Assembly: GCF_944327125.1 (NCBI RefSeq) | Contig: NZ_CALVGO010000004.1 | Span: 1-48,909, forward strand | Direction: 5' to 3' | Length of the DNA: 48,909 nt | Origin: an uncultured Faecalicoccus sp. | Lineage (GTDB): Bacteria > Bacillota_I > Bacilli_A > Erysipelotrichales > Erysipelotrichaceae | In this document: in pieces, positions 1 to 48,909 of the stretch | Position numbering within the stretch: position 1 is the stretch's first letter | How the letters are laid out: each line of letters starts with the position of its first letter | Program-made: the position numbers and the translations under genes | The notes under the pieces: model-generated | Seen by the model: only the letters and a program-made list of their open reading frames with translations | The model's database searches: none | What the model was told of the DNA's origin: nothing

Positions 1-155
1 CTGATGAGTTCGCAAATGTGATAGCTGTTCGAAAAGAAGATAAAGATTCACAGAAAATCAAGGACTTGTTAGATGTTCTAGAAACACAAAAAACGGTTGA
101 TTTTATCAATGACACATACGATGGTGTTGTACTTTCTGTGTTCGATGTCGAATAG
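1..155 (+). CDS. metQ: MetQ/NlpA-family substrate-binding lipoprotein, C-terminal fragment
   Basis: An open frame enters at the left edge (first full codon at base 3) and ends at TAG 153-155, leaving about 50 residues. The fragment contains ANVIAVRKEDKDSQKIKDLL and ends TYDGVVLSVFDVE. The pattern 'ANVIAVRK...S.KIK.L...L....V..FI...Y.G.V...F' is typical of the C-terminus of MetQ/NlpA lipoproteins, which bind methionine for the MetNIQ ABC transporter. The 5' end and the rest of the operon lie outside the window, so the substrate cannot be judged here. A strong terminator follows directly, so this is probably the last gene of its transcript. Confidence 0.75.
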   Translation, partial: DEFANVIAVRKEDKDSQKIKDLLDVLETQKTVDFINDTYDGVVLSVFDVE

Positions 156-165
156 TTGATTTTAG

Positions 166-205
166 AGATTTTCTGGTTTGTTATCAAATCAGAAAGTCTT
201 TTTTT
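166..205 (+). terminator. Rho-independent terminator after metQ
   Basis: A stem of about 15 base pairs with two or three G-U pairs runs from 166-180 to 185-199 around a TTAT loop and is followed by seven T residues. It starts 11 nt after the metQ-like stop codon. Confidence 0.85.
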
Positions 206-241
206 ATGGAAATCTCAACCAATTTGAACTATATTTATTTT

Positions 242-1201
242 ATGGATTTAGAACAGGCAATTCATCACGAAAAAGAATTACATCCTTTAGGAACCAGACA
301 GGATCTCTATAAGCTCATCTATCAATCTTGTTTAGGCAATGGTCACATGGTTACTAATGAAGAAGAGTCGTATGATCGTCTGATCAAAGAATGGAAAGAA
401 GCTGTGGCCTTTCCTATGCAGGAGATTGGCAACGGCTATATACGAATGCCTCTGATTGAAATGAAAGAAGAAGACCTTCTCTTATGGAACGAACTATTGA
501 TAGAAAGCGCAAAGACAAGACATACTCACAGAGCCTTTGATCAGGCGCTGGCCAAATATGGCTTCTTCGATCGGGGGCCGGTGAGTCACAGTCAGATCTT
601 TAAAGAGAATTATTCTCCCCATTACAGAGTGATTAGAAAAGAGTATGTGGATCATTTTTCGTTATTTAAGGCTTGTCTGAATGCTTTTTCAAAACAAAAG
701 ATCGTTATGATCGACGGACCTTGTGCTAGTGGTAAAACAACGGCTGCTCGCTATCTATCTTCTTTTTTTGAATGCCCTTGTATTCATATGGATGATTATT
801 TTTTACCCTCTTCTTTAAAAACGAAAGAGCGTTTACGTACACCAGGGGGTAATATTGATCACGAACGTTTTTATAGCGAAGTAGTTGTACCGTTTCTAAA
901 AAAGGAAGATCTTTTTCTTCGTCCTTTTGATTGCCATACACAGACATATCGAAAGCCAATACATCTTGAATATACACCCTTTCTGATTATTGAAGGGTGT
1001 TATAGTCATCATCCTGCTTTTGAAGAGCTGAATGCATTAAAGATTTATTTGGATATCTCGCAGGACTTACAAAAAGCTCGCTTAGAAAAGAGATCACCAT
1101 CTTTGATAAATCGTTTTTTAAAGGAATGGATTCCGATGGAGGAACTCTATTTTTCAACCTATTCGATCAAAGAAAAAAGCGACTATGTTTTTAGTCGCTA
1201 G
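242..1201 (+). CDS. Two-domain protein: unknown N-terminal domain plus uridine-kinase-like P-loop kinase
   Basis: The C-terminal half is a P-loop NTPase of the uridine kinase/phosphoribulokinase type. It has Walker A IDGPCASGKTT (about residues 157-167), then HMDDYF, a TPGGNIDHERF segment, FLIIEGCYS, and a lid-like RLEKRSPSLINRF. The first 145 residues (LYKLIYQSCLGNGHMV, GNGYIRMPL) form a separate domain I do not recognise. The nucleotide or sugar substrate cannot be assigned. An in-frame ATG at 206 would add 12 residues, but it lies at the end of the metQ terminator T-tract. I prefer ATG 242, which has TATATT six bases upstream and no Shine-Dalgarno site. The gene converges on the next one, and their 3' ends overlap by 11 nt. 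Confidence 0.7.
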   Translation: MDLEQAIHHEKELHPLGTRQDLYKLIYQSCLGNGHMVTNEEESYDRLIKEWKEAVAFPMQEIGNGYIRMPLIEMKEEDLLLWNELLIESAKTRHTHRAFDQALAKYGFFDRGPVSHSQIFKENYSPHYRVIRKEYVDHFSLFKACLNAFSKQKIVMIDGPCASGKTTAARYLSSFFECPCIHMDDYFLPSSLKTKERLRTPGGNIDHERFYSEVVVPFLKKEDLFLRPFDCHTQTYRKPIHLEYTPFLIIEGCYSHHPAFEELNALKIYLDISQDLQKARLEKRSPSLINRFLKEWIPMEELYFSTYSIKEKSDYVFSR

Positions 1202-2066
1202 TCCAACGTCCAAAGATTCCGCAAGGAAGAACGCCTTGATTATGGCTGACAGGGAGAAGATTTTCTCCACATTCGATCTGTCCGCCATTTTTATTTTGTA
1301 TCGTTCGTTTTAAGATTTCATGCAAAGCGGACATCGTAAACCCGGTGGTATAACAATTGATAATCAAAAATTGTGCATCCTTATCGAGCAATTTCTGGCA
1401 TTCCAACAAAAGCTCATAGATTTGATCTTCCAGTTTCCAGAGCTCTTGTTTAGGACCGCGACCATAGCTGGGCGGGTCTAAGATAATGGCATGATAAGTA
1501 CGACCGCGTCTTTGTTCTCTTTTTACGAATTTCACTACATCATCCACAATAAAGCGGATTTTATGATTTTCTAAATGAGATAGTTGCATATTCTCTTTTG
1601 CCCATTGAACCATACCTTTGCTGGCATCAACATGGACGACTTCGGTAGCACCGGCTTTTGCACAAGCCATGGTGGCTCCTCCGGTATAGGCAAACAAATT
1701 CAAAACACGAAATTCCGGAAGGGAGGTGTTTTGGATGGTATCCATCATAAAGTCCCAATTGGCCGCTTGTTCCGGAAATAAACCAGTGTGTTTAAAACCG
1801 GTGGGAGAGATCTTGAACCGCAACCCCTTGTAACCAATCGTCCAAAATTCTTTAATGGGTTTGATCGCCTGCCAATGACCGCCGCCGCTTTTTGAACGAT
1901 GATAGATTGCATCTGCCTTGTTCCAATCGGGATTCGAGTCATCGATTGGCCAGACACAAACAGGATCAGGTCTTCTGAGAATGATGGAATTCCATCGCTC
2001 TAGTTTTTCTTTGTTTCCAGTATCTAAGACTTCATAGTCTTTCCAATTCTTTGCACATTGATTCAT
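1191..2066 (-). CDS. Class I SAM-dependent methyltransferase, RlmI/RlmK-like (COG1092 type)
   Basis: The 291-aa protein has a SAM-binding motif VLNLFAYTGGATMACAKAGA followed by VVHVDASKGMVQWAKEN, and the catalytic-type motif ILDPPSYGRGP. These are the hallmarks of the RlmI/RlmK group of 23S rRNA methyltransferases. The N-terminus lacks an obvious PUA domain, so it is the shorter form common in Bacillota, and the target base is unknown. On the minus strand TATAAT lies seven bases before the ATG, within a TGn-extended -10 box. No Shine-Dalgarno site is visible, so the mRNA may be leaderless. It is divergent from the gene at 2136 and convergent with the kinase-like gene. Confidence 0.8.
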   Translation of the reverse strand: MNQCAKNWKDYEVLDTGNKEKLERWNSIILRRPDPVCVWPIDDSNPDWNKADAIYHRSKSGGGHWQAIKPIKEFWTIGYKGLRFKISPTGFKHTGLFPEQAANWDFMMDTIQNTSLPEFRVLNLFAYTGGATMACAKAGATEVVHVDASKGMVQWAKENMQLSHLENHKIRFIVDDVVKFVKREQRRGRTYHAIILDPPSYGRGPKQELWKLEDQIYELLLECQKLLDKDAQFLIINCYTTGFTMSALHEILKRTIQNKNGGQIECGENLLPVSHNQGVLPCGIFGRWTSD

Positions 2067-2135
2067 GCTTCACATTATATCACATTTCTTGACGGCATTG
2101 ATATAATTATATTGTTTGAATAGGAGTGATATTCC
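2067..2135. promoter_or_regulatory. Divergent promoter region with two extended -10 boxes
   Basis: This 69-nt spacer holds TGATATAAT on the plus strand (TATAAT 2102-2107), driving the gene at 2136. On the minus strand another TGATATAAT (TATAAT at 2079-2074) serves the methyltransferase gene. Neither has a good -35 at 16-18 bp, so both look like TGn-extended -10 promoters. Confidence 0.55.
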
Positions 2136-3311
2136 ATGTACGTACAATTGATCTGCAAAGATAGAAATCAGAAAGAAAAAGATGAACTATATCAAGTTTT
2201 AGGTGCCATTGCGCACCGCGAAAATGTTCAAATTGAAGAACGAAAAGATGTGGTTGAAATGGATGTCTGTCCGCAGGGGAAGATCCTTGTTTATGAAGAA
2301 GATCGAGATGTTATTTTAACGGCGAATACTCGCCATGCCGGTGCAGGATTTCATGCCTTTTGTGTGGATATCTTTATGGATGTTCAGGAGGAATTGGACG
2401 GCGAGTTTGAGTTAATTGATGATCTTGAATTTGATAAAGATGGAAACTTTCATCGTCTTCACCATCTTTACGAAGATGAACTTGAATATCTTCGAGGGAA
2501 CCTTGTACGAAGAGAACCCGTTTTTTATAAAAACTACTTATACGATTCTACCTATTTTTTACCGATGGAAAAAGAAAATCAAATTGCCACACCGATTGGG
2601 TATATTGATAAAAAAGAATTTATTGATTTAGAACCGCACGAATTGATGGATCAGTTTTATGTGTGGAACCAATGGGACATGGATGGATTTTATTATAAAA
2701 ATGCAGCGTTGACTCTATTAGCCAAGGAAGGATATGGACCTTATATCTTAATGAATGATCACACTATCAAAATGGCTAATACGATTTGTGATTATTTAGA
2801 AATCGCGCATGAAAAAGATCCAAAGTTGACTCTTCCTGTTAAGATCTACAAGGAATATATCTCGATACTGGATCGCCAAGATCGATTGAAAGATGCCAAA
2901 GAAATGGAACAGGAAGTATTTCAGTATCGTTTACAGGAAGTTTATCATTTATTTGAAAATGTCAAAGTGGTAGCTTTGGGAGCCTGTGAAAGAGGCTATG
3001 ATCCAAGCACGCAGTCTTTGTGTTTGATGTCGCCAAGAACACAGGAACATGAATGGGATTATTTGATTCAGGCATCGAAAGATCCATCGATCCTTTCTTA
3101 TGGAGAAGAACTGGAATCCATAGAACCCGTTAACTATCAGGGGAAGTCCTTATGGTTAAAAACTTTCAATGAAGAGGGATTGATCTTCACCGAAGCTATT
3201 TTGAAAAAAATGGAAGAAGTTTTATACTTTCATTGTACATTGAGCAATGAAAAAGATGTTCCTTATATCACACAATGTATAAAAGAAAGTGATTTTGTTT
3301 CTATGGATTGA
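2136..3311 (+). CDS. Conserved-looking protein of unknown function, 391 aa
   Basis: I do not recognise a family. The protein is soluble, acidic and rich in Tyr, Trp and His, with no signal peptide or membrane segment. The middle (roughly residues 165-270) is predominantly helical by composition and could hold TPR-like helices. The N-terminal 100 residues look alpha/beta, and the C-terminal 100 residues include a VKVVALGACERGYDP segment. A Shine-Dalgarno site (AGGAGTGA) precedes ATG 2136 at normal spacing. It is transcribed alone, between a divergent methyltransferase gene and ptsI, which has its own promoter. Neither sequence nor context gives a function. Confidence 0.75.
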   Translation: MYVQLICKDRNQKEKDELYQVLGAIAHRENVQIEERKDVVEMDVCPQGKILVYEEDRDVILTANTRHAGAGFHAFCVDIFMDVQEELDGEFELIDDLEFDKDGNFHRLHHLYEDELEYLRGNLVRREPVFYKNYLYDSTYFLPMEKENQIATPIGYIDKKEFIDLEPHELMDQFYVWNQWDMDGFYYKNAALTLLAKEGYGPYILMNDHTIKMANTICDYLEIAHEKDPKLTLPVKIYKEYISILDRQDRLKDAKEMEQEVFQYRLQEVYHLFENVKVVALGACERGYDPSTQSLCLMSPRTQEHEWDYLIQASKDPSILSYGEELESIEPVNYQGKSLWLKTFNEEGLIFTEAILKKMEEVLYFHCTLSNEKDVPYITQCIKESDFVSMD

Positions 3312-3326
3312 AACCGCTTATAAAAA

Positions 3327-3355
3327 TTGTAAATTATCATCAAAAGTGATAAAAT
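3327..3355 (+). promoter_or_regulatory. Promoter of ptsI
   Basis: TTGTAA (3327-3332), a 17-bp spacer and TAAAAT (3350-3355) lie about 50 nt upstream of the ptsI start. This fits a housekeeping sigma-A promoter. Confidence 0.6.
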
Positions 3356-3405
3356 TTGTTCGAGAATATAAGCAGGGATGCTTAGAATTATAGGAGGATT
3401 GAATC

Positions 3406-5109
3406 ATGTTAAAAGGTATTGCGGCAAGTGCTGGTGTATCCGTTGCGAAAGTGTACAAACTGGAAACACCAAATGTTGTGATTGAGAAGAAGCAGGGAAA
3501 TGCACAGGAAGAAGTTCAAAAATTTGATGCAGCCCTGGAAAAAACAAAAAAGGATATTGAAGGTGTAAAAGAAAGAGCGGCTAAACGTTTAAGCGAAGAA
3601 GAACTGGCTGTCTTTGATGCACATTTGATGATGGCAGGTGACCCTGAATTAGCAGGACAGATCAAAGCCATGATTGAAAATGATTCTGTAAATGCTGAAT
3701 ACGCTACGGATGTTGTTGCCAATCAAATGGTTGAAATGTTTGAAAGCATGGATAATGACTATTTCCGTGAAAGAGCCGCCGATGTAAAAGATGTTACGTT
3801 CCGTTTGAAATGTAACCTTCTGGGATTAACGATCCCAGATCTTACAAGCATTGATGAAGATTCAATTATCGTTGCTCATGATTTGACACCAAGTGATACG
3901 GCTCAGCTTAACGAGTATGTAAAAGGTTTTGCGACCGAAATCGGTGGAAAGACCTCACATTCAGCCATCATGGCCAACTCATTGGAAATTCCTGCTGTTG
4001 TAGGATGCCCTGGCGTTCTTGATGCTGTTAAAACAGGCGATGTTTTGGCACTGGATGCTTTGGACGGAGTGGTCGTTGTCAATCCAGATGAAGAAACAGT
4101 GAAAGCTTTCCAGGCAAAGGCTGAAGCTTACGCAAAAGAAAAAGAAGAATTAAAAGTTCTTGTAACTGAAAAATCAGTGACTAAGGATGGACATGAAGTT
4201 GAATTGGCTGGAAACATCGGTGGATTCAAAGATGTTGAAGGTGTATTGAAAAACGGGGGAGAAGGTGTAGGTCTTTTCCGTACAGAATTCCTTTATATGG
4301 ATTCCGATCATTTCCCAACGGAAGATGAACAGTTTGAAGCTTATAAACAAGTGCTTGAAGGAATGCAAGGTAAACGTGTTGTAGTTCGTACCCTTGATAT
4401 TGGAGGGGACAAACATTTATCCTATTATGAATTCCCGCAGGAAATGAATCCATTCTTGGGATATCGTGCAATTCGTCTGTGCTTGAAAGAAACCGATATC
4501 TTCCGTACACAGCTTCGTGCATTATGCCGTGCTTCTGTCTATGGTAAACTTTGTATCATGTTCCCAATGATCGCAACGGTCAAAGAATTCTGTGATGCCA
4601 AGGCAATCTATGAAGATGTTAAACAAGAATTGATCAACGAAGGTATTGCCGTTGCCGATAACATCGAAGTAGGTATGATGGTTGAAATTCCAGCAGCTGC
4701 TGTATTAGCCGATCAATTCGCTAAGTATGCAGATTTCTTCTCAATCGGAACCAACGACTTGATTCAGTATTCAATGGCGGCTGACCGTATGTCTGAACAT
4801 GTATCTTACCTGTATCAGCCGTTTAACCCAAGTGTGCTTCGCTTGATCGCTAATACGATCAAAGGAGCTCATTCTCAAGGAAAATGGGCTGGTATGTGCG
4901 GTGCCATGGCCGGTGAACCGAACGCTGTTCCAATTTTATTAGGTTTGGGATTGGATGAATTCTCAATGAGTGCTACTCAGATCTTGAAAGCTCGTAAAGT
5001 TGTAAAATCTTTGAGCTATGAAGAAATGAAAGATCTTGCTCAGGAATGTTTGAATAAAGAAACTGCAGATCAAGTATTGGACTACGTAAAATCTAAAGTA
5101 GAACAATAA
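3406..5109 (+). CDS. ptsI: PTS Enzyme I (phosphoenolpyruvate-protein phosphotransferase)
   Basis: Enzyme I takes phosphate from PEP and passes it to HPr, which feeds all sugar-specific EII complexes in the cytoplasm. The 567-aa length is normal. The phosphorylated histidine lies in GGKTSHSAIMANSLEIPAVVG (His185). The C-terminal PEP-binding barrel shows GVGLFRTEFLYM, RTLDIGGDK, NPFLGYRAIRL, FSIGTNDLIQY and the catalytic-Cys motif GMCGAMAGEP. A good Shine-Dalgarno site (GGAGG) precedes ATG 3406. HPr (ptsH) is not adjacent, unlike in many Bacillota, and the gene is flanked by its own promoter and terminator. It would power the mannose-type PTS at 10.1-12.8 kb. Confidence 0.97.
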   Translation: MLKGIAASAGVSVAKVYKLETPNVVIEKKQGNAQEEVQKFDAALEKTKKDIEGVKERAAKRLSEEELAVFDAHLMMAGDPELAGQIKAMIENDSVNAEYATDVVANQMVEMFESMDNDYFRERAADVKDVTFRLKCNLLGLTIPDLTSIDEDSIIVAHDLTPSDTAQLNEYVKGFATEIGGKTSHSAIMANSLEIPAVVGCPGVLDAVKTGDVLALDALDGVVVVNPDEETVKAFQAKAEAYAKEKEELKVLVTEKSVTKDGHEVELAGNIGGFKDVEGVLKNGGEGVGLFRTEFLYMDSDHFPTEDEQFEAYKQVLEGMQGKRVVVRTLDIGGDKHLSYYEFPQEMNPFLGYRAIRLCLKETDIFRTQLRALCRASVYGKLCIMFPMIATVKEFCDAKAIYEDVKQELINEGIAVADNIEVGMMVEIPAAAVLADQFAKYADFFSIGTNDLIQYSMAADRMSEHVSYLYQPFNPSVLRLIANTIKGAHSQGKWAGMCGAMAGEPNAVPILLGLGLDEFSMSATQILKARKVVKSLSYEEMKDLAQECLNKETADQVLDYVKSKVEQ

Positions 5110-5116
5110 GAATATT

Positions 5117-5143
5117 GCCCGCATTTTGCGGGCTTTTCTTTTA
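5117..5143 (+). terminator. Rho-independent terminator after ptsI
   Basis: GCCCGC-attt-TGCGGGC (loop taken from the middle bases) forms a compact GC-rich hairpin followed by TTTTCTTTT, seven bases after the ptsI stop codon. Confidence 0.9.
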
Positions 5144-5212
5144 CCTTCTTTTAACAAACCTTTGAAACACCTGAAACAAATACTCTGTATGATGAATATA
5201 AGAGGTAAGACT

Positions 5213-5440
5213 ATGTTATATGTTTCAGGTTATTTATGCGTTGCGCTCAGTTTGATCTTTTATGTTATCTCCATGTTTATAGCTTCCAGTAAAAAGATTC
5301 GTTTGGAAATTTTTTCTTTTACTTTTTTACTGGTTGGAATTATTTGCTTTTTAGGTACATTTGAACTGTCTCTAGATGCAGTGATTGCTTCCAGCGCTTT
5401 TTTACTTTTTGTGACTTGTTTTTACCAGATCTTGATTTAA
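5213..5440 (+). CDS. Small membrane protein, 75 aa, two transmembrane segments
   Basis: ATG 5213 is preceded by AGAGGTAAG at good spacing. A longer in-frame start at 5126 lies inside the ptsI terminator and is unlikely. The product begins MLYVSGYLCVALSLIFYVIS, has a short basic loop (SSKKIRLE), and then a second and possibly third hydrophobic stretch to the C-terminus. I do not recognise the family. It sits alone between ptsI and the valS T-box leader. Confidence 0.55.
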   Translation: MLYVSGYLCVALSLIFYVISMFIASSKKIRLEIFSFTFLLVGIICFLGTFELSLDAVIASSAFLLFVTCFYQILI

Positions 5441-5449
5441 CACTTGAAA

Positions 5450-5477
5450 TTTAAATTGCTTTCCCCTAAACTATAAA
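5450..5477 (+). promoter_or_regulatory. Promoter for the valS T-box transcript
   Basis: TTTAAA (5450-5455), a 16-bp spacer and TATAAA (5472-5477) lie just upstream of the structured leader, predicting a start near 5484. Confidence 0.5.
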
Positions 5478-5483
5478 CATAAA

Positions 5484-5697
5484 TGCGTAGAATAGAAGGA
5501 GTAGTTTTCGGAAAAGTTTAGAGAGCTCTTGGCTGGTGAAAAAGAGTCTGGAACGGAAATGAAGGTAGTCTAGGAGCAGGACTTTGAATTGAGTAGAAGA
5601 TCACGCCGGCACAGCGTTATGTGTAATGAGGTATGTTTTCATACGAATTTAGGTGGTACCACGTTAAACGCGTCCTAATGGGATGCGTTTTTTTTAT
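5484..5697 (+). promoter_or_regulatory. T-box leader controlling valS
   Basis: The leader has the stem I apical signature AGAGAG (5520-5525) and GGCTGGTG (5531-5538). The T-box core AGGTGGTACCACG is at 5651-5663. A terminator (AACGCGTCC pairing with GGATGCGTT, 5667-5689) ends in a long T run. Uncharged tRNA-Val would be read by stem I and by NCCA pairing with the T-box, favouring the antiterminator. Candidate specifier codons on the 3' side of stem I are GTA (5565-5567) or GTC (5568-5570); I cannot decide between them without folding. Confidence 0.92.
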
Positions 5698-5713
5698 GAA
5701 GGAGGATATGAGA

Positions 5714-8332
5714 ATGGGAAAAGAAATGGCACCCAAATATGATCATTTAAAAGTTGAGGAAAACAAGTATACAGATTGGATCTCAAAAGGTTATTTTACG
5801 GCCGGAGATATGACGAAAAAGCCATATTGTATTGTGATTCCTCCGCCTAATGTAACAGGAAAACTTCATTTAGGTCATGCATGGGATACAACGTTACAGG
5901 ACATCATCTGCCGTTATAAAAGACTTCAAGGATATGATGTTTTATGGGTTGCAGGAATGGATCATGCCGGAATCGCTACCCAGGCCAAGGTGGATGCTCG
6001 TTTAAAAGAAGAAGGAATATCCCGATATGATATCGGCCGCGAAAAATTTTTGGATCGTGCCTGGGAATGGAAAGAAGAATATGCTTCCACCATTCGTCAA
6101 CAATGGGCAAAATTGGGTTTATCTTTAGATTACTCACGAGAACGCTTTACTCTGGATGAGGGACTTTCTAAAGCGGTCCGTAAAGTCTTTGTAGATCTTT
6201 ATAATGAAGGATTGATCTATCAGGGCGAGAGAATCATTAACTGGGATCCTGAGGCAAAAACGGCTCTATCCAATATTGAGGTTGAGCATAAGGAAATTCC
6301 GGGCCATATGTATTATTTTAAGTATAAAGTTGTGGAAACCGGGAAGGAACTTGTGATTGCCACAACGCGTCCGGAAACGATGTTTGCCGATCAGGCTATT
6401 TTTGTTCATCCTGATGACCAGCGCTATAAAGATATTGTGGGCATGCATGCCATCAACCCCGCCAATGGGGAAGAACTTCCTATCATGGCAGATGATTATA
6501 TTGACATGGACTTTGGAACAGCGGTCATGAAATGTACGCCAGCTCACGATCCAAACGACTTTATGTTGGCAAAAAAGTATGATCTTCCTATGCCGATTTG
6601 CATGAATCCTGATGGAACCATGAATGAAATGGCACATAAGTATGCGGGTATGGATCGTTTTGAATGTCGTGAAGCTTTGGTCAAAGATTTTGAAAAGAAT
6701 GGAATCGTGGATCACATTGAAGACCATGTTCATCCAGTGGGACATTCTCAAAGAACGGGAGTTATTGTAGAACCGTATTTAAGTAAACAATGGTTTGTCA
6801 AAATGAAACCGTTGGCTCAGGAAGTGTTGGATAATCAGAAAATCGAAGATCAGAAAATCTCTTTTGTTCCTTCTCGTTTTGAAAAAACTTTTGAGCAGTG
6901 GTTGGAGAATATTGAAGACTGGTGTATTTCCCGTCAGCTTTGGTGGGGACATAGAATTCCAGCCTGGACCAACAATACGACAGGAGAAATCTATGTAGGG
7001 ATGGAAGATCCTGAAGATATTGAAAACTGGACCCAAGATGAAGATGTTTTGGATACATGGTTCTCCAGTGCTTTGTGGCCGTTTTCTACTTTGGGATGGC
7101 CCGAAAAGACAGAAGATCTTCAACGCTATTTCCCAAATGATTGCCTGGTTACAGGATATGACATTATATTCTTCTGGGTTGCCCGTATGGCTTTCCAAAC
7201 GCGCTACTGTATGCACAACCGTCCATTCAAGGATGTTTTGATCCATGGGCTGGTCAGAGACTCTCAAGGAAGAAAAATGTCAAAATCACTGGGAAATGGA
7301 ATTGACCCAATGGATGTGATCCAGGATAAAGGGGCCGATGCCCTCCGTTTCTTCCTGACGACCAATTCGACACCGGGATTGGATTTGCGCTTTGATGACA
7401 AAAAGATGGATGCTTCCTGGAATTTCATCAATAAGATATGGAATGCCGCTCGTTTTGTTAAAATGCAGATTCAGGATACTAAACCTTCTTTAGATTTGAA
7501 TCAGTTGACATGGATCGATAAATGGATTCTGGGTCGTATGAACCGTGTTATTGATCATGTAACGATGAACATGGACCGTTATGAATTTGCGATGGTAGGG
7601 AATGAATTGTATAACTTTGTCTGGGATGATTTCTGCAGCTGGTATATTGAACTGAGCAAAGCCAGCTTGTATAGTCAGAATCCTCAGACCGTCGAGTCGG
7701 CCAAAGCAGTTCTTTACACAGTCCTTATCAACATTTGTAAATTACTGCATCCATTCATGCCTTTTGTGACCGAAGAGATTTATTTATCATTGCCGCATGA
7801 CAAAACAAGTATCAATGTAGAAACATGGGCTCAAAAAGTCGCATTTTCTGTTCAAGATAAAGAAAACGATTTAGTGGATCTATCTTTGTCGATTATCAAA
7901 AAAGTTCGTGAAATCAAGCAGGAATACAATATGAAACCATCGGAAACACTGGCGATTTCCGTGGTGGATGAACAAGGCAAACCTTTAACGTTAAATGAAG
8001 ATGCAAAAAATATGATCGATCGAATGTGTCATGTTTCTTTTGAAATCATTGAAGGAGAAGACATTCTATCCCGAGCTCTGGACAAAGCGGTATTACGGGT
8101 CCGTATGGGAGATCTGGTGGATCTTAACGAAGAAAAAGCTCGATTGGAAAAGGAAATTGAGCATTTAAATTCTGAAATCAAAAGGGCACAGGGTATGTTG
8201 GACAATCCAAACTTTGTTTCCAAAGCACCAGCTTCTAAAGTGGAGCAGGAAAAAGAAAAACTGGAGGGCTACAAAGAAAAACTGGCATTGACGCAATCAA
8301 ATCTTCAGGAAGTTTTGAATAAATTGAAATAA
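5714..8332 (+). CDS. valS: Valyl-tRNA synthetase
   Basis: The class I synthetase charges tRNA-Val and edits Thr-tRNA. The HIGH motif is HLGHA (residues 52-56, after PPPNVTGKL) and KMSKS is at 521-525. The CP1 editing insertion is recognisable (ATTRPETMFADQA). The C-terminal 65 residues form the ValRS coiled-coil arm (LEKEIEHLNSEIKRA). An open frame extends upstream to 5633, but that part lies inside the T-box and its terminator. ATG 5714, eight bases after GGAGG, is the sensible start and gives 872 aa, a normal length. It is regulated by the T-box immediately upstream. Confidence 0.97.
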   Translation: MGKEMAPKYDHLKVEENKYTDWISKGYFTAGDMTKKPYCIVIPPPNVTGKLHLGHAWDTTLQDIICRYKRLQGYDVLWVAGMDHAGIATQAKVDARLKEEGISRYDIGREKFLDRAWEWKEEYASTIRQQWAKLGLSLDYSRERFTLDEGLSKAVRKVFVDLYNEGLIYQGERIINWDPEAKTALSNIEVEHKEIPGHMYYFKYKVVETGKELVIATTRPETMFADQAIFVHPDDQRYKDIVGMHAINPANGEELPIMADDYIDMDFGTAVMKCTPAHDPNDFMLAKKYDLPMPICMNPDGTMNEMAHKYAGMDRFECREALVKDFEKNGIVDHIEDHVHPVGHSQRTGVIVEPYLSKQWFVKMKPLAQEVLDNQKIEDQKISFVPSRFEKTFEQWLENIEDWCISRQLWWGHRIPAWTNNTTGEIYVGMEDPEDIENWTQDEDVLDTWFSSALWPFSTLGWPEKTEDLQRYFPNDCLVTGYDIIFFWVARMAFQTRYCMHNRPFKDVLIHGLVRDSQGRKMSKSLGNGIDPMDVIQDKGADALRFFLTTNSTPGLDLRFDDKKMDASWNFINKIWNAARFVKMQIQDTKPSLDLNQLTWIDKWILGRMNRVIDHVTMNMDRYEFAMVGNELYNFVWDDFCSWYIELSKASLYSQNPQTVESAKAVLYTVLINICKLLHPFMPFVTEEIYLSLPHDKTSINVETWAQKVAFSVQDKENDLVDLSLSIIKKVREIKQEYNMKPSETLAISVVDEQGKPLTLNEDAKNMIDRMCHVSFEIIEGEDILSRALDKAVLRVRMGDLVDLNEEKARLEKEIEHLNSEIKRAQGMLDNPNFVSKAPASKVEQEKEKLEGYKEKLALTQSNLQEVLNKLK

Positions 8333-8358
8333 GAGAATCAACCCGATTCTCTTTTTTC
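8333..8358 (+). terminator. Rho-independent terminator after valS
   Basis: GAGAATC-aaccc-GATTCTC followed by TTTTTT directly after the valS stop. Confidence 0.9.
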
Positions 8359-8359
8359 T

Positions 8360-8418
8360 TTGATATTCTTTAAAAGAATGATATAATTAATATACTTAAT
8401 GATTTAGGTACTTAATGA
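8360..8418 (+). promoter_or_regulatory. marR promoter with tandem operator-like repeats
   Basis: TTGATA (8360-8365), a 16-bp spacer and TATAAT (8382-8387) form a strong promoter. Immediately downstream the 10-mer TACTTAATGA occurs twice as a direct repeat (8393-8402 and 8409-8418), 16 bp apart, over the expected transcription start. This placement suits an autoregulatory site for the MarR protein, though MarR operators are usually inverted repeats. Confidence 0.6.
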
Positions 8419-8430
8419 AAGGAACCAGCT

Positions 8431-8889
8431 ATGTCCAAACAAGAAACTTTAGATTTGATCAATCAGTCGCTTCTTTCTCTTATGGAATTTGCCCGACAGA
8501 CAAAGGAACCTATCAAAGGTTTTCGAACAAGGGATCTTAGTATTCTTATTTATATTTTTAAAGCCAATGAGAAACATATGATTACGATGTCGGATCTGGC
8601 TCGGAGTTTAAGAGTAACACCGGCAGCAGCCAGTCAAATCATCAGCGGATATGAAAAGAACGGATGGGTGACCAGGGTACGATCCCAGGAAGATCGAAGA
8701 ACCGTATACATTCAGATCGCAGATGAAATCAGGGACAAATTATTGATGAAATGGAATGAGCATATGGAAGCTCTCTCTCAATTTTTGGATGAATTAGGTC
8801 CGGAAGATTGTGAAAACTTGCGTCGAATTCTAACGAAAGTCATTGAATGTTTCCACAAAACGATTCTTCATGAAGGATCAAACGAATAG
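8431..8889 (+). CDS. MarR-family transcriptional regulator
   Basis: The 152-aa protein has a winged helix-turn-helix typical of MarR dimers. The recognition region reads ITMSDLARSLRVTPAAASQI, followed by EKNGWVTRVRSQEDRRTVYI, which is the wing with the conserved D-R-R. Terminal helices would form the dimer interface. MarR proteins usually repress their own operon and a neighbouring efflux or stress gene until they bind a ligand. The only co-oriented neighbour is the 87-aa gene that follows, so the ligand and targets are unknown. A Shine-Dalgarno site (AAAGGAA) precedes the ATG. Confidence 0.9.
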   Translation: MSKQETLDLINQSLLSLMEFARQTKEPIKGFRTRDLSILIYIFKANEKHMITMSDLARSLRVTPAAASQIISGYEKNGWVTRVRSQEDRRTVYIQIADEIRDKLLMKWNEHMEALSQFLDELGPEDCENLRRILTKVIECFHKTILHEGSNE

Positions 8890-8932
8890 GAAATATTATT
8901 TAATTCCGTTTAACGGATTAGAAAGGACTCAT

Positions 8933-9196
8933 ATGGAAAAAATTTCAATTGTGTTGAATGACTATCATCATGTTGATGAAGCTTTGGATGATCTTTGTCA
9001 GAAGTTTTCTTTTCAAAGAAATCAAATTCATTCTGTAGAAGATTTTGAAAAAAAACTGTTGGATATAAACGAAGATAGGATTGTCGAAATAAGACAAAAT
9101 GACACCTTATCCGATGATATTTTAGTGTTTCAAAAAGTATTTGAATTTGTGCAGCTTCATAACGATCATATTTATGTTGTCAGAGGAATCGGCTAA
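8933..9196 (+). CDS. Small acidic protein, 87 aa, unknown (weak barstar-like pattern)
   Basis: ATG 8933 follows GAAAGGA at good spacing; an earlier in-frame ATG at 8843 lies inside the MarR gene and lacks support. The product has the order beta strand, helix, helix, strand, helix, strand. Its length and a segment RNQIHSVEDFEKKLLDI followed by DRIVEIR recall the barstar (barnase inhibitor) fold, but the family's usual G-x-N-x-x-A-L-W-D signature is not intact. I rate that as a weak resemblance only. It is probably co-transcribed with marR and ends in its own terminator. Confidence 0.6.
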   Translation: MEKISIVLNDYHHVDEALDDLCQKFSFQRNQIHSVEDFEKKLLDINEDRIVEIRQNDTLSDDILVFQKVFEFVQLHNDHIYVVRGIG

Positions 9197-9210
9197 GCCG
9201 ATTTTTTTAT
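9187..9210 (+). terminator. Terminator between convergent genes
   Basis: AATCGGCT-A-AGCCGATT (effective loop of three to five bases) followed by seven T residues overlaps the stop of the 87-aa gene and reaches the 3' end of the convergent gene. Confidence 0.8.
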
Positions 9211-9836
9211 TTAATGTTGGTATAAATACTGCCGTCTTTTTGTATGCATATCCATTCTGCGGTTCCCCCAATCGTAGGAAGAGACGCGTCATTGATTTTA
9301 TTATGCAGTGTCTTTAAGACGCGCTTATACAATTGTTTGGTACTTTGATCTTGATAATCGGCCTTTTCGTTTTCTTTATTGTAGATTTGAGAACTGTTTC
9401 CCGCTGCATAAGAATCTTTATGCAGCATAGGATCATAACACAATTCTTTTTTTGGTAACCACATGGATACAAACAAGGTATCAAAATGGATTTTTTCTTC
9501 CCATGTTATGAGCATTACCTGAATGTATTTATTGAGTATCGTGGGCATTTCATATAAAAAGCTGTAAATATTTTGTTTTAGCCAGTAATAGAAAGCCGAA
9601 TAGGGCATCTCACGATATTTATGCATGGCATCATATAATATCGACTCAAGATACTGAAATGTATTTTCATTCAATCGCCGATAAGCAATATCGCCACAGA
9701 ACGCAAAACAAATTCTGTACTGCTCGTTGAATATAATTTTATGTGTTGTCATCTTAAATCCATTATCAAAAGTAAGCTGAGTATCCGCTCCAAGGATCAG
9801 TGAATCTTTGTTTTTGTTCATCAGTATAAAACTCAT
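9207..9836 (-). CDS. Orphan Ntn-hydrolase-like protein with proteasome/HslV-type fold
   Basis: The 209-aa protein begins M-S-FILMNKNKDSLILGADTQ. If Met1 is removed, Ser becomes residue 1. The aspartate of GADTQ is then residue 17 and the lysine of THKI is residue 32. This closely follows the HslV/proteasome-beta layout of Thr1, Asp17 (AGDGQ) and Lys33. The later strand RICFAFCGD matches the GFAGGTAD region, and YAAGNSS resembles the family's IGSGG loop. I infer an N-terminal-nucleophile hydrolase fold with Ser as the possible nucleophile. No hslU or other ATPase is nearby. TATAAT (minus strand) lies six bases before the ATG inside TGCTATAAT, so the mRNA may be leaderless. Biochemical activity is unproven. 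Confidence 0.65.
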   Translation of the reverse strand: MSFILMNKNKDSLILGADTQLTFDNGFKMTTHKIIFNEQYRICFAFCGDIAYRRLNENTFQYLESILYDAMHKYREMPYSAFYYWLKQNIYSFLYEMPTILNKYIQVMLITWEEKIHFDTLFVSMWLPKKELCYDPMLHKDSYAAGNSSQIYNKENEKADYQDQSTKQLYKRVLKTLHNKINDASLPTIGGTAEWICIQKDGSIYTNIK

Positions 9837-10090
9837 AAAAGAATTATAGCATGAGAGCTTTGAATTATGTGTAATTTAAGGATATTAAAACATAAATTAT
9901 GGGAAATTTTGGGAAAAGTTCTTGAAAGCCTTATCGATTTTTTATAAAATAAGAGAGAATGTTGTACCACTTATAAGATGTAATACGCAAAATAATAAAT
10001 CTGTATTGAATGATTCGTTTTTCTGTGGATCAACTCTTATTTGTTGGTTTACGACATGATCACATTGTGATCAATAGTTAGGAGGTTAGT
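9837..10090 (+). promoter_or_regulatory. Upstream region of the mannose PTS operon with a 17-bp palindrome
   Basis: A possible promoter is TTGAAA (9922-9927), a 15-bp spacer and TATAAA (9943-9948), giving a leader of more than 120 nt. TGATCACATTGTGATCA at 10057-10073 is a perfect inverted repeat with one central base, ending 17 nt before the start codon and just ahead of AGGAGG. It could be an operator, or an RNA hairpin next to the ribosome binding site. I see no gene in this stretch. Confidence 0.45.
9843..9848 (-). promoter_or_regulatory. Extended -10 promoter of the Ntn-hydrolase-like gene
   Basis: On the minus strand TGCTATAAT is followed by six bases and the ATG. No -35 or Shine-Dalgarno site is visible. 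Confidence 0.55.
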
Positions 10091-11068
10091 ATGGTAGGAA
10101 TTATCCTTGCGAGTCATGGGGAATTTGCAGAAGGTATCTTCCAGTCAGGATCAATGATCTTTGGAGATCAGGCAAATGTAAAACCTTGTATCTTGAAACC
10201 AAGTGAAGGCCCTCAAGACATTCGCGCAAAAATGGAAGAGGCAGTAGCTTCTTTCGAAGACCAGAATGAAGTTTTATTTCTGGTTGACCTTTGGGGTGGA
10301 ACACCTTTCAATCAGGCCAGCACAATGAAAGACGGTCATGATAGCTGGGCTATCGTTACTGGATTGAATTTACCTATGCTGATTGAAGCCTATGCATCTC
10401 GTATGAGCATGAACACTGCTCACGAAATTGCAGCACACATTGCGACTACGGCAAAAGAAGGTGTGCGCATCCAGCCTGAAGAACTTGAACCTAAAGAAGA
10501 GAAGGCCGCTCAGGCAGCGCCAGCTCCTCAAGGTGCGATTCCTGAAGGAACGGTTCTTGGTGATGGACATATCAAGTACGTACTTGCTCGAATCGACACT
10601 CGTCTGCTTCATGGACAGGTTGCTACTACATGGACAAAGACAACTTCTCCGGATCGTATCATTGTTGTCAGCGATAACGTTGCTCACGATGACTTACGTA
10701 AGAACATGATCATGCAGGCAGCTCCTCCAGGAGTAAAAGCCCATGTTGTTCCGATCAACAAGATGATCCAGGTTGCCAAGGATCCTCGTTTTGGAGCGAC
10801 TAAGGCAATGTTGTTATTTGAAACACCGCAGGACGCTTTAAAAGCAATCAAAGGCGGAGTGGATGTAAAAACATTGAACGTTGGTTCTATGGCTCATTCT
10901 CAGGGAAAAGTTGCTGTTACAAAAGCTTTGGCATTTGACAAAGACGACATTCAGACAATGCGTGAACTTGAAAATTTAGGAGTTAAGTTTGACGTTCGTA
11001 AAGTGCCTGGAGACAGCCCTGAAGATATGGATTCAATTCTTAAAAAAGCAGAAGCTGAGTTAGCGTAA
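10091..11068 (+). CDS. manL: PTS mannose-family transporter subunit IIAB (fused)
   Basis: The 325-aa cytoplasmic protein joins a IIA domain (about 1-125, active His9 in LASHGEF) to a IIB domain (about 165-325, active His174 in RIDTRLLHGQV). An Ala/Pro-rich linker (AAQAAPAPQGAIPEG) separates them. Phosphate passes from HPr to His9 to His174 and on to the sugar carried by IIC/IID. The fused IIAB arrangement is that of ManX/ManL. Substrates of this family are usually mannose, glucose or glucosamine; the exact sugar cannot be read from the sequence. It is the first gene of a four-gene operon with AGGAGG eight bases before ATG. No LevR-like activator is nearby. Confidence 0.95.
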   Translation: MVGIILASHGEFAEGIFQSGSMIFGDQANVKPCILKPSEGPQDIRAKMEEAVASFEDQNEVLFLVDLWGGTPFNQASTMKDGHDSWAIVTGLNLPMLIEAYASRMSMNTAHEIAAHIATTAKEGVRIQPEELEPKEEKAAQAAPAPQGAIPEGTVLGDGHIKYVLARIDTRLLHGQVATTWTKTTSPDRIIVVSDNVAHDDLRKNMIMQAAPPGVKAHVVPINKMIQVAKDPRFGATKAMLLFETPQDALKAIKGGVDVKTLNVGSMAHSQGKVAVTKALAFDKDDIQTMRELENLGVKFDVRKVPGDSPEDMDSILKKAEAELA

Positions 11069-11092
11069 AATTGATTATTTTGGAGGTTAAAT

Positions 11093-11902
11093 ATGAATAT
11101 TATTACCGTACTTCTAATTGTCATTGTAGCCTTCTTAGCTGGTATGGAAGGGATTTTGGATGAATTCCAGTTCCATCAGCCACTGGTTGCATGTACATTG
11201 ATCGGTTTAGTCAGCGGGCACCTTACAGAAGGAATCATGCTTGCTGGTAACTTACAGTTGATGGCTCTTGGTTGGGCCAACGTTGGTGCTGCAGTTGCAC
11301 CAGATGCCGCTTTGGCGTCGGTTGCTTCCGCAATTATCATGGTATTAGGTTTGGATGGAGCAACAGCTTCTGAATCTGTAATTTCTACTTCCATTGCGGT
11401 TGCTGTTCCTTTGTCAGTAGCTGGTTTGTTCTTAACCATGATCTGCCGTACTTTGGCAATCCCTATCGTTCACATCATGGATGGTGGAGCGGAAAAAGGC
11501 AGCTTCAAAACTATCGAAATCTGGCAGTATATCGCCATTGCTATGCAGGGTGCTCGTATTGCAATCCCAGCAGCTATCTTGTGTTTCGTTCCAAGTGATG
11601 TAGTAACGGCTGCATTACAGGCAATGCCGGCATGGTTGTCTGATGGTATGACTGTTGGTGGTGGTATGGTTGCTGCCGTAGGTTATGCCATGGTTATCAA
11701 CATGATGGCTACCAAAGAAACTTGGCCATTCTTCGCACTTGGTTTCACAGTTGCTTGTATCCAGGAACTGACTTTGATCGGTTTAGGTGTAATCGGTGTA
11801 GCTCTTGCATTGATTTACTTAACTTTGAAAGAAAGTGGTGGATCAGCTGGTTCTGCTTCTAATACAGGAGATCCATTAGGGGATATCCTGAATGATTACT
11901 AG
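11093..11902 (+). CDS. manM: PTS mannose-family subunit IIC
   Basis: The 269-aa integral membrane permease subunit starts with a hydrophobic segment (ITVLLIVIVAFLAGMEG). It contains the IIC-Man features GLVSGHLTEGIMLAGNLQLM and GWANVGAAVAPDAALASV. Several further membrane spans follow. With IID it forms the sugar channel. It starts 24 nt after IIAB, with TGGAGG as ribosome binding site, and is followed by IID after 20 nt. Confidence 0.95.
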   Translation: MNIITVLLIVIVAFLAGMEGILDEFQFHQPLVACTLIGLVSGHLTEGIMLAGNLQLMALGWANVGAAVAPDAALASVASAIIMVLGLDGATASESVISTSIAVAVPLSVAGLFLTMICRTLAIPIVHIMDGGAEKGSFKTIEIWQYIAIAMQGARIAIPAAILCFVPSDVVTAALQAMPAWLSDGMTVGGGMVAAVGYAMVINMMATKETWPFFALGFTVACIQELTLIGLGVIGVALALIYLTLKESGGSAGSASNTGDPLGDILNDY

Positions 11903-11922
11903 GATCGAGAGGAGGAATTATA

Positions 11923-12834
11923 ATGGCTGAAAAAATTGTTTTATCTAAAAAAGATCGTATGGCAGTTTGTTGGCGTCATCAGTTCCTTCAAGGATCTTGG
12001 AACTATGAACGTATGCAAAATGGTGGTTGGTGTTATTCCATCATTCCTGCTATCAAAAAACTTTATCCTAACAAAGAAGATCAGATTGCCGCTTTAAAGC
12101 GTCATATGGAATTCTATAACACACATCCTTATGTTTCTTCACCAGTTATGGGTGTTACTCTGGCTATGGAAGAAGAACGTGCTAATGGAGCACCAATCGA
12201 TGATGTCGCAATTCAGGGTGTTAAAGTTGGTATGATGGGTCCTTTGGCCGGTGTCGGTGACCCTGCATTCTGGTTTACAATGCGTCCAATTTTAGGTGCA
12301 TTAGGTGCTTCTTTCGCAATGAGCGGAAATATCTTGGGACCAATCCTGTTCTTCGTATTGTGGAACGTGATCCGTTATGGTTTCATGTGGTATACACAGG
12401 AATTTGGATACAAAGTTGGTACATCAATTACACAGGACTTGTCTGGTGGCTTACTTGGTAAGATCACACAAGGTGCTAGTATCTTAGGTATGTTCGTTAT
12501 CGGTGCCCTGGTTCAACGTTGGGTAAGTATCACATTAACACCAGTTGTATCTACGGTTGCTAATGACGAAGTAAACATCATCGATTTCAGCACTTTCGAT
12601 GGTTCAGGAGAATCTTTGCGTGACATCTTGGTTCAGTACGACGGTGGAAAATCTTTGTATGATACAAGATCAACTACATTGCAGGACAACTTAAACTCTT
12701 TAACTCCAGGTCTGTTAGCTGTATGTTTAACATTATTCATCTGCTGGTTGTTAAAGAAAAACGTATCTCCAATCGTTATCATCATTGGATTGTTCATTGT
12801 TGGTATCATTGGTGTACTGTGCAACTTCATGTAA
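11923..12834 (+). CDS. manN: PTS mannose-family subunit IID
   Basis: The 303-aa protein shows the classic IID N-terminal half (WRHQFLQGSWNYERMQNGGW, then KVGMMGPLAGVGDPAFW). Its C-terminal hydrophobic segments end NVSPIVIIIGLFIVGIIGVL. It partners IIC in sugar translocation. Between about residues 215 and 250 it carries a hydrophilic loop that is part of the extracellular IID region in this family. A Shine-Dalgarno site GAGGAGG precedes ATG. A hairpin terminator 22 nt after the stop separates it from the DUF956 gene. Confidence 0.95.
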   Translation: MAEKIVLSKKDRMAVCWRHQFLQGSWNYERMQNGGWCYSIIPAIKKLYPNKEDQIAALKRHMEFYNTHPYVSSPVMGVTLAMEEERANGAPIDDVAIQGVKVGMMGPLAGVGDPAFWFTMRPILGALGASFAMSGNILGPILFFVLWNVIRYGFMWYTQEFGYKVGTSITQDLSGGLLGKITQGASILGMFVIGALVQRWVSITLTPVVSTVANDEVNIIDFSTFDGSGESLRDILVQYDGGKSLYDTRSTTLQDNLNSLTPGLLAVCLTLFICWLLKKNVSPIVIIIGLFIVGIIGVLCNFM

Positions 12835-12855
12835 AAAGAGGATTACACAAACAGA

Positions 12856-12890
12856 GAGCCTGGCTTTTGGCTGGGCTCTTTATTCTTTAT
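12856..12890 (+). terminator. Intra-operon terminator/attenuator between IID and DUF956
   Basis: GAGCCTGGC pairs with GCTGGGCTC (two G-U pairs) around TTTTG and is followed by TTTATTCTTT. No new promoter is evident before the next gene, so this hairpin probably lowers rather than abolishes its expression. Confidence 0.7.
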
Positions 12891-12903
12891 GAGAGGTGAT
12901 TTT

Positions 12904-13290
12904 ATGGTTCAGTCAATGAATACAAAAGTTGAGTTAACAGTAAAAGGTTCTTCTTATCTTGGTTTATCCAGTACCGGAAAGATCATGATAGGGGATAAGG
13001 CTTTTGAATATTATAATGATCGCAAAGTAGAGGATTACATTCAGATCCCCTGGGAAGAAGTCGATTATTTAGCGGCTTCGGTCTATTTTAAAAAATATAT
13101 CAATCGGTTTGCGATTTTTACTAAAAAAGACGGAAGTTTTTCTTTTTCGGCCGGGAGAAACAATAAAATGCTTCTACGTGCGATTCGTAATCATATGCCA
13201 GAAGAGAAAATGGTTCAGTCGCTCGGCTTCTTTACTGTATTAAAAAGAGGGATCGTAAATCTCTTTCATAAATCAAAAAAGAATCAATAA
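12904..13290 (+). CDS. manO: DUF956 family protein (ManO)
   Basis: The 128-aa protein matches the DUF956/ManO family. It starts MVQSMNTKVELTVKGSSYLG and has GKIMIGDKAFEYYN, IPWEEVDYLAASVYFKKYI and FAIFTKKDGSFSFSAG, an all-beta PH-like pattern. This family is found almost only at the end of mannose-type PTS operons and has been proposed to modulate them. The start at 12904 is chosen because GAGAGGTGAT precedes it; an upstream in-frame ATG at 12889 lacks a ribosome binding site. It lies behind the attenuator-like hairpin, so it is probably made in lower amounts than the transporter. Confidence 0.88.
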   Translation: MVQSMNTKVELTVKGSSYLGLSSTGKIMIGDKAFEYYNDRKVEDYIQIPWEEVDYLAASVYFKKYINRFAIFTKKDGSFSFSAGRNNKMLLRAIRNHMPEEKMVQSLGFFTVLKRGIVNLFHKSKKNQ

Positions 13291-13321
13291 AAAAAGAAGA
13301 TTTTATTTATCTTCTTTTTTT
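13290..13321. terminator. Bidirectional terminator between manO and recD2
   Basis: AAAAAAGAAGAT-tttattt-ATCTTCTTTTTT is a perfect inverted repeat with A and T runs on either side. It overlaps the stop of manO and the 3' end of recD2, serving both strands. Confidence 0.85.
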
Positions 13322-15438
13322 GTATAATCGAGCAATCTTTGTTTCAATGTTGTTTCACGTACATGTCTTGTTTTTAAACGAATCTGTTTTTCAAATACAT
13401 CTTTTTGTCCAATAATGTACAGCTCTTTTTTAGCTCTAGAGATGGCCGTATACAACAATCGTTTTTCCAGCATATGCAAAGAATTTCTATCGACGATGCA
13501 AAGAACCTGGTCGTATTCACTGCCTTGTGCTTTGTGTACACTCACGCAGTATGCATGAGTCAGGTAGTAAAGGAAATCCATAGTAAAATCTACGATCCGA
13601 TTTCCAAAATCAACACTGATACATTGTGACTTTTTATTTAGATTCTCGATCGAAACGATCGTACCTATATCTCCATTATAGACATCTTCCTCAGGCAGGT
13701 TTTTTAAGAGCATTACCTTATCTTCTTCACGAAAGATCGTCGTACCCGTTTTTAGTTCGTTTTTTAAAGCACTCGAAGGATTTAATTGTTCCTGCATTGT
13801 TTCGTTGATCTTATCGATTCCGGCAGCGCCTTTATACATCGGACACAGAATTTGAAAATCCTGTGGATCCTTGTCCTTTGTGATCGTTTTGATTGTTTCC
13901 AGTATAGAATCTGTGTTTCTTTCTAAGAATTCGACACCATCAATATACTGGCAAGGCAATTCTTCACGAATACTTCTTGCCAGAGCTACGATACCGGATC
14001 CATTCTTTTGACGAAAGATCTTATTTAAATGAATCATAGGGAAAACCTTGCTTGAGATCAAATCCTGGAATACTTTTCCGGGACCCACACTTTCCAGCTG
14101 GTCTTCATCTCCAATCAAGAGCAGGCGGACATGATCGGGCAAAGCTTTTAATAAACTGGCAAACAAGTGAGTGTCAACCATACTGAACTCATCGATGATC
14201 AATGTATCAACGTCTAGTGGTTCCTCTTCATTGATTCCAAACGTGTTGTCGTCTTTATTCCATTTCAAGAGCGAATGGATCGTCTTACTATCAGCCAGTG
14301 CAAGCTGACTTAATCGCTTGCTGGCTCGTCCGGTTGGAGCACATAACTGTATCTTCATTTCCGGATAGAAGGCTTTCAATAATTCCAAAATGGCTTTTAC
14401 CGTGGTCGTTTTACCGGTCCCGGGACCCCCATTCAATATACAGATACTGGATTTAAAGAATGTTTTGATGGCCTCGATTTGCTGTGAATCATAATGGATA
14501 CAGTTGGCAAATTCAATGTCTTTTATTTTTTTTAAAAGTTCGTTTTCATGAACTGGTTCCACTCGAAACGTATGATGAGAAAGCCTTTTGGCAATCTCAA
14601 TTTCTTCCTGGTACAGACCAAATGAATAGATTCTGTCCTCATCGATGTGCAGACTCTCATTCTGACTTAATCGTTGCAGTATCTCATTCAATAAATCAGG
14701 CGGACAGTTTGGGATTCTTTGTTGTAGACTCATTTGATGAATATAGGTGTTTCCGCTTTGCATCGTCATTTGACGGGCTAATTCATAAACATAGGCTTCC
14801 ATGCGTCGTATGTCATGGAGATTCATGTTAAGACCATCAGCGATTTTTAAGCTGGATCGATATCCAAAACCATAAATCTCATAATAAGGTCTAAAACAAT
14901 TTTCGTTGAGAACTTCAAATATATCTTCATAGTTTTTTTCCAATAGTTCGATTTTTTTAAAGTCCAATCCATATTCCATGAGTTTGACATAGGTTTCATT
15001 AAAACCGTCGAATTGTTGGATTCCTTGAATTAAAATATCGATTTTTTTCGGATTCAAACCAGGAACCGTATGAAGACAATCCGGGTCGTCCTTGATTTTT
15101 AAAAGACAGTCCTCACCCAATACATCGTAAATGGTTTGTGCTGTTTTTTTACCAATTGTAGGGAAGGTGTCACTTGTCAAAAAGTGTAGGATCGAATATT
15201 CTTTTCGAGGCAGAATCTTTCGCGCAGATTGAATCTGAAACTGAGTTCCATAACGTGGGTGTTCTATGTATCGCCCCGTCAGTTCATATTCCTGGTCCTC
15301 TAAAGGATCTTTCATGTTTCCGGCCGCTATGAATGTGTGATAATTTTCGGTCTCAGAAAAAGAACCCACAACATAGTGGGTCGATGCATTTTCAAAGATG
15401 ATAAAATCAAGACTGGCTTGCAGAACTATGTCATCCAC
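13303..15438 (-). CDS. recD2: RecD2-type ATP-dependent DNA helicase
   Basis: The 711-aa SF1B 5'-3' helicase acts in DNA repair and replication-fork maintenance without RecBC. The N-terminal 280 residues contain an OB-like strand region and HhH-like repeats (TVPGLNPKKIDIL). Walker A is LNGGPGTGKTTTVKAIL, motif II is LIIDEFSMVD, and motif VI is LLYTAISRAKKELYIIG. A YCVSVHKAQGSEYD motif marks the RecD2/TraA SH3-like region. It overlaps mnmA by 8 nt, so both are co-transcribed from the mnmA promoter. mnmA-recD2 near alaS is conserved in B. subtilis. Confidence 0.95.
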   Translation of the reverse strand: MDDIVLQASLDFIIFENASTHYVVGSFSETENYHTFIAAGNMKDPLEDQEYELTGRYIEHPRYGTQFQIQSARKILPRKEYSILHFLTSDTFPTIGKKTAQTIYDVLGEDCLLKIKDDPDCLHTVPGLNPKKIDILIQGIQQFDGFNETYVKLMEYGLDFKKIELLEKNYEDIFEVLNENCFRPYYEIYGFGYRSSLKIADGLNMNLHDIRRMEAYVYELARQMTMQSGNTYIHQMSLQQRIPNCPPDLLNEILQRLSQNESLHIDEDRIYSFGLYQEEIEIAKRLSHHTFRVEPVHENELLKKIKDIEFANCIHYDSQQIEAIKTFFKSSICILNGGPGTGKTTTVKAILELLKAFYPEMKIQLCAPTGRASKRLSQLALADSKTIHSLLKWNKDDNTFGINEEEPLDVDTLIIDEFSMVDTHLFASLLKALPDHVRLLLIGDEDQLESVGPGKVFQDLISSKVFPMIHLNKIFRQKNGSGIVALARSIREELPCQYIDGVEFLERNTDSILETIKTITKDKDPQDFQILCPMYKGAAGIDKINETMQEQLNPSSALKNELKTGTTIFREEDKVMLLKNLPEEDVYNGDIGTIVSIENLNKKSQCISVDFGNRIVDFTMDFLYYLTHAYCVSVHKAQGSEYDQVLCIVDRNSLHMLEKRLLYTAISRAKKELYIIGQKDVFEKQIRLKTRHVRETTLKQRLLDYTKKEDK

Positions 15439-16600
15439 AGCATTTCTCCTTATAAGTATTTAAGATCTTTTCATTCAGATCTTCCTCATCGATGAAGACT
15501 TGTTCAATGACGCCGCCTCCCAGACAGCGATGGCCATGGTAGAATACGGCCTCTTGTCCGATCGTTACGGATGCGATTTTTTGCGGGTAGGCTACAACAG
15601 CAGTGTCGTGGTCAATCGATAGAATCTTTATATCTTGATCCGGCTGTCGATAGCGAAATTTACACGTACAGGATTCAGGAATCTCATGGACGTCAGGAAC
15701 AAGCCAGTTGATCCCTTTGACAATGCATTTATTGGAATATAACCATTCTTTATGATCCTGCCGGCAGACAAATAAAATATTTTTCTTAACATCTTTTCCG
15801 CACACAAACCAGGGACCTTTTTCATGATCGATATTTAATCCTTTTCTTTGTCCAATGGTATAATAGAGCACGCCGATATGACGGGCTATGGTTTTTCCTG
15901 TATCGATATCTACGATATCGCCCTCTTTATTAGGAAGATAATTGCTTAAAAACTGTCTGAAATTACGTTCTCCAATAAAACAGATCCCCGTGCTGTCCTT
16001 TTTTGTGGCAACGCTTTCCAGATCCAGTTCCAAAGCAATCTTTCGTACTTCTGGTTTTGTAAGTTTTCCTAAAGGGAATATGGTTTTTGCCAGAGCTTTT
16101 TCACTGATTTGGCATAGAAAATATGTCTGATCTTTGTTCTGATCCGCTGCTCGGGTCAAATATGTGTAGTCATTGTCTTTTTCATTTGAACAATAGTGAC
16201 CGGTTGCGACCTTATCAAACCCGTTCTCCATGGCATAGTCAAAGAATGCATCAAACTTGATATATTTGTTGCATAGGATGTCGGGATTGGGAGTGCGTCC
16301 TTTTTCGTATTCATTCAAAAAAGTTTGAAAAACATAATCCCAATACTCCTTAATGAAATCAACTCGCAATAAAGGGAGTCCCAGATGTTCTGCGACTGCC
16401 TTTGCATCCATGTAATCTTGTTCCTGGGGGCAGGTATCGTCCATAATGGTAGGATTTCCCTGAATATCGTTATTTGTTAGAGCATCCCAGTTACGCATAA
16501 AACAGCAAGTTACATCATAGCCTTGTTCTTTCAATAAATAGGCAGCAACGGCGGAATCGACACCGCCACTGAGTCCTACAAGTATCTTTTCTTTATTCAT
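15431..16600 (-). CDS. mnmA: tRNA-specific 2-thiouridylase MnmA
   Basis: MnmA transfers sulfur to U34 of Lys, Glu and Gln tRNAs. The protein has the PP-loop LVGLSGGVDSAVAAYLL and catalytic cysteines in NPDILCNKYIKF and STGICFIGERNF. The C-terminal beta-barrel follows YTIGQRKGL. I start at ATG 16600 (MNKEKIL, 389 aa). The upstream in-frame ATG at 16663 would add 21 residues not seen in the family and would place the promoter inside the gene. TATAAT ends seven bases before ATG 16600, so the transcript appears leaderless. The gene overlaps recD2 downstream. Confidence 0.95.
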   Translation of the reverse strand: MNKEKILVGLSGGVDSAVAAYLLKEQGYDVTCCFMRNWDALTNNDIQGNPTIMDDTCPQEQDYMDAKAVAEHLGLPLLRVDFIKEYWDYVFQTFLNEYEKGRTPNPDILCNKYIKFDAFFDYAMENGFDKVATGHYCSNEKDNDYTYLTRAADQNKDQTYFLCQISEKALAKTIFPLGKLTKPEVRKIALELDLESVATKKDSTGICFIGERNFRQFLSNYLPNKEGDIVDIDTGKTIARHIGVLYYTIGQRKGLNIDHEKGPWFVCGKDVKKNILFVCRQDHKEWLYSNKCIVKGINWLVPDVHEIPESCTCKFRYRQPDQDIKILSIDHDTAVVAYPQKIASVTIGQEAVFYHGHRCLGGGVIEQVFIDEEDLNEKILNTYKEKCCG

Positions 16601-16607
16601 ACAATTT

Positions 16608-16635
16608 ATTATACTAGATTCCCTGATGAATTCAA
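16608..16635 (-). promoter_or_regulatory. mnmA-recD2 promoter, leaderless architecture
   Basis: On the minus strand TTGAAT (16635-16630), a 16-bp spacer and TATAAT (16613-16608) are followed by seven bases and the mnmA ATG. Transcription should begin at or next to the A of ATG. No Shine-Dalgarno site exists. Confidence 0.75.
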
Positions 16636-16657
16636 TCTGAGGAAATGAAAAAAAGGG

Positions 16658-16686
16658 TTGCATTCCATTCTGGTTTTCGCTATAAT
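16658..16686 (+). promoter_or_regulatory. tRNA-Leu promoter
   Basis: TTGCAT (16658-16663), a 17-bp spacer and TATAAT (16681-16686) end 11 nt before the mature tRNA. It is back to back with the mnmA promoter. Confidence 0.75.
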
Positions 16687-16697
16687 ATCAAAGCAAT

Positions 16698-16784
16698 CCC
16701 CGGGTGGTGAAATTGGTAGACGCAGTGGACTCAAAATCCACCGGTAGCGATACCGTGCCAGTTCGAGTCTGGCCTCGGGGACCA
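16698..16784 (+). tRNA. tRNA-Leu (anticodon CAA)
   Basis: This is an 87-nt class II tRNA with long variable arm and encoded CCA. The acceptor CCCCGGG pairs with CTCGGGG (one G-U), and the D-loop region is GGTGAAATTGGTAGACGC. The anticodon stem is GTGGA/TCCAC around CTCAAAA, giving anticodon CAA, which reads UUG. The T-arm is GTTCGAGTC. It has its own promoter and terminator, so it is a single-gene unit. Confidence 0.97.
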
Positions 16785-16795
16785 TTAAAAAAATG

Positions 16796-16819
16796 ACCGA
16801 TCAATGATCGGTTTTTTTA
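16796..16819 (+). terminator. Terminator after tRNA-Leu
   Basis: ACCGATC-aat-GATCGGT followed by seven T residues. It also lies at the 3' end of the convergent ECF gene. Confidence 0.9.
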
Positions 16820-16823
16820 TATT

Positions 16824-17318
16824 CTAATGATGTATTGGCCATAGTTTACGTATGATGGGGTATCCGATAACGCTTATGATCAATCCCATTCCAGCTTGGA
16901 AAAGGTTGCCCCATACACTGGCCAAACCAATCCATATGCTTTGATTGATCAAGAAATCCGCTATAAAATATCCGGCAATCATGATAATGGAACCGATAAA
17001 GTAACTTAAGATTCTTGTTGTTTTCCTTTCACTTTTTTTTGATACATAAGAAACGATCCAACCCTCAAAACCTTTAATGATCAATGTGAAAATGAAGTAA
17101 TATCCATATCCTCCGGCAATATCAGCCAGTCCGCTTCCTAAACCTCCGGCAAGAAAAGCATAGGATGGTTTTAAGAGACATCCGGATAATAAGATAAAGC
17201 CGTCACCCAGATTGATATAACCGTGAAAGGCGTTGGGAATCTTAATAAACATGGTTGCGATAAAAATCATGGCGATGCATAGCGATGTGATAACGATTTC
17301 TCTTGTTTTTTGATTCAT
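16824..17318 (-). CDS. ECF transporter S component (substrate-specific membrane subunit)
   Basis: The 164-aa protein has about six membrane segments and the common S-component layout. A short N-terminal tail leads into helix 1 (TSLCIAMIFIATMFIKIP), followed by the loop NAFHGYINLGDGFILLSG and the glycine-rich LAGGLGSGLADIAGG. S components bind a vitamin or other micronutrient and share an EcfA/EcfT energizing module encoded elsewhere. It is divergent from a MocR/GntR-aminotransferase regulator, a context that in Bacillota often goes with vitamin B6 uptake (PdxU-type). I infer but cannot prove that substrate. A strong ribosome binding site (AAAGGAGTT) precedes the ATG. Confidence 0.85.
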   Translation of the reverse strand: MNQKTREIVITSLCIAMIFIATMFIKIPNAFHGYINLGDGFILLSGCLLKPSYAFLAGGLGSGLADIAGGYGYYFIFTLIIKGFEGWIVSYVSKKSERKTTRILSYFIGSIIMIAGYFIADFLINQSIWIGLASVWGNLFQAGMGLIISVIGYPIIRKLWPIHH

Positions 17319-17398
17319 ACTAACTCCTTTTTTTAGAGTTTAGAACAAATCTGTCTTTTATAAAATACACAATTCTGATAAAATTTTAGAGTACAGTT
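17319..17398. promoter_or_regulatory. Divergent control region of the ECF and MocR genes
   Basis: The 80-nt spacer contains TATAAAAT (17359-17366) and GATAAAAT (17377-17384). A loose direct repeat (TCTGtcttttATAAAAT and TCTGATAAAAT) is shared by both. MocR regulators such as PdxR bind direct repeats in such spacers, so this is a candidate operator, but the repeat is imperfect. Confidence 0.35.
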
Positions 17399-18703
17399 AT
17401 GAAAAAGTATTTAATCGTTTACAACAAAATCAAATCGGATATCTTAAATGGATATTTAAAGTATAAAACTTTGATTCCCAGTATTCGTCATAGCGAGTCC
17501 TTATTTGGATATTCCAAAACAACGATTGAAAGAGCCTATGATCAATTGTTGGCGGATGGATATATCATAGGAGTTCCCGGAAAAGGATATTTTGTAGATG
17601 TAAAACCGGAGAGTATCAAAGTAAGAAAGAATGCTCATGGGATCATCGATAAACAAATCGAATGTAACTATATGTATGATTTTCGGATCCATTCTGTATC
17701 CACCGGTAGTTTTGATGTCGATCTATGGAAAAGATATTTAAAAGAATCTTTCCGCGACGAATCGCTGATTGCCTCCTATGGTGATGCGCAAGGGGAATAT
17801 TCGCTTCGATATGCTTTATGTGATTATCTCTATCGAAACCGCGGTGTTTCCAGCAATCCTGAACATATTCTGATTGGTCCCAGTTTTCAAACACTTTTGT
17901 TTATGACTTGTTCTTTGTTGGATGCCAACTCAAGGATTGGATTGGAACAATCGACCTCCAAAGAGGTGCTTCGGGTTTTTGAGTCGTATGGCTTTGAATG
18001 TGTTTTATTATCTAAGGAGCACTATCTGGAAGATTTAAAAGAGGCCGCTATTGATATTTTGTATATCAATACAGCCTGTTTTGGAAAAGACATGAAACCC
18101 ATTGATCGTACGATGCGTGATCAGATCATTGATTGTTCTATTCAACGTTCATTTCTCATCTTAGAGGATGACTATAATGGGGAATTGACCTATGTTTCAC
18201 AACCCAGACAAGCCTTGTTTTCTTACAGCACCGAAGATAACGTGATTTACTTTGGATCCTTTTCACGTTTACTGGTTCCATCGATTCGACTGAGTTATGT
18301 TGTCATGAATGAAGAATTGAAACATTGGTACGACTTGTATCGTGATTCCTTTTCTCCCAATGCGTCTCGTTTTGAACAAATTGCTTTAGAGAAATATATT
18401 GAAAATGGATATTTGGAAAAACGGTTACGAAAATTGAAAAAAGAGTATGCACAAAAACAAGAGTTTATGAAGGAAATACTCTTACGGTATATTCCCAATT
18501 TTAAACTGATGGAGGCTTATTTATGTTTTACAATTGATACTCACGGTATCGATGAAGATAAATTTCAACAGTTGTGTCAAAGTGCTTCCATTGGAATCGA
18601 CAAGATCATCGATCATCAATTGCGATTATCCTTTGCGACCATGGATCCATCAAAGATGGAAGCAGGGATTTCTTTGCTTGTAAAATGTATCAAACAATGC
18701 TAG
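17399..18703 (+). CDS. MocR-like regulator (GntR wHTH plus aminotransferase-fold domain), PLP lysine replaced
   Basis: The N-terminal 75 residues are a GntR winged helix (LIPSIRHSESLFGYSKTTIE, then DQLLADGYIIGVPGKGYFV). Residues about 110-434 have a fold-type I aminotransferase domain with ILEDDYNGELTYV. In family members such as GabR and PdxR the PLP Schiff-base lysine lies in a segment like GTFSKxLxPxLRLxY. Here the segment is GSFSRLLVPSIRLSY, so the lysine is Arg. The usual TPSHQFPTG-like segment is also unusual (INTACFGKDMKPIDR). The protein may bind PLP non-covalently or another ligand. It is divergent from an ECF S-component gene, its likely target. Only a weak AGAG precedes the ATG. 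Confidence 0.88.
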   Translation: MKKYLIVYNKIKSDILNGYLKYKTLIPSIRHSESLFGYSKTTIERAYDQLLADGYIIGVPGKGYFVDVKPESIKVRKNAHGIIDKQIECNYMYDFRIHSVSTGSFDVDLWKRYLKESFRDESLIASYGDAQGEYSLRYALCDYLYRNRGVSSNPEHILIGPSFQTLLFMTCSLLDANSRIGLEQSTSKEVLRVFESYGFECVLLSKEHYLEDLKEAAIDILYINTACFGKDMKPIDRTMRDQIIDCSIQRSFLILEDDYNGELTYVSQPRQALFSYSTEDNVIYFGSFSRLLVPSIRLSYVVMNEELKHWYDLYRDSFSPNASRFEQIALEKYIENGYLEKRLRKLKKEYAQKQEFMKEILLRYIPNFKLMEAYLCFTIDTHGIDEDKFQQLCQSASIGIDKIIDHQLRLSFATMDPSKMEAGISLLVKCIKQC

Positions 18704-18715
18704 AATTTTCATAGT

Positions 18716-18920
18716 TTGACAAAGAAAAAGATAAGTAAAAACTATTTCTGGAAATTTAGAGATAAAGTGGTGGGTGCAAACTTTACAACGGATAGTTTTG
18801 AAGCTCCTTTGGAGTTGAACCGCGAATCAGCGTTATCGATGAAATTAAGGGCGTCTATGATGATAGACGAACTAGGATGGTACCGCGTATTTTACGTTCC
18901 TAGAAGGAACGTTTTTTTTA
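18716..18920 (+). promoter_or_regulatory. T-box leader controlling alaS
   Basis: TTGACA (18716-18721) could be the -35; the -10 is not clear. Stem I shows AGAGA (18758-18762) and GGTGGGTGCAA (18769-18779) between TAAAGT and ACTTTA. A likely specifier GCT (Ala) is at 18803-18805 in GAAGCTCC. The T-box core AGGATGGTACCGCG is at 18874-18887. The terminator ACGTTCC-tagaa-GGAACGT (18894-18912) has a long T run. Uncharged tRNA-Ala would promote antitermination and read-through into alaS. Confidence 0.92.
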
Positions 18921-18936
18921 TTTATTGGAGGATGTT

Positions 18937-21561
18937 ATGAAAGAGTTAAGTGGAAATCAAATTCGGCAAATGTTTTTGGATTATTTTAAAGGCAAGGGCC
19001 ATATGATCGAGCCTGGAGCCAGTCTGATTCCTAATAATGATCCGACATTGTTATGGATCAATGCAGGAGTTGCCGCATTAAAGAAATATTTTGACGGTTC
19101 CGAAAAGCCCAAATGCAATCGTATCGCCAACGCTCAAAAAAGTATTCGTACCAACGATATTGAAAATGTAGGGAAGACAGCCCGTCATCATACTTTCTTT
19201 GAGATGTTGGGGAATTTCAGTATTGGAGATTATTTTAAAGAAGAAGCCATTCCATTCGCATGGGAATTTTTAACCAGCCAGGAGTGGATGGGAATCGATA
19301 AAGATCGTCTTTATGTTTCGGTCTATACCGATGATGAAGACGCTTATCGAATCTGGACCGAAAAATGCGGTGTGGATCCAAGTCATATTTTAAAAACATA
19401 CGATAACTTTTGGGAAATCGGTAAAGGACCTGGCGGACCAGACTCTGAAATTTTCTTTGACCGTGGTGAAAAATATGATCCAGAAGGTTTGGGTGAAAGA
19501 CTGTTTTTTGATGAAATGGAAAACGATCGTTATGTCGAAGTCTGGAACGTTGTCTTTTCCCAGTACGATTGCGATCCAGCCATTGACCGTAAAGATTATA
19601 AAGAACTCCCTCAGAAAAACATCGATACAGGAATGGGGTTGGAACGCCTTGTTGCTTTGATTCAGGATGGCGAAACCAATTTTGATACGGATTTGTTTTT
19701 GCCAATCATTCACGCAACAGAAAAGCTCGCAAAACATCCTTATGAAGGTGAATACAAAATGGCTTACCGCGTAATTGCCGATCACGTTCGAACCGTTACC
19801 TTTGCCTTGAGCGATGGCGCCAACTTTTCAAACAGCGGACGCGGATATGTATTACGAAGAGTATTGCGGCGTGCGGTTCGATATGGTTTGAAACTGGGAT
19901 TGGAAGAAGCATTCCTTTACAAACTGGTTCCAGTGGTTGCCGATGCGATGAAAGATTTTTATCCATATCTACAAGAGCATGTAGAGTTTAACCAGCGTCT
20001 TATCAAGACCGAAGAAGAAACGTTCAAGAAGACGTTAAAAAATGGACAGGCATTGCTCGATGAAGAAATCAAAAAGGCCAAAGATGGAAAACTGTCCGGA
20101 GAAGTTGTTTTCAAACTGTATGATACATATGGATTCCCATTTGAATTGACCCAGGAAATTGCACAGGAAAACGGCTTGGAAGTTTTGCGTTCAGATTTTG
20201 ATGCCCAGATGGAGATCCAGAAAGAAAGAGCCCGCAATGCTCGCAGCACCAAAGAATCTTTTGCTTCACAACATGTGGATCTTATGGAATTTACGGATGA
20301 AAGCGAGTATGTAGGGTATGATCATTTGCAATGCCAAGGAAAAGTGCTGGCCTTATTCAAAGAAGGAAAACGCGTGGATTCTTTAGATGATGAAGGAGAA
20401 ATCATTCTGGACAAAACGTGTTTCTATGCCGAAAGCGGTGGTCAGATCGCGGACAGCGGAAATTTATATAGTCAGGAATTTTTTGCCGATGTGATCGATG
20501 TTCAAAAAGCTCCCAACAAACAGCATTTATTATCGATCAAGATTCAAAAAGGAAGCTTATGTGAAGGGATGATCCTAGAGCAGCATGTCGATGAAACAAA
20601 ACGTGCAGCTATTACAGCCAATCATTCATGTACGCACCTTCTTCAAAGTGCCTTGAAAAAAGTTATTGGCGATCATATTTCTCAGGCCGGTTCTTATGTT
20701 TGTGAAAGTTATCTACGATTCGATTTCAATCATTTTGAAAAGATTTCCAGAGAACAACTGTCTCAGGTTGAAGATCTGGTCAATCAGTATATTTCTAACG
20801 GATATGCTGTCACAAAAGAAATCATGGATATTGAGGATGCGAAAAAATCTGGAGCTACGGCTTTATTTAATGAAAAATATGGAGACCGTGTTCGGGTAGT
20901 AACCATGGGTGATGTTTCTAAAGAGTTCTGTGGAGGCTGTCATGTAGACAATACATCGCAGATCGGTTTATGCAAGATCATCAGTGAAGAAAGCATTGGA
21001 TCCGATGTGCGTCGAATCACGGCCAAAACAAAATATGAAGCGTTTAAGGAATTTGCCCATGAGCACAAAACGTTGGAGTCTATTGCCGATTACGCAAAAC
21101 AAAAAAGCATCAAAGGAATCGATGATAAGATTGGTTCCGTTTATGAAGAACTGAAGAAGGTCCAGAAAGAAAATGAGAATTTAAAAAATCAAATTTTCGC
21201 CCTGAAATCCCGAGAATGGATCAAAGATGCCATAACGATGGGAAAACATAGAGTGCTGATCAAAAAAGTCTCCCACATGGATGCAAAAGCTCTAAAAGAT
21301 ATCGTATCTAATTTGAAAGCGGAAAATGACGATATCGTATGTTTCTTTGTCAACTGTGATGGTGATAAAGCTGTATTTGTTGCCGGAGCCGGCAAAGATG
21401 CTATTGAAGATGGTATCCATGCTGGAAACCTGGTAAAACAGGCAAGTCAGCTTTGTGCAGGAAACGGCGGCGGCAAACCGGATATGGCTCAGGCTGGCGG
21501 TAAAGATGTATCAAAAGTGGATGAAGCCATTGAATTGATCAAAAACACTTTAAAACAATAA
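18937..21561 (+). CDS. alaS: Alanyl-tRNA synthetase
   Basis: The class II synthetase charges tRNA-Ala and carries its own editing domain. The catalytic part shows DPTLLWINAGVAALKKYF, a variant of the usual 'NAGM' region, then TARHHTFFEMLGNFSIGDYF. The editing domain has the zinc ligands NHSCTHLL and CGGCHVDNTSQIG. A coiled coil (about 720-760) and the C-Ala domain (GNGGGKPDMAQAGG) complete the 874 residues. ATG 18937 follows GGAGG by five bases; a TTG at 18925 overlaps the ribosome binding site and is rejected. No clear terminator follows, so some read-through into ireB is possible. Confidence 0.97.
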   Translation: MKELSGNQIRQMFLDYFKGKGHMIEPGASLIPNNDPTLLWINAGVAALKKYFDGSEKPKCNRIANAQKSIRTNDIENVGKTARHHTFFEMLGNFSIGDYFKEEAIPFAWEFLTSQEWMGIDKDRLYVSVYTDDEDAYRIWTEKCGVDPSHILKTYDNFWEIGKGPGGPDSEIFFDRGEKYDPEGLGERLFFDEMENDRYVEVWNVVFSQYDCDPAIDRKDYKELPQKNIDTGMGLERLVALIQDGETNFDTDLFLPIIHATEKLAKHPYEGEYKMAYRVIADHVRTVTFALSDGANFSNSGRGYVLRRVLRRAVRYGLKLGLEEAFLYKLVPVVADAMKDFYPYLQEHVEFNQRLIKTEEETFKKTLKNGQALLDEEIKKAKDGKLSGEVVFKLYDTYGFPFELTQEIAQENGLEVLRSDFDAQMEIQKERARNARSTKESFASQHVDLMEFTDESEYVGYDHLQCQGKVLALFKEGKRVDSLDDEGEIILDKTCFYAESGGQIADSGNLYSQEFFADVIDVQKAPNKQHLLSIKIQKGSLCEGMILEQHVDETKRAAITANHSCTHLLQSALKKVIGDHISQAGSYVCESYLRFDFNHFEKISREQLSQVEDLVNQYISNGYAVTKEIMDIEDAKKSGATALFNEKYGDRVRVVTMGDVSKEFCGGCHVDNTSQIGLCKIISEESIGSDVRRITAKTKYEAFKEFAHEHKTLESIADYAKQKSIKGIDDKIGSVYEELKKVQKENENLKNQIFALKSREWIKDAITMGKHRVLIKKVSHMDAKALKDIVSNLKAENDDIVCFFVNCDGDKAVFVAGAGKDAIEDGIHAGNLVKQASQLCAGNGGGKPDMAQAGGKDVSKVDEAIELIKNTLKQ

Positions 21562-21611
21562 TAAAGTGGGACTTATTTACTAAAATGTATGCGCTTTTGT
21601 TCCTCAAAGTG

Positions 21612-21640
21612 TTTCATTTTCTATTCTTTTTCTGTATAAT
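21612..21640 (+). promoter_or_regulatory. Promoter of the ireB-ruvX-mltG operon
   Basis: TTTCAT (21612-21617), a 17-bp spacer and TATAAT (21635-21640) lie 37 nt before the ireB start. Confidence 0.55.
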
Positions 21641-21676
21641 TACTTAGTATAAAGTAGTTTAAAGGAGTGTGATCTT

Positions 21677-21928
21677 ATGAAAGACATTACAGAAACTATG
21701 ACTTTTACTACTGAAGAGATTCGTCGTGAAAATATCAAAAGTGTTTTACGCGATGTAAGTCAAGCTTTGGAAGAAAGAGGTTACAATTCGGTCAACCAAA
21801 TTGCCGGTTATTTGATCAGTAACGATCCAGCTTATATTTCATCGCACAAAAATGCACGTAATTTGATTCAGCGCATCGAACGTTATGAAATTATCGAAGA
21901 GCTGGTTCGCGCATATTTGGAAAAATAA
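21677..21928 (+). CDS. ireB: IreB-family regulatory phosphoprotein (UPF0297)
   Basis: The 83-aa protein carries family signatures NIKSVLRDVSQALEERGYN, NQIAGYLISNDPAYIS and NARNLIQRIERYEIIEELVR. In Enterococcus the homologue is phosphorylated on N-terminal threonines by the PASTA kinase IreK and dampens intrinsic cephalosporin resistance; the Thr-rich start (ITETMTFTTEE) is present here. It is the first gene of the conserved set ireB-ruvX-DUF1292-mltG. Its stop overlaps the ruvX start by one base (TAATG). Confidence 0.95.
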   Translation: MKDITETMTFTTEEIRRENIKSVLRDVSQALEERGYNSVNQIAGYLISNDPAYISSHKNARNLIQRIERYEIIEELVRAYLEK

Positions 21929-22353
21929 TGGCACGAATTCTTGGCTTAGATCTTGGTAGTGTAACTTGTGGAGTTTCAATCAGCGATCGTGGCGGAATTG
22001 TCGCCAGAACACTGAAAACAATCCGATTTCCAAGCGAAGATTATGATATCTGTTTTGATGAAGTATTAAAGATCCTGCAAGAAAACGAGATCAAAAAGGT
22101 TGTCATCGGCTTACCCAAACATATGAATGGGGATATAGGGGAAAGAGCTCAGATATCGATTCAGTTCGCTAAGGAATTGGAAAAAGAAGGATACGAAACG
22201 GTACTGTGGGATGAACGTATGACTACGATCGCCGCAACAAAAGTCTTACTGGAAGCGGATGTTTCGCGCAAAAAAAGAAAAAAGGTCGTGGATCAGTTAG
22301 CTGCAGTCGAAATTCTTCAAGGATATTTAGATAAACAAAATGGGGGATTTTAA
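21928..22353 (+). CDS. ruvX: Holliday junction resolvase-like protein YqgF/RuvX
   Basis: The 141-aa RNase H-fold protein begins MARILGLDLGSVTCGVSISD with the catalytic Asp in GLDLG. It continues with VVIGLPKHMNGDIG and LWDERMTT and ends with DQLAAVEILQGYL. The YqgF family is implicated in 16S rRNA 5' end processing and possibly in junction resolution. It is coupled to ireB by a TAATG overlap and followed after 28 nt by the DUF1292 gene. Confidence 0.95.
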   Translation: MARILGLDLGSVTCGVSISDRGGIVARTLKTIRFPSEDYDICFDEVLKILQENEIKKVVIGLPKHMNGDIGERAQISIQFAKELEKEGYETVLWDERMTTIAATKVLLEADVSRKKRKKVVDQLAAVEILQGYLDKQNGGF

Positions 22354-22381
22354 CCCTCATTTTTTATGAAAGGAAAATATT

Positions 22382-22630
22382 ATGCTTGATTCTAACTGTT
22401 TATATGTAGAAGATGAAAATGGATTGGAGAAAAAAATGACGATCCTGTTTACCTTTGATCATGAAGATAAACAATATGTTGTTTTCCAGGATGCCGATCA
22501 TGATGCAGATCAGGTTTATGCTTCCCGCTATGATGATGAAGGAAACCTGTTGCCAATCGAAACGGAGGAAGAATGGGAAATGGTTGAGGAAGTGATCAAT
22601 ACATTTGCGGAGGATGAAGAAAATGCCTAA
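22382..22630 (+). CDS. DUF1292 family protein (YrzB-like)
   Basis: The 82-aa very acidic protein has the DUF1292 pattern LFTFDHEDKQYVVFQD, then YASRYDDEGNLLPIETEEEW and MVEEVINTF. The function is unknown. It is almost always found in this ruvX-mltG neighbourhood. Its 3' end contains the ribosome binding site of mltG, and the two genes overlap by 8 nt. Confidence 0.93.
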   Translation: MLDSNCLYVEDENGLEKKMTILFTFDHEDKQYVVFQDADHDADQVYASRYDDEGNLLPIETEEEWEMVEEVINTFAEDEENA

Positions 22631-23708
22631 ACAACGAAGACGAAAGTCTCCATTCAAAAAAATTCTTTTGACTGTATTGTTGATAGTTGTAGTTGTTGGA
22701 GTTTCTGCCAGTGTTTATTTTTCAATGAATCTTAAAGCGGTCGGAAATGGTGATCATGAAATTCTGTTTGAAGTTAAGGAAGGCGAAACTTTTGATTCCG
22801 TTTTAACCAACCTGGAAAAAGAAGGAATAATCCGGTCCTCTATAGTTGCGAAATTATATGCGAAGCTGACGCATTCAGGTAACTATTTTGCCGGTAACTA
22901 TGAACTGAACGATTCCATGAGTACAAAAGAGGTCCTGTCTTATATTTCGGACGAATCCAATCTCGTGAATGAATCGGTTACTTTGACGGTCCCTGAAGGA
23001 ACATGGGCCAAAGAAGTTGCTGAAAATATTGCCGAAATCTATCCGCAATATACGGCAGAAGATATTATCCGTCAGTGGAACGATGCAGAATATATCCAGA
23101 CTCTTTCAAAAGATTACAGTTTCTTAAATGCGGAAACCTTAAATAACGAGAACTATAAAGTTAAGCTGGAAGGATATTTATTTCCAGAAACCTATTTTTT
23201 AAATCCGGAAGCCGATATTGACGAAATCACCAGAACTTTGTTGAATCAGTTTGATAGTTTCTATCAGGAAAATAAATCTTTGTTTGAACAAAGTGAGTAT
23301 TCGGTGCATGAGATTGTAACTCTTGCCAGTGTAGTTCAGTTTGAGTCCGGCTCAACAGAAGATATGCCAACGATTGCCAGTGTTTTCTACAATCGTCTTA
23401 ACGACGGCATGCGTTTGGAATCCAGTGTTACGGTATGTTATGCCTTATACGATCAGTTTGATGATCCAACACAGTGTGAGACGCAAACGGATATTGAATC
23501 TCCATACAACACATACTTGAATGACGGTCTACCTGTTGGCCCGATTTTGAATCCTGGAGCGGATGCGATCAAAGCAGTTTTAGAACCGGCTTCAACTGAA
23601 TATTACTTTTTTGCCGCCGATATCAATGGTGATGGTAAAGTATATTACTCCAAGACATTTGAAGAACACCAAAAGGTGTGTGAAGATCTTGGTTTGATTC
23701 TGAATTAA
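22623..23708 (+). CDS. mltG: Endolytic transglycosylase MltG
   Basis: MltG cuts nascent glycan strands at the membrane and sets peptidoglycan chain length. A basic N-terminus (KQRRRKSPFKK) leads into one membrane anchor (ILLTVLLIVVVVGVSAS). A LysM-like domain (about 45-110) and the YceG catalytic domain follow. The catalytic region reads ASVVQFES, where most members have ASIVEKE; the second Glu is kept and the first is Gln. NPGADAIKAVLEP and YYFFAAD are conserved. ATG 22623, nine bases after GGAGG, gives 361 aa; two upstream in-frame starts overlap the ribosome binding site. Confidence 0.93.
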   Translation: MPKQRRRKSPFKKILLTVLLIVVVVGVSASVYFSMNLKAVGNGDHEILFEVKEGETFDSVLTNLEKEGIIRSSIVAKLYAKLTHSGNYFAGNYELNDSMSTKEVLSYISDESNLVNESVTLTVPEGTWAKEVAENIAEIYPQYTAEDIIRQWNDAEYIQTLSKDYSFLNAETLNNENYKVKLEGYLFPETYFLNPEADIDEITRTLLNQFDSFYQENKSLFEQSEYSVHEIVTLASVVQFESGSTEDMPTIASVFYNRLNDGMRLESSVTVCYALYDQFDDPTQCETQTDIESPYNTYLNDGLPVGPILNPGADAIKAVLEPASTEYYFFAADINGDGKVYYSKTFEEHQKVCEDLGLILN

Positions 23709-23711
23709 AGT

Positions 23712-23739
23712 TTGAAAAATATGAACTGTATGCTATAAT
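23712..23739 (+). promoter_or_regulatory. greA promoter
   Basis: TTGAAA (23712-23717), a 16-bp spacer with TGC, then TATAAT (23734-23739): a consensus promoter with an extended -10, 28 nt before the greA ATG. Confidence 0.75.
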
Positions 23740-23767
23740 CACAATGCAATCAAGGGGTGAAATCAAA

Positions 23768-24256
23768 ATGGAAAATGATAAATTTTATGTCACACAGGAA
23801 GGCTATAACGAACTGGTCAGAGAACATGAAGATCTGGTTCAAAATGTTCGTCAGCAGGTTATTGTAGAACTTCAGGAAGCACGTGCTCAGGGAGACTTGT
23901 CAGAAAACGCTGATTATGATGCCGCACGTGAACATCAGGCTCAGGTGGAAGCTCGTATTCGCGAATTGGAAACAATGATCAAAAATGCGGAAATCATTGA
24001 AGAGTCGGATGGAAAACGTAAAAAGAGCAAGAACGCCGTTGTAAAACTTGGTTCAATCGTTACTTTGGAAGATCTATCCGATCACACACAGAATACGTTC
24101 TCTATCGTGGGATCGATCGAAGCCGATCCATTGAACGGTAAACTTTCCAACAATACACCGTTGGCGGAAGCCATCTTAGATCGTAAGGTTGGTGAAGTGG
24201 TTACAGTTTCCCGAGTGGATGAACCATATGAAGTAAAAATTCTTACGATCAAATAA
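23768..24256 (+). CDS. greA: Transcription elongation factor GreA
   Basis: The 162-aa protein has the GreA N-terminal coiled coil, with the tip motif GDLSENADYDAAREHQA holding the catalytic acidic residues. The C-terminal FKBP-like domain follows (TFSIVGSIEADPLNGKLSNN, then TPLAEAILDRKVGEVV). It rescues backtracked RNA polymerase by stimulating transcript cleavage. ATG 23768 follows AGGGGTGA; the upstream ATG at 23744 is without support. Confidence 0.97.
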   Translation: MENDKFYVTQEGYNELVREHEDLVQNVRQQVIVELQEARAQGDLSENADYDAAREHQAQVEARIRELETMIKNAEIIEESDGKRKKSKNAVVKLGSIVTLEDLSDHTQNTFSIVGSIEADPLNGKLSNNTPLAEAILDRKVGEVVTVSRVDEPYEVKILTIK

Positions 24257-24299
24257 CAATTTTCCAGATATTATTACGTATATAAGAAGGGTGATCATT

Positions 24300-24779
24300 A
24301 TGAAGAAAGCTCTTCTTTTTTTATTGTTTATCTTTTGTATCTTTTTTTCCTATTATGGACGCTTTCAGCCTGTATCGCTTGAACTGGTGAAACCTTCCTT
24401 AAAAGAGGTGGAGATCAAAGGGGAAGTGCAAAATCCAGGAGTTTATACAGTAAAATGGGAAGCTACGGTTCAAGATGTCATTGAGGAGGCAGGCGGTATG
24501 ACCAAGACGGCAGATGATCGATCGATCAACCTCTTAATGAAACCAGAACCGGAAAGTACGATCCTCATTCCAGGAGACCAGCAAACCAAGGATCTGATTT
24601 CCATTAATGAAGCCGATAAAGAACTACTCTGTGAATTGACCGGGATCGGACCGGTCATGGCCCAGCGAATCATTGATTATAGACAAAATCAGCCTTTTAC
24701 TTCCTTAGAACAATTAATGGAAGTCAAAGGAATTGGAGAAAAAACCTTTCAAAAACTAAAGGATGATATCTGTCTATGA
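24300..24779 (+). CDS. comEA: Competence protein ComEA
   Basis: The 159-aa membrane-anchored DNA receptor has an N-terminal membrane segment (ALLFLLFIFCIFFSYYG). An SLBB domain follows (about 38-90, VEIKGEVQNPGVYTVKWEA). The C-terminus has a helix-hairpin-helix pair (INEADKELLCELTGIGPVMA, then LEQLMEVKGIGEKTFQKL). It binds incoming double-stranded DNA outside the membrane for ComEC. The start is ATG 24300; a GTG at 24291 overlaps the likely ribosome binding site. comEB, which lies between comEA and comEC in B. subtilis, is absent; the stop overlaps comEC by 4 nt. Confidence 0.95.
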   Translation: MKKALLFLLFIFCIFFSYYGRFQPVSLELVKPSLKEVEIKGEVQNPGVYTVKWEATVQDVIEEAGGMTKTADDRSINLLMKPEPESTILIPGDQQTKDLISINEADKELLCELTGIGPVMAQRIIDYRQNQPFTSLEQLMEVKGIGEKTFQKLKDDICL

Positions 24780-26680
24780 AAAAACAAATATTTTGCATGG
24801 CTCTTGGCTTCTGGATGATCGTTATTACCGGAGACATTCTGTTTACGTTTTTGTTCTTTTTGTTGTATGGTTTGTACCTGTATTCGGTAAGTAAGCAGTT
24901 TGTTGTCTTATTCCTTTGGCTTTTATGTTGTCTATTCTCGTTAATGCTTTTGCCGCAATCCATTGATGCGCCCGTAAGTGGGGAATACACAGTTTATCGA
25001 GTGAAAAAAAACTATGCATTGGCACAGAATCAAAATGATCGTATCATCTTGTATGGGTTAAAAGATCCAGGAATCTTTGATACGTATTATGTTGAAACGT
25101 TTGAAAAGGTGTATTCATTAGACAACATTTCAATGTTTTCTTTTTCGTCTTATTTAAAAGAAGAAAAGATCGCTTACTCTGCTCAAGTCAGTGAAACCAA
25201 CCTCATTTCGAAAGGGCATACTTTCTCATCGAAAATCTTTAATGTGATCCATAATAAGGATCCTTTTCTGTTTTCCATTCTATATGGCATTTATGATGAT
25301 AACACGCCGGATTTGATCTATCGTTTATCACTTCCTTTACTGAGCTTTCTATATCTACTTGAAAACTTCTTGAAAAAACATCTTTCTTATTCTCAGGTTT
25401 ATATCGTTAGTTTTTTTACCAGCCTGATTTGTGGTTTTCTCTTTGACTATACAACCTCTCTGGTTCGATTTATTTGTCATCGCTTTAGTAAGATCTTTTT
25501 TAAAGATCTTCAAAATCAGATCAGCATGACCATTGTTTTGTTTCTTGTCCTGCTTCCGCAGAAAGGAACTTCTTTTTCGTTTGTACTACCAATTGCATTT
25601 TCATTGTTGAACTTAGTTTCTCAAAATGGAAAACAAAAGATGTGTTTGCGATTGGTTTTTCTGACGGGTCTTCAATATCTGTATTTTCACCAAGTGGATT
25701 TCGTATTGCTTCTGTTTTTTGGATTTCTTCGTAAAATGAGCGGTTATTGTCTGATTGTGGAAATTTTCTTATTCTTCTTTCCATTTTATGAACTCCAGAA
25801 TCTATGGTTTTCACTATTAGAGAACATTCCCTCTTTGATTTGGGAATTTGACGCCGGTTTTATATATTTGCTGTTTATGCTTATCACTCTATTTAAAATA
25901 CTTTGTGCAAATAAAAATCGCATATATCTTTTAGTTTTTTTTCTGTTTCCATTTTTTGCTCCTTATACCAATCCTTTTTTTACGGTAACCGTGTTTTCCA
26001 TTGGACAGGGAGACTGCACCTTGATTACGGAACCTTTTTTAAAAAGTGCGGTTATGATCGATTGCGGACAGAATCTGTATCGTGACAATATGGAAGAAAT
26101 TGTGATTCCATTTCTAAGAATGAAACATATTCATCAGCTGGATTGTGTTATTTTGACCCATAACGATTTTGATCATGATGGAGGAATCGATTCACTAAAA
26201 AAGCAAATTCACATCAAAAAGATAATTACAGAACGAAAAGGAACCGTACCGGTCTCTTATCCCTTTTATTCTCTTTTAGAAGAACGTGAAGCCAATGATA
26301 AAAACGATGAAAGTATTATTTCTTATTTTTCTTACGATAACACTTCGTTTTTATGGATGGGAGATGCCTCCAAAGAAATAGAAAAAGATTTGATACACAG
26401 GTATCCGAATTTGAAAGCCGATCTGTTAAAAGTGGGACATCATGGATCAAACACAAGTTCTTGTTTTGAATTTCTCGATGCAACGGATGCCTCTTTGGCA
26501 ATCATTTCTGCCGGAAAAGATAATCGCTATGGACATCCACATGTAGAAACATTAAAAAACTTAAAAAGAGCCGGGATATCCAATTTGAATACCGGTGATG
26601 CAGGGATGATCCGAATTTATACGTTGAAAGGACTACGTTTTGTTATTACCGGTTCCAAAAACTTTGGTATAATACCATAG
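24776..26680 (+). CDS. comEC: DNA internalization channel ComEC/Rec2
   Basis: The 634-aa polytopic membrane protein transports single-stranded DNA into the cytoplasm. It has N-terminal membrane spans, an OB-like external region (about 60-140), a central multi-span competence domain, and a C-terminal metallo-beta-lactamase-like domain. That domain reads VFSIGQGDCTLI, VILTHNDFDHDGGI and LLKVGHHGSNTS. Its metal motif is HNDFDHDGG, where many members have HxDxDHxGG. It is shorter than the 750 or so residues common in Bacilli. comEA-comEC-holA order is conserved. Whether the strain is competent cannot be judged from this window. Confidence 0.95.
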   Translation: MKKQIFCMALGFWMIVITGDILFTFLFFLLYGLYLYSVSKQFVVLFLWLLCCLFSLMLLPQSIDAPVSGEYTVYRVKKNYALAQNQNDRIILYGLKDPGIFDTYYVETFEKVYSLDNISMFSFSSYLKEEKIAYSAQVSETNLISKGHTFSSKIFNVIHNKDPFLFSILYGIYDDNTPDLIYRLSLPLLSFLYLLENFLKKHLSYSQVYIVSFFTSLICGFLFDYTTSLVRFICHRFSKIFFKDLQNQISMTIVLFLVLLPQKGTSFSFVLPIAFSLLNLVSQNGKQKMCLRLVFLTGLQYLYFHQVDFVLLLFFGFLRKMSGYCLIVEIFLFFFPFYELQNLWFSLLENIPSLIWEFDAGFIYLLFMLITLFKILCANKNRIYLLVFFLFPFFAPYTNPFFTVTVFSIGQGDCTLITEPFLKSAVMIDCGQNLYRDNMEEIVIPFLRMKHIHQLDCVILTHNDFDHDGGIDSLKKQIHIKKIITERKGTVPVSYPFYSLLEEREANDKNDESIISYFSYDNTSFLWMGDASKEIEKDLIHRYPNLKADLLKVGHHGSNTSSCFEFLDATDASLAIISAGKDNRYGHPHVETLKNLKRAGISNLNTGDAGMIRIYTLKGLRFVITGSKNFGIIP

Positions 26681-26689
26681 GTGACCAAG

Positions 26690-27616
26690 ATGTATTATAT
26701 TCTATATGGCGATGATCAAAGTCGAATCCAGAAAAAATTAAAAACGATTGAAACAACACAAAAAGCCGATACGATTCATTATTATGATGCGCTTAATGAC
26801 ACCCAGGAAATCGTTCTTGAAGATATGGACAGTCTGTCTATTTTCGAAGATAGAAAGATGATTGTCATTAAAAATTGTTCTTTTTTATCGGCAAAGAATA
26901 AAACCAACTATGACATCAATGAATTCTTATTAAGAAGAAATGAGGATTTATGTGTCATTGTTTTCATTCATGAAGGGAATAAATTAGATCAAAGAAAGAA
27001 AAATGTGAAGGAACTGGTAGCTGCTTCCAAAGTTTTAAGCTGTATGGCACTCGATCAGGAAAGTCAGCTCAGTTACATTCGCGAAACGTTAAAGAAAAAT
27101 AAAGTATCTATGGACCCGGATGCACTGCGCTGGTTTTGTCAGCGCATCGGTTACGATGTGCTGCGCATTGACTCTGAAGTGTATAAGTTGAAAACCTATG
27201 CGGATCATATCACATTAAACGATGTCAAAGCTTTGATTGCTCCTGTTCCTGTGGATGATGTATTTAAAATGGTGGATGCCTTGTTTCAAAAAAACAAGAT
27301 CTTATTGTTGGCATTCTATCGAAACTTTCGCAAACAAAACATAGAGCCTGTGGCCATCATTGGTCTTTTGGCTTCGCAACTGCGTTTTTTATTCCAGGTT
27401 CGTATTTATATGGATCAGGGATATTCGAGCGATACGATTGCTTCGATTTTAAAAGCCCATCCGTATCGTGTCAGTCTCAACGTCAAAAAAGCAAGGTCTT
27501 TTTCAAGTGAAGAATTGTTGGATCAGTTGGAATCTCTTGCCAATCTGGATCAGAATATGAAACTTGGACTTGTCAACAAAGATGAAGGCTTTGAGCGATT
27601 TATCTTAGAATTATAA
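26690..27616 (+). CDS. holA: DNA polymerase III subunit delta
   Basis: The 308-aa clamp-loader subunit starts MYYILYGDDQSRIQKKLKTI and shows LDQESQLSYIRETLKKNKV and QRIGYDVLRIDSEVYKLKTY. The C-terminal collar (VFKMVDALFQKNKILLLAFY) follows. Delta opens the beta clamp. The start at ATG 26690 is chosen because AGGTGA, overlapping the comEC stop, provides the ribosome binding site; a GTG at 26681 would sit on it. It lies between comEC and rpsT, as in B. subtilis. Confidence 0.93.
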   Translation: MYYILYGDDQSRIQKKLKTIETTQKADTIHYYDALNDTQEIVLEDMDSLSIFEDRKMIVIKNCSFLSAKNKTNYDINEFLLRRNEDLCVIVFIHEGNKLDQRKKNVKELVAASKVLSCMALDQESQLSYIRETLKKNKVSMDPDALRWFCQRIGYDVLRIDSEVYKLKTYADHITLNDVKALIAPVPVDDVFKMVDALFQKNKILLLAFYRNFRKQNIEPVAIIGLLASQLRFLFQVRIYMDQGYSSDTIASILKAHPYRVSLNVKKARSFSSEELLDQLESLANLDQNMKLGLVNKDEGFERFILEL

Positions 27617-27621
27617 ATTAT

Positions 27622-27650
27622 AAAAAAAGTTTCCCATCGGAAACTTTTTA
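27622..27650. terminator. Bidirectional terminator between holA and rpsT
   Basis: AAAAAGTTTCC-catc-GGAAACTTTTT with A and T runs on both sides serves the two convergent genes. The rpsT stop codon is at its edge. Confidence 0.9.
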
Positions 27651-27911
27651 TTTGATATTATTGATAGCTGTAGCCAAACGTGATTTCTGTCGGCTGGCAT
27701 AATTTTTATGATGTACACCTTTTGCGACAGCTTTATCAAGCTTTGAACAACATTCGTTGTATGCAGCCAAGGCAGCATCTTTATCGTTGGCTTCAACGGC
27801 AGCCAAGACTTTTTTAATAGAAGTTTTCAACGCTGTTTTCTTGGATACAACTAATTTGTGAGCTTTGTTATTTGTCTTAACACGTTTCTTTTGCGATTTA
27901 ATTTGTGGCAT
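27648..27911 (-). CDS. rpsT: 30S ribosomal protein S20
   Basis: The 87-aa basic helical protein begins MPQIKSQKKRVKTNNKAHKL and contains HHKNYASRQKSRLATAIN, as in S20. It binds 16S rRNA early in 30S assembly. ATG 27911 follows GGAGG at good spacing on the minus strand; an in-frame ATG three codons earlier overlaps the ribosome binding site. Its inverted position next to holA keeps the usual neighbourhood. Confidence 0.96.
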   Translation of the reverse strand: MPQIKSQKKRVKTNNKAHKLVVSKKTALKTSIKKVLAAVEANDKDAALAAYNECCSKLDKAVAKGVHHKNYASRQKSRLATAINNIK

Positions 27912-28022
27912 GGCTTGCACCTCCTGACTTAAATTGCTTTTGAATTATAACAAAATATCCGATACAATGCAACACAAGTTCTAAAAAATAAGGTATAATA
28001 CCGAAGTGTTGGAGGGATTCAA

Positions 28023-28952
28023 ATGAAAAATGTAAGAACGGTTTTTATGGGGACTCCTCATATTGCGAAAGTCTTATTGGAAAATATGATTCAAAACGGA
28101 ATTCACATCGTTTTAGTTGTTACGCAGCCCGATCGCAAAGTGGGCCGTAAACAGAATATAGTCTATTCACCGGTCAAGGAATGTGCTCTGGAGAACAATA
28201 TTCCGGTTTTTCAGCCGCATCATATCAAACAGGAATTCGATGAGGTTTTAAAGGCAGATCCCGAACTGATCGTCACCTGTGCTTTTGGACAGATCGTTCC
28301 TTCAGAGATCCTGGATTATCCTAAATATGGCTGTGTGAATCTTCATGGATCCTTATTACCGAAATATCGAGGAGCCGCTCCTATACAAAGAGCCATCTGG
28401 AATCGTGAAAAGGAAAGCGGCATGTCACTGATGAAGATGGTACCTCAAATGGATGCAGGACCGGTCTTTGCCACTAAGAAGATCTCGATTGATGATAACG
28501 AGACTTCTTCAACCTTATTTGATAAAATGGCGGATGCCGCCAGCCAGCTGTTGATTGAGAATTATGATGCCCTTTGTGATACAGAGGCAACTTATGTTGA
28601 TCAGGATGAAAAGCTGGTCAGCTATGCACCCAAAATTTCAAAAGAGGATGAGCGTATCGACTTGTCAAAAACGGACGAAGAGATCCTTGCTCAGATCCGG
28701 GCGCTTTCACAAAACCCAGGAGGATATATTCAGGTCAATCAGAAAAAATTTAAGATCTATGATTTTGAGTATGTTCCTGGACCAATTGATGAGCCTTTTG
28801 TCTGGGTAGGAAAGCTACAGCGTGGATTGGGTCTCAATCTTCAAAAGGGAACCTTAATCATCAAAAGCTGCCAAATGGAAGGGAAACCTGTTGTTTCTGG
28901 TTTGGACTTCGCAAATGGTCAGGGACAAAATCTAAAAGGGAAAAAAGTATAG
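28023..28952 (+). CDS. fmt: Methionyl-tRNA formyltransferase
   Basis: The 309-aa enzyme formylates initiator Met-tRNA with 10-formyl-THF. It begins [19 protein letters not shown] and has the HxSLLP-type motif [20 protein letters not shown] and [13 protein letters not shown]. The C-terminal OB domain includes [13 protein letters not shown] strong TTGGAGGGA precedes the ATG. It is followed by lepA after 10 nt. def and priA, which often precede fmt in Bacillota, are not here. Confidence 0.96.
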
Positions 28953-28962
28953 GAGTGTTGAT

Positions 28963-30765
28963 ATGGATCAAAATCATATTCGTAATTTTTCAATTATCGC
29001 ACATATCGATCATGGTAAATCTACATTGGCCGATCGCATCCTTGAACTTACGGATACCGTCGAAAAAAGAGAGATGAAAGACCAGATTCTGGATTCTATG
29101 GATCTGGAAAGAGAACGAGGTATCACGATCAAATTAAATGCCGTGCAATTGATTTATCACGCTAAAAATGGGGAAGATTATGTGTTTCATTTGATCGATA
29201 CACCAGGTCATGTCGATTTCAGCTATGAAGTTTCTCGATCGTTAGCCGCCTGTGAAGGTGCCGTTCTTGTTGTAGATGCCTGTCAGGGCGTTCAGGCGCA
29301 AACATTGGCCAATGTGTATCTGGCTTTGGAAAATGATCTAGAAATTCTTCCTGTTTTGAACAAAATCGATTTGCCCAGCGCGCAGCCGGATGTCGTTAAA
29401 GAAGAAATTGAAAACCTGATTGGTTTGGACTGCACGGAAGCTGTGGAGATCAGCGCCAAATCCGGATTGAATGTAGATCAGGTCTTGGAAGAGATCGTTT
29501 CTAAATTACCGGCGCCTAAAGGCAATCCGAACCAGCCCCTTCAAGCGCTTGTTTTTGACAGCGTTTATGATTCCTACCGCGGCGTCATTGCCTTTATCAG
29601 TGTGAAAAATGGAGTGATCAAGCCCAAAGATAAGATTCGTTTTATGGCTACCGGAGCCGAATATGAAGTTATCGATGTAGGGGTCAGAACACCAAAAGAA
29701 ATCGTCAAGGATCAACTGGTTACCGGAGAAGTGGGATGGGTCAGTGCAGCCATCAAAAATATCGAAGATGTTCGAGTTGGGGATACGATCACCAATGCAG
29801 TCGATCCTTGTTTGGAACCTCTTCACGGATATCGTCAAATGAATCCGATGGTGTATTGTGGATTATATCCGGTGGATAATGCGCGATACGACGATTTAAA
29901 GGAAGCCTTGTCAAAATTAAAGCTTAATGATGCTTCCTTGACCTACGAACCAGAAACATCACAAGCTTTAGGTTTTGGATTTCGATGTGGTTTTTTAGGC
30001 CTTTTACATATGGATGTCGTGGAAGAACGTCTGGAAAGAGAATACAATCTGGATCTGATCGCTACGTCTCCTTCTGTGATCTATCATGTTTACAAAACAG
30101 ATGGAACAATGCTTTCCATTGATAATCCCAGCGCATTGCCGCCTACACAGAATATCGATCATATTGAAGAACCTTATGTGCGGGCTGAAATCATGGTCCC
30201 TAAAGATTATGTTGGCGCCATGATGGATCTGTGCCAGAAAAAAAGAGGGGAATACATCGATATGCAGGTCATTGATGATTTGCGTATGAATATGATCTAT
30301 GAACTGCCATTAAGTGAGATCATTTATGATTTCTTTGATAAAATGAAATCCTATACCAAAGGCTATGCCAGTCTGGATTATCATTTTAGCGGATACAAAA
30401 CAAGTGCGCTGGTTAAAATGGATATCTTGTTGAACGGACAGATCATCGATGCATTAAGTACGATTGTATTTAAGGATTTTGCGTACAATCGAGGCAATGC
30501 CATGACCATCAAATTAAAGGAGATCATTCCTAAACAACAGTTTGAAATTCCAGTTCAGGCGGCAATCGGTGGTAAAATCATTGCCCGAACCAACATTAAA
30601 GCTTTACGAAAAAATGTGCTTGCCAAATGTTACGGCGGTGATATTTCCCGTAAGAAAAAGTTGTTGGAAAAACAAAAAGAAGGAAAGAAACGAATGAAAA
30701 AGGTAGGTTCCGTGGAAATCCCGCAGGAGGCCTTTATGGCTGTTCTTTCTATGGACGATCAATAA
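28963..30765 (+). CDS. lepA: Elongation factor 4 (LepA)
   Basis: The 600-aa ribosome-associated GTPase has G motifs [18 protein letters not shown]-type [29 protein letters not shown] and SAKSGL. The LepA-specific C-terminus follows ([20 protein letters not shown]). It back-translocates or remodels stalled ribosomes and affects 30S biogenesis. It overlaps hemW by one base (TAATG), the classic lepA-hemW pair. Confidence 0.97.
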
Positions 30766-31859
30766 TGCGTGCTGTATCTTGTTATGTTCATGTTCCTTTT
30801 TGCCGGCATATCTGCTATTACTGTGGGTTTTGTCGGCAGAAATATAATGAAACTTTAGAAGAAGCGTGGCTGAATCAAATCCAAAAGGAGATTGATGATA
30901 AGCATTTGACCCAATTAGAAACCTTATATTTTGGCGGCGGCACTCCCAATGTTTTATCAGCCTCTGGATTAAAACGACTCTGTGAAATGTTCAGGCCATA
31001 TTTAGATAGTGTTTATGAATGGACCATAGAATGTAACCCTGAACTTGTAACGTATGATCAAGTCAAGATGTTCAAACAAATGGGAATCAATCGAATCAGT
31101 CTAGGTGTACAGACCTTGAATAACAGCCTTCTTAAAAGTATCGGTCGTCATCATACTTCAGACGATGTTTTTAAAGCGATTGAATTGTGTTTTGAACAGG
31201 ATATTCGCAACGTATCTGTCGATTTGATGTTTGCCTTGCCGAATCAGACAATCGATGACATAAAAAAGGACCTTCAACAAATCGTTCAGTTAAACGTACC
31301 TCATCTTTCGATCTATTCTTTACAGATCGAAGAAAATTCGATCTTCCAAAAGCAGAATATACAACCGATCGATGAAGATTTGGAGGCGGACATGTACGAA
31401 ATGATTGTTCAATTCTGCAAGCAGAATGGGTTTACTCATTATGAGATCAGTTCCTTTGCCAAAAACAAATTCTTTTCAAAACACAATATGAAATACTGGA
31501 GCGATCAAGACTTTATCGGGATTGGATGCGGAGCCTGCGGTAAAGAAAAGGGAACTCTCTACGAGAATACGAAAAATTTAAATGTTTATCTTCAAAAAGG
31601 ACCTTGTCCTACATTGATTCAGGAAGACATTAAAGAACAAAGTTTTGATTCAATCATGATGTCATTACGTACAATCTTTGGTTTAGATATTCAACAATGG
31701 GAAAATAAATATCAAATGAATTTTCGAAAACAATACCAGAAGGTCCTGCAACAATATATCCCGGATCACTTACAAATCATAAACGGGCATTTGATTCCGA
31801 CGGAAAAGGGATTTGAGATATTGAACACAATTTTAGTTGATTTTTTAGAAATTCACTGA
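30765..31859 (+). CDS. hemW: HemW-like radical SAM protein (heme chaperone / coproporphyrinogen oxidase-like)
   Basis: The 364-aa protein has the cluster motif [11 protein letters not shown] (CxxxCxxC plus a fourth Cys). It also has [37 protein letters not shown], and the HemW-type C-terminal region [11 protein letters not shown]. HemW proteins bind heme and a 4Fe-4S cluster and are often misannotated as HemN. It is translationally coupled to lepA. The rpsO promoter lies inside its last 25 bases. Confidence 0.92.
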
Positions 31860-31865
31860 TATTAT
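31837..31865 (+). promoter_or_regulatory. rpsO promoter inside the hemW 3' end
   Basis: TTGATT (31837-31842), a 17-bp spacer and TATTAT (31860-31865) predict transcription from about 31872, just after the hemW stop. Confidence 0.6.
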
Positions 31866-31871
31866 ATATGA

Positions 31872-31945
31872 GCTTTTGGTCTAAGAATCTGGAGACTTCC
31901 GACCTGATTCCTGGATCAGAAGAACACAAACAGGAGGAAGAAAAT
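31872..31945 (+). promoter_or_regulatory. rpsO 5' leader, possible S15 autoregulatory RNA
   Basis: About 74 nt of leader separate the promoter from the rpsO ATG. It can form short helices, for example CTGAT with ATCAG and GTCT with AGAC, upstream of AGGAGG. Ribosomal protein S15 often represses its own mRNA through leader structures that differ between phyla. An open frame starting at 31868 runs through this leader but does not match S15. Confidence 0.35.
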
Positions 31946-32212
31946 ATGTTATTAAAAGCTGAAAAACAGGCAATCATGAAAGAGTATGCCATTCATGAAG
32001 GAGATACAGGTTCTCCTGAAGTGCAGATTGCTATTTTAACTGCACAGATCAACCGTTTGACTGATCATTTCAAGGAACACAAACATGATTTCCATTCTCA
32101 AAGAGGATTGATGAAAATGGTTGGACGTCGTAAAAACATGCTTGCATACTTGAAGAAAAAAGATTTAGAACGCTATAAAAGCTTAATTGCACGTTTAGGT
32201 CTGAGAAAGTAA
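31946..32212 (+). CDS. rpsO: 30S ribosomal protein S15
   Basis: The 88-aa protein has [40 protein letters not shown] and [16 protein letters not shown]. These are S15 signatures that contact helix 22 of 16S rRNA. ATG 31946 follows AGGAGG with normal spacing; an upstream in-frame ATG at 31868 would add 26 residues not found in S15. rpsO-pnp is a widely conserved pair, here separated by a terminator that includes the stop codon. Confidence 0.97.
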
Positions 32213-32233
32213 TCGAAAGATTACTTTTTTTTA
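32207..32233 (+). terminator. Terminator between rpsO and pnp
   Basis: AAGTAATC-gaaa-GATTACTT followed by a T run; the rpsO TAA is inside the stem. Confidence 0.88.
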
Positions 32234-32280
32234 TTGTCTGATTATGATAAACTTACCATTGGTAAAAAGAGAGGTAACAT

Positions 32281-34422
32281 ATGGCGAAACAAGAGTTTCA
32301 TTTAGATTTCTGTGGTCGGGGGATCACAGTAGAAACTGGTGAGATCGCAAAACAGGCCGATGGGGCGGTTATTGTTCGATATGGTGATACAGTAACGCTT
32401 TCAACCGCTTGTGCATCCAACCAGGCTAAGGAAGGAATCGATTTCTTTCCATTAACAGTAAGTTTTGAAGAAAAATTGTATTCAGTAGGTAAGATCCCAG
32501 GTGGATTTTTACGTCGTGAAGGACGTCCTAGCGAACACGCAACCTTAACAGCTCGAATGATCGATAGACCAATCCGACCTTTGTTTGCGGAAGGATTCAG
32601 AAATGAAGTTCAGGTTGTTAACACTGTGTTGAGTGTGGATCAGGATTGTTCTGCCGAAATGGCAGCGATGTTTGGAGCCAGTTTAGCTTTATGCATCAGT
32701 GATATCCCATTCAACGGACCAATTGCCGGTGTTAAGGTAGGCCGTGTGAATGGAGAATTTATCTGCAATCCAAGTGTTGAACAGGCCAGCTTGAGTGATA
32801 TTGAATTGACTGTCGCTGGAACGAAACAGGCATTGAACATGGTGGAAGCCGGTGCCAAGGAAGTCAGCGAAGAAGATATGTTAGCTGCGTTAATGTTTGG
32901 ACACGAACAGATCAAAAAGCTTTGCGCTTTCCAGGAAGAAATCGTAGCTGCCTGCGGTAAGGAAAAACGTGAAATCGAACTATATGCCATTGACGAGCAA
33001 TTGGATCAGGAAGTTCGTGCTCATTTTGAAAAGCCGATCCGTGAAGCGGTGTCCATCAAAGAAAAATTGGAACGCTATGGAAAAATTGATGAACTGACAG
33101 ATCAGGCAGTGGCCATGATCGAAGAAAAATCTTACGATTCGGATAAAGAATTAAACAATGCGATCAAACAGACAAAAGAGATCTGCCGCAGCATTGAAGC
33201 GGATGAAGTACGTCGTTTGATCATTGAAGATAAGATTCGTCCGGACGGACGTGCCATTGATGAGATCCGTCCATTGAATTCTCAGGTCGATCTATTGCCT
33301 CGTGTTCATGGTTCTGCCTTGTTTACCCGCGGAGAAACACAGGTATTATCGACGACCACGTTAGGAGCCATCAATGAAAACCAAATCATTGACGATTTAA
33401 CCGAGGTAGAAGCAAAACGTTTCATGCATCATTATAATTTCCCTCCATATTGTGTTGGTGAAACCGGTCGTATGGGAAGCCCTGGCCGCCGTGAGATTGG
33501 TCATGGTGCTTTAGGGGAAAGAGCTCTGTTACAAGTGCTTCCTAGTTTGGATGAATTCCCTTATACGATCCGTACGGTGGCCGATGTCATGGAAAGTAAT
33601 GGATCCAGTTCACAGGCAAGTATCTGTGCGGGAACGATGTCTTTAATGGCAGCCGGTGTTCCTATTAAAGCTCCAGTTGCGGGAATTGCCATGGGATTGA
33701 TCATGGATGACAATACCGGGAAATATACGGTTTTGACCGATATTCAGGGAATGGAAGATCATTTTGGCGATATGGACTTTAAAGTTGCCGGTACAAAAAA
33801 TGGAATCACGGCCTTACAAATGGATATCAAGGTAACAGGCATCACGAAAGAGATCTTTGAAGAAGCTTTAGCGCAGGCGCATAAGGCTCGCTTTGAGATC
33901 TTAGATAATATGCTGAGCTGTATTCCTGAACCACGTAAAGAATTGAGCCCTTACGCGCCGAAAATCAAAATGATGCACATCGATCCTGATAAGATCAAAG
34001 ATGTCATTGGTCCTGGTGGAAAAATGATCAACGAGATCATTGCACAGTGTGACAATGTTAAGATCGATATCGATGATGACGGTAAAGTCGTTATTTATCA
34101 TCATGATTACGCAACGATCGATAAAGCCAAAGAGATGATCGAAAACATTGTTCGCGAAGCAAAAGTAGGAGATATCTATACAGCCAAGGTAGTACGAATT
34201 GAAAAATTCGGTGCTTTTGTGAACTTGTTTGGCAATACGGATGGATTGCTCCATATCTCTAAGATTTCCCACCATCGAGTAGAAAAAGTTGAAGATGTGC
34301 TGAAGATTGGGGATACGATCGATGTTAAAGTTGTAGAAATCGACAACAAAGGCCGTATCAACGTCAGTGCAAAAGCTTTACTTCCAAAACCAAAGGAAGA
34401 ACCTAAAAAAGAAGCTGAATAA
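32281..34422 (+). CDS. pnp: Polyribonucleotide nucleotidyltransferase (PNPase)
   Basis: The 713-aa phosphorolytic 3'-5' exoribonuclease has two RNase PH domains. The first is residues about 10-145 ([20 protein letters not shown]). The second is about 310-540 ([20 protein letters not shown], then [18 protein letters not shown]). KH ([12 protein letters not shown]) and S1 ([20 protein letters not shown]) RNA-binding domains follow. It degrades mRNA and processes RNA, often in the degradosome. TTACC-att-GGTAA (32252-32264) just upstream of AGAGAGG may be a leader hairpin. A terminator follows. Confidence 0.97.
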
Positions 34423-34429
34423 AATTGCA

Positions 34430-34462
34430 AGACAGGCACCAGAGAGTAAGCCTGTCTTTTTC
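34430..34462 (+). terminator. Terminator after pnp
   Basis: AGACAGGC and GCCTGTCT pair across a 12-nt loop, followed by TTTTT. Confidence 0.87.
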
Positions 34463-34543
34463 TATGGATTTCCAAGGTTTTTTCAACTCTGTATTTCTTG
34501 TACTTTTGAAATATGGTAAAATGGCTAAAAAGGAGTGACAAAA

Positions 34544-35920
34544 ATGGATTTTCTAAAACTCGCTAAAGAAAAAGAAAAAGATTTTCTTGAAGATTTGAAT
34601 ACATTGGTCTCTATTGAATCGGTGCGTGATCTTTCAACAAAAGAAGAGGGTGCACCCTTTGGAACAAAGTGCCGGGAAGCTTTGGATGCGATGTTGGATA
34701 TCGCAAAGCGTGATGGTTTTGCGACAAAAGATATTGACGGCTACGCTGGTGTTATAGAATATGGAACACAAAAGGATACATTAGGCGTTCTGGGACATTT
34801 AGATATTGTTCCTGTTGGAGAAGACTGGACCAAAGACCCGCTAAAGGTTACCGTCAATGACGGCTATGTCTTTGGACGCGGTGTCATGGATGATAAGGGA
34901 CCAGCTCTTGCCGCATACTATGCTTTAAAGATCATTCGTGAACAGAACATTCCTTTAAATCGCCGCGTCATGTTGATCACAGGATGTGATGAAGAAAGCG
35001 GTATGGAATGTATGGATTATTATAAAGAACATGCAGAAATTCCGCAGATGGGATTTGTGCCTGATGCCGATTTCCCGGTAATTTATGGGGAAAAAGGAGG
35101 CTTACACGTTGTCTTAACATCCGATGATTCTACGGTGATCCAATCAATGCATGCCGGCAGTCGTCCAAACATCGTGATTGGTAAGGCGGAATGTACGGTC
35201 ACAGATATTACGGAGAAACAAAAAGAAGAATTTGAATATTACTGCAAGGTCCATCAGCTGGAAGGTTGGATCAAAGACAAAACCATTCATCTTGATGGTG
35301 TTTTCGCTCATGCGGCCATGCCATGGCTGGGAGTCAATGCCGCTGTGCATCTTTTAAATTTTATCGGAGAATCGTTTGATGATCAGTTGGCAAAAGACCT
35401 GTACCATCTGTTGAAGGATTGGCAGGGAAAACCAGTTGGTATCTATAAAAATGGTTTATATATGTCATTTTTGACCATGAATACCGGTATTGTGGATATT
35501 GAAAACGGTAAAACAGAGATCCTGATTGATATTCGTTATCCAAATGATACCAATGCCGAAGAAATCATGTCTGGTTTTGAAAATGTATGTTCCACTTTGA
35601 AATCGAACATTCGTCCTGTTATGGAAAGCGATTCAAAGCCTTTATTTGTAGATCCTCAGTCAAAGCTGGTCAAGGATCTAATGACAGTCTATCAGAAATA
35701 TACAGGCGATACTTTCTCTTGCGCTTTCACTTTGGGCGGCGGAACGTATGCCCGTAAATTTGATAACTTTGTTTCCTATGGACCGGTATTGCCAAATGAA
35801 GTGAAAACGACCGATCAATTTGTAGGAGAATGTCATCAGCGTGATGAAGGAATCAAACTGGAGGACTTGATACAGGCAATCGCGATCTACGCGGATGCAA
35901 TCGTATCACTTTGCAGCTAA
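34544..35920 (+). CDS. pepV: M20-family dipeptidase (PepV-like)
   Basis: The 458-aa zinc peptidase has LGVLGHLDIVPVGEDWTKDP (first metal His and Asp), FGRGVMDDKGPALAAYYALK (bridging Asp), and TGCDEESGMECMDYYKEH (Glu pair). The PepV-type lid domain lies in the middle. It ends with the metal His region CHQRDEGIKLEDL. PepV cleaves a broad range of dipeptides in the cytoplasm. ATG 34544 follows AAGGAG by eight bases; a GTG at 34535 overlaps the ribosome binding site. trmB follows at once. Confidence 0.94.
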   Translation: MDFLKLAKEKEKDFLEDLNTLVSIESVRDLSTKEEGAPFGTKCREALDAMLDIAKRDGFATKDIDGYAGVIEYGTQKDTLGVLGHLDIVPVGEDWTKDPLKVTVNDGYVFGRGVMDDKGPALAAYYALKIIREQNIPLNRRVMLITGCDEESGMECMDYYKEHAEIPQMGFVPDADFPVIYGEKGGLHVVLTSDDSTVIQSMHAGSRPNIVIGKAECTVTDITEKQKEEFEYYCKVHQLEGWIKDKTIHLDGVFAHAAMPWLGVNAAVHLLNFIGESFDDQLAKDLYHLLKDWQGKPVGIYKNGLYMSFLTMNTGIVDIENGKTEILIDIRYPNDTNAEEIMSGFENVCSTLKSNIRPVMESDSKPLFVDPQSKLVKDLMTVYQKYTGDTFSCAFTLGGGTYARKFDNFVSYGPVLPNEVKTTDQFVGECHQRDEGIKLEDLIQAIAIYADAIVSLCS

Positions 35921-35921
35921 T

Positions 35922-36575
35922 ATGCGAATGAGAAAAGTAAAATGGGCTGTCGAATATTTAAAAAACAGTTCAAAAAGAGTCGAAGATCCTTCTTCCTTGA
36001 AATCCCAATGGAAGAAAGATTATAAACAGCTGCATGTAGAAATCGGATGTGGAAAAGGAAATTATTCCATGGATATGGCTCGTATGTATCCGCAAGATTT
36101 CTTCGTGGCAATCGAAAAAAACGAAAGTGCTGCAGGAATCGCCGCCAAAAAATTTGATGAGGCTCAGGATTTAAACAACTTATGTTTGATCCATGGAGAT
36201 GCCATCTCTATCGGCGAATGGTTCGACAAGGAAGAAATTGATGTCATTCATTTAAACTTCAGTGATCCATGGCCCAAAAAAAGATATGCCAAACGAAGAT
36301 TGAGCAGTTCCTCGTTTTTAGATCAATATAAAACGATTCTTTCAAAAGATGGGGAAATTCAAATGAAGACCGATAATGAGCTTTTGTTTGAATATTCGGT
36401 TTTGGAATTTTTATCCCATGATTTTATATTAAAAGATTTTTGTGTGAATTATCGAAGAGAGCCTCATCCAGAAGATGCAATCACAGAGTATGAGGAAAAA
36501 TTCATTGCTCAAAACCAGCCAATCTTTCGTTGTGTTTTGAAGAAAAAGGAGGATCCGGATGAAAACAATTCATAA
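35922..36575 (+). CDS. trmB: tRNA (guanine-N7-)-methyltransferase
   Basis: The 217-aa enzyme makes m7G46 in tRNA. It contains LHVEIGCGKGNYSMDMARM (SAM site), FVAIEKNESAA and the signature NFSDPWPKKRYAKRRLSS. Its start follows the pepV stop by one base (TAATATG) without a Shine-Dalgarno site, so translation is probably coupled. ATG 35928 is an alternative. A longer frame from 35895 overlaps pepV and is not supported. Its 3' end overlaps the thioredoxin-like gene by 17 nt. Confidence 0.95.
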   Translation: MRMRKVKWAVEYLKNSSKRVEDPSSLKSQWKKDYKQLHVEIGCGKGNYSMDMARMYPQDFFVAIEKNESAAGIAAKKFDEAQDLNNLCLIHGDAISIGEWFDKEEIDVIHLNFSDPWPKKRYAKRRLSSSSFLDQYKTILSKDGEIQMKTDNELLFEYSVLEFLSHDFILKDFCVNYRREPHPEDAITEYEEKFIAQNQPIFRCVLKKKEDPDENNS

Positions 36576-36891
36576 TCGTGAAGAATTTCAACAGGCCATT
36601 GAAAAAGATAAGGTCAGTGTTTTATTGTTTACCGCAAAATGGTGCGGTGACTGTATGTTCATCAAGCCATTTATGCCGGCTGTGGTGGAAGCGTACCCAG
36701 AGTACGATTTTTACGAAATTGACCGCGATGAAATGTTAGAGCTTGCACAGGAACTTGATATCATGGGGATTCCAAGTTTTGTCAGCTACAAAAACGGAAA
36801 AGAAATCTCTCGTTTTGTTTCTTCATTAAGAAAGACAAAACAGGAAATTGAAGATTATTTGAATGCGATAAAAGATGTGGAGGAAGCGTAA
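36559..36891 (+). CDS. Thioredoxin-like protein (YtpP-like), WCGDC active site
   Basis: The 110-aa protein has a thioredoxin fold with VLLFTAKWCGDCMFIKPFMP, so the redox motif is CGDC rather than the CGPC of thioredoxin. The cis-Pro loop is MGIPSFVSYKNGKEI. The trmB-thioredoxin-...-murC order matches B. subtilis trmB/ytpP. The substrate is unknown. AAGGAGG lies inside the end of trmB. Confidence 0.9.
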   Translation: MKTIHNREEFQQAIEKDKVSVLLFTAKWCGDCMFIKPFMPAVVEAYPEYDFYEIDRDEMLELAQELDIMGIPSFVSYKNGKEISRFVSSLRKTKQEIEDYLNAIKDVEEA

Positions 36892-37532
36892 TGTTTAAAG
36901 ATTTGATGCAGGCAATTTTTACCGAAGAAGTCGATGCCGATGAAGAAGAAACTGTAACAGAAGAAACAAAAGAGGAAAAGAAAGAAACAGCCGATTCCTC
37001 AGCTGAAAGGACAACGGTTCAACCATCTCAGGCCGAACCAGCTCCCGTATACCAGGAACCACAGATCCAGGTCTTTGGAAATGCGGAGAAAGAACAGCCG
37101 CAAACTACACTGTTTACCGGTCTGGATGTAGACAGCATTGCCAGCGAGGAACCGCGTCCAGCGAAAAAGAAGCTGTATCGCTATGATCGATCAAAAGCTC
37201 GTCAAGTACGTCGACCACAGGAAGATTTGGAGTATACTCCTGTGATTTCTCCTATTTTTGGTAATATGAAAGAATCTCAGAAAGATACGTCTAAAGTTCA
37301 TAACGCGATTGACTTAAATAAACCGGAACAAATTGAAGACTACATGACTGTCATTTCTCCAATGTACGGTGATCGTGAAGAACTTCGTCCTCGTTTAGAG
37401 AGCATTCCTAAAAAAGAAGTTGTCACTACACAAGAAACTCGCGAAGGTCTATCTCTTGATGACATGTTGGAGAAAGGCGAAAAGAACCAAACAAAACAAG
37501 CAACACTCTTTTCTGAAGACGATAAGAGGTGA
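36891..37532 (+). CDS. Unknown acidic, probably disordered protein with repeated VISP-(I/M)-(F/Y)-G motif
   Basis: I do not recognise this 213-aa protein. It has no membrane segment. Residues about 10-75 are Glu/Thr/Pro-rich and probably disordered, and a basic patch (RPAKKKLYRYDRSKARQVRR) follows. Two copies of a short motif then occur: TPVISPIFGNMKES and TVISPMYGDREEL, each preceded by acidic and Tyr residues. The C-terminus has EGLSLDDMLEKG. It is locked between the thioredoxin-like gene (TAATG overlap) and murC (4 nt or less). In B. subtilis the gene just upstream of murC is sftA, whose N-terminal linker is also disordered. A division- or septum-related role is only an inference. Confidence 0.8.
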   Translation: MFKDLMQAIFTEEVDADEEETVTEETKEEKKETADSSAERTTVQPSQAEPAPVYQEPQIQVFGNAEKEQPQTTLFTGLDVDSIASEEPRPAKKKLYRYDRSKARQVRRPQEDLEYTPVISPIFGNMKESQKDTSKVHNAIDLNKPEQIEDYMTVISPMYGDREELRPRLESIPKKEVVTTQETREGLSLDDMLEKGEKNQTKQATLFSEDDKR

Positions 37533-37537
37533 TAAAA

Positions 37538-38851
37538 GTGGCTTATCATTTTATTGGAATCAAAGGAACCGGCATGGCTTCTTTAGCGACGATTCTCTAT
37601 GATCAGAACAAAGAAGTTCGCGGCAGTGACATTCCAAAATATATCTTTACCCAGGATGAATTGGAAAAAAGAGGAATCGTGATCACTGATTTTGATGAAA
37701 AAAATATCAAAGATAATGATGTGGTCATTATTGGTCTTTCTTTTGATGAATCCAATCCGGAAGTGAAGGCTGCGATTTCCAATCCAACCGTAAAAACATA
37801 TTATTATAATGAATATCTCGGTGAGTTGTTAAAATCTTATACGTCGATCTGCGTAGCAGGAACGCATGGAAAATCAACGACGACCGGGATCTTAGGACAT
37901 ACGCTTCCTGAGTACAAATCAACCGGTTATCTGATTGGTGATGGTCACGGTCATATGCCAAAGGATGCCCAATATTTTGTCTTAGAATCCTGTGAGTTTC
38001 AGCGCCATTTCTTAGCTTATCGTCCTGATTATGCACTAATCACCAACATTGAACTGGATCATGTGGATTATTATAAGGATATGGATGACTATCTTGATGC
38101 GTTTCAGACCTTTATTCACCAAACGCAAAAACATTGTGTAATTTTTGGAGATGATCCATATCTTCCCAAACTTTCTTATGATGTCCCCGTGACAACCTAT
38201 GGTTTGAAAGATACAAACGACTATCAGGCAATTCATATCGAACAAGGTCCTTTTGGAATGCATTTTGATTGTATGCATCATGGACAGCTTCTGGCTCATA
38301 TTGAATTAAACGAAGTAGGGGATCCATTCCTTCAGGATGCCTTAGGCTGTTTTGCCTTATGCCATCTTCTAGGAATGCCGGTGGATCTAATCGTCGAAGG
38401 ATTAAAAACCTACCAAGGAATCGCTCGACGCTTTGTTGTAGAAGAAATCAATGATTCTGCTTTGATCGATGATTATGCACATCATCCTACGGCAATTCGT
38501 TACATGATCGATTCTGCTCGAAAAAAGTATCCTGGCAAAAAAGTAATTGCACTTTATAAACCAGACCGTTATTCCAGACTTCAATATTTTCTTGATGAAT
38601 TTGCACAGAGTTTAAATACGGCGGATGAAGTTATTCTCTGTGACTTCCCGAAAAATGCGGTTCGGGAAGATAAAACGATCACAGTAACGATTCAAGATCT
38701 GATGGATCGATGTCACAATGTTCAATTACTTGATGTAGACGATGCCTCAGCAGAAGTCTTAAAAACTATGGCACCGGCTGTCTATGTATTTATGTCCAGT
38801 AAAGATATTTATTTATTAAAAGATAAACTGGCAAAATTATTAAAAGACTAA
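37538..38851 (+). CDS. murC: UDP-N-acetylmuramate--L-alanine ligase
   Basis: MurC adds L-Ala to UDP-MurNAc in the cytoplasm. The 437-aa protein begins YHFIGIKGTGMASLATIL. It has the ATP site CVAGTHGKSTTTGILGHTL, LESCEFQRHFLAYRPDYALI and TNIELDHVDYYKD, and the C-terminal IDDYAHHPTAIRY. I choose GTG 37538, six bases after AAGAGGTG. GTG 37529 would add three residues and sits on the ribosome binding site. A terminator follows the stop. Confidence 0.95.
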   Translation: MAYHFIGIKGTGMASLATILYDQNKEVRGSDIPKYIFTQDELEKRGIVITDFDEKNIKDNDVVIIGLSFDESNPEVKAAISNPTVKTYYYNEYLGELLKSYTSICVAGTHGKSTTTGILGHTLPEYKSTGYLIGDGHGHMPKDAQYFVLESCEFQRHFLAYRPDYALITNIELDHVDYYKDMDDYLDAFQTFIHQTQKHCVIFGDDPYLPKLSYDVPVTTYGLKDTNDYQAIHIEQGPFGMHFDCMHHGQLLAHIELNEVGDPFLQDALGCFALCHLLGMPVDLIVEGLKTYQGIARRFVVEEINDSALIDDYAHHPTAIRYMIDSARKKYPGKKVIALYKPDRYSRLQYFLDEFAQSLNTADEVILCDFPKNAVREDKTITVTIQDLMDRCHNVQLLDVDDASAEVLKTMAPAVYVFMSSKDIYLLKDKLAKLLKD

Positions 38852-38877
38852 AAAGCACGGAAACGTGCTTTTTATTT
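38851..38877 (+). terminator. Terminator after murC
   Basis: AAAAGCACG-gaaa-CGTGCTTTT with trailing T-rich tract begins at the murC stop. Confidence 0.9.
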
Positions 38878-38961
38878 AAGCGTTTTCATGAAAATGAAAA
38901 TATTTTCAGAATTAATGGCTTTTGTAGTATTGAAGTGTTATAATACAACCGAGGTGATATT

Positions 38962-39339
38962 TTGACGGTTGATGAATTTTTCTCAACTCTTTCAAAGGTT
39001 GCTGGCTGGATCCTTCCAATACTGGGAATTGTAGTTCTTGTGTATTTGATTCTGGTTTTGAAAGAGCTTTTGAAAACAATACAGGCGGCCACGAAAACAT
39101 TAGATACCACGGAACAACAGTTAAGAAAGTTAGATGCTCCTTTATCTACTGCCGAAAATATTTCTCATACGGTAGACGAAGTGCATGAGACCACAAAAAA
39201 AGCTGTAAAAACATGTGCTGGTGTTATCGTAAAAAACGCTGAACAGGTCAAAAACTGGATTGGCGACATCACAAAATCTAAAAATGTTTCAAATAATGAA
39301 GAACCAATCGATCATGTAGAACAGGAGGATGCAGAATGA
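38962..39339 (+). CDS. DUF948-like membrane protein (YtxG-like)
   Basis: The 125-aa protein has one N-terminal membrane segment (GWILPILGIVVLVYLILVL). A helical region (LLKTIQAATKTLDTTEQQLR) and an acidic tail (EEPIDHVEQEDAE) follow. DUF948/YtxG proteins occupy this place between murC and ccpA in B. subtilis and are general-stress proteins of unknown function. The start is TTG 38962, five bases after GAGGTGA; there is no ATG alternative in the N-terminal region. TATAAT about 20 nt upstream (38938-38943) is a likely -10. It overlaps the next gene by 4 nt. Confidence 0.85.
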   Translation: MTVDEFFSTLSKVAGWILPILGIVVLVYLILVLKELLKTIQAATKTLDTTEQQLRKLDAPLSTAENISHTVDEVHETTKKAVKTCAGVIVKNAEQVKNWIGDITKSKNVSNNEEPIDHVEQEDAE

Positions 39340-39902
39340 GCGAAGAAAATAATAATATTGTTGAAGAACTGAAGGAAGAAGCCATTAATGAACTTTCCAC
39401 TTTGGAGGAAAAAGACAATAAAGACAATGAAAAAGTAATCCAGGATGCAAAAGAAAAAATCAAAGCGATTTTTGATGATCTTCAAATTTGGATCAAGCAA
39501 AATACGGAACCTGAAAAAATCAAAGAAGGTTTAAATAACGCTAAAGAAGAGACGATAAAAGTTTTAAAAAACACAAAAGAAAAAGCAATCGAGATCAGCA
39601 ACTCAGAGCAGTTTAAAAATACGGTTTCTGCCGGAAAGGACTTTTTGTTGGGTGCTGGCGGTTTGATTGGTGACGGTATCAAGGCGGGAGCCGATGCGTT
39701 GATGAAGAACGAAAATATCAAGAAAGTTGTGAATGCAGCGGATGAAAAACTTGATGTTCTTCGTGAAAGCGAAAGCTTGAGAAACGCAGTAGATTCTGCG
39801 GAAGAAGTTTCCCATAAAGTTGGAGATGCCTTATTCTCTGGCATCCGTAATTTCTTCGATAAAAAAGAAGAATCTTCTTCTAACTCTGAGGAGAATGAAT
39901 AG
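39336..39902 (+). CDS. Soluble helical protein in the ytxH position
   Basis: The 188-aa protein is Lys/Glu-rich and almost entirely helical. It has one amphipathic Gly-rich segment (DFLLGAGGLIGDGIKAGADA) and an acidic tail. Stretches such as NAKEETIKVLKNTKEKAIEI and DSAEEVSHKVGDALFSG resemble apolipophorin/LEA-like repeats. Position downstream of a DUF948 gene and upstream of ccpA matches ytxH, but the YtxH glycine-rich membrane anchor is not at the N-terminus. AGGAGG precedes the ATG, which overlaps the preceding stop. Confidence 0.75.
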   Translation: MSEENNNIVEELKEEAINELSTLEEKDNKDNEKVIQDAKEKIKAIFDDLQIWIKQNTEPEKIKEGLNNAKEETIKVLKNTKEKAIEISNSEQFKNTVSAGKDFLLGAGGLIGDGIKAGADALMKNENIKKVVNAADEKLDVLRESESLRNAVDSAEEVSHKVGDALFSGIRNFFDKKEESSSNSEENE

Positions 39903-39904
39903 GT

Positions 39905-40918
39905 ATGAAGCGTATTACAATTTATGATGTTGCCAAAGAAGCTGATGTTTCTTTGGCGACGGTCAGTCGTGTTATCAATGATAGTAATGTGGTACGAGAA
40001 GATACCAAACAAAGAGTTCAGGAAGCCATTGAAAAATTAGGATATAAACCTAATGCCATTGCACAGGGACTTGCTCTATCCAAAACTACAACCGTTTCTA
40101 TTGTAATGAGCGAAAAACTTTTTGCTTATAATGGAAAGATTCTAAATGGTTTGATGGATGTGGCTAGAATCTATAACTACAACATTATGTTCCATACCAC
40201 ATCCCAGGGTATTTCGAAAATGCAGGATGTTATTGAATCCATTATTAAATCGCATGTCGATGGAGTAATTTTATTCAATGACAATTTCTCAGAAGACGAA
40301 ATGGAAGTCTTACAGGAATATCAGATTCCTATGGTTGTTGTAGGAAGTCAAATCCCAGATACCAGTGTTGACAATGTAGGAAATGTCTATATCGATTTCG
40401 AACAAATGGCGTACGATATCGTAAACCAATTGTTTGAAAAGGGAATCACGGATATTTCTCTTGTGGAAGACAAGCTGAATTTAAGCATGATGGCGCAAAT
40501 GCGTGCCGGTATTGACAAAGCTTTTAAAGATCATGGCTTAGAATTTAAAAAATATATTTCTTACGATGACAGTTTTAAAAGTTCCTATAATTTCTTAACA
40601 GAATATTTTAAAACCCATAAACCAAGCCAGTTTGTTTTCACTTTCCGAGATTCTCAGGCCATTGCCTTATTAAATGCTTGCAATGAAGCCGGGTATAAAA
40701 TTCCAGACGATTGCCAGATGGTCTGTGTTCTCAACAATAAGTATCTGGCCATGACTCGACCAAACATCTCTACCTTCAACATTCCTGAATATGATATGGG
40801 AGCTGTTTCGATGCGCCTTTTGACAAAGATGTTAGTGGACGATGAATCCGTAAGAGAGAATCGTTCGATTGAATTGGGTTATTCCTTTATTCCTAGAGGA
40901 ACTACGAAAGAACTATAG
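39905..40918 (+). CDS. ccpA: LacI-family catabolite control protein CcpA
   Basis: The 337-aa repressor has a LacI HTH (TIYDVAKEADVSLATVSRVI), the hinge-helix region KLGYKPNAIAQGLA and a periplasmic-binding-like effector domain (HVDGVILFND). In Bacillota CcpA binds cre sites with Ser46-phosphorylated HPr and links PTS flux to carbon catabolite control. The murC-ytxG-ytxH-...-ccpA neighbourhood supports CcpA over another LacI member, although ytxJ and aroA are missing. Its stop codon is within a terminator stem. Confidence 0.88.
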   Translation: MKRITIYDVAKEADVSLATVSRVINDSNVVREDTKQRVQEAIEKLGYKPNAIAQGLALSKTTTVSIVMSEKLFAYNGKILNGLMDVARIYNYNIMFHTTSQGISKMQDVIESIIKSHVDGVILFNDNFSEDEMEVLQEYQIPMVVVGSQIPDTSVDNVGNVYIDFEQMAYDIVNQLFEKGITDISLVEDKLNLSMMAQMRAGIDKAFKDHGLEFKKYISYDDSFKSSYNFLTEYFKTHKPSQFVFTFRDSQAIALLNACNEAGYKIPDDCQMVCVLNNKYLAMTRPNISTFNIPEYDMGAVSMRLLTKMLVDDESVRENRSIELGYSFIPRGTTKEL

Positions 40919-40937
40919 CGATATAGTTCTTTTTTTA
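40909..40937 (+). terminator. Terminator after ccpA
   Basis: AGAACTATA-gcga-TATAGTTCT followed by a run of seven T; contains the ccpA TAG. Confidence 0.88.
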
Positions 40938-40946
40938 TGTTTGGTG

Positions 40947-40952
40947 TATAAT
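40947..40952 (+). promoter_or_regulatory. ybeY -10 box, leaderless architecture
   Basis: TATAAT lies six bases before ATG 40959, immediately after the ccpA terminator. No Shine-Dalgarno site or good -35 is seen. Confidence 0.55.
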
Positions 40953-40958
40953 TCTTGT

Positions 40959-41420
40959 ATGGAAATAGTTATTATCAATGAAGCAAAAGATAAAAGTATT
41001 TATCGTTACAAAAAAGATTATCTGACCATTTTGAATAATGCTTGTAAAGTTTTAAACAAACATCAGGATTATTCTCTAAGTGTGATTTTTGTAACGCCTC
41101 AAAGAATCCATGAAATCAATAGGGAATATAGAAATATTGATCGCAGTACCGATGTAATCAGTTTTGCCTTACAGGATGATGATTCAAATATCTTTGTCCA
41201 AGAAGAACAAAATGAATTAGGCGATATTTTTATCAATGTTCAGGCTATAAGAGACCAGGCAAAAGAATATGGCCATTCCTTAAGAAGAGAAGCCTGTTTT
41301 CTTTTTTGTCATGGTCTGTTGCATCTTATGGGATACGATCACATGACAAAAGAAGATGAAAAAGAAATGTTTACACTGCAGGATGTGATTTTGAATGAAG
41401 TGGTTCGTAGGAAGATTTAA
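40959..41420 (+). CDS. ybeY: Endoribonuclease YbeY
   Basis: The 153-aa metalloprotein has the zinc motif FCHGLLHLMGYDH (HxxxHxxxxxH type) and TDVISFALQDDDS, followed by LGDIFINVQ. YbeY takes part in 16S rRNA 3'-end maturation and late 30S quality control. The start MEIVIINEAK at 40959 is preferred; a longer frame from 40869 runs through the ccpA end and terminator. The mRNA appears leaderless. It overlaps dgkA by 26 nt. ybeY-dgkA-(cdd)-era-recO is the B. subtilis order, but cdd is absent here. Confidence 0.94.
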   Translation: MEIVIINEAKDKSIYRYKKDYLTILNNACKVLNKHQDYSLSVIFVTPQRIHEINREYRNIDRSTDVISFALQDDDSNIFVQEEQNELGDIFINVQAIRDQAKEYGHSLRREACFLFCHGLLHLMGYDHMTKEDEKEMFTLQDVILNEVVRRKI

Positions 41421-41739
41421 ATATGCCTTTTCAGGCCTTTATTATGCTTTGAAAGATAAAAGCATCTTTCTTCAGTTTCTTTTTGCCTGTCTTGTCATTC
41501 TGGCGGGGATTTATTTCCGCCTTTCCTTAGTGGAATGGCTGTTGGTGATTCTTTGTATTACCTTGGTGCTTGTTCTTGAGATATTGAATTCGTGTATCGA
41601 ACATCTTGTGGATTATATCTCGTTAGATCGAAATGAAAACGCAAAACGAATCAAGGATATGGCAGCTGCTGCCGTATTTTTAGTGAGCTTTTTTAGCCTG
41701 CTGATTGGACTTTTTGTTTTTATACCAAAATTATTATAG
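41395..41739 (+). CDS. dgkA: Diacylglycerol/undecaprenol kinase family protein
   Basis: The 114-aa membrane enzyme has three helices and the family signature VLEILNSCIEHLVDYIS followed by RIKDMAAAAVFL. In Gram-positive bacteria DgkA prefers undecaprenol and recycles the lipid carrier for wall synthesis. It starts inside ybeY and is followed after 10 nt by era. Confidence 0.93.
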   Translation: MKWFVGRFKYAFSGLYYALKDKSIFLQFLFACLVILAGIYFRLSLVEWLLVILCITLVLVLEILNSCIEHLVDYISLDRNENAKRIKDMAAAAVFLVSFFSLLIGLFVFIPKLL

Positions 41740-41749
41740 GAGAATAAAT

Positions 41750-42646
41750 ATGAATCATAAATCAGGTTTTATTGCCATTATCGGACGCCCCAATGCGGGA
41801 AAAAGCACTTTGCTCAACGCTTTGTTGAAACAAAAAGTAGCGATCATGTCGGATAAGCCAAATACGACCCGAAACAATATTGCCGGAATTTTGACATATC
41901 CGGATGTTCAATACGTTTTTGTAGATACACCAGGGATCCACAAACCTCAGCAGCAGCTGGGAAGGGTATTGAACAAAAATGCGTATATGGCCATGGAAGA
42001 TTGCGACTGCATCGTATGGATCAATGATGCTTCACAACCTTTTGGAAAAGGTGACCAGTTTATCTTGGATCGTATTTCTTCTTTGAATAAGAAAGTTATT
42101 TTACTGTTAAATAAAATCGATACTTTAACCAAAGAGGAAATGATGAAAGTTTTAATCGATTGGCAAGATCGTTACGATTTTAAAGCTATGATTCCTATCA
42201 GTGCTTTAAAACAAGACAATCTGGATGAATTATTAAAGGTTATTAAGGAAGAATTGCCTGAGGGCGTATCTCTTTTTCCAGATGAAATGATCAGTGATCA
42301 CGATGAGAATTTTCAAATTACTGAGATCATTCGTGAAAAGATCTTAAATTATACAAAAGAAGAAATTCCTCACAGTGTTGCGGTTATTTTAGAAAATCGA
42401 GAAGAAACCGAAAAACAGATTGTATTACAGGCCCTTGTGATCGTAGATCGGCCTTCGCAAAAAGGAATTCTGATTGGGAAACAAGGTTCCATGATCAAAA
42501 GAATTCGATTAAGTGCTCAAAAAGAACTTAAAAATAAATTTCATAAGAATGTATCCTTGGAATTATATGTTCGCGTGGAGAAAAACTGGCGTAATCAGGA
42601 ACAAAAGATCAAAGAATTTGGATTGGATGAATTAAATGATGATTAA
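41750..42646 (+). CDS. era: GTPase Era
   Basis: The 298-aa GTPase binds 16S rRNA 3' end and assists 30S assembly. G motifs are IIGRPNAGKSTLLNALL, TTRNNIAG, DTPGIHKPQ and LNKID. The KH domain has KGILIGKQGSMIKRIR. ATG 41750 follows AGGAG; a longer frame from 41705 overlaps dgkA. recO begins inside its last codons (11-nt overlap). Confidence 0.97.
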   Translation: MNHKSGFIAIIGRPNAGKSTLLNALLKQKVAIMSDKPNTTRNNIAGILTYPDVQYVFVDTPGIHKPQQQLGRVLNKNAYMAMEDCDCIVWINDASQPFGKGDQFILDRISSLNKKVILLLNKIDTLTKEEMMKVLIDWQDRYDFKAMIPISALKQDNLDELLKVIKEELPEGVSLFPDEMISDHDENFQITEIIREKILNYTKEEIPHSVAVILENREETEKQIVLQALVIVDRPSQKGILIGKQGSMIKRIRLSAQKELKNKFHKNVSLELYVRVEKNWRNQEQKIKEFGLDELNDD

Positions 42647-43364
42647 AATCGAAGGCATCGTTTTAAAAATCCAGGATTATAGAGAAAAAGATGCTTTGGT
42701 TTGGATCTTGACTCGTGAAGAAATATTCACAGTCCGTGCTCGAGGAGTGCAAAACTCAACTTCAAAACTGCGTCAGGTGTGCCAGCCTTTTTCTTATTGT
42801 GAATGGATCATCGATAAGAAAGAAAACGGGCTCTCTTTAATGATACAAGGACAAGCCAAACAATACTTCTATCTTGTAAACGAAGATCTTGTCATCCAAA
42901 GTCTTTGTTTTGTCATCAGTGACATGCTATCACATACGAAAATCAAACCATCCATCTATGATTTGTTTATGATGTTTCTTACAAAAATCCAGTGTAAAGA
43001 TAATGAGGTCTATGGATATTGTTTGTATGTAATAAAAGAAATTCTGATCGTGGATGGAATTCAACCGTATGTAAATGGCTGTATACGGTGTCACAATAAA
43101 AAGGGAATCGAAACGTTAAGCTTTAAAGATGGCGGATTTTTATGTCATGAATGCAATCAGGGTACACAAAAAATGTCCAAAGACGAACTTCTGAAAGTCT
43201 ATTCTTTATTCGTTTCCGATTTTTCTCAGCATGAACGATTGTTTCAGCTGTATACTTTCACTTTAAATGATTGTCTATATTGGATAGATTGGTTTGAATA
43301 CCATACTCAGTTCCGGCTGAAAAGTCTTTCTTTTTTAAAAAAAGTTGTAGAAATGTCTTTATAG
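42636..43364 (+). CDS. recO: DNA repair protein RecO
   Basis: The 242-aa recombination mediator has an N-terminal OB fold (GIVLKIQDYREKDALVWILT). The zinc-binding cysteines of many Bacillota RecO proteins are present (GCIRCHNKKG and FLCHEC). It loads RecA with RecR and anneals SSB-coated DNA. Two consecutive ATG codons (42636 and 42639) are possible starts. It is coupled to era. Confidence 0.93.
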   Translation: MMIKIEGIVLKIQDYREKDALVWILTREEIFTVRARGVQNSTSKLRQVCQPFSYCEWIIDKKENGLSLMIQGQAKQYFYLVNEDLVIQSLCFVISDMLSHTKIKPSIYDLFMMFLTKIQCKDNEVYGYCLYVIKEILIVDGIQPYVNGCIRCHNKKGIETLSFKDGGFLCHECNQGTQKMSKDELLKVYSLFVSDFSQHERLFQLYTFTLNDCLYWIDWFEYHTQFRLKSLSFLKKVVEMSL

Positions 43365-43382
43365 CCTTTATATAAAGGATAT

Positions 43383-43410
43383 TGTAGAATATTTTAATAT
43401 TTTGTATAAT
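43383..43410 (+). promoter_or_regulatory. Promoter of the tail-anchored protein / cmk unit
   Basis: TTGTAG (43383-43388), a 16-bp spacer and TATAAT (43405-43410) lie 26 nt before ATG 43436. Confidence 0.6.
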
Positions 43411-43435
43411 AATATGGAATGCTTAGGAGGATCAT

Positions 43436-44341
43436 ATGGCAGAAAAATTATCAAGAGTAAAACGATATGAAACATTGAGAAATCGATTGGACGAAGAAAC
43501 AACGGCCGCACAAGAGGATAAAATCAACCAGGAAACTGGCTTTGCCCGTCTTTCCCGCACGCAGCATAAAAATCTGGCGCATGCAACCGATGGAAAAGCA
43601 ACCACTCCTTTATATTCGTCATCAGAAGCAACAAATACGAAAAGTCCCGTAATCGAAGATCTGTTGGGAGAAGTGAAACAGTATAATATTGAACAGGGAA
43701 ATCGTGTAACCGATGATACCCAAATCAATATCCTTCGTCAGTTGGAACCAACAGAAAAACATCCAATGCACCGAAATACGCACATTGTTCCTATGGAGGA
43801 AGAAGAACCCGCTCAACAGACAATGAAAATGGAAAAACCAAATGTCGAAGAAGTTGACGGTGTGGCAATGTATATGCCAAATCAGAAACTGACACGCATT
43901 AATCCGGTACAAACCAGCGTTCCTGAAGAACTTAAAACAAAAGAAGAGGAATACGAAACGGAAGAAGAGTCTGGTGGTTCTACTTATACAAATGTCATTT
44001 TGGGAAGTGATGATATCCTGGCGGATGACACCGTAGATACCGATCACTTGTCTGTGCTTGGACCGAAAGATCGAATCATTCCTGAAGTGGAAGAAGAACC
44101 TGTTCGTAAAGAAAAACGGCAGAAACCTAAAAAAGAGAGAAAACCGAAAAAGAAAGTTTCCGATTCACAGGAAATGCCATCGGCAAAGATTCGAATGAGT
44201 ACTCGTGATATCGAGGATATGGAACAGGAACCAAAGAGCAAGTTTGGTATGATCATCAATGTGATCTTAGTTGTATTGGTAATTTTGTTGATCGTATCTT
44301 TAGCTTTTGTATTCTACTTTATAACTCAATTAGGAGCTTAG
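43436..44341 (+). CDS. Unknown tail-anchored membrane protein with long disordered cytoplasmic part
   Basis: The 301-aa protein is not one I recognise. Residues 1-270 are hydrophilic and probably disordered. They open with a helical KRYETLRNRLDEETTA, continue with acidic patches (MEEEEPAQ, EEEYETEEESGG) and a strongly basic block (RKEKRQKPKKERKPKKK), and then MSTRDIEDMEQEP. One C-terminal membrane helix (about 272-297, NVILVVLVILLIVSLAFVF) ends four to five residues before the stop, so the protein is anchored with its bulk in the cytoplasm. AGGAGG precedes the ATG. It is co-directional with cmk (3-nt gap). The layout recalls division or wall-synthesis adaptors, which is only an inference. Confidence 0.8.
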   Translation: MAEKLSRVKRYETLRNRLDEETTAAQEDKINQETGFARLSRTQHKNLAHATDGKATTPLYSSSEATNTKSPVIEDLLGEVKQYNIEQGNRVTDDTQINILRQLEPTEKHPMHRNTHIVPMEEEEPAQQTMKMEKPNVEEVDGVAMYMPNQKLTRINPVQTSVPEELKTKEEEYETEEESGGSTYTNVILGSDDILADDTVDTDHLSVLGPKDRIIPEVEEEPVRKEKRQKPKKERKPKKKVSDSQEMPSAKIRMSTRDIEDMEQEPKSKFGMIINVILVVLVILLIVSLAFVFYFITQLGA

Positions 44342-44344
44342 TGT

Positions 44345-45001
44345 ATGCCAAAATTTAACATCGCCATTGATGGACCTAGTGGCGTAGGAAAGAGCACGAT
44401 CGCCAATATTCTGGCCGATCACTATCATATGATTCACCTGGATACGGGTGCTATGTATCGATGTGTAGCTTTTTATCTTATTCAAAATCAAGTAGACATA
44501 CAGAATGAGCAAGAATTACAAGAAGCTTTAAATTGTATTGATATTCATTTTGATGGAGATAAAGTATTTTTAAACAATCAGGATGTTTCTTCTCAGATCC
44601 GCTTAAATGAAATATCAATGGCAGCCAGTAAGATTTCTGCATTGCCCTTAGTTCGAAATAAACTGGTATCTCTTCAGCAGGATATCGCATCACAAAAAGG
44701 ATTTATTTTGGATGGACGCGATATCTGCACGGTTGTTTTACCGAATGCAGAAGTTAAAATCTATATGGATGCCTCAAGCAAGGCTAGAGCACAGCGTCGG
44801 TATGATGAATATATTTCCAAAGGAATCGATGCGGACTATGAGGTCATTTTTCAAGATATCGTTGCTCGTGATTACCAGGATTCCCATCGAGAACATTCAC
44901 CATTAAAAGTAGCCGATGATGCGGTTGTGATTGATACTTCCGATATGACCATATCGGAAGTTGTAGAAACCATTGAAAATATTATTGAAGATATAGTTTA
45001 G
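44345..45001 (+). CDS. cmk: Cytidylate kinase
   Basis: The 218-aa (d)CMP kinase has the P-loop [15 protein letters not shown], then [14 protein letters not shown], the NMP-binding insert with [20 protein letters not shown], and [20 protein letters not shown]. It supplies CDP/dCDP. AGGAGC lies inside the end of the preceding gene. der follows after 13 nt; ypfD and others that separate cmk and der in B. subtilis are absent. Confidence 0.96.
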
Positions 45002-45014
45002 AAGGAGTGATTCT

Positions 45015-46322
45015 ATGATTCAAGGTACGATTGCGATTGTAGGAAGACCCAATGTTGGCAAATCCACTTTGTTTAATCGATTGATTGGCCAAAGAAAGAG
45101 CATTGTCGATGATACTCCTGGGGTAACCCGTGATCGAATCTACGGAGAAGTAGAATGGCTTACAAAGAATTATCGGATCATAGATACTGGCGGAATCCAA
45201 ATCGAAGATCAGCCCTTTGCCCAGGAAATCAATATGCAAGTTGAGATTGCGATAGAGGAAGCGGATGTCATTCTTTTTATTACTTCCTGTAAAGAAGGGG
45301 TCATGAATGATGATTTGGCTATCGCAAAGAAACTTCTAAAATCGAAAAAACCGATTCTATTGGTGGTCAATAAAGTAGATAACGAAAAGCTTTTATTAGA
45401 TGCGTATGAGTTTTACGCACTGGGACTGGGAGAGCCTCATTGTATCAGCAGTACGCATGGAATCGGTATTGGTGATATATTAGATAAAATCGTTGAAGTC
45501 ATGCCTGAAAAGAAATTAACACCCTATGAAGGAATGACTTCCTTTTGTGTGATTGGCCGGCCCAATGTAGGAAAAAGTTCATTAGTGAATGCAATATTAA
45601 AAGAAGATCGCGTTATTGTTTCAAATGTTGAAGGAACGACTCGGGATGCGATTGATACACCTTTTAAATACAATGGGCAAGAATATATCATCATTGATAC
45701 AGCAGGAATCCGTAAAAAAGGGAAGATCTACGAAAATATTGAAAAATACTCAATATTAAGGGCTTTAAGTGCCATCGATCGAAGCAATGTCGTACTCTTT
45801 GTGATTGACGGCAGCGAAGGAATTCGCGAACAGGATAAACATGTCGCTGGACTGGCTCATGAAGCGGGTAAGGGAATCATTATCGTTTATAACAAATGGG
45901 ATGCCGTTGAAAAAGATGAGAAAACCATGAATAAGATTGAGAAGGAAATTCGTGCTCAATTTGTTTATCTGGATTATGCACCCATTGCTTTCACATCTGC
46001 ACTCACATCACAAAAAGTCAATCAATTGATTCCATTGATTGATCAAGTTCATGAAAATTGTACTTTAAGAATTCAAACTAATGTTTTAAATGATGTAATT
46101 CTTGATGCTCAAATGATGAATCCTGCGAAACCACATAATGGAAAACAGTTAAAGATCTATTATTCAAGTCAGGTTGGGGTAGAACCACCTACCTTCGTTT
46201 TGTTTGTCAATGATCCTGAGCTGCTTCATTTCAGCTATAAACGTTATATTGAAAATAAGATTCGTGAAGCTTTTGGCTTTGAAGGAACTCCAATCCATAT
46301 CATCGCCAGAAAAAAAAGTTGA
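45015..46322 (+). CDS. der: Ribosome biogenesis GTPase Der
   Basis: The 435-aa protein has two tandem GTPase domains ([18 protein letters not shown] and [17 protein letters not shown], each with DTPGVT/DTAGIR and NKVDN/NKWDA). A C-terminal KH-like domain ([20 protein letters not shown]) follows. It acts in 50S subunit maturation. AAGGAGTG precedes ATG, and gpsA follows after 10 nt. Confidence 0.97.
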
Positions 46323-46332
46323 GGTGTTTACT

Positions 46333-47328
46333 ATGAATACAGTTATTATAGGAAGTGGAAGCTGGGGTACCGCCCTTGCTCAAGTTCTTCAGGATAATAA
46401 TGAAAGTGTTATCCTTTATGGAATTGAAAAAAACGAAATCGATGATATTAACTTAAATCATAAAAATTCTAAATATTTTGGCGATGTAGAGATCAATCCT
46501 GACCTGAAAGCTACCGATGATATCAACATTGTTAAAGAGGCGGATATTATTCTTTTAGCCGTTCCAACGATTGCAATCGAATCCATTTGTAAACAGATTG
46601 ATACCCTGATTTCCAAAAAAGTAATTGTGGTCAATGTGTCAAAAGGTTTTCATCCTGAAACCAATGAAAGAATGTCGGAAGTCATTCGACGCTGCATCTC
46701 TAAAGAACATTTATCCAGTGTTGTTTCTCTGATTGGACCAAGTCATGCTGAAGAAGTTGTAATACGATTATTAACAACGATCGATGCTGTGAGTCTGAAA
46801 GAAGAAGACGCTATAACTGTTCAACAGTTGTTTTCAAACAACTATTTACGCATCTACACCGGAAGCGATGAAATCGGCAGTGAGCTGGGAGTCGCCATCA
46901 AGAATGTTATGGCCATAGCCTCTGGAATCTTGTCAGGATTAGGCTATCAGGACAACACCAGAGCCGCTTTAATAACTCGAGGACTGCAAGAAATGATTCG
47001 TTATGGTATGGCCTTTGGCGGTAAACAAGAAACGTTTATGGGTCTGACTGGAATTGGAGATCTTATCGTTACCTGTACTAGTAAACACTCGAGAAATTTT
47101 GAAGCCGGATATCGCATAGGTATAGAAAACACGGTTGAAAACTTCTTTAAAGAAAACAAGAAGACAGTTGAGGGTGTGCGTACAGCAAAGATCGTTCACA
47201 AAGTAGCGACACAGCATAATATTGATATGCCGATTTGTGAAGAAGTGTATCAAATTTTATACGAAGGAAAAGAGCCTAAGTTATGTGCCAACGATTTAAT
47301 GCTTCGTGAATTAAAGAGGGAGTTTTAA
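46333..47328 (+). CDS. gpsA: Glycerol-3-phosphate dehydrogenase [NAD(P)+]
   Basis: The 331-aa enzyme makes sn-glycerol-3-phosphate for phospholipids. It has the Rossmann motif VIIGSGSWGTALAQVL, NVSKGF and GPSHAEEV. The catalytic Lys region GVAIKNVMAIASGI and the substrate site TCTSKHSRNFEAG follow. ATG 46333 follows GAGGTG, which overlaps the der stop; a long upstream frame from 46204 is a shadow within der. In B. subtilis spoIVA lies between gpsA and hbs; here hup follows directly. Confidence 0.96.
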   Translation: MNTVIIGSGSWGTALAQVLQDNNESVILYGIEKNEIDDINLNHKNSKYFGDVEINPDLKATDDINIVKEADIILLAVPTIAIESICKQIDTLISKKVIVVNVSKGFHPETNERMSEVIRRCISKEHLSSVVSLIGPSHAEEVVIRLLTTIDAVSLKEEDAITVQQLFSNNYLRIYTGSDEIGSELGVAIKNVMAIASGILSGLGYQDNTRAALITRGLQEMIRYGMAFGGKQETFMGLTGIGDLIVTCTSKHSRNFEAGYRIGIENTVENFFKENKKTVEGVRTAKIVHKVATQHNIDMPICEEVYQILYEGKEPKLCANDLMLRELKREF

Positions 47329-47329
47329 T

Positions 47330-47620
47330 ATGGCTAAATACGTCAATAAAGAATCCCTGACAGAAATGATTTACAATGAGCTCAAGATCTCTCGCAAAGA
47401 CGCAGGTCACGCTGTAGAAAGAATCTTTCAAGAAATGACGGATGCATTAGCTAACGATGGAGAAATCGATATTGCCGGGTTTGGAAAATTTGTGATTTTC
47501 AACCGCAAAGAACGGATGGGAATCAATCCAGTCACAAAAGAGAGAATGATGATCAACGCTACAAAACTTCCAAAATTCAAACCAAGTCAAACTTTAAAAA
47601 ACATCTGTAATAAAAAATAA
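47330..47620 (+). CDS. hup: HU-family DNA-binding protein
   Basis: The 96-aa nucleoid protein starts KYVNKESLTEMIYNELKI and shows DIAGFGKFVIFNRKERMGIN and FKPSQTLKNI. The flexible arm normally RxGRNPxTG is here RMGINPVTKERM, with GRN replaced by GIN. It compacts DNA by dimeric bending. It begins one base after gpsA's stop. Confidence 0.93.
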   Translation: MAKYVNKESLTEMIYNELKISRKDAGHAVERIFQEMTDALANDGEIDIAGFGKFVIFNRKERMGINPVTKERMMINATKLPKFKPSQTLKNICNKK

Positions 47621-47631
47621 GGAAACAAATC

Positions 47632-47712
47632 ATGATCAAAAGATTTTTTATTCTATTTTTCTGTGCATTAATTGTAGTCTCTATGATCATCGGCACAATA
47701 TTGCAATACTAA
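47632..47712 (+). CDS. 26-aa single-pass membrane peptide
   Basis: ATG 47632 follows AAGGAA at normal spacing, directly after hup. The product begins MIKRFFILFFCALIVV and continues SMIIGTILQY: two basic residues and then an almost wholly hydrophobic helix. The frame ends at TAA 47710-47712, which touches the terminator stem. It is too short to trust on coding statistics, but the ribosome binding site, spacing and terminator support a real gene. Confidence 0.5.
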   Translation: MIKRFFILFFCALIVVSMIIGTILQY

Positions 47713-47733
47713 GGCGGTTCAACCGCCTTTTTT
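47711..47733 (+). terminator. Terminator after the hup operon
   Basis: AAGGCGG-ttcaa-CCGCCTT followed by TTTT. Confidence 0.9.
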
Positions 47734-47746
47734 GAAAGGAGTCGTC

Positions 47747-48157
47747 ATGATAAAACATATTGTAAAAGATACATTCATCCTTCAAAGACTTTCTTCTGTG
47801 GCTACAGAGAACGATTCAGACATCGTAAAAGACCTAATAGACACATTGGAGGCAAATAAAGAGATTTGTGCTGGGATGGCTGCTAATATGATTGGTATCA
47901 ATAAGAGAATCATTGCATTTCAGGACAACGGAAAGATCACTGTCATGTTAAATCCCGAAATCATTAGAATGTCTGATGCTTACAAAACCAAGGAAGGATG
48001 TTTATCATTAGAAGGGCAAAGGGAAACGACACGTTATCGGTCTATCAAAGTAAAGTATCAAGACACAAATATGAAAGTAAAGATCAAGACATATAAAGAC
48101 TTTACTGCCCAGGTTATTCAACATGAGATTGATCACTGCAACGGAATATTGATTTAA
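47747..48157 (+). CDS. def: Peptide deformylase-like protein with altered motif I
   Basis: The 136-aa protein keeps two of three deformylase motifs: EGCLSL (metal Cys) and QHEIDHCNGILI (HExxH form HEIDH). Motif I, usually GxGxAAxQ, reads CAGMAANMIG here, so the active-site Gln is Met. This short form resembles the second deformylase found in several Bacillota (GMAANMIG type). It may be a deformylase of altered specificity or efficiency. It does not sit next to fmt. AAAGGAG precedes ATG 47747; the longer frame from 47732 starts in the ribosome binding site. Confidence 0.85.
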   Translation: MIKHIVKDTFILQRLSSVATENDSDIVKDLIDTLEANKEICAGMAANMIGINKRIIAFQDNGKITVMLNPEIIRMSDAYKTKEGCLSLEGQRETTRYRSIKVKYQDTNMKVKIKTYKDFTAQVIQHEIDHCNGILI

Positions 48158-48240
48158 ATCCTTTATATCAATATATAAAAGTAGGAAGTACCTAAACCCT
48201 ATGCAAGGCCTGTTATTCTCCAACTTAACTGTAAACCAAT

Positions 48241-48264
48241 GGCCCCATTTCGGGTCTTTTTTTA
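48241..48264 (+). terminator. Terminator after the deformylase-like gene
   Basis: GGCCC-catttc-GGGTC (one G-U pair) followed by a long T run. Confidence 0.75.
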
Positions 48265-48290
48265 TACCTTTTGTACAATGTAATTGTAAA

Positions 48291-48686
48291 CGAAAGGGGA
48301 TTATTAATTAAAATCGAGAAAATCACAATCCTATTTCCAAAAAAGAAAGGCTTAGACGATATGTCGAATAGAGAAATCAAACAAACCATCATCTCAGAAC
48401 TTACTAAGCCAAAACTCAGAGCTCGAGGGAAGAATGGAAACAATACATCACTGAAAAACGAAAGGAAGACCTGGATGAGATTATAAAAGAAGAACGATTA
48501 AAACCGGAAGAAACGGAACATTATATGCTGGTTGCTTTAAATGACGGATACTTTAAAACAACGGGTACTGATTTTGACCATATCCTTCCACCAATCAGTC
48601 GATTTGGAGGGAAACGTAAAACAATCAAAGAAAGAGTTGCTGAAAAGCTCAATGCGTTCTATGAAAAATATTTTGATATTTTTTAA
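48291..48686 (+). pseudogene. hsdR: Decayed 3' remnant of a type I restriction enzyme HsdR gene
   Basis: From 48408 to TAA 48684-48686 one frame encodes about 92 residues that match the HsdR C-terminus: REEWKQYITEKRKEDLDEII, LKPEETEHYMLVALNDG, TTGTDFDHILPPISRFGG and ERVAEKLNAFYEKYF. In the +1 frame just upstream (48361-48425) lies MSNREIKQTIISELTKPKLR, which also resembles the preceding HsdR region (often 'LRSK'). A stop at 48405 and a one-base shift around 48425 break the frame, and there is no ATG near 48300. Helicase and nuclease parts are gone. No hsdM or hsdS is in the window. It is probably the scar of a lost restriction locus. Confidence 0.7.
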
Positions 48687-48695
48687 TTGCCAAAT

Positions 48696-48728
48696 TGAAC
48701 AGACGTTTATAGGCTGTTCATTATTTTA
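48696..48728 (+). terminator. Hairpin after the hsdR remnant
   Basis: TGAACAG and CTGTTCA pair across an 11-nt loop and are followed by TTATTTTA, a weak terminator or leftover. Confidence 0.5.
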
Positions 48729-48794
48729 ATGGTTATAGTGATATCTATTGTTTAATAAATCTGAATCATTTAGAATAGAGGTATGGAAAAAGGG

Positions 48795-48823
48795 TTGACA
48801 TTTAGTTTAATGCGCGATTACAA
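48795..48823 (+). promoter_or_regulatory. Possible promoter of the last gene
   Basis: TTGACA (48795-48800), a 17-bp spacer and TTACAA (48818-48823). The -35 is perfect, the -10 poor. Confidence 0.4.
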
Positions 48824-48852
48824 ACAAACAAAAAAGAGGAAGGAGAAATTAA

Positions 48853-48909
48853 ATGAAAAAGAACGTAAATAAATTAATTGCAGCATCGCTTATTACTACT
48901 ATGGGATTA
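48853..48909 (+). CDS. N-terminal start of an exported protein (partial)
   Basis: ATG 48853 follows AGGAGAAAT. The 19 visible residues, MKKNVNKLIAASLITTMGL, have a basic start followed by a hydrophobic stretch, which is a signal-peptide pattern. The gene is cut by the window edge, so no family can be given. Confidence 0.6.
   Translation, partial: MKKNVNKLIAASLITTMGL

Follow-up and report, generated by a model that had tools for sequence, protein, structure and literature searches.

A divergent stand-alone protein of predicted proteasome-like fold with a presumed N-terminal serine nucleophile in an uncultured Faecalicoccus sp.

An open reading frame of 209 codons (9207–9836, minus strand) in a 48,909 nt stretch of DNA from an uncultured Faecalicoccus sp. 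(contig NZ_CALVGO010000004.1; hereafter the window) encodes a protein, P0001, that begins Met-Ser and that ordinary profile searches leave without a family. The question raised by this locus is whether such a protein belongs with the proteasome and HslV, as the original prediction proposed, and whether it works alone with serine as its nucleophile. Our study suggests that P0001 is probably a hydrolase of the proteasome-like Ntn branch that has an N-terminal serine as nucleophile, needs neither propeptide nor ATPase, and was acquired or has evolved rapidly in one species.

The gene, its start and its surroundings

P0001 reads from position 9836 down to 9207 and its N-terminus is MSFILMNKNKDSLILGADTQ. 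The Met-Ser start, Asp17 within GADTQ, Lys32, FCGD (containing Gly47) and YAAGNSS were all found at the places first given for them, on the minus strand. A stop codon lies 13 codons 5′ of the ATG with no ATG, GTG or TTG in frame between the two, so the ATG is the first usable start and the protein carries no propeptide, as had been claimed. An upstream start that would add a propeptide was rejected on this ground, and a start at Met6, at which the Ser would be lost, was rejected because the start of the family members and the register with PDB chains place Ser at position 1. Scored by the codon use of 38 neighbour genes, the annotated frame gave 0.117 bits per codon and was the best of the six, the other five being negative; this was the lowest score of the 39 genes compared, below all 38 neighbours (0.15–0.54), and first-position GC was 0.37 versus 0.50. 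Both values fit recent acquisition or fast evolution.

An extended −10 promoter, TGCTATAAT (9843–9851, minus strand), was located by sequence and promoter scan. As 6 nt separate the end of this perfect element from the ATG and no Shine–Dalgarno sequence was found upstream of the ATG, transcription probably starts at the A of the ATG itself, giving a predicted leaderless mRNA. The same arrangement of extended −10 and no Shine–Dalgarno sequence recurs at another minus-strand gene of the window, with its ATG at 2066 (2066–2082); the distance to the ATG is 6–7 nt across the two genes, and the pair suggests that leaderless mRNAs are probably used in this lineage. The window also holds T-box leaders 5′ of valS (5479–5680, plus strand) and alaS (18713–18904, plus strand).

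The gene is monocistronic, in agreement with the original prediction. Its left neighbour, orf87 (8933–9196, plus strand), is convergent, ends at a terminator (9182–9208) and lies outside the P0001 unit, and on the right a mannose PTS operon starting at 10091 (plus strand) is divergent. In our searches orf87, which encodes 87 aa and lies downstream of marR, matched no known family and had BLAST relatives in same-genus genomes at 30–37 % identity; in one of these (G074) two ABC transporter genes sit between marR and the orf87 relative.

In line with the original prediction, no HslU was found in the genome of P0001, which spans 1.42 Mb in 87 contigs and is listed as 100 % complete. A search for HslU with TIGR00390 returned short P-loop stretches of at most 29.3 bits, against a cut-off of 362.45, and neither a second proteasome-family gene nor a second HslV was found there; HslV proper was rejected as the identity of P0001 because HslU is missing. 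A convincing copy of P0001 was present in 1 of 272 genomes of its taxonomic family, namely its own. Five further matches in these genomes at E <0.01 were partial, without the N-terminus, and were taken as noise. The P0001 gene is missing from three genomes of the same genus that retain valS and marR; in two of these, G074 and G029, BLAST found orf87 as well.

Sequence relatives and catalytic residues

Searches with P0001 as a single protein gave little. The Pfam Proteasome model matched residues 8–52 at E 0.15 and 12.1 bits, short of its curated cut-off of 22.4, and phrog_1040 ('peptidase HslV family') gave a weak match at E 0.046. The HslV equivalog model TIGR03692 returned no match to P0001 up to E 10, and nothing was found by sequence in the PDB, phages, plasmids or the GTDB genome scan. 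The sole NCBIfam match, to IS30, was judged to be chance, as was a viral locus matching residues 16–56 (L002), where the match had no ORF of its own beyond shadow frames; those weak matches in other genomes that were inspected proved to be RlmH, Asn-tRNA-synthetase-like, MetH-like and other proteins unrelated to P0001. Judged by sequence alone, P0001 is thus nearly an orphan.

A class-wide phrog_1040 search nevertheless recovered three true relatives (L032, L033 and L034), which share the Met-Ser start with GAD[ST] at equal distance and all exceed the Pfam Proteasome cut-off. A profile built from these and P0001 added one more (L053), and phage records yielded five others, annotated as HslV-family peptidase, protease or nucleophile aminohydrolase. 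A sixth phage member was seen in Moorella phage MTATph1 (L058:1345–1902); its annotated start at 1387 is too late and misses the nucleophile, and an upstream TTG gives (M)TCIAGL, which returns Thr to position 2.

A DNA pattern for the N-terminus was then drawn from P0001 and the three relatives (M-[ST]-x-[IV]-11-GAD-[ST]-Q-x-T, with position 2 also permitting Arg, Cys and Trp codons). It matched at least 120 viral stretches and 42 GTDB genomes, with ORFs of family length at 116 of the 120 viral matches listed and 38 of the 42 genome matches. The family so retrieved is large and comprises stand-alone proteins of 180–230 aa from phages and bacteria, most of which match Pfam Proteasome. Judged by the share of its matches that are ORFs of family length, the codon pattern is a good finder of stand-alone proteasome homologues. 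Many Micromonospora genomes (L207, L209, L210, L214 and other loci) encode a proteasome-like protein of 231 aa that is highly conserved and has Thr at position 2.

Alignment of P0001 with 32 relatives (A4; 33 sequences, P0001 first) revealed invariant columns at M1, G16, A17, D18, Q20, T22, K33, G48 and G146. The pattern imposes M1, GAD, Q and T, whereas K33, G48 and G146 were not imposed. Pfam Proteasome matched 29 of the 33 members (E 0.01) and phrog_1040 matched 32, P0001 itself being below threshold, and P0001 had no match to TIGR03692 in the A4 scan either. Identity between P0001 and its relatives was 11–18 %. Position 2 was Ser or Thr in all 40 non-redundant members found with the pattern and in all 10 found without it, and no homologue lacking Ser, Thr or Cys there was encountered among them.

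A family HMM built without P0001 scored it at 28.6 bits, compared to at most 10.8 among 20,000 shuffles and at most 2.0 among the 49 other ORFs of the window, a score that is partly circular because the pattern that gathered the family was drawn in part from the N-terminus of P0001. Residues 23–209 alone scored 6.4 bits, which was equalled or exceeded by 12 of 10,000 shuffles. An HMM of seven pattern-independent relatives gave 3.4 bits, which is not significant, and beyond residue ~66 P0001 has no significant sequence similarity. Sequence thus backs the first ~66 residues, and the assignment of the remainder rests on predicted structure.

The residues expected of the proteasome-like family in the wide sense of PF00227 (Thr/Ser1, Asp17, Lys33 and the oxyanion Gly47) have counterparts in S2, D18, K33 and G48 of P0001, in register with the invariant columns and with mature PDB chains. 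The presumed nucleophile, Ser2 (codon 9831–9833, minus strand, as for the codons that follow), would become Ser1 once Met is removed, and both profile and model place it on Thr1 of the mature chains of HslV, BPH and proteasome beta subunits. Asp18 of GADTQ (9783–9785; Asp17 counted from Ser), Lys33 (9738–9740; Lys32 from Ser), which is the equivalent of proteasome Lys33, and Gly48 of FCGD (9693–9695; Gly47 from Ser), the putative oxyanion-hole glycine, are each invariant in A4. A departure is seen at Gly146-Asn147-Ser148 (9393–9401), within YAAGNSS (residues 143–149, Met as 1), where the family has Gly-Ser-Gly. Among 40 aligned relatives position 146 is Gly in all, position 147 is Ser in 36, Asn in three and Phe in one, and position 148 is Gly in all, so that Ser148 is seen in P0001 alone of 41 sequences. 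This substitution may slow catalysis or alter specificity.

Operons with two to four proteasome-like paralogues were observed among the relatives in Bacillota (L080:8309–10606, L081:4595–7002, L218:3955–6213 and L219:5105–7463; also L212, L215 and L223). In these operons one member has M-[ST], GAD and Lys33, and the others, up to three, lack an intact catalytic set, which suggests, from sequence, a hetero-oligomeric particle with one type of active subunit. Genes for a Ser/Thr kinase, vWA and PP2C adjoin the operons in L080 (1742–4869) and L212 (2145–5700), a kinase and an AAA ATPase that in L215 (516–5408), an Hsp70-like gene those in L218 (6288–7847) and L219 (3545–5098), and a PLD/ResIII/DUF3427 helicase that in L081 (204–10058). 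No paper in the literature searched connects operons of proteasome-like proteins with kinase/vWA/PP2C genes; these neighbourhoods possibly represent a signalling, quality-control or defence module.

Predicted structure and competing explanations

AlphaFold2 supplied with the 32 relatives modelled P0001 with the strand and helix order of a proteasome beta subunit over its full length (pLDDT 69, pTM 0.61). Foldseek returned 418 matches to this model at E <0.001, with proteasome subunits throughout the matches listed. VIA gave Z up to 15.1 (rmsd 3.1, 176 residues) and superposed Ser2 of the model on the first residue of the mature chain in Anbu, Thermoplasma beta and human beta subunits; 1000 re-aligned chains all had Z ≥8, the matches listed being proteasome subunits or Anbu. 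The HslV/proteasome fold first proposed is therefore upheld by the MSA-based model, in which the four-layer alpha-beta-beta-alpha arrangement is seen over the whole length (Z up to 15.1 over 176–186 residues, with the MSA of relatives). Against the PDB, the A4 profile matched BPH and also HslV, with position 1 of the mature chain on profile position 2. Mean pLDDT was 44–66 in several stretches and confidence was mostly low across residues 100–190, for which the model is not independent proof because the MSA was made of proteasome-like proteins. Without an alignment the AlphaFold2 model was poor (pLDDT 54); its best VIA matches were mainly proteasome subunits, Anbu and HslV, and the main competitor fold was that of PP2C phosphatases. 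A regulatory switch common to PP2C and proteasomal proteases has been reported (PMC5468089). Helices H1 (residues 52–73) and H2 (79–106), encoded at 9519–9683 (minus strand), are longer in the model and alignment than in relatives and presumably form a subunit-contact surface.

Chance resemblance, in which an unrelated protein happens to spell MS..GAD..K at its N-terminus, would explain the non-significant single-protein searches of Pfam, PHROGs and PDB sequences and the failure of the independent-profile test. However, M1, S2, G16, A17, D18, K33, G48 and G146 stay in register over 146 residues, and the shuffle and decoy tests and the full-length fold match likewise speak against coincidence, which we regard as very improbable. 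If the proteasome fold is accepted, catalysis may still have been lost, leaving a pseudoenzyme or decaying gene that is perhaps retained for binding. GNS in place of GSG, with its unique Ser148, is the best reason to suspect this; the lowest codon score of 39 genes, the single occurrence in 272 genomes and the paralogues without catalytic residues in related operons elsewhere point the same way. Yet Ser2, Asp18, Lys33 and Gly48 are intact despite divergence to 11–18 % identity, which suggests selection on these four residues, and the frame is open across all 209 codons, so we consider an inactive protein unlikely.

Specificity and origin are further points on which explanations diverge. P0001 could be a specific Ntn enzyme, such as a connectase-like protein ligase or a single-substrate amidase or cyclase, rather than a general protease; the proteasome-like family includes connectase, a monomeric ligase (PMC8665760), the H1/H2 helices and insertions of P0001 are unusual, and an HslU-type unfoldase is absent. 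Connectase, however, lacks H1/H2 (PMC8665760), whereas those of P0001 are predicted and long, and no substrate or partner gene was found near P0001, so we consider this role unlikely. Derivation from a phage, as a gene with an original role in infection (moron or host takeover) that was left in the chromosome, would agree with the abundance of the family in phage contigs (at least 120) and sequenced phages, the atypical codon use and first-position GC, and the absence from relatives. This origin appears doubtful, as no phage gene, integrase or long repeat adjoins P0001, its flanks being housekeeping or transport genes, and its best-scoring relatives include phage and bacterial proteins alike. 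More speculatively, and with low probability in our judgement, P0001 may represent a lineage-specific proteasome-like family, of which it would be the first member seen, that gave up GSG and enlarged H1/H2 for a new oligomer or for a non-proteolytic role such as ligation or single-target modification.

The explanation that we favour remains an N-terminal-serine hydrolase of the proteasome-like branch, and we infer its activity, substrate and ring assembly as follows. Translation would start at the 5′ end of the leaderless mRNA, and methionine aminopeptidase would remove Met1, because Ser2 is a small residue. Going by the biochemistry of the family, Ser1 Oγ, activated by Lys32 and Asp17, would attack the carbonyl, with Gly47 providing the oxyanion hole, and the resulting acyl-enzyme would be resolved by water. 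The subunit probably assembles via H1–H4 into a homo-oligomer (a split or double ring of the kind known from Anbu, HslV or BPH), which would cleave peptides or unfolded protein segments. The gene would be a dispensable accessory, acquired by one species or diverged past recognition.

Comparison with known systems

In addition to HslV, Anbu, BPH and connectase, Fuchs, Alva and Lupas (2021) distinguished 22 proteasome-like groups, five of which are Firmicute clusters and two of which are spread by phages; they reported propeptides only for HslV and the beta subunits of the proteasome, and found no AAA+ partners for such homologues (PMC8665760). An N-terminal Ser nucleophile is known from some BPH proteins, one Anbu and CodW (PMC5777263). 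The original proposal of a stand-alone Ntn hydrolase with a Ser nucleophile is accordingly supported by predicted fold, register and the missing HslU, and needs toning down in that this kind of protein is already known and that catalysis by Ser is putative. With P0001, the stand-alone proteasome homologues come to include one that escapes ordinary profile searches. If active, it would be a small relative of the proteasome of the Ser type that has no ATPase dedicated to it, and hence a suitable protein for probing the 20S fold alone.

P0001 shares with HslV (ClpQ, CodW) the fold and the register of Thr/Ser1, Asp17, Lys33 and Gly47, and CodW of Bacillus subtilis likewise relies on a Ser at its N-terminus (PMC5777263, PMC5506225); it differs in its lack of a propeptide and of a TIGR03692 match, and in a genome without HslU or an hslVU operon. 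Anbu is alike in fold and N-terminal register, residue 1 of 5nyw falling on model residue 2 (Z 15.0, rmsd 2.9, 182 residues), whereas the C-terminal H5 extension is absent from the P0001 model. The phrog_1040 proteins and the FC1–FC5, AAH and PPH clusters (PMC8665760), the clusters being compared by description, are likewise stand-alone, with an M-[ST] start, no propeptide and no AAA+ partner, and occur in phages and Bacillota, although the phrog_1040 match of P0001 itself is weak (E 0.046).

The top PDB match of the family profile was the betaproteobacterial proteasome homologue BPH (5ovu, 5ovs; E 2.2e-17), a tetradecameric double ring with a long acidic pore loop. P0001 differs from it in very low identity, in GNS for GSG and in longer H1/H2, and a ring of P0001 is conjectural. 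Like P0001, BPH lacks a propeptide (PMC5777263); both are products of a stand-alone gene, BPH has no known ATPase partner, and a Ser nucleophile is known from BPH outside Betaproteobacteria (PMC5777263). Stand-alone, propeptide-free proteasome homologues with a Ser nucleophile are thus already known (PMC8665760; PMC5777263), and P0001 is a new and very divergent one.
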